From Spirogloea muscicola (lineage: Eukaryota; Streptophyta; Zygnematophyceae; Spirogloeales; Spirogloeaceae): DNA of 33,296 nt. Numbering within the stretch: position 1 is the first letter of the stretch; every line of letters starts with the position of its first letter. The translations under genes were made by a program, and so were the position numbers. The DNA lies in contig WELB01000094.1 in the NCBI GenBank assembly GCA_009602725.1, positions 113,232 to 146,527 on the forward strand. The letters are read 5' to 3'. Positions 1-33,296 of the stretch are shown here, piece by piece. The notes beneath the pieces are model-generated. The model was not told where the DNA came from. It ran no database searches and saw only the letters and a list, made by a program, of their open reading frames with translations.

Positions 1-181
1 CGCCGCGCGGGGCTGCGCGCGGCGCTCGGAGGCGGCTCCTCGCTGGCCTGCCTCCGTGCGCTTCCAGTGAGCGCCGCGGGCGCCGTGAGCGCCGCCCGCT
101 GCTGCTGGCCTCGGGAGCGACGGCGGCGGGCCACCCCACTCCAGCCTGCGGACCTGGGAGGCCCTTGCCGTCGCCCCGGCG

Positions 182-3100
182 ATGCCTGGCGCTGCATCCC
201 AGCGGCAAGCCAGCCGACGGCCACCGCCCGGCCGGTGTGCGGCACTCGCTTGCGGCCTGCCTCTGCGCGCGGGCGTGGCCGTCGCCGTGGCCCTCACCTG
301 CGCGCTGCTGGCCACGGGGTACAGCCTCGCCACCGTCACCCCGGGCTTCGCCGAGGTCGGCCACCCGCCCTCTCTCGCCCTGCCCCTATTCTTGCTGCCT
401 TCGCCACTACAGCGGATGGCCCCAGTTGCACGATGAGCCGAAGGGCAGCAGGAGACTTGAAGGCGGGGCTGAAACGATCACTCTGGTTACAGGCGCAGCA
501 AGGTGCTGGCTTGGCTGCTTTTGCCCGCGCCCCGGAGCGCTGAGTGTGGAGCTGACTGACAACCATGGCCCTTGCCTGGTGGTCTGCAGCACACGGACAA
601 GCTGCAGGGCCTGCTTGAAACGTTCAGAGCGGCCGTCGCGCAGGACCGTGACGGCGCGGACGAGGACGGCAGCTCCATTGAGCTGAATGGCAGCCGGTCG
701 CTGAGGGACGCGGCCGCGGCGCGTGTTGTGGAGGTGATGCCGGCTGCGCTGGTGCTTGGCAGCCAGCTCTGGGCCGACGGCGCCTCCGCATTGCCAGCCG
801 CGCGCCTGGACCCCTGCTGGAACCGGCACCTGAGACGTATGTCACTGTCCATCTCCCTGCAGGCTTGTCCGAGTGGCTCGATCTTGCCTTGTTGCACTGA
901 CTACATCAGTCTTGTGACAATGCTTGGCAGCCTGCAGCACAAGGACGACCGACCAAATGCTGCACTCGTCGATGCCGTTGGTACGGCAAAGACTGCCCTT
1001 TCTTGCCTGGCTAACTGTACCTTGTCCTGCTCACCACAGCAAAGGCGTCAAGATCCTGGGGCTACGTCACGCTGACCCTTGAAGGTGGTGTTGATGAGCA
1101 TCGAGTGCAGGTAATGTCCTTAGCTGGCCTCTGTGCTACTCCTGTTACCAGAGTCGAAGTGTCTTTGAGTTGATCATAGTGGTGTGGACCACCCTTAGCT
1201 GTGTAGGATGTGCACCAGCATGGGTTATTGCTACCTCATGAAGCTAGGGACAGCTGTTGGCCATGTGAGAGACCGTCTTGGTCACCAATCTCATAGAGTT
1301 GACGTGACCACTCTCAGGTTCCTTCTTTGCATGCTGTCAGATTGAGATCATGATACGATTGGCAATTGTGCGCAGATTGGAGATGCAGCTGCCATTGCCT
1401 ACCGCCTGAAGGCCACGCTCGTCTTGCCAACAGTCAAGGAGCCAGAAGGTCAACTACACAGGTCCGTGAGACTTTGTGCTTGAGGCTGCTGCTTAAGCTG
1501 CCTGCAGCTTCAGCATTGTCCAGCAACTCCAGGAGTGCCCGCTGCCTTGCTGTTGCTGGCTGTTAGTCTTTTGGAACTTAGCTGGTATTGTTACTTACTT
1601 GCATCAGCAGCTTCCAGGTAAGTTGCCCTCGCTTCTGTATTGGGCCGCTGCCCTGAGCCTCTGTGCCTTGAGAATGACCTTGTGAAGCAGGCTTGGCTGC
1701 AGGCACTTCGCAGACATTTATGATGCCCGGCATTTCATTGACAGCCTGGAGGGCATCCTTCGTGTGGTCGGCCGCCTACCGGCTCATGCGAGGGGCTCAA
1801 AGCCGGCTCTGCTCACGGTGCCAAGAAATACGCCAGCCGAGTATGTTGATAGCAAGATCCGTCCGGTGTTTGAGCGGAGCCGCATACTGCACCTTGAGGC
1901 CTTCAGTCTGAGCGATACGCACAGCCTGAGCGCTGGTGATGAGCTCCAGGCTGTCCGATGCCTCATCAACTATGAGGCGCTCAGATTCTCAGCATCAGTG
2001 GAGAAGATTGCCGAGCGCATGGTGGAGCGAATGCGAGAAGCGGCCGCAGAGGGCGGCGGGCGCTTCCTGGCAGTGGATCTGCGTACCCCCCCACCTCAGC
2101 TGCCAGGCTGCGAGGTGGCGAATGCTCAGCCCAACTTTGACATCCAGGAGGAGCACGTGCAGGCGCGGCTCCGGCTGCAGCGGCGGCATGACCGTGACTG
2201 CCCCATAGCGCCTGCCGACCTGACCAAGTTCCTCCACGCTCTGGGTTATCCGCCAGAGACAGCTATCTACCTCACTGTCCCGAGGTGGCACCCATCGCTC
2301 GACGTCCTCCGCCACGCATATCCCAACTGCCTCACCAAGGTACCATGCATGCAGCCACTTGAGAGGGCGGAGCAAAGGGCGCCATGTTCGAGTAGGCTCT
2401 AGGGGAAAGTCTAGCCAGTGAGACAATCGTTCTACATTCTGCTGTTGATTTCCACAACTATAGCCTTTTGTTGCCACTTCCTGTTGCAGGAGTACACTGT
2501 GCCGGTGAATGAAGAAGGGCAGCTTCTGCACGAGCAAAGCGTCACGGATATGGCCTTGGATTTCCTCGTCAGCTCGTCAAGCGACATCTTCATACCTGCC
2601 ACTCCTGGTCTTTTCCGGGAGGTCATAGTCGGGCAGAGGATGTTCCATGGTTCCAAGGTATCCTGCACCTAGCTCTTTGCGCATCTTCTGCGTTGTTACT
2701 CCTTTACTGTCCACTTTGAATCAGCAAATCTGATAGCAAAATGGAGTATCCCTCCTCGCATCCATTGCTACGACGTGGCTGGCTCACCCGATATCTCTTG
2801 CTACTTGATTGATTGCAGAAGATACTGCAGCCTGAGTCCATGTCGCTGTTCAATGAGAGTGAGATAGCTCCGAAGCAAGCTGCATCCCTGATTCGGGAGA
2901 TACACCTGCACAATAAGCGAGTCCTACAGAAAGGTGTTTCCTCAAATGCCACGGTGTACGATCATCCGCAGCACTTCTGCCTGTGCTCGAAGGTCGACAA
3001 GGAGCTAATGACAGACTACCATTCCAAGGCTCATTCTATCAGAGAACATACTCAACTCGGTGGTCACATGCCGTCAACTCGAACTCCAGTCAAGACTGCT

Positions 3101-3256
3101 GATCACAGAAAGCTCGCTGCAGGTGAGAAGATGGGAAGAAGCTCCCTGTCTGACAGTAACACAGAAGTAGGACGAAGAGCACCAGCAGAATCATACAAGA
3201 GAAGGAAGGGCCATGTAAGAGAACACGCTCTTACTCCCATGCAGGTGTCAGGTTAG
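182..3256 (+). CDS. Plant-type O-fucosyltransferase-like type II membrane protein (7 exons)
   Basis: Spliced model: 182-355, 590-836, 1040-1110, 1376-1461, 1703-2339, 2490-2657, 2819-3256; phases agree throughout and give 606 aa. Residues 30-46 form one hydrophobic segment after an Arg-rich N terminus, so a Golgi-type signal anchor is likely. Exons 3-4 give WGYVTLTLEGGVDEHR and then IGDAAAIAYRLKATLVLP, matching the GYL...GGLNQ..R and DAV..A..LNATLVLP blocks of the plant O-fucosyltransferase (GT106-like, old DUF246) family. Exon 5 continues with HFADIYDARHFIDSL, NYEALRF, FLAVDLR (R320) and CPIAPADLTKFLHALGY (from C359), all in family order; exon 6 holds the SSSSDIFIPATPG block. These enzymes use GDP-fucose or related donors on proteins or cell-wall glycans; the acceptor here is unknown. 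Odd: Asp318 replaces the usual His of the HLR motif, and GGLNQ is GGVDE. The weakest junction is the exon 1 donor (GAG|GTCGGC). Confidence 0.85.
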
Positions 3257-3373
3257 GAGGCACTCGAGTCCCTCACACCAGAAAGCAACCAATGACGAGG
3301 GCCGTCTGCTGCAGAGTGTCAGATAGGAAACCATCGCTCTTAGCTCAGAGTGCGAGACACCCAGATAATGGGC

Positions 3374-3378
3374 TGTAA
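3374..3378 (+). promoter_or_regulatory. TGTAA polyadenylation signal of the O-fucosyltransferase-like gene
   Basis: TGTAA lies 118 nt after the stop codon. This pentamer is the standard poly(A) signal in chlorophyte algae. Assignment rests on distance alone. Confidence 0.45.
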
Positions 3379-3841
3379 GAGTACAGATGTTCTGGACATG
3401 CCTTACGGGCAGCTGCGCTTGTATAGTTGTGTAGGTTAACAGCTTATAGCTCGATGCGATACTCTTGGTAGGACAATTGCTGCCACCTTTCAGAGCTCTT
3501 AGAGCTCTGATACAATGATCTAGCCATACAAACTGGTGGCTACCTGACAGGCAGTGGCATAGCTCAATAGTCCATCAGCCACAGGTGTCTGATGATGTCC
3601 AATTGTAGGAGGCATGCTTCGCCCATGGAAGCTACGCCTACCAACTTATCTCGCCCCTGTAGGGGTGAGACAGCATTCTTTGCTCTTGTTCATTCCTTCA
3701 TTGCGTAGGAATTTACAAAGCCTTAGAAGTGAGAAACAGCTCTTCCTATTTATGGCAATGGCTGTAATGTTCCAGCCCAGAAAAGATTGGACAGGGTCCA
3801 CTTGGCCGAAAGGCGTATAAACATTTCTAAGTGACTACGGC
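3379..3841. other. Intergenic, no gene seen
   Basis: Moderate-GC sequence without convincing coding potential or recognisable repeat. A second TGTAA occurs near 3762. The first retroelement-derived sequence starts at about 3842. Confidence 0.5.
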
Positions 3842-4290
3842 AAATGGGAGCCTAGTAGCCCCAAGTCAGCAGCCGCAAGTGGGAGTAACATACAGCTGGA
3901 TGAAGGTCACCCCGACAACATCCAGAAGTAGCAGCTGCCGAAGCGCCACCTGCCTGCAAGTGCACTACATGAGCCTGGGAATATGAAAAAGCGAAATTGG
4001 GCGAAAACGAGGGCGGGGCTGTGAAAAGCCAGCCCTGATAACGGGACAAGGTCCAAAGGGCCGAAAGGCGCTAAAAGCACACTTGCTATGCAAGTGGACT
4101 ATAGCGGATGGGAAAGGGGCTCTCCCAAAAGGGGCAAGGGCTGTGAACAGCCCCAGCCCGAAAAGATTGGACAAGGGCATGAGAGGTAAATAACCCCGAG
4201 TCAGCAGCCGCACGTCGGAGTAACTTGCAGCTAGAGAAGAGTCTCTCGGACGAACCCAGAAGTAGCAGCCAAAGCAAAAGAAATGTATAG
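3842..4290 (-). mobile_element. Two or more nested 3' fragments of the RLE non-LTR retrotransposon
   Basis: Read on the minus strand, 3985-3848 translates to an AG..SAAATSG segment followed by SHLRLLTWGY, the same C terminus as the fuller copy at 20246-21037. A second start of the same end lies at 4290-4193 (ALAATSGF..., then SDLRLLTRGY with shifts). Each is followed to the left by a hairpin tail (about 4009-4035 and 4135-4160). All are 5'-truncated and frameshifted. Confidence 0.7.
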
Positions 4291-4344
4291 AATGTATAAA
4301 CAGGTTGGAAGGCGCAAGGAGCTGTAAGAAAGTAAGCTCATCTG

Positions 4345-4960
4345 AAGGGGGCGGGGGCTGTTGAAAGCCAGCCCGAAAAGACTTGACAGGGTTTGTAGGG
4401 GCCGAAATGCGCTTATAGACATCTCTTAAGCAAGAAACATGTAGGATGACTACTTAGAAGGCCTAGGTAGTAAGCGCAAGTCAGAAAGAATTGCCGCCGG
4501 AAGGGAAGTGAGCTCTTCTTCCTCCTCCTCCTCGGCATCTCATTCTTCGGCTTTGGACATTGTCCATTCTTTTTGGGCTGGCTTTGCCCCTCTTTCTCTA
4601 TGGGCGAGCCTTCTTCCTCCGGAGGGGCGGGGGCTGTGAAAGAAAGTGGCTCTCCCCAAGAGTTGCCGCCAGAAGGAAGTGAGCTCTTCCTTCTAGCAAA
4701 AGAAAGAGGTGCCGAAAGAGGACTACACGACAAAACACGAGACGATGCAGAGAGGGAAGCTCGGTACCCGCAAGTGAGCAACATCAAGTCAGAGTCGCTC
4801 GCTGCAGGGAAAGAAAGTGCTCGCCCATTATTGAGGATAGGCGCTGGACAAGCCAGCCCATAAAAGAATGAACAGAGGCACTCCGTCGAGACCCAGAAGG
4901 GGGCAAGGGCTGGGATAAGCCAGCCCGATCAGAGTTGACAAGGTGCGAACAAGGTGCGAA
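4345..4960. mobile_element. Cluster of retrotransposon 3' tails in both orientations
   Basis: Hairpin tails (GGGCTGGCT ... AGCCAGCCC type) occur at about 4347-4375 (-), 4572-4590 (+), 4850-4870 (-) and 4905-4935 (-). ORF-end modules reading LLTCGY on the minus strand lie at about 4453-4485 and 4765-4805. The stretch 4490-4690 also holds an imperfect inverted pair around GCCGCCGGAAG...GTGAGCTCTTC. Individual boundaries cannot be set by eye. Confidence 0.6.
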
Positions 4961-5575
4961 GGTGCGAAGGGGCCGCACGGGGGGAAAGACTACCTCGCCG
5001 CCGCGGCTGGCTGCTTCGCAGGCGCCCGGGCGCTACCGCCCCCGCCCCGCGACAAGCAGCCCGACCCTCCCTCCTCCCACTACTTATCTTTGCCCCCATT
5101 TGGAGTGCCACTTCTTCTTATCGTCAGGAACCACCGTCAATATACGTCTGGCTGGCCTTCAATTCAATTCAACATGGTTGCCGAGCCAAAGTTGGAAAAT
5201 TTGGATAGTCAATCTGCTAGTGCTGCGATGCTGCCCGCCGAAAGTCTCGAGTACAGGTACAGCAGACCAACAATGAGCAATGGTTCACACGGGTGTGCTC
5301 TCCAAGTCAGCTCTTGGAAATTTTCATAGAGTGGTTCATCACACCATATGCACATGCGGATGTGACGAGATGTGGCCCAAGAGTCTAGTGCAGCATACAC
5401 TCAGGACTTGTGCTCGCTTGAAGGAGTCTTCTTTGGCCACCATGAAGTCCCTCCTTTCCAGTGCAGATCATCCAGATATTGAAGCTCAGTCCAAAGAAGC
5501 ATCAAGTACCAGTCACCTCGGCCTGTCAGTGGCTCTGGGAAAGAAAATTTCGTGTATTTGAAACAAACGTAGGCC
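4961..5575. other. Intergenic, no gene recognised
   Basis: A GC-rich block (4975-5095) is followed by sequence of ordinary composition. Several short open frames exist, but none shows a recognisable domain, a good start context or a splice pattern. Confidence 0.4.
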
Positions 5576-5770
5576 ACATGGCCAAGTACAAAGGCAAGCA
5601 CATCTTAAGATCTACATATCCTACAGCAAGTTGACCCGCTCAGTAACCACGGGTCAAAACATAGAAGTAAATAATCGATGCAATATTACTAGATGTCAGA
5701 TATGAAGCCCTTCTGCCACCAACTAGAGCTCGCCCAGCTTTCTGGTGCAAGGCATTAGCCTGAGCACGCT
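5576..5770 (-). mobile_element. Retrotransposon 3' fragment, second 3'UTR type
   Basis: Minus-strand translation of 5770-5640 gives ALHQKAGRALVGG ... YFYVLTRGY and a stop, aligning with ALHLRAGRALAAA ... LRLLTR of the copy at 20246-21037. The 3' flank (5640-5576) contains the block GGCCAAGTACAAAGGCAAGC, which recurs at 12486, 12655 (partial) and 21226. Same ORF end, different 3'UTR: a distinct subfamily. Confidence 0.7.
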
Positions 5771-6480
5771 GCAAACAGTCCGAAACTCGTCGTCGCAAGA
5801 ACGACAGATATGCAGCTGGCAAGCCCATCTCAGCCGGAAACACATCTGCACGTCGAGTGTAGCATAAATTGGCAATGATTTGAAGGAGAGTGTGGAAATG
5901 AGGACACAGACAGCAGCCAAAGATATCGATTGCCGCTGGCAGGAGCTGATCGCAGTGGGGGTTATCGGAGTAGTGCTGCATTTTTCTTTGTTCTGCACCG
6001 CCCACTGGGGAGTCCAAAGATTGTGCTCGACAGAGCAGCACTGCACTGACGCCACCGAACTTTATTCTACTTCATGCATATTGGCTGCTCAGCGCCGCAG
6101 AAGGAAGGCAACGGTTTTTCACACCCCTCACCTCGTAAAGCTGGCCGGAAGGACTGCGTTGCTGCAACCAGAATATCAGCTGCACACAGGCGCTTTTCCA
6201 ATGGCAGAGGTTGGAGTAGACTGACACACGGAGGAGTAGACTGACACATGGAGGTTGATAAGGGAGCTACGAGCATTGTGCAGACCAACTCTAGTGCCAG
6301 ACAAAGACAATAAAGTGGAGAGATTTCGGCATGATCTCAGAAGCGGCGCCAGTCTCTTTCCTTCATGGAGCCCGAGGGGCCGAAGCCCGGTGGACTCGGC
6401 AACGTACAAGGCCGGACAGATTGATAAGCGACCAGAAAAATTTCGCCAGGCAGCTGCGTAGCCGCTGCGCCCATTGAGTC
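5771..6480. other. Intergenic, no gene recognised
   Basis: No recognisable coding sequence. A short direct duplication around 6219-6252 (GGAGTAGACTGACACA occurs twice) is the only structure seen. If the minus-strand exon at 6558-6624 is real, part of this stretch could be its intron or later exons. Confidence 0.35.
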
Positions 6481-6557
6481 GATGGTCACGCCAGTGAGCA
6501 TTAAGAATAAGTGCTCGCCCATAGAGGATAGGGGCTCGGAAAGGCATTGGAGCTCAC

Positions 6558-6624
6558 CATTGAATGCGCCGCGGAGCGCAGCCAGGAGGAGCAGCAGCAG
6601 CGGCCAAGGGGCGGCGGCGGCCAT
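6558..6624 (-). CDS. Possible first exon encoding a signal peptide (partial gene)
   Basis: On the minus strand an ATG at 6624-6622 in the context GCCATGGCCGCC opens a reading frame that gives a run of Ala, Pro-Trp-Pro, six Leu, then AALRGAFN, a textbook signal peptide of about 20 residues. It is followed at once by GTGAGCT, a strong splice donor (intron from 6557 leftwards, phase 1). The sequence upstream of the ATG on that strand is pyrimidine-rich, like a 5' leader. Beyond the donor lies retroelement-derived sequence and I could not find exon 2, so the gene may be broken, or the match may be chance in GC-rich DNA. Product unknown. Confidence 0.3.
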
Positions 6625-6699
6625 GGCAGGCGGCAAGCGGGGGAGGGGGAAGCCGGGGAAGGGATAACATCTGAACGAGGTCTGGAAAGAACGGACCTT

Positions 6700-7160
6700 C
6701 TTTCGAATGTGAAGAGGGCGGGCTGGCTATGAACTTGCCAGCCCTAAAGAATTCGACAAGGTCCGGAAGGTCTCAAAGAGAGAAAGAAGGTCTCAATGGA
6801 ATGTACAAGGTCTGGAACGATGGGCCGCCGCGGGCCTTTCGTTTGCTTATCATGTTTGCCCCTTCACAGGATGGCTGCTTCCAAAGAGAACACGCTCTAC
6901 CAGTTGACGGTAACCAAAGGAAAGCCAGTGGTTCTCCCAAGGGGCTCTTGGATCTTGTCCTCTTTTTGAGCTGGCCTTTCTTAGCCCCTATTGTCTATGG
7001 GCGAGCAATTCTTAAAGAAAGGGGGCGAGGGCTGTGAACAGCTCTAGCTGCAGCCACTGGCTTTCGTCAGGGGGACCGCTCTGCGGCTGCCAGGGGGCTC
7101 TCAGTAACTGCGAGTTAGTAAAGTGCAAGTCAGGGTAGCTTGCAGGCGGATAGACGTCGC
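6700..7160. mobile_element. Retrotransposon 3' tails, both orientations
   Basis: Hairpin tails at about 6715-6750 (-) and 6962-6985 (+). At 7165-7090 the minus strand reads FRQGDVYPPASYPDL, then the usual ORF-end sequence and a stop, so a further 5'-truncated copy ends here. Confidence 0.6.
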
Positions 7161-7185
7161 CCTGACGGAACCGGAGGCTGCTAAT

Positions 7186-7560
7186 TTTTCGGTTCTGCGG
7201 CTCCTGACTCGTGGTTTCTATGTGATCCATCCTACCCAAGCTCTGATAAGAAGAAAATTGCTCGCCCACGGAGGGGCTGGGAGAGGCCAGCCCAAAAAGA
7301 ATGCGCAAGGTCCATAGCGCCAAAGGTGCTGAAAAGAAAAGCATACAGCTAGACACAAAACGACCGCAGAAGGAAGCTCAGTACCCATGAGTGGAGCAGC
7401 AGCACGTTCGAGTCTTCTTGCCCTGTGGGATACATACTGGGGAAGAAAGCGTGGCCAGATTGACTGGTGGCTGTGAGAGGCCACCCCAAAGGAATAGACA
7501 AAGTCTGAAGGAGCCGGATGGAGCAGAAAGCAAGGTATCAAGTGCTAAGACGGCAGTAAG
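7186..7560. mobile_element. Retrotransposon 3' fragments, opposite orientations
   Basis: 7186-7225 on the + strand reads LRLLTRGFYVIHP, close to LRLLTRNYCVIHP of the copy at 20246-21037. 7420-7240 on the minus strand carries the GGTACTGAG ORF end, a variable 3'UTR, and the hairpin tail (7268-7290). 7452-7510 is a tail variant (GGTGGCTGTGAGAGGCCACC) seen again near 16487 and, inverted, at 32724. Confidence 0.55.
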
Positions 7561-7564
7561 GGGA

Positions 7565-7975
7565 CTCTCAGTAATCCCTAGTCAGTAGATGCAAATCGAG
7601 TAGCTAGCAGGCGGATAGACGTCGCCCTGACGGAAGCCAGAGGCCGCCGCCAAAGCGCGGCCTGCACGCAAGTGAACCACGAAGGCAAGGGACCGCTGCA
7701 AAGAAATGGCCAAGCGCATCCGGAAGACCTGAGCGAGGGACCCGGCGACATGAAAGCCAGGCTGCTCGTGCTGCTGCCCGTGGCGGCGGGCCACTGCACG
7801 CCGCCGCGCATGGCGGTGAAGGAGGTCAAGCCATTTGGTCCAAAAGCTCCGTGGACGTCGACGGCAAGTGGGACAAGCTCGTCTCCCACTGGGTGATCCT
7901 AGTATTCCCGTTCCTTGACGCCCGCCGCTTGGCGGACTGCGTAGCCCGCCACCTCCGCCGAGCGTTTGAGAAGAA
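7565..7975 (-). mobile_element. Retrotransposon C-terminal (RLE) fragment
   Basis: Minus strand from about 7889 reads DELVPLAVDVHGAFG, then (after a frameshift) LAQVFRMRLAISLQRSLAF, HLRAGRALAAASGFRQGDV and the ORF end at about 7570-7610. These match, in order, DEFVPLAVDVHGALG, WAQVYWMRLSVSLQRSMAH and AGRALAAASGFRQGDI of the copy at 20246-21037. 5'-truncated, with at least one frameshift. Confidence 0.8.
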
Positions 7976-8373
7976 AATGCTCGCCCATTGAGGATAGGGG
8001 CTGGAAAAGCCAGCCCAAAAAAGAATGAACAAAGTACGTGAAGGCGGCCAGGGGAAGCGCCAAGAAAAGTAAGCACAAGAAGAAAAAAAGCAGCTACGAT
8101 TCACTCAGTAACTTCTGCTAAGCAGCCGCAGATCAGAGATGCTAGGCTCCTGGAAGTGGGTCCCTGGCCAGAGCCAGAGGCAGCTCCTGGAGTCAAAAGC
8201 AGTCAGTCGTAACCACGTTGGCAATGACTGGGAAGCAGCTCCGAAGCAGCTCGATACAGAGCCAAAGCCTGGGATCCAGGTCGGCCAGCCGTGCGGGCAG
8301 CCGGCCGCCGGGCCCGGCCGTCAGCGGCCGGCGCGGGCCGGCACGAGCCGGTCGGGGGCGGGGCCCTTTTTCT

Positions 8374-8672
8374 GACAAGGTCCGAAGAGAGAAGGCGCGC
8401 GGGGCGCATGAATTGAAAGGGAGGCCAATTCAAGCCAATACATTGTTCAGGCAGAGTCGAGTGCAGACTAAACAATGCTACATAATACGGAGACCTAACC
8501 GAAGGGGAAGAAAGGCAAGCGTCCGACAAGGTCCGACGAGAGAAAGGCGCGGAGCGCATGAAACAATGCAAGGGAGGCCGATTCAAGCCATTACATTGTT
8601 CAGGCAGGATATAGTGCAGGACAACCAAGGCTACTGTACACAAAACGGAGCCCAAAGCTAAGGTGCCTAAAG
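8374..8672. repeat. Tandem pair of a ~147-bp dispersed repeat
   Basis: Two consecutive units begin at about 8374 and 8521, each with GACAAGGTCCGA..GAGAAAGGCGC, GCGCATGAA, GGGAGGCC.ATTCAAGCC, TTACATTGTTCAGGCAG and GTGCAGAC/GACAACC. The same unit recurs singly at about 12324-12420, 12694-12750, 16631-16770 and 32640-32723 + 32831-32875. It often lies beside the hairpin tail of the retrotransposon, so it may be another 3'UTR type or a SINE that borrows that tail. Confidence 0.7.
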
Positions 8673-8833
8673 TAACCCATCTCTAACATGGTGACAGGGA
8701 CGACGGGGAAGAAGGGGCCGACAGCGCTTTCCCAAAGCTTGCCCCGTAGGATAAGTACAGTACTGGGAAGAAGCAGTTCCTTCAGTCCTCCGCGCGCCTT
8801 CTCAGTAGCCGCAGTCTTCCCTCTCTCCCCGAC

Positions 8834-8866
8834 GCCGCCGCCGCCGCTGCCGCCGCCGCCGCCGCC
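8834..8866 (+). repeat. (CCG)n tract abutting the DOMON gene start codon
   Basis: An almost uninterrupted CCG/GCC repeat runs directly into the start codon (GCCGCCATGG). Similar tracts abut the starts of the eEF1B and MED12 genes. Confidence 0.8.
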
Positions 8867-10488
8867 ATGGCGGGCGCCGCGCCGCTGCGGATGGTGCTGC
8901 TGGCCGCGGCGGCGGTGGGCGCGCTGGCCGCCGCCAATTGCTCCAACTCCGCGACCTTTGCCAACGCGGCGCGGTCATTCGCGGCGTGCTCGTCGCTGGA
9001 CGGCGACACCGGCTCGCTGGCCTGGACGCTCGACGAGAGGCTGGGGACGGTGGAGATCCTGTTCCGCCAGATACCGGAGGAGCCCACGGGGTGGATCGCC
9101 TGGGGCCTCTCGCCCGACGGCAGGATGCCCAAATCTCTCGTAATCGCCGCCTTCCCCAACAACTCCGGCGGCCCGCCCATCATCAAGCAGTACAGCCCGC
9201 TGCCGCCGTACGGCACGCCCAAGCTGGGCACCGGGCTCAACGTCACCCGCTCCGCCGTGGAGATCACCACCAACGCCGGCACCGTGCTCATCTCGCTGCT
9301 CTTCACGCTCGCCCTCCCAGACAACGTCAGCCAGCACATCTGGGGCAAGGGCCCCAACGTCAACCCCGACCCCCCCTATGACCTCTACGCGCACGCCGTC
9401 AGCAGCTGCTACGGCGGCTTCATCGACTTCTCCTCGGGCATCGTCCGTCCGCCGCCTGGAGCTTCTGCAGGCGCCCAGAAGGCGCCCGCGGCCTTGGTGA
9501 ACAAGTTCAACGGATACAAACCAGGCAAAGTCGTGACCAAGTGCACCCTGCCCTGGGGGCTCCCTACCTCACACGGCGTTACGACAATAAAGGCAGGCAC
9601 GACATGCACGTGGCACTGGACGGACAATAAAAAGCACTGCGTGGATGGTATGACTCACTGCTTCCAGCCTGCTGAGCATGGATGCATTGGTCCGCATCCT
9701 TTGCGACAGAGTGGCATCGCAAATGGTCTGGCAGTCAGCTGTCACGCTCAAGGGCAGCAATGGCAAGATCAAGATGACATGAGGACCTCCTCCTGGCCAA
9801 CCTCGACTTGCATTTCCTGAGCTCCTTGGCCGGTCCTCTCCTATGCACAGGATTCAACGCACCAGCTGGGAAGGAGCCTTACAGCCACGACGATACTGGC
9901 TTCGGGTCAAACGGACTTTCTGGTCTAGGCGTTACATACGCCTACACGTTCCTGCAGCCAGGTTTCTACCCCTACTATTGCTGCAGGCACTTGCTGAGGA
10001 TGACGGGCGCCATCCTCGTCCTTCCCAAGGGCAAGGGCAAGAGCAAGAGCACAGGTAAGCTGGGTTTGTCTACCCTGGCATGTAGACCCGAGCTCACAGA
10101 TGGTCCCCCTTCAGCTGAGCTGCTTCTGTCGCCTCTGCATGGTGTCACTTTTGGCGTCCTCAAGCGCTCAGGTCCAGCATACGTGGGCCTGAACTTATGT
10201 CCTCTGTATTCTGTGTGTTCCACTCCACAGCACCTCCCACCAAGGCTCCTCCAAAAGCAACTGCTGGGAAGCCGAAAAAGAGTACAAGCAAGGTCACAAA
10301 GGCACCAAGTGGCAGTTGTGTCCCTGCCTGCAATGGGCGGTGCTACGGGGACCAATCACTGTGGTGGCACATGTTTATTTCCAAGGAGTCCCAGCAACAC
10401 CAAAGTGACCTGTACTACATGCTGCCACAAATATCAGACTGACCCGAAGCTTGCAGCTGACTGCTACAACTCCTGTCGAGGATTTTAA
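8867..10488 (+). CDS. Secreted DOMON-cupredoxin fusion protein with Cys-rich tail (3 exons, probable frameshift)
   Basis: Exons: 8867-9647, 9851-10054, 10231 onward; junctions are CAG|GTAAGC/CACAG type and in phase. Residues 1-23 are a signal peptide. Residues about 24-190 form an AIR12-like DOMON (DUF568) domain: GWIAWGLSPDGRMP with Met87 and QHIWGKGP with His157 stand where AIR12-type proteins place their Met/His haem b ligands. Residues about 225-320 look like a cupredoxin: TWHWTDNKKH (His257), then YYCCRHLLRM (Cys304 or 305, His307, Met311), a type 1 copper set. A Lys/Pro/Ala-rich linker and CVPACNGRC follow. The exon 3 frame stops at 10442 (398 aa), but from about 10347 the next frame continues Cys-rich (CTTCCHKYQ, CYNSC) to a stop at 10488, so one surplus base in GGGG (10347-10350) is likely. 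Probable role: extracellular electron transfer; partner unknown. Confidence 0.85.
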
Positions 10489-11350
10489 TGACGCGGGGCG
10501 ACAACTTCTATGCTCCCCGCTCAGTACCGCGCCATTTTTCCCTGACAACTTACCTACCTGTAGACAACGTGCCTACAGTAGTATCCAAGCTGGCAGATCA
10601 TACAGCTAGCTCGTCAGCATCAAAGCCCGAGAGTACATCTGCAAGCTGCCACGTCCACCTTGCGTGCGACCAATTTCGCTGAGACTAGCCAGTTTGATGG
10701 AGCTGGCCAAGATCACAGCCGCAGTCTCAGCATGAGGAAGCTTCAAAGTGACCTCTGACAGTCTTTGTGCTTCAAATCTTCTTCAAAGCAGCAAGTGCAC
10801 TGCACTCAGTTGATGGATCAGTAGTGAAAGGCAACCGAAGAAAGAGTGCAAGCTCGATCTGAATTGTTTCAAAATGTCAACAGGCAGAGTCAAGTAGAAG
10901 AGATTCTGTGTGCACTAATCAAGCTCAGTAGTCAATCATCAAGCTTTGATCAGTACATGATGAGCAGCTTGTCCATTTTGCAAACCAACTCGTCCATACG
11001 TGTGCAAGCAATCCTGAATCTTGCTGGCTTGCTGGTGGTGGTGCTGGTGATGGTGTCAGCTTTCCAGACCCCAGAAAGAGACCTCTTAAAACAATTGAGG
11101 AGGCTAAGCTGATGACCAGCTCAGCTCAAGCGGTAGCATCAAATCACCCCGCAGGGGTTTGCATGTGGCAGTCAGCACTAAGGCAGCCTGAGCACGGGCC
11201 CCTCACTTCACATGCTACCTCATACTCTTTGCGTACTGGGCCTCAATCATAGATGCTAATGCACCGGCCGTCTGACTTCCATAGCAGATCGCACCGCTAC
11301 TAGCTTACGCTGCAGGCTGGCAGAAAAAGGGCCGTGCTAGGTCTGAGCTA
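10489..11350. other. 3' flank of the DOMON gene, no further gene seen
   Basis: No TGTAA was found close behind the stop. An open frame at 10846-11112 contains one hydrophobic stretch (ILNLAGLLVVVLVMVSAF) but starts with a non-ATG codon and resembles no family I know; I do not call it. Confidence 0.4.
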
Positions 11351-12320
11351 GCTTGGAGTTCCTGAATCGTCTGCGGCTCCTGCTTCGTTCTGTCGATGCA
11401 GCATACGCAACATGCCAGATTCGCAAACATTTCAGTCTCCCATGGGCCACCTTTTTGCTTGTCTTGCCTGTTCAAAGCCATTGCTTTGGTCGGGCTCGAA
11501 CAGGCCCACCACGGTAGCTGCTTGTGAGCTTGCTTGTCTGCTGGTTAGAGTATCAACAGCAGTACCTATTGGCCAATCAAGCCAACCGCCCATGCTTGTG
11601 CAATGACCCGTCTCGCCTACTGGTTATATGGAGGACACTTCCGTGCAGTCCAGCAATCAGTACTACTAGTCATGCTCGCAAATCGCCAGATGTTAAGAAC
11701 CTCGGCTTTTTGACCTCTCAAGACGGTATCACTAACCCTCGAAATTGATGCTTCTCATAAGGTAAAGAAGCTCAATCGAGTACGATAGATACCCTTGCTG
11801 CTACCGCCTCAGCAAAGCATGCGCTGATCAAGCTTCGTCCGATTGTGAGCTCGAGGCAGCCCAGGAAGGAGCAGGCAAGGCAAGCGCTGCTGTGGACAAC
11901 CGTGTCCGTCAGCCTCGTCAGGATGGATGTCACCCTTTGTGACCTCCCCGGTGACCTCCCCCCAAACGAGTGAGCCCTGTCATTAGGGCATGCAAGAGCT
12001 CCAGTCTAGCTGGTGGTGGGGAGCGAGTGGCTTTACAGGGGCACTGCAGCTCTGCAGCTTACTTTGTACTTCGTGATTGGGCAGCTGCAGGCACCGGAAG
12101 AATGAGCGCATCCTACTGGGGCGGGGGCTGAGAAAAGCCAGCCCGGAAAGCTTGGAAACTGGGAATCTGGGCTGCCAACAAGAGGTTACAAAGTGGCCAT
12201 TCTTCGTGGTACTTGCTTGGTTGTCTATTTCAGCGCCCCTTGGACCTTATCTTTTCGGGCTGGCTTTTCAGAGCCCTTACCCCATTTGGATGACTGACTC
12301 GCTGTGAGAGGCCAGCCCTG
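11351..12320. other. Intergenic with scattered retroelement remnants
   Basis: 11358-11400 (+) resembles the retrotransposon ORF end (CTGCGGCTCCTGCTTCG). Hairpin tails occur at 12120-12150 (-), 12255-12275 (+) and 12305-12320 (-). The middle, 11400-12076, shows no gene or repeat I can recognise. Confidence 0.45.
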
Positions 12321-12323
12321 AGG

Positions 12324-12830
12324 AAAGGCGCGCGGAGCGCATGAAATGAAAGGGAGGCCATGGCCAATACATTCTTCAGGCAGAATCTCGTGCAAAACAA
12401 AGGCTATATGAAACGGAGGTACGAAGGTATAGCGAGGAGCGGCAGGCGCAGGGCGTGAGACAAACTCGTGTGTTTGAAACAAACGAAGACCACATTGCCA
12501 AGTACAAAGGCAAGCACATATAGAGACCTACATAACCTACAGCAGATTGACCCGCTCAGTAACAACGCGTGAGGGGTGCCGGCGGATGCTAGCCTGGCGG
12601 GCGGGAGGGAAAGCGAGGTTTGGAGTGTGTATTAATTGATGGAGGGCCTGAGTGTGGCCAAGTACAAAGGCAAGCAACTTTGACAAGAGTGGAGAAGGCG
12701 CGCGGTGCGCATGAAGGTGAAAGAGGCCAATTCTAGCCTTACGAATGTCCTGGTAACGGGTGTTGAGTTGGCTAAGGGGGCAACTAATATCCTCGAGTAA
12801 GCACATACATATCTGACAAGCTAAGCTGAG
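12324..12830 (-). mobile_element. Nested retroelement fragments upstream of eEF1B
   Basis: Order along the + strand: a GCGCGCGGAGCGCATG-type repeat (12324-12420), the CCAAGTACAAAGGCAAGC 3'UTR block with an ORF end (12486-12580), a partial repeat of that block (12655-12680), another GCGCGCGG unit (12694-12750), and a minus-strand ORF end reading SDMYVLTRGY (12814-12784). The last lies about 230 nt before the eEF1B start codon. Confidence 0.6.
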
Positions 12831-12966
12831 GAGCCAGACCACCACCACAGACAGCGACAGAGGGAGTTAGGTCGAGGGCGCCGCCGCCGCCGCCGCCGCC
12901 CCTCCTAAACCCCGGGCCGCCGCCGGCGCCGCCGCCGGCGGCGCCCGCCATGGGGTCCGCGGCGGC

Positions 12967-12968
<2 letters not shown>

Positions 12969-13008
<40 letters not shown>

Positions 13009-13009
13009 N
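12969..13009. other. Forty-T run and single N (likely assembly join)
   Basis: T from 12969 to 13008, then N at 13009, between two GCC-rich stretches. A 40-base homopolymer ending in N points to a sequencing or scaffolding problem. The leader of the eEF1B gene is therefore not reliable upstream of 13010. Confidence 0.7.
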
Positions 13010-13045
13010 GCCGCCGCCGCCGCCGTCGCCACCGCCGCCGCCGCC
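13010..13045 (+). repeat. (CCG)n tract abutting the eEF1B start codon
   Basis: CCG/GCC repeat with two interruptions runs into GCCGCCATGG, as in the DOMON gene. Confidence 0.8.
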
Positions 13046-13816
13046 ATGGCCGCCTCCCCGGCGCCGCCGTCCTTCCGCAACCTCTCGTCTCCCGAAGGCC
13101 TCAAGGCGCTGGACGAGTACCTGCTCACGCGCAGCTACATCACCAGGTACCAGGCTTCCAGAGACGACCTCGCGGTGTACAGCGTGCTCAAGGGCGTGCC
13201 AAGCGAGTACGTCAATGCGGCACGGTGGTACAAGCACATCAGCGCGCTGCTGGGCTCCAGCTTCCCTGGTCAAGGGGTAGGTGTGGACCTTGGTGGCGAT
13301 GACGGGGAATTTCAGGCGGCGCCAAAGGGAGGACTACCTCCTGTTGCTGCTGATGGGGCAGCAGGGATTATAGCTGCAACGTTAGCTGGCGTCGCGGCAG
13401 TTGCGCCAGCAACTCCTCCTCCAGCTGCTGATGAGGACGATGATGATGACATGGACCTGTTTGAAGAGGAGACCGAGGAGGAGAAGATAGCCAGGGCTGA
13501 TCGTGAAGCTGCTGCTGGAAAGTCCACAAAGAAGGAGAGTGGAAAGTCCTCCGTCTTGCTGGATGTGAAGCCTTGGGACGACGAAACTGATATGGTCAAG
13601 CTGGAGGAGCTAGTCCGCAGCATTCATTTGGAGGGCCTCACTTGGGGATCATCTAAGCTTGTGGCTGTTGGGTATGGTATTAAGAAGCTCATCATCATGA
13701 TGACCATCATCGACGACCTTGTGTCTATTGACGAGCTTATTGAAGACAAACTGACCCAGGGCGAAGCTGCCGAGTACATCCAGAGCTGCGACATTGCCGC
13801 TTTCAACAAGATCTAA
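13046..13816 (+). CDS. EF1B: Translation elongation factor eEF1B, guanine-nucleotide-exchange subunit (beta/alpha type)
   Basis: Uninterrupted 256-aa frame. It recharges eEF1A by exchanging GDP for GTP in the cytosol. Residues about 5-75 form the GST-C-like N-terminal region ([26 protein letters not shown]). A low-complexity Ala/Pro linker leads to an acidic block from D129 ([14 protein letters not shown]). Residues 170-256 are the exchange domain: [60 protein letters not shown]. The penultimate Lys255 is the residue that in yeast eEF1Balpha enters the Mg2+ site of eEF1A. The ATG at 13046 has the GCCGCCATGG context and fits family length; an upstream in-frame ATG (12950) reads through the poly-T/N artefact and is rejected. 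Odd: no introns, though its neighbours have many. Confidence 0.95.
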
Positions 13817-13834
13817 ATTTTTTGCGACTTCCAC

Positions 13835-14409
13835 CTTCACCCTCTTGCCTACGCCTGCGCACCCGCGCCTGCGCCTGCGCCTGCGCCCAGAGAGCTTAGC
13901 GCGTAGAGCATACTGCAGCCGGTACCGCGCCTGCGTCCGCGCCTGTGCCCAGACGAGCATAGTGCGCAGAGCATACGGCAGACGGCAGCTAGTGGAGCTT
14001 GCCTGGACCCGCATACGACTGCGAGAAGTCTTTGAAGATTCGCGGTGAGCAGCCTCGCATACAGAGCTGCCATTGTTTGTCTGTCTGTCTAGACCTGACA
14101 GTCGAGGTCATTAAGTCTGCGGTGTCTTGCCCAGTACTGACATCGTGGTCGAGTACATTGTTGCATCAGTTGCTAGAGTCAGTGCTCTTGCATCTTGCAT
14201 GCTTGCATATCTACGCCGGGTTACAAAAGCCGCGGTCCTGACATTGGTTACCAAAGCCGGGTTCGAACACTGGTCACCAAAGCCGAGCTCGAACACTTTG
14301 TTACCAAGCCGTGGTTTGAACACTCGCATTACGAGTGTCGCTATCCAAACTATCACTCTCATAAAGCAGGGTCACTTGATCTAGTCTAGTCCGTTTGATT
14401 CCTCTTTGA
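13835..14409 (+). repeat. Left arm of a ~1.2-kb inverted repeat (palindrome)
   Basis: Reverse-complementary to 14463-15040, with about a dozen mismatches or one-base gaps noted over ~575 bp (about 98% identity by eye). It starts 19 nt after the eEF1B stop, so it may lie in that gene's 3'UTR. It contains CGCCTG-type tandem hexamers (13851-13890) and three related ~27-bp units, ACCAAAGCCGGGTTCGAACAC and variants (14245-14325). Confidence 0.9.
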
Positions 14410-14462
14410 ATCATAGGGGTTACACGCATGTTTGCAGGCCAATGCTGGTATACCTGATACTA
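14410..14462. other. Loop of the inverted repeat
   Basis: Fifty-three unpaired bases between the two arms; nothing recognisable in them. Confidence 0.85.
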
Positions 14463-15040
14463 TCAAAGAGGAATCAAACGGACTCGACTAGATCAAGTGA
14501 CCCTGCTTTGTGAGAGTGATAGTTTGGATAGCGACGCTCGTAATGCGAGTGTTCAAACCACGGCTTGGTAACAAAGTGTTCGAGCTCGGCTTTGGTGACC
14601 AGTGTTCGAACCCGGCTTTGGTAACCAATGTCAGGACCGCGGCTTTTGTAACCCGGCGTAGATATGCAAGCATGCAAGATGCAAGAGCACTGACTCTAGC
14701 AACTGATGCAACAATGTACTCGACCACGATGTCAGTACTGGGCAAGACACCGCAGACTTAATGACCTCGGCTGTCAGGTACAGACAGACAGACAAACGAT
14801 GGCAGCTCTGTATGCGAGGCTGCTCACCGCGAATCTTCAAAGACTTCTCGCAGTCGTATGCGGGTCCAGGCTAAGCTCCACTAGCTGCCGTCTGCCGTAT
14901 GCTCTGCGCACTATGCTCTTCTGGGCACAGGCGCGGACGCAGGCGCGGTACCGGCTGCAGTATGCTCTACGCGCTAAGCTCTCTGGGCGCAGGCGCAGGC
15001 GCAGGCGCGGGTGCGCAGGCGTGGGCAAGAGGGTGAAAGT
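14463..15040 (-). repeat. Right arm of the inverted repeat
   Basis: Mirror of 13835-14409. Differences from the left arm include single substitutions near 14533 and 14928 and a one-base gap near 14872. The open frames of 83-85 codons found in both arms are mirror images and no evidence of coding. No target-site duplication is evident at the outer ends. Confidence 0.9.
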
Positions 15041-16630
15041 TGCCGAGCGGACTGCTCGGCTCGGGCCGCTCGCTCCGGCTTGGGCCAGGCGCTGCGGCAG
15101 CCGCTGGCTCCGGCTGGGCCAGGCGGCTCGTTCGCTGGCGGCGCCGACTTGGGTCGGCCCTGTAGAAGATGCTAGCGCTGCCTGATAGGCCAGGTGCCGC
15201 CGTGGCTACACTGGTTGGCTAAGCTGCTGGGCCGACCCTGTGTGGGCCAACCACAGGGCCCAGGGGGCAATCCGTCCTCGGGTGACGACGAGCTCCAGCC
15301 GTCCATTCCACAATCCGATGGTTGTCGTCGCGCGTGGGCTCGGGCCCCCCCCCCGGCCGCCGCGTTGTCCTTGTCGCCGCTGCTTCGCGGTTGCTTCGTC
15401 ACCGCTGCTTCGCGGTTGCTTCGTTGTTGTCGTCACATCTGAAACGCGTGACTCAGCCGTGGAACACACGTGTCAAGCCAGGTCAGCTGTCCTTAGTCAA
15501 ATCGACACAAATAAGTGGTCGACGGGATGTCGCACGACAGCGCCCAAGGACTTTCTTCGGACATACCAGGGCAGGATTGCGCCAGCATCGAGGCCTGCTC
15601 AACTCAACACGTACTCATGGCCCAAGCCTGAAAGAACACTCTTGGAGTGCAAGACATGCGAACTCCATAGTGAAATGCTGAGAATTTGGACAGCTCGAGG
15701 CAGGCGGGAGGCAGCGTGTTCTTTTCAGAGACTTACTGGAGCACGGTGATAAGAAGACGGTATAGTGGAAAATTAGCCTGTTGCTGACCAGCATGATTTG
15801 AAGAGGGATACTTATGCTAAACCAAGCTGGTCTAACACGAGCCCGATAGAGACTTTGTTACGAGGAATCCAAGGCCCATGATTGACAGTGGCCACATCCA
15901 CAGGGAAGGGCCACTTCAAGGGCCAGCTGAATGGGAAGCTCTCCCACCATTCGAAGGGGAGGCAAAACTTGCCAAGCTCCTTGCAGAGTCCCTGCCAAGG
16001 ACAGCCTTACCAACACAGCAGAGCTGCTGTGAAGGAAGTACCTCTGGGGAAAGATCCCTTATTCCATGGCAGTGGTTGGCCACTGACATATTTAAAGTAG
16101 ACCGGCATGCAAAACGTTGAACCTTGGTATGGTGATACAACTATGAGGCATAAACGTCAATACAAGCGATCTGTGTAGACGCCCCCCGGACCAGTGAAAT
16201 ATGCTTGTCGAGCTTAGCGCCGGCAAAAGTGTCCAGCCTCTTTTCAAGCGTCAAACCCCAGCCTAGTCTGATTGCGCCGAAGGGACTCGCTTTCAAGGTA
16301 TAATAGTCGAATTGTTATGGGCTGGCCTTTTGACAGCCAATCGCCTCCTTATTGGATGGCCTTTCTTAATAAGATCTCACAAGGGACAAGCTGCGATGCT
16401 GCTCACAGCGAGAGGCCGCGCATTTCACCTGTCGCATCAACGGGTCTGGCGAATCTAACAGCTTTTCCAGATTGACAGCAGTGGCTGTGAGAGGCCAGCC
16501 CAGCAAAGGCCGCAACAAACAGGTCAACATCTACAGTGGTCACTTGGTATGATTCAGTCTCTTGAGCTGCCGCGCCAAGGCTTATCCACACTGCTAGCGC
16601 AGGTCGCGGCTCAAAGCAAGAGCGAGAAAG
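15041..16630. other. Intergenic, no gene recognised
   Basis: GC-rich at first (15041-15420), including two ~25-bp tandem units CCGCTGCTTCGCGGTTGCTTCG at 15377-15424. The open frames around 15240-16120 show no domain I recognise. A tail variant (GGCTGTGAGAGGCCAGCCC) lies at about 16487 and, inverted and degenerate, at 16320. Confidence 0.4.
15377..15424. repeat. Two tandem units of about 25 bp
   Basis: Two nearly identical consecutive copies beginning at 15377 and 15402. Confidence 0.75.
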
Positions 16631-16770
16631 AAGGCGCACGGTGCGCACTTAATGAAAGGGTGGCCAATGTAAGCCAATTCAGTCCTCAGGCAAAAAGCTA
16701 GTGCTAATGCTAAAGCTAGTGGATGCCACATAGATTGAACGGCTATGCTAATGGCTAAGGTAACAGTGTG
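16631..16770. repeat. Degenerate copy of the GCGCGCGG/GCGCATGAA dispersed repeat
   Basis: AAGGCGCACGGTGCGCACTTAATGAAAGGGTGGCCAA and then CAATTCAGTCCTCAGGC follow the order of the units at 8374-8672, with more substitutions. The end differs. Confidence 0.55.
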
Positions 16771-17415
16771 ACAAGAGGTTGCAGTAATACTTGAAGAATA
16801 GGTGCCCATGAAATGGATATTTTCCCCAAATCCTCGACGTCACACTGCCTGAGCACGACCCAGGCCCGCCAGGTAGTCCACGTCTCGAAGCCACGTCAGC
16901 ACATTGACTAGGATCTTTCCTAGGGGAAGCCCCGGAGCTCGCCCGGTGACTGGCTGGGGAGGGGGGCTTTTGCGGGAGCGGATATTTAAAATCTGGCACG
17001 GCTGCCAGGTGGCGATCAAATTAAAGAATCTCGGCTACGACCGCCAATAAGAAGCAGCCAGCGTGGCTGCCGCGGCCAGCGTGGCACAGATCTTTGCGGG
17101 CTCCTCTGCGGGCCTCGGCGCCGCCGCCGCGCCCCCGCGGGTGGTGAGCGACGGTCGGAGGAAGCGAAATGCCGTCGGAACGAGCGTCTCCCCCGTCGCT
17201 GAGCATCCTCCCCCGCCGCGAGGTACCCGCAGAGGAAAAGCGCGCCCCCGGGGAAGCGGGCCCCCTTTCCGGCGGCACGTGCCCGGCGGGGTCGGGGTCT
17301 CAGAACCGTGATCTAATGAGCTCGGACTTATGCCCTCGTAGCTTGTTACTGGAGGGCTTGCATTTAAGCCGGGATCGAAATATCGGGGGAGCCCCAAATA
17401 TCTGGCGGCCGCCCN
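16771..17415. other. Possible promoter and 5' leader cut by an assembly join
   Basis: An AT-rich box (ATATTTAAAA, 16982-16991) in GC-rich surroundings resembles a TATA element. Beyond it GC rises and open frames run to 17414, where a single N (17415) directly precedes retrotransposon sequence. No protein family is recognisable in any frame, so no gene is called. Confidence 0.25.
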
Positions 17416-17602
17416 GCAGCTAGTCTGTCGGATCTGAGGCTCCTCACTCGTACTTATTGAGTGATCCATCCTCCCCCTGTTTTACCATTGCATCCTCAGG
17501 CCCCTTTGTAGCTGCTCACCGCTCTTAGGCCCCTCTGAACCTTTGTGAATTCTTTTTGGGCTGGCTTTTCGCAGCCCTTGCCCCCATTGGGAGTGCCACT
17601 TC
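17416..17602 (+). mobile_element. Retrotransposon 3' end: ORF end plus 3'UTR
   Basis: Collinear with 20968-21150: AGCTAGTCTGTCGGATCTG.GGCTCCTCACTCGTA, then GTGATCCATCCTCCCCC, AGGCCCCT.TGTAGCTGCT, TTCTTTTTGGGCTGGCTT (hairpin tail) and CCATT.G.AGTGCCACTTCT. It ends abruptly at about 17602 against a copy in the opposite orientation. Confidence 0.8.
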
Positions 17603-18765
17603 TGTCGAGCGGCATGAACGCGGAGTCGGCGGCCATCGAGAAGCCGGCCTCCACGAGGATGCCCATGTCTCGCATCCCGGAGGTGGTCGTGGGCCGCTGT
17701 CCGCTCGCCGCCGTGGGAACAGCGCAGAACATGGGCGGCCAGCTCCCCAGGCTCGGCCCCTCGCTCGCCACATTCGCAATGCAGCACACCCTGGAGACGT
17801 GGCGGCGGCAGGCCCAGGAGCCGGTGGACGGCACTGCGGAATACCTCGTCCGGGAGGGCGTCGCTGAGGGGGAGTGCCTGGAGCCACGCCGCTGCCCCTG
17901 GGGAAGAGGCCGAGTGGAGTCGTGCGCGCCCGCGCAGGTCGGCCGCCGGGAGCTGCTGCAAGGCGGTGGTGAAGGCTGCCCTGTCCATCGAGGCCGCAAA
18001 GCGCGCTTGGACGCGCAGGTCGGCGGTGTGCGCGAGGTGCTCAAACGAGACCGCCTGGCCAGCCAGATCCGGGTGCTCCGCGAGCAGCTCCTGGTGGGCT
18101 GAGCGTAGTGACGCCTGGAAGGGCAGCACACCCGTGCTGACCTCCACCATTGCCTGCTCCAGCGCACGCCGGCCGTGGACCAGGAAGCGCTGAGATATGG
18201 AGGCGGCTGTCTGTGCCCAGCTGCCCATATACGCCGCCCTGCAGGAACGGACGACCGGGCGCAGGCCGAGACCGCTGTAGCTTAGGGGCAGCGCCGCCTG
18301 ATGAAGAGCGGCAGGCGACTGGGGAAGCCCTGGTGGCGGACCAGGGCCGCCAGGCTCGCCACCATGCCGGCGTCGAAACCCGCGTTCGCCGCCAGCGCCC
18401 CTTGGGGACGGTGGGGTGGTTCGCGCCAGGTACTGGGGCCTCTGCTCAATGACCTTGGTTAGGATGGCCATAGCCAGCTGCATGTCCTGCAGCTCGGGGA
18501 GCCGGGCTCCAGGCTGGAGGTGCTCCTCGAGGCGGGCGTGCAGCTGCCCCTCCACGAAGGACGGCGCGCCGAGGGGGAAGCCGTCTGCAGGAGTCTGGCA
18601 TCCGGGGGGCAGCGCCAGGGTGGATGGGAGGCCGCAGGGGGACCAAGCCGCGCACTTTGACGCCCGGGTGGACAGGCCGAGGGTGGCCAGCTGCAGCTCG
18701 AAGGTGACGAAGGCCGCCGCCACGTCGTCCGGAGGGCCGACAATGGTGGTGTCATTAGCAAACGT
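17603..18765 (-). pseudogene. Retrotransposon fragment: RT C-terminal part to CCHC knuckle
   Basis: Read on the minus strand it begins at TFANDTTIVGPPDDVAAAF, the reverse-transcriptase active-site block with FAND in place of F/YADD (one G-to-A change would explain it), followed by LATLGLSTRASKCAAW. The thumb/connector region follows, then RLLGLPPPRLQGVLHCECGE and HVLRCSHGGERTAAH, a C-x-C...H...C knuckle. It stops at MPLDR, before the endonuclease, where the sequence passes into the 3' tail at 17602. The long frame that spans this stretch crosses the head-to-head junction at 18765 and frameshifts; the element is dead. Confidence 0.8.
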
Positions 18766-19700
18766 AGGCAGCATGGTTGGCCCTCCGGAAGACGTGGCGG
18801 CGGCCTTCGTCTCCTTTGAGCAGCAGCTGGCCACCCTCGGCCTGTCCATCTGGGCGACAAAGTGCGCGGCTTGGTCCCCCTGCGGCCACCCATCCACCTT
18901 GGCGCTGGCCCCTGGATGCCTGACTCCTGCAGACGGCTTCACCCTCCTGGGGATCACTCTTGGCGCGCCGTCCTTCATGGAGGAGCAGCTGCGCGCCCGC
19001 CTCGAGGAGCACCTCCAGCCCGCGGCCCGCGGCCCGACTCCCCGAGCTGCAAGACGTGCAGCTGGCTCTGGCCATGCTGACCAAGGCCATTGCGCAGAGA
19101 CCCCAGTACCTGGCGCGAGCCACCCCGCCGTTCCCAGGGGCGCTAGCGGCGTACGCTGGTTTTGATGCAGGCATGGTGGCGAGCCTGGCGGCTCTGATCC
19201 ACCACCAGGGCTTCCCCCAGTCGCCTGCTGCTCTTCATCAGGCAGCGCTGCCCCTCAGCTACGGCAGTCTCAGCCTTCTCCGCTTGTTCGTTCTGCAGGG
19301 CGGCGTACCTGGGCAGCTGGGCGCAGACAGCCGCCTCCGTGTCCTAGCGCTTCTTGGTCCGGGGCCGGCGTGTGCTGGAGGTAAACAGGTGGTGGTGGAG
19401 GTAAACACGGGTGTGCCGCCCTTCCAGGCGTCGCTATGCTCAGCCCACCAGGAGCTGCTCGCGGCGCACCCGGATCTGGCAGGACAGGCAGTCTCGTTTG
19501 AGCACCTCGCGCACACCGCCGACCTGCGCGTCCAAGCGCGCTTTGCGGCTGCAATGACAGGGCAGCCTTCGCCACCACCTTGCAGGAGCTCCCGGAGGCC
19601 GACCTGCTCGTGCGCGCACGACTCCACTCGGCCTCTTCCCCAGGGGCAGCGGCGTTGCTCTTTTCCAGCTGCGAGTCACTCCGACTTGCTGCCGCTAACT
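18766..19700 (+). pseudogene. Retrotransposon fragment, head to head with the previous copy
   Basis: + strand reads SMVGPPEDVAAAFVSFEQQLATLGL, LGAPSFMEEQLRARLEEHL, LPELQDVQLALAMLTKAIAQ, then AHQELLAAHPDLAGQAVSFEHL and the stretch before the knuckle. It then jumps (about 19655) to an ORF-end-like SDLLPLTRN and stop, so knuckle and endonuclease are missing. The amino-acid sequence differs at perhaps one position in six from the minus-strand copy, so this is a separate copy and not a fresh duplication. Several frameshifts. Confidence 0.8.
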
Positions 19701-20086
19701 CGTAATTAACTCGTGAGCAATTCCTTGATCATGAAGCTCCCATCTGCTGTCTTCTCGTGCATAGGTGTGTGGTTTTTCCCACAGTCCCCGCCCCCTTGGA
19801 AGAAAGTGCTCGCCCATAGAGAAAAGATACCATGTTGTAAATGGCAGTCTGCTTCCAGGTCTCGGCAGAGTGTCGCTTTTCCTGCTTCGAGTCACTCTGA
19901 TCTGCTGTTGCTCACACGTGGATACTGAGCAATTATCTGAATATCCCTCTGCACCGTCTCGTGCTTTGTAGTGTAGTCTTTTTCGGCACCTCTTTCTTTG
20001 GCTTTGGACATTGTCCACGGTTTTTGGGCTGGCTTTGCCAGCCCCTCTTTTCTATACAAGGGACTGGCGGCCCCTGCCAACACCCT
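19701..20086 (+). mobile_element. Retrotransposon 3' tails between two ORF fragments
   Basis: 19893-19930 reads SDLLLLTRGY and a stop. It is followed by a 3'UTR (CTCTGCACCGTCTCGTG, 19940 onward) that also occurs inverted near 4690-4760, and by the hairpin tail at 20025-20045. The part 19701-19890 includes the GCTCGCCCATAGAG motif common to other tails. Confidence 0.65.
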
Positions 20087-21180
20087 TGACTCGCAGGCGC
20101 AGGCGCGCTACATGGCGGCGGTCGACCAGGCGACCTTCACGACCACGATGCAGCTCCTCCCTGCAACCGACGTGCGCGGCCATGCTCGCTGCTGTCGGCC
20201 ACCTCCCCCGGCACGGCAGCCTGGCTCTCCGCGCTCCCCCTGTATGTGGCCCTGCGGATGCCGGACGAGCTGTTCCGCACGGCCACCCATCGCCTACTGG
20301 GCCTCCCCCCTCCCTGCCTACTGGGCGTGCTGCAGTGTGAATGTGGGGAGCGGTCGACGGACCCGGCGGAGCTGGCGGCGCACATCCTCCGCTGCGCCAC
20401 TGGAGGCGAACGCACTGCTGCACACGACCTCCTGCGCGATGCCATGTTCGGCATCTTTCAGGAGGCCGGCTACACGGTGGCCCTGGAGAACTCTTCCGTT
20501 ATGCCCATCCTCGAGAGGGTCGACGGACTCCACACGCGCCATGTCGACCTGGTGGCGTCCACGCTGGGCGGTGGCGCGCTCATCATCGCCAACGTAGTCA
20601 CCACTGATGTGGTCGACCGCTCCAACCCGGGGCTCTCTGCCTCGCGGGCAGGCCATGCTGCGGCGAAGGCCGCTCGCAGCAAGGCGGCCAAGCACTCCAA
20701 CCACCAGCCTACAGATGAGTTCGTCCCCTTGGCGGTGGATGTGCACGGGGCTCTCGGGTCCCACCTGCTGGCCCGGCTTGCGCGGCGTGCTGTGTCCCGC
20801 AGGCGCGGCGAGCCGGCTGCCTTCAACGCAGCTGGCTCGTGGGCTCAGGTATACTGGATGAGATTGTCAGTGTCCCTCCAGCGGTCCATGGCCCATGCTC
20901 TACATCTGCGTGCTGGCCGTGCTCTCGCTGCGGCCTCTGGCTTTCGGCAGGGGGATATTCCGGCAGCTAGTCTGTCGGATCTGCGGCTCCTCACTCGTAA
21001 CTACTGCGTGATCCATCCTCCCCCTGTGCTGACATGACATCTTCAGGCCCCTCTGTAGCTGCTAAACGCTTGTCGGCCCCTCCGAACCCTTGTCAATTCT
21101 TTTTGGGCTGGCTTATCACAGCCCTTGCCCCCATTTGCAGTGCCACTTCTTTCTTCTCTATGGGCGAGCTTTCTCTCTTG
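20087..21180 (+). mobile_element. Most complete C-terminal part of the RLE non-LTR retrotransposon
   Basis: 5'-truncated at about QARYMAAVDQATFTT; one frameshift near 20200 joins it to an open frame that runs to 21037. That frame reads RLLGLPPPCLLGVLQCECGE, HILRCATGGERTAAHDLLRD (zinc knuckle Cys-Cys-His-Cys), then RHVDLVAS (D), VVTTDVVDRSNP (D), a Lys-rich AKAARSKAAKH, and FVPLAVDVHGALGSHL. This order of knuckle, (P)D...D...K and a terminal F.PLAV(E/D)..G block is that of the restriction-like endonuclease at the C terminus of R2/NeSL/CRE/Dualen-type LINEs, which nicks the target for reverse transcription. The frame ends LRLLTRNYCVIHPP; the 3'UTR with hairpin tail (21103-21125) follows. Confidence 0.85.
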
Positions 21181-21225
21181 GAAGAGCTCACTTCTTTCGC
21201 TTTCGAAATTTCGTGTGTTTGAAAA

Positions 21226-21400
21226 TGGCCAAGTACAAAGGGAAGCACATCTAGAGACATACATCATCTGCAGCAGATTGACCCGCTCAGTAACCACGGG
21301 TCAATACGTGAAGGTCGCTAACCGATGCCTGACTACTGGATTCTGCTACCAGCTAGAGCTCGCCCAGCTTTCTGGTGCAGAGTATTAGCCTGTAGGATAT
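21226..21400 (-). mobile_element. Retrotransposon 3' fragment, second 3'UTR type
   Basis: Minus strand from 21390 reads TLHQKAGRALAGSR before a stop; the ORF-end block (GACCCGTGGTTACTGAG) lies at about 21310-21285 and the CCAAGTACAAAG block at 21226. Same arrangement as 5576-5770, with a degenerate middle. Confidence 0.7.
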
Positions 21401-21588
21401 CCATTCTGAAATAGCTTTGGATAATGTTTTCGGAAAGAGCTTGCTTCTTGTTACTCTGATTTGCGGCGGTTGTCGGGCGAGGCGGCAGTGTCGGCCGGCC
21501 GAGGCCCGCCGGCCGTCGGCCGCCCGACGATGACGGCTCCGGCCGGGCCCTCCACGAGTCCGGCGCCCCGCAGCGACGACTGCCCGGC

Positions 21589-21847
21589 NNNNNNNNNNNN
21601 NNNNNNNNNNNNNNNNNNNNNNNNNNNNNNNNNNNNNNNNNNNNNNNNNNNNNNNNNNNNNNNNNNNNNNNNNNNNNNNNNNNNNNNNNNNNNNNNNNNN
21701 NNNNNNNNNNNNNNNNNNNNNNNNNNNNNNNNNNNNNNNNNNNNNNNNNNNNNNNNNNNNNNNNNNNNNNNNNNNNNNNNNNNNNNNNNNNNNNNNNNNN
21801 NNNNNNNNNNNNNNNNNNNNNNNNNNNNNNNNNNNNNNNNNNNNNNN
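21589..21847. other. Assembly gap (259 N)
   Basis: Run of N inside GC-rich sequence just upstream of the MED12 start; promoter and most of the leader of that gene are probably missing. Confidence 0.95.
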
Positions 21848-21848
21848 A

Positions 21849-21894
21849 GGGCGGCGGCGGCGGCGGCGACGGCGGCGGCGGCGGCGGCGGCGGG
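21849..21894 (+). repeat. (GGC)n tract upstream of the MED12 start codon
   Basis: GGC repeat with one interruption, ending ten bases before the ATG at 21904. Confidence 0.75.
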
Positions 21895-21903
21895 CCGGGA
21901 GCA

Positions 21904-24900
21904 ATGCAAGCCTTCCCGGCGCGCGGTCGACGGCCGGCGACCGGCCAGCAGCTCGCGCCGTACGAGCTCAAGTGCGACCGCGAGGCCCTCTCCGAGCGGT
22001 GAGCTAACGGAGCTAACGAAGCTTTCCGGCTTTCCGCCGTCTCCGCGGCCTTGGCCGGCGTCGCCTTGCTGCGAGCCGCGCTTCGGAAGAGCCAGAGCTC
22101 GTCCAGAGCTGGCCTTCCGCCACCATCCGGCGCCCCCTAGAGAGGGTCCAGCGAGCCGCTGTCCAGCAACAGGCGTCTGGCATTCTGCTGATGTTCCACT
22201 TGCTAGTAAGCCTACGGAAGTTAGAACGGGCAAAGGGAGAAGGAATCCTACTGGCTGGAATGCTCGAATATCAGAAGGAAATATCTCATCCGAATCGGAT
22301 GCAGTCAGTTTGTGCAATGCTGCGAAAAGTGGGACGAATCTCATTCGAAATGAGATTCAGTCACTTTGTCCAATGCTCAAGTGTAAAGCTTCGCTTGAGC
22401 ACTGGATAAACTGACTCCACTCAGTTGAGATGGGACTTGTCCATCTGATATTCGAGCAGTCCAGCCAGTAGGATACCCGTTCTCTTTGCCCATTCTAATT
22501 TCCCGTTGGCTTACTAGTAATTGAAACATCAGCCAAAAACTCGTACCCATATATTTCAGCTCAGAGGGAGCTGCCGCTGCCAGGCAGCAGGCCAGGGGAC
22601 CCTTGCTTAGCGCCATTCAGAGCCACAGCAGCTACGGCGCCATTGCTCGATGCGCAGGCACTTCAACGACCACCACCCACTTGCAGCAGAGCATGCTGGG
22701 GAGCTCGATCTGCCAGCTTGCATTGTCGGGCCACTGCTTTTCGTTGACGCCTGATTGTTGCGCCTTGCCTTGTCAGGCTGGGCCCCGCCGAGTACTACCC
22801 GCCGTCAGCTGAAGACTGCGAGGGCGTCCTGTCGAAGGAGGCTGTGCAGAGCGGCTACAAGGAGGTCATTCCGGGGATCGAGGTGACTGTCAATCGTCAT
22901 GTTGCTGGCCGTCTGCACGAGCAGGAGCAAGCCCGTGCCAATGCTGTTTTGCTCGTGGTTGCAAGCTTCAGTGGCACCCCAGCCACAGTGTGCTGGTGGC
23001 ATCTTGGGTGTCATTTACGCCTGTCACTGAGGTTTTATGATGAGGAGATCTGGTGCATGACACACTTTCATATGCCCTCGTCCGTTTGTTGCCTCTGCTG
23101 GCAATGTTGGCAATCGCAGGAGAGCATGGAGGTGGCACACACGCTAACAGGCAGCTCCTTCGCAGACATCTGGGCGGCGCACAGCATTGCCCAGTACCGT
23201 GAGGTCTGGCTGGCAGGCCTGCAGCGCAGCTATGACAGCCACACAGAGCTGCCAATTGCTACTCATTGAAGCACTCCACTTCCTCTTGTACTTTCTAATG
23301 TAAAGTTCTTGCAGTTACAGTGCCGTGCACAGGTTTAAAGTCCAGTAAGCATCTCAGATTGAGAATGTTACCGCCCTGCAGACCATCCGGCGGCAGCTCC
23401 GGGCTCTGCACGGTGTGGTACTGCGGAAGCGGAAGGCAAGTTCAGATTCTTTTGTAGAGAGCTCGGCCGAAATTGATTCGAATATGACAGTTGTGCACTG
23501 CACAGCTAAGTAACCCCTATTGTACCTCTGCTGATACACATTGCTTCATGGATTTTTTTTATCAGTTCGAGGTCCTACCAATCGATTCTGGTTGGGTCAG
23601 TTGTTGACATACGGCTGCATGATTGGAGGAGGCAGGCTGGGCAGGTATATGGTGTGCCGCTGGTTGGGCCCCTGCTCCTCAAGTCCGGCCAGTTCCCCGA
23701 GCTGAAAACATGTGGCGAAGACTTCCGCCGGAAGTGGATGGAGGTCAGCGCTTCGTGTGACCTCCCTCTCATGATTTTTCTGATGGCAGTTGTACGCCTT
23801 CTGCAACTAGCATGGACAAAGGATGCCCAGTCTTCACCAAAGTAGGCGGACCCTTTTGCCTGACTTGGACGACCTGGTACAGAAGGTTTGCCGATCTTGT
23901 AAGGATGTGTCTCTGTGGTGATAGCTCAAAGACAATGTGCAAGTCTTCAGGACTTGGCTGGGCGGAAGCGACTCCGGCAGTTGGCTGAGCACGTCCCCCA
24001 TGGCTTCCGCAAGAAGCTGCTCTTCGAGGCGCTTATTCGCCACAATGTACCGCTGCTGCGGGCGACCTGGCACATCCGCATTCTCTACTTGAATCAGGCA
24101 CGTATGGTGTACATGAGAAGCAGCTAGCACAAATTGGACCGCCTCGTTTGCTGGCTGGCAGCCGTGTCGCGCTTGTTTACAAGAGAACAAAGCAACTTCC
24201 TTGAAGCAACGTGATTAACAGCATCACTGAGGTAGGGGACACTCTTGATAAATTGTAGACACAGAACAGAGCACAGCTTCTGGATGCCGGAAACTCAAAA
24301 GCTCTGAGCATTCTAATGCTCAGGTACGACCGACGGCTCCTGGAGGAAGTGGTGGGATCACTGACAAGGCGCAGGCACGGCGAGTGGATGTCTGGACCAA
24401 GGACTTGCTAGAATATGCTCAGTCTCTGCTCGAAGAGGTTGCTGTCACAGGGTCTTTGGCCACGTTCAAGGAGACTGCGAACCCCTCTTCGAAGCTGGCA
24501 GAGGCTTCCTCGGAGGTCTTGCCAATTGATGTACAGGTGCGAGGAGCGATGCTTGCGCAAGACGCATCCATGTCAAAGGCCTGCTGTTTCGCATCATCCG
24601 TGCTAAGGAGACGAATGGCCTGTCCTGCCTTGTATAGCTCCTACTGGAGCTTGGCTAGGTCCTACCTTGGCTTGGCTCCTGATAGCACCTTGTGCTGCAG
24701 GCCAAGTGGCGGTACCTCATGCGGCTGGCACAGTGGCATTGGTCGGAAGGCTTGGTCCCATGCTCAGCAGTCCTGGACTGGATCCTCAAGCAGATGCAGG
24801 TACGAGTCGTCAGACCCAGGTCGTTATGTCTTCTCCTCTGAAAGCTTGGCAGAAATGAAGACGACCTGGTCTGCGTTCTCATGGTCAGCTGTTACTCGGC

Positions 24901-27900
24901 AACATCCATTGCAATTATTTACTTCTTATGAAAAGGTTATGTGAGGGTATTAATGGGAGGTGGAGTGCCGTGGCCGTGCTGGACGCTGCAGGACATGGAG
25001 TCCTTGCGAGTCCTGGAGGCGCTGCTGCCGGTCCTGCTGGCGCTCCTGGACTCGCTGGACGTTGTGTCCCAGCTGCATCTCCGCACCATCGTTGACGTCT
25101 GTCTCCAGTGGTTGGCCAAGTTGAGTCGAGAGCCAGTCGCCGTCGGCGCTACACATGATGCGCTGCTGGAGGCCCGAGCGTGCCTTGCAAACATCCTGCT
25201 CTACCTTTTGGTGGCCATGCCGGACTCCTTTGTGGCTCTCGACACTTTCCCGCTCTCTTCTGTGACGAGCCATATCCGCCATCAAGTGAAGCAAGTTGGC
25301 GACATGCAGGGGATTTTGTTCGACAAGATTCTCAAGAGGCAAGGGATTCACACGGAGCTTGCTGCAAGGCCTCAGATGGTGCTGTGCATTGGCAAGGAGG
25401 TGGCTGCGTCAGTAAGGTCTCGCGCCGCAGCGCTGGCTGCCGGCGTGGCACCTGGCGTCCTCCGAAGCAACGAGGGCAAGGTGGTTCAGGAGCTCCATGC
25501 CGCGTTGAGCTCCGGGAGCGTGGCGGCAGCTTGTGGGGCCCTGTTTGATGCCGCCTTCTGCAATGGCGAGCTCCTGGCAGGCTCCTGTGCAGGCCCCAGG
25601 AGCTCGACGGAGGTCAACGGGAGCAACCCGTCGGAGGTCCGCTCGCGGCGGCTGAAGGCCATGACCCATGAGCTGGCCGCCATCCATTTCCTGTGCGACT
25701 GGGCAGTCTCCAGCTCCCATCCACAACTGCAGGCCTCTGGCTGCTTGGCGAGCGGTGTCTTGCGTAAGCTCTTTGCCGTTTCGGTCTTGCGCCACCGGAG
25801 AGAGGAGCTGCATGCAGAGCAAGGCAGCATGGAGGAGGATGCCATGCACCAGCTGCTTCGCAAGTGGCTGGACTCCATGTCTGCCTCCCACCAAAACAAT
25901 AGCAGTGCCCTGCAGGTTGGTCAAGCAGAACATGATCCCTTATGCGTCGTGTTTACGCAAGCATTTGCTGGTAACACTTGTACTTGCTGACGAGTGTTGA
26001 CTTCTTTGCAATGTCTAGTAAATGCATGGATGATTTCTGTGGCTCGTTAGAAGCAGCCATCCATGGTGCCAAATTGGCGCTGACCTTTAAGAAGTTCCTG
26101 TGGCGCAGGCTCTTATGATGGAAGTGGTGCATGCGGGCTTGGTATCCCCAGCCGCTTATGTGGGCTGGCTGGTGGCGGAAGGCGTGCTGGCGCGGCAGAG
26201 GTCGCCTGCGGAGATGGCACGTGCACGCTGGCACCTGCAGCTCTTGCGCAACATGCCATGGGGCCTCCTGGGCGGTCAGCAACAGAACGAGGCCAGCAGA
26301 AGATTCATGGCAGAGCGCGAGCTTGCGCTAAGTACCTTCCAGAGTGTCGGTTCTCCATTAGCAGCAAGCGATGGTAAAGTGAAGAGAGGCAAGGCCGAGC
26401 TGCTGTTCTTGAGACAGCTGACCTGCGAGGTGCTGCAGCTCCCCTGCGCCCCTTGCTCCCAACCCACTGCAAGCGAGCTCCCGGCAGAAGCTCAGCAGGT
26501 GGACAACTTGCCACTGCCATCAAGAGCTCCGCAAAGTGACGGGGACACAGAGGTTGTCAAGGACAGTGGCTATGCCACTGCGTCAAATGACGATTGCTCT
26601 TGGTGGCTGCGAGGTGCCTCCAACTTTGACCAGATGAATGTCGAAGTCACTGGTACAGGTGAAATTGCAACATCCGCCTCTTCTCATTCCCTGGCACTGG
26701 ATGAGAAGGTGCTACAGATGCGCAGGGATGCTAGGTGGGGAGCGTCATGTAGCCACAACTGCTATGAAAATTGCTCGGCTGTCTCAAGGCTCAAGACGAT
26801 TGGGAAGGACGAGATCAAGCTCGACCAACTGCCTGTCCGCATCAAGAAGCTGAAGATGCGAGAGCGGCGCAAGCTGTCGCGGTGGCTGACTGCGGCAGTG
26901 GATGCGTCCGCCGAACGCATGGGAACACACAGATCAGGCATAGGTGATGTGATCAGTGCCGGCCTACCCGACAAATCGGACAAGATGCCGAGCAAGGCAG
27001 GCTCGGACAGGGTCAGGTTGATGAACTGCGACAGCGTCTCCGCCAAAGCCGAGGCTCGATGGGGACCGCATGAGGAGGAAGTTAACATTGTCCTGTTGCT
27101 GCTGGACAGCACTGAAGATTTTGGGGGCCTCGTCGATCTGCTGTTGCTGCTACTGAAGCAATGCGCTACTTCCTCCCAGCAACATGCAGATCAAAAAGTT
27201 GCCCTGCGCAAGTGGGACCCCATCCCCCTCCACTATCTTCTGTCCTGCTTGAGGAGGTGAGATCAATGACACCCCGTGACAGGGCAAATATGAACCCTTA
27301 TCCCAGCTATTTCTTACACGGAAAGATGACGCTTGCAATGCTATCTTCCAGAAAGATCAGATAAGATGTTGCTAGTTGCGTCGTTGATACACTATACCTT
27401 GTCCAATTCTCACCCCTTGATAGCACAGATTTAGCCATAATACATTCGTCAGACTGACTAATCGTATCTTCGCATGCAATCTATGAGGGTGCAGGTACGA
27501 GAGACATGTGGCGGCCATGGACCTGGTGCCTAGACTCTTGACCACTCTCCTCCAGCTCTCCAGCACGGCCCCGCAGCACCAGGCGAGTTGCCGGGAAGAG
27601 GTGTCTCGCCTCTGGCATGCCTACAAGCTCGTCCCGTCTGTGCAATCGTGGGAGACGTCACTGAGGACGTCCAGATGCGACTCGAAGATGGTGGCCGAGC
27701 TAAACCACTGCCAGGCGCAAGCAGAGGCAAGCGCGAGCTGCTGGCGCGGGCAGCCGGCGACCAACTGGGTTGCCGAAGCAGAGAACGGCGGCAGCGAGCA
27801 CGCAGAGCTGCCCGGGGGGAAGCTGGTGGCGTCACTGCAGGACTGTGTCCACGCTGAGCTGACCGACGAGATGCTGGGCATCCTCAGCCGCGCTCGAGAG

Positions 27901-30900
27901 GAGAAGAAGGCCGACTCCTGGATGAGCTCTCCAGAGGACATGGCAGGGAGGAGGAGGGAGCGGGAGACGGAGCTGGCTGCCACGGAGAGGGCCGCAGCAG
28001 GGCTCGCGGAGATCGTCCAGCAGGGCTGCTCGGAGCTGCCGGGGGCAGCTGCGCAGGAGGCGCTGGCACGAGCGGCCGCTGCCGCGATCGTGAGCCACTG
28101 CGTCACCGCCACAGTCAGCCTGCTGGACAGCCTCGAGGAGGGAGGGAGGGGGGTCGACGGAGGTGCTGCCGCCGCTGCCGACGTCGAGCTGTCTCTGGGG
28201 CAGAGGAAGGCCGGGCGGCGGTGCGTGCAGATGCACGTCCGGTGCTTGGCGGCGCTGGAGGGGCTGCTGCCGGACCGCCACCGCTGCCACCTGGAGGAGG
28301 GCGCCGTGGTGGAGGCCGCCGGCCACGTCCTGGCGAGCTTGGCCAGGGGCCCCTCGGCAGCGAGCGCCTCCCAAGCTGCGTTCCACATGTCGCCGGAGAC
28401 GCCCGACTTGAGCAGCCCGCTGTCGCCGGCGGCCGGCCCCCTCGCCTCTAGTGACAATGTGGTGCAGGCAGGCCCCATCTCGCCGATTGGCAAGTTGGTT
28501 GCGGCGGCGTTCGTGGCGTCGGCCGTGGCAGCCGACGCATTGCAGCTGGACTGGGCCCTCAAGGTCCTGCAGCTCCGGGAGGGGCTCGCAACGGCGCGGC
28601 GGGGTCCCACGCCGCGCGCCGCGGGCGAGTGCCACCGTGCGCTGCTCTACTGGTACTGCGTGCTGCAAGGCTGCGGCTGCTCGGAGGCCGTCGTGGGGTC
28701 CCAGCTGGCGGTTGCCGGCCTTGTCGGGCCGGCAGACGGCCTGGCCCTGCGCCGCCTGCAGCAGGGGCTGCCGTTCGAGGCGGCCGTGCCGCCGGCCTAC
28801 TCGCTCTTCTGCACCCACCTGGCGCGCATGGCTGCACCGCACAACAACGACGGCAAAGTCAGTCCGCCCCCGGCCCCTTCCCCCAGCTTGGCGGCTGCTA
28901 TTGTCCAGTGCTACAGCTTCTTCTGTGGCTTGCCCTGCATTCGCTGTGCCTGACATGGTCATTCAGCATGCTGTCAGGAGCTGAGCGCCGCGGCAGCTGC
29001 AGCCGTCGCCAGCTGCTCGGTGCGGGAGATAGCTCTGCATGACATGCGCGCTCTTTACACGTACCTTGCCGAGGAGATGGACCTGCTCGGATCGAAACCG
29101 AACCACCTGATCTCGTTGGAGCCGAAGCTGCCGCTCTCGTCTACGGCCTCTACGACCTTGGAAGTTGGCGCAAGTCAGATCAGCAGCATGCCGTTGCCGG
29201 CCCGTCTGTTCTTGCACGCCCTGATGGTTGGCGCACTGCCAGGGAATCGCCCTCCTTCCAGCACTGCATCATCAATCACCTCGGAGCTGATACGTGTCCT
29301 CAACGGCCTCCAGCCATGGACCTTCCACTGGCAGTGGGTTGAGCTCCGGCTGCTGCTAAACGAGCAAGTGAGCAATACAAGGCTTGAGTATGTATCCATA
29401 GAGATGCCTCTTTGGCTGACAGTTAAGCAACTTAATCATGTGGGCTGCTCTTATACAAGGGGTTATTTGACTCGAGTAGTTATCTTATACGTGGCGGCAT
29501 GTCCAGGTCCTGCTTGAGAAGCTGTCTGTACCAGGGGCGACGGACGAGGACGCATGGCAGTCAGCGCGACTGGCGGGGGGCGACAAGGGCCAGCTGGCGG
29601 AGTGCGAAAAGACTTTCACGTCCGCCGTGCTCTCACGGCTGCTCGTCCACCCCCGCAGGGCAGCTCTGTACAGCGAGGCCATCCGCTGCCTGGGCAGGGG
29701 CCTTGAGGATTACCTCATCCTCCAGGTGAGGCAACAAGGTCACCGCTGTGTCTTGCCTGCCTTTGACTCAACCAGTACTTGTCAGATGAATTTGTGGAAG
29801 TTAGTAGGAACGTGCTGCCGAGGTCAAATGAGGGTCTCTGGTTGTTCAGACATGCTGCACTCTGTTTCTGACTACTACAAGAAGGCCCAAAGCACAGCAC
29901 TATGAAAACAAAGCGAGCAAAGGAGAGCAAACCAGCACGCTCTGCATAGCCCCAGCATTGCTTACAGGCTTGTATACAGGGTGGAGGATCCTGAACCTTG
30001 GTCTTGGGGCGGAGAAGGTCAGGGGCAGTGTCCAAGATTTTCTGATAACAGCCAGCAAGCACTTCTCACCTGCCTGATTCCTCATTGGCTTGAAGCATTG
30101 CTTGTTGCCTACAGGTGAAGTGGGTACTCGAGGGTAGCGACATGCTCTTTGGCCGCAAGTCACTGCGTCAGCTGCTTGACCACAACGCTCAGGCGCACGG
30201 GTTCAGCACGCCCCCAGGTTATGGCAATGGACAGGACGCGGCATTGCTGGTGGAGGGAGAGGATGTGCAGAAGGAGGCCGCTGGCGAGGATGGAGGAGGG
30301 CGGCTGCAACCGTTTGCTACTGAGCGGGCGCTTGCCGACCTTGTGCTGCCCTGCCTGGCGCGGAGCTCCCACGACACATGCGCCGGCTCGGCGGCGGACC
30401 TCGTCAAGCAGGTGCAGTAGCCGCTCCTCACCTTGGTACATGTTGCATGTTTTGGGTTGAGTTCTTCATATGTAGCGCCTGCTAGATTATAATTGACTTG
30501 TGCTTTGTTAGTTATGTTAGGTACATTAGTATTTTGCTGGTATGACACCTTCGCTTATGGCCATGCAGATCGGGTACCTGGAGCAGCACATAAGCACGCT
30601 GAGCAAGAGCACCTCAGCAGGCAGCGGGGCCTCAGTGACTGAGGCACGGGGCCTGGCGCCGCTGCGGGGCCGGCGGATGGGCGGCGAGGCGGCAAGCAGC
30701 CCTGGCATGGGGCGGCGGCCCCTAGCAGGTGGCGGCGCCGTCGCAGATGCAACGCCCGCCCCGCCAGCAGTGGCCACTGCAGCGGCGCTGCAGACTTCGC
30801 TGTGGCTTCGCCTCCAATTCCTGCTGCCGCTGCTGCCCATCATACACGCCGACAGGTTCGCGATGTCTGGGCCTGCCATGCGGCATGCTTGGATGCTGAC

Positions 30901-32180
30901 ATCTGACAGGCAGTCCTCTTGCATTCATCTTCAATGACCATGGTCCTGTATATTGGCTTGCTGCTTCTGGCAGCAGGTTTGGTTCTGTGCAATCAACTTG
31001 TTGGCTGATGCAACGCGGGGAGCTGTGACTTTTACTTACAGGGACCAGACAGCCCGCAACATGCGGCAGTTGCTCGCACCAATTCTACTGCGCCTGCTTG
31101 GCACGGGCGTCGTCCAAGAGGCCATCGAGCCGGTGCTGCTCCCGTTAGCGGCATCAGGGCCCGACTCCTGGCCTGGCAAGCAGCCGCCGGTGGCCGACGA
31201 TGGGGAGTATGCCGTGCGTTCGGCGGCTGTGGCAGCCGCGATGGCTGGGGAGTCGCTGTTTGAGCGAGTCCTTAGCTTGCTGCACGCAGTGGCCAGCGGT
31301 ACATGGGCGGCATGGCTCAAGCCGCCGCCGGGAACAAAGCCAGCCAAGGCGCTGCGGGAGGTGCCACCGCTCGACCGCGACACTGCGGAGCGCATGCAGG
31401 TGCCTCCAAGTAAACCAAGACTGAAAAGCAAGAAAGCAAGGCCGGTATCTCTAGCCCCAGACATAAAGGGGTACCTGGTTTCCATGTTGAGCCTTCCACA
31501 GATTGCCCGTTATCCTGCCTTGCCTCCTGGCCCTGCCTGCCTTGCCAGCAGTTCTTCGTCTGCAGTGTCCGCGCGCTTGCAGTATACACGTCAGGCGGAT
31601 TGTGTAGGATTGTTGTGCTGACAGCCGGCAGCATATCTCTGCGTGGTGGCACTCGTTGTGGTGCTGAAAGCCAGCAGCATGATCTTTGTGTGGTGCCACT
31701 CAGAGCGAGCTTGACCACATGCAGCTGCCGGAGGGCGTGCGACTACGGATCCAGGCCGCGCTGCCGAACCTGCCGCCGCTGCCGAATCCCGTGCTGTCGG
31801 CAGCGCCCCCAATTGTACCACCGGCAGCCTTCCAGGTCGTCCAGATTGCCAATGGCTGCGAGGCGCTTGTCGAGCCGGTCACAGAGAGCGGTAGCAGCAC
31901 GTATCGGAGCATGCCGCAGCAGGAGGTGGGGGGCAAAGCCCGCTCGGCAGCACTGGAGTATGAGATGGAGCTGGACCTTTGGATGCTGCTGGAAGAGGGC
32001 ACTGCGTCAGGCGCTTTTGCTGTGGCAGCGCCGTCACCGGCAGCAGCGCTGCCCGAGGGGGTCGGTGCTGGCAGCAGCGCCAGCAGCGTCCAGCGGGCCA
32101 GCGCATGCTTGCGTGGCACGGTGCGTGTGCCGCGAGCACGGCTCACGTATGTGGACGTGCAAGGCGACACCGGCGGCTAG
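21904..32180 (+). CDS. MED12: Mediator complex subunit 12 (17 exons)
   Basis: Exons: 21904-21998, 22777-22882, 23120-23203, 23358-23435, 23636-23743, 23951-24097, 24324-24536, 24701-24799, 24992-25915, 26109-27256, 27495-28857, 28978-29367, 29507-29725, 30115-30411, 30569-30855, 31042-31399, 31704-32180. All phases close: 2130 aa, near the ~2200 of plant MED12. MED12 activates CDK8-cyclin C in the nuclear Mediator kinase module. N terminus: YELKCDREALSERLGPAEYYPP and SGYKEVIPGIE; Med12 domain (about 96-206): RKRKAGQVYGVPLVGPLLLK, CGEDFRRKWME, HVPHGFRKKLLFEALIRHN, VPLLRATWHIRILYLNQ; then WTKDLLEYAQ, KWRYLMRLAQWHWSEGL, AMPDSFVALDTFPL. C-terminal plant blocks: WQWVELRLLLNEQ (to 1585), LRLQFLLPLLPIIHADR, ARNMRQLLAPILLRLLG, LPEGVRLRIQAALPNLPP. 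Introns 4 (AAG|GCAAGT) and 6 (CAG|GCACGT) appear to be GC-AG. Exon 3's donor is the least certain. Confidence 0.93.
22187..22533. mobile_element. MITE-like element with ~85-bp terminal inverted repeats in MED12 intron 1
   Basis: The left end (GCTGATGTT..ACTTGCTAGTAAGCC, then GGGCAAAGGGAGAAGG.ATCCTACTGGCTGGA and CTCGAATATCAG) is reverse-complementary, with gaps, to the right end (CTGATATTCGAG to ACATCAGC). Smaller palindromes fill the middle (around 22340 and 22390). About 347 bp, no coding capacity. No clear target-site duplication was seen, so the superfamily is not assigned. Confidence 0.7.
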
Positions 32181-32279
32181 AGTGCACTAGGGTTTGGCCA
32201 AGCACCAACCAAGTTGTGATGACCACCACAGTGGACCCATAGCAGGGGTGTAGCTTCCAGTTGAATGACTGTCTTACAA

Positions 32280-32284
32280 TGTAA
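32280..32284 (+). promoter_or_regulatory. TGTAA polyadenylation signal of MED12
   Basis: TGTAA 100 nt after the MED12 stop codon, the expected distance for a chlorophyte poly(A) signal. Confidence 0.5.
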
Positions 32285-32639
32285 AGTATTGAGAGTGGCA
32301 GCAACCACTTACAGTAGTGCTGCTCGGTACCCGCAGGGCACATGGCGTTTTTGTATCGCCGACACCAAGGTCATGGTTGAGTCAGGTGTTGCATCTTTGT
32401 GGGGGGAGAATAGTGGTCACATATGTCGGGTTTTGCTCTGGCCGCCGATGGTGCACGCAGCAGAAGAGGCAATGTGCAGCGAGGAGTAAGCTGAATGAGA
32501 GCTATGAATGTGAAAAGTCAGCCCAGAACGAATGGACAAGGTCCACAAGAGAGTGAACAAGGTCCACAGGAGCCGTAAAAGAGTAGAAGACAGTGAGCTC
32601 TTCCAAAGGGGGCCGGGGCTGCGAGAAGCTAGCCGGAGA

Positions 32640-32875
32640 AGAAGGCGCGCGGTGCACATGAAACGAGAGGGAGGCAAATTCAGGCCAATAAATTGTTCAG
32701 GCAGAATTCAGTGCAAAATAAGTCCTTGTCCATTCCTTTTGGGCTGGCCTCTCCCAGCCACCAGTCAATCTGGCCGCGCTTGCTAGGCAGGAGGCAGCAG
32801 CGTACCACCCCCCCCCTCCTCCAAATAAGTAGACGAGGCTACATCATACGAAGCCCTATGCTAAGGTGCAGGGGA
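32640..32875. repeat. GCGCGCGG-type dispersed repeat interrupted by a later insertion
   Basis: The repeat runs 32640-32723 and resumes at 32831-32875 (GGCTACATCATACG, GCTAAGGTGC), matching the uninterrupted copy at 8374-8520 in order. The break holds a 3' tail. Confidence 0.75.
32724..32830 (+). mobile_element. Short retroelement 3' tail inserted with apparent 8-bp target-site duplication
   Basis: The insert begins CCTTGTCCATTCCTTTTGGG, includes the hairpin tail (GGGCTGGCCTCTCCCAGCC) and ends in CCTCCAAATAAGT. AAATAAGT stands on both sides (32716-32723 and 32823-32830), as expected of a target-site duplication. The same tail variant is found inverted at 7452-7510. Confidence 0.7.
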
Positions 32876-33296
32876 AGACACGGAGACCACCAAGGGTGTA
32901 CCTCGGAAGAGCTTCCCTCGTTGGGAAAGAACGGCTTCTTCTTCCCTTCTTCCCGCTGCAGTCTCTCGTCTCGCCGTCTCGCCGTCTCTGCCCATTGGGA
33001 CAACGGGCTCCAACGTTAGCGGGGCCGTCACAGCCGCCGCTTCCCAGCAACGGGAGGCCCCTGAATAAATCGAATCGGTGGGCGAATCCCCGCACGCGCT
33101 GCTGGCCCGCAACCACCGTGCCCCCGCGCGCAAGTGGGGGAGGAGGGGGGTGGGGGCCGCGGCGGCGAGGCGCCCGGTAAGCGTACGAGGCGCGCGCGGG
33201 GAGGGAGGGCGGCCCCCCGTGGTAGCCGACACCAGCGGGCCCCGGCGACGGGGTCTGCCCCCTGCGGAGCTCGAGGAGGGCGCCCGCGCCGGCGCC
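32876..33296. other. GC-rich right edge, no gene called
   Basis: GC-rich and low-complexity (G runs near 33130-33170), like the leaders of other genes here. It may hold the promoter or first exon of a gene beyond the window, but no start with a recognisable protein is visible. Confidence 0.3.

Follow-up and report, generated by a model that had tools for sequence, protein, structure and literature searches.

An AIR12-like DOMON domain followed by a cupredoxin domain in a predicted secreted protein of Spirogloea muscicola

AIR12 is a b-type cytochrome of flowering plants that contains a single DOMON domain. It consists of a signal peptide followed by one DUF568-type DOMON domain, with Met and His at the ligand positions and an N-terminal Cys. 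A similar arrangement, with candidate Met and His ligands, is apparent in the first part of the protein described below, which is encoded on the + strand of a 33,296-nucleotide stretch of Spirogloea muscicola DNA (the window). AIR12 possesses a GPI anchor, according to an excerpt of PMC10784544, and no copper domain, whereas the fusion protein has a cupredoxin domain after the DOMON domain. The CYBDOM proteins HYP1 and CRR also have an extracellular DOMON domain, with a Met/His pair separated by 84 to 91 residues in excerpts of the papers that describe them. CYBDOM proteins further contain a membrane cytochrome b561, whereas no match to one is found in the spliced fusion protein or in ten open-frame pieces located downstream on the + strand. 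A cytochrome b561 partner encoded downstream was rejected on these pieces. None of the 10 matches, and only sub-cut-off similarities to T2SSF (E = 0.038) and DUF6947 (E = 0.15) appear.

The second module of cellobiose dehydrogenase is a flavin dehydrogenase, whereas that of the fusion protein is a copper domain. The cytochrome domain of cellobiose dehydrogenase is comparable, being a DOMON-like haem b domain joined to another redox module (excerpt of PMC10784544). The CDH-cyt profile matches the DOMON fragment of the fusion protein below its cut-off (12.0 bits, E = 0.17). The coupling of DOMON domains to other redox modules is a known theme in excerpts of PMC10784552 and PMC3591440. The partners listed in the former are monooxygenase, cytochrome c, flavin, and b561, a pairing with ferric reductase is described in the latter, and cupredoxin is named in neither. 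The C-terminal part of the fusion protein shares with plastocyanin, amicyanin, pseudoazurin, and halocyanin (PF00127) the fold family, as judged by profile, and the same four ligands. These proteins are mostly single-domain carriers.

In insect Knickkopf the DOMON domain is also followed by a C-terminal region, which later descriptions reportedly call plastocyanin-like. An excerpt of PMC4140639 gives Knickkopf two N-terminal DM13 domains and a GPI anchor or membrane helix. Its last 200 or so residues are conserved there, but the authors could not assign them and saw no relation to known SMART domains. In the fusion protein neither the DM13 domains nor such an anchor or helix is seen, and DM13 has no match in the spliced protein at E values up to 10. 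An initial annotation of this DNA, made from the letters and open reading frames alone (the sequence-only reading), knew of no described protein with this domain order. Despite the SMART statement, that claim is not upheld with confidence, since with a plastocyanin-like region in Knickkopf the DOMON-then-cupredoxin order may not be new. Both domains are familiar; their pairing is unusual.

The literature search found no paper that names a plastocyanin-like domain in Knickkopf, and none on a DOMON-cupredoxin fusion among the papers inspected, a minority of those that co-mention the two. PMC5216662 and PMC12612560 were discarded, having been matched through author names only (Domonkos and Domont). 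No relative was found in the viral (three scans) and prokaryote (two genome scans) collections, where a short-peptide filter limits the exclusion to close relatives. PHROGs gave no match. A search with PF03351 of one plasmid record and 14 control genomes gave no match and was uninformative.

Gene structure and splicing

The features of the gene model are as follows.

8867..9647, + strand: exon 1, with an ATG start, the signal-like peptide, the DOMON domain, and the cupredoxin domain through His257 to residue 260; the frame is open
8867..8935, + strand: signal-like peptide, residues 1-23; across the protein, hydrophobicity in windows of 15 residues peaks at residues 9-23, and the cleavage site is putative
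9648..9850, + strand: intron 1, 203 nt, GT..AG ends
9851..10054, + strand: exon 2, with the remainder of the cupredoxin domain and the beginning of the Lys-rich linker
10055..10230, + strand: intron 2, 176 nt, GT..AG ends, proposed from sequence signals only and absent from the sequence-only reading
10231..10488, + strand: exon 3, with the Lys/Pro linker and then a Cys-rich tail in a different frame

The DOMON and cupredoxin domains follow each other in one reading frame. The DOMON domain and His257 are contained in a single uninterrupted exon, and the fusion is therefore independent of splicing. Exons 1 and 2 encode residues 1-328 of the fusion protein. The signal peptide claimed earlier is consistent with the ATG at 8867 and the hydrophobic N-terminus, and secretion of the protein is probable. 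Residues 24, 98, 125, and 153 each begin an N-glycosylation sequon. No credible paralogue was found elsewhere in the window by tblastn (best other E = 0.45).

The proposed removal of 9648-9850, which joins the two halves of the copper domain, was examined by scoring alternative splice products against a profile of five prokaryotic cupredoxins (138 distinct GT..AG products, of which 133 were scored). The score rises from 20.9 bits for the unspliced sequence to 63.6 bits with 9648-9850 removed, which ranks third of 133; the scoring is not fully independent because the members of the profile were picked by their likeness to the spliced protein. Two products score slightly higher, 9641-9876 with 64.8 bits and 9648-9865 with 64.5 bits, and several others are near 60. 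The GT..AG ends and the gain in score thus support splicing at this position, and the exact splice sites are not fixed.

The linker and the Cys-rich tail are in different frames, so the 3' part of the gene model is provisional. The sequence-only reading had placed a Lys/Pro linker before a Cys-rich tail. The Lys/Pro-rich linker is present (Lys accounts for 11 and Pro for 7 of its 38 residues), but the tail sits in another frame. The stop codon of the linker frame is at 10440-10442 and that of the tail frame at 10486-10488. The two could be joined by a one-base shift where four G stand in a row, or by splicing out any of the 16 short GT/GC..AG introns that were listed. The self-inverted blocks present in the window are maybe assembly faults, and a sequence error at the 3' end is therefore possible; the frame conflict may represent an assembly error or a decaying gene. 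No Pfam family matches the Cys-rich tail above its cut-off. A match to PF05294 (E = 0.49; 11.3 of 25 bits) is far under the cut-off and was taken as chance. Within the tail, hydrophobicity over 15 residues reaches a mean of at most 0.22, so that the hydrophobic C-terminus of a GPI-anchor signal, as in AIR12, is not seen in a gene whose 3' end has a frame conflict.

The GC content at third codon positions ranges from 0.70 to 1.0 in exon 1. Followed from 8867 to 10333, it starts at 0.94, reaches 1.0 at 9167-9316 in the DOMON domain, declines to about 0.7 over the copper domain, and is down to 0.44 in the linker and exon 3. This drop is perhaps a trace of the evolutionary assembly of the gene.

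DOMON domain and candidate haem ligands

The features assigned to the DOMON domain are the following.

8939..9436, + strand: AIR12-like DOMON domain (DUF568-type), about residues 25-190, from profile matches and the AIR12 alignment
9125..9127, + strand: Met87, likely haem axial ligand, facing the methionine of the provisional AIR12 sequence
9392..9394, + strand: His176, likely second haem axial ligand, facing a histidine of the provisional AIR12 sequence in 5 of 5 gap settings

The profile search proposed in the sequence-only reading gave a divided result, with Copper-bind above its cut-off and the DOMON and DUF568 similarities under the Pfam cut-offs. The DOMON fragment matches DUF568 (PF04526) with 20.8 bits (E = 6.6e-4; cut-off 25 bits) and DOMON (PF03351) with 18.7 bits (E = 0.0021; cut-off 32.7 bits). 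The AIR12 sequence used for comparison is a provisional one that does not come from a database record. This AIR12 itself obtains only 16.3 bits with PF03351, and the low DOMON score is therefore no argument against the assignment. With DUF568 the provisional AIR12 obtains 93.1 bits, and the 20.8 bits of the fusion protein thus mark it as a distant member of this family.

Direct comparison with the provisional AIR12 gave a BLASTP alignment of 41.6 bits with 25% identity over 158 amino acids, in which Cys41 aligns with an AIR12 cysteine at the position of the N-terminal Cys pair. The Smith-Waterman score is 115, whereas 2000 shuffles average 32 and do not exceed 62 (z = 15.7). Among the 129 open pieces of at least 100 amino acids in the window, the next best score against AIR12 is 53. 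Together with the DUF568 and DOMON similarities, the alignment to the provisional AIR12 sustains the earlier identification of a DOMON domain. No solved DOMON structure was matched by sequence in the PDB. Antibody light chains that match the DOMON part (E of 0.029 and worse) were taken as chance. A single-sequence model of the domain has a mean pLDDT of 32.6, which is too low to interpret.

The sequence-only reading had assigned Met87 and His157 to the haem-ligand positions. Met87 keeps its place as a putative ligand, since it aligns with the AIR12 methionine in the provisional sequence. His157 (9335-9337) was rejected as a haem ligand; it faces an AIR12 histidine in none of 5 gap settings and lies opposite a gap in all five, while His176 faces an AIR12 histidine in each. 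His176 is therefore the best candidate for the second ligand, not a proven one. Its partner in the provisional AIR12 is His185 in 4 of 5 gap settings and His175 in 1 of 5, so the register is not fixed. His175 is reportedly the haem ligand of AIR12. The spacing from Met87 is 89 residues for His176 and 70 for His157. In excerpts of the respective papers, the modelled haem ligands are M90 and H174 in HYP1 (84 residues apart; PMC10784544) and M89 and H180 in CRR (91 residues apart; PMC10784552), and M100 and H197 are named in the alignment of a study of rice DUF568 proteins (PMC10500787). On the alignment, the haem histidine is most likely His176 rather than His157.

Copper domain

The features assigned to the copper domain are the following.

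9500..9647, + strand: first part of the cupredoxin domain, about residues 212-260; the Copper-bind match covers residues 240-317 of the spliced protein
9635..9637, + strand: His257, predicted ligand 1 of the type 1 copper, the same residue in all six alignment rows
9979..9981, + strand: Cys304, predicted thiolate ligand of the type 1 copper, the same residue in all six rows, opposite YYC of plastocyanins
9988..9990, + strand: His307, predicted ligand 3 of the type 1 copper, the same residue in all six rows
10000..10002, + strand: Met311, predicted axial ligand of the type 1 copper, the same residue in all six rows

Pfam Copper-bind (PF00127) matches the domain alone with 25.3 bits (E = 2.1e-5) and the whole protein with 21.9 bits, for a cut-off of 21.2. 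The NCBIfam profiles that match over the same stretch are halocyanin (E = 1.8e-5), plastocyanin (0.011), and amicyanin (0.048), each well under its own cut-off. A PDB sequence search gave 19 matches, of which plastocyanins take the first four places, with E values of 0.01 to 0.027. A tblastn search of plasmids matched 21 records, and all 20 that were listed fall on residues 227-323. Of these listed matches, 17 are annotated as halocyanin, plastocyanin/azurin, or cupredoxin, and 3 are without a listed gene.

The ligands were compared in an alignment of the fusion protein with five prokaryotic relatives taken from the 21 plasmid matches. Ten columns are invariant in all six rows, including those of His257, Cys304, His307, and Met311. 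The copper loop has the form C-x2-H-x3-M; the five relatives have C-x2-H-x2-M and C-x2-H-x4-M, and the x3 spacing is intermediate. A profile of the six rows, which includes the fusion protein and is dominated by the other five, matches 73 PDB sequences at E values up to 1e-5. Plastocyanins, amicyanins, pseudoazurins, and nitrite reductases are among the 60 of these 73 matches that were listed.

The earlier assignment of a cupredoxin domain with these four ligands agrees with the Copper-bind match above cut-off and with the four invariant columns. Cys304 and Cys305 had both been put forward for the copper cysteine. The invariant column holds Cys304, and the adjacent Cys305, which falls outside it, was rejected. 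By the alignment, all the ligands predicted for a type 1 copper site are present.

Proposed function and genomic surroundings

On balance, the protein is probably a secreted two-centre electron carrier with one haem b and one type 1 copper, and the electron relay proposed in the sequence-only reading may reasonably be inferred from the domains. Met87 and His176 would be the axial ligands of a single haem b in the DOMON domain, and His257, Cys304, His307, and Met311 would bind a single type 1 copper in the cupredoxin domain. The haem could accept one electron from a low-potential extracellular donor, either ascorbate or a membrane-bound cytochrome b561 (CYBDOM or CYB561 type), and would pass it to the tethered copper. 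The copper may then dock with another partner, for which a copper oxidase, an oxidised phenolic, and a metal are candidates. We infer cofactor binding, electron transfer, its direction, and the partners. In excerpts of PMC10784544 and PMC10784552, ascorbate reduces the haem of AIR12, and HYP1, which has a DOMON domain, reduces ferric and cupric substrates with electrons taken from ascorbate. A more specific proposal is made only tentatively: the protein might represent a new class of green-algal extracellular relay, with a haem b DOMON domain and a type 1 copper on one secreted chain, connecting ascorbate or cytochrome b561, as the donor, with an acceptor in the wall that depends on copper, for metal reduction or wall oxidation.

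Alternatively, the DOMON domain may be without haem and may bind a sugar or a wall polysaccharide, so that its role would be to locate a lone copper-based electron carrier at the wall. Both haem and sugars are named as DOMON ligands in excerpts of PMC3591440 and PMC4140639, the DUF568 score is weak, and the register of the second haem ligand is not fixed. However, a methionine is kept at the AIR12 position and a histidine is found at about the right spacing (84 in HYP1, 89 here, and 91 in CRR), and we regard the sugar-binding alternative as unlikely. Less likely again is a matrix role like that of Knickkopf, a DOMON protein that protects chitin (excerpts of PMC5501833 and PMC4140639), with the DOMON and cupredoxin domains acting as extracellular matrix binding modules and no electron transfer. 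The copper ligand set of the fusion protein appears complete and the spliced protein is without a DM13 match, both of which speak against such a role, and it is the least probable of the alternatives considered.

The gene may also be broken or decaying, or its 3' end wrongly assembled, in which case the true protein would end otherwise, perhaps with a membrane anchor, and act like AIR12 or CYBDOM. This is somewhat less probable than the sugar-binding alternative. It is consistent with the differing frames of the linker and the Cys-rich tail, the run of four G where the frame changes, the fall in third-position GC from 0.94 to 0.44 along the gene, the self-inverted blocks and N runs in the window, and a membrane-helix-like stretch in the downstream + strand frame piece at 10828-11109. 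Against it, exons 1 and 2 are open, the predicted ligand sets are complete, and a cytochrome b561 match is lacking in the ten downstream pieces.

Known partners of DOMON domains include cytochrome b561, flavin, and copper monooxygenase, and the electron acceptor of the lone plant DOMON protein is poorly defined. A fusion of a haem DOMON domain with a blue copper domain, if true, would point to a copper protein as the partner of the lone DOMON, and would offer a single chain for the direct measurement of haem-to-copper transfer.

One neighbour of the fusion gene is a gene for an EF-1 guanine exchange factor (PF00736, 98 bits) that ends at 13816. This factor resembles its green-plant counterpart, and together with the high GC content this would fit a green alga. 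At 12969-13009, within or just ahead of its frame, 40 consecutive T and an N occur. Three blocks of the window are reverse complements of themselves from end to end: 13833-15040 (96% identity), which begins just past the end of the exchange factor gene, 17881-19660 (86%), and 22187-22533 (73%). Foldback elements or faulty assembly could account for these blocks. Copies of a dispersed repeat, each about 50 to 90 nt long, lie at 8370-8460, 8522-8607, 12325-12387, 12692-12738, and 32633-32705, the first two being just upstream of the fusion gene. Several long open frames of up to 488 amino acids, with no Pfam match in those scanned, are located on the + strand at 24252-32180 and may be exons of one large gene. 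A piece of a gene for a GDP-fucose protein O-fucosyltransferase is found at 1686-2399 (PF10250, 84.2 bits, E = 1.7e-23).
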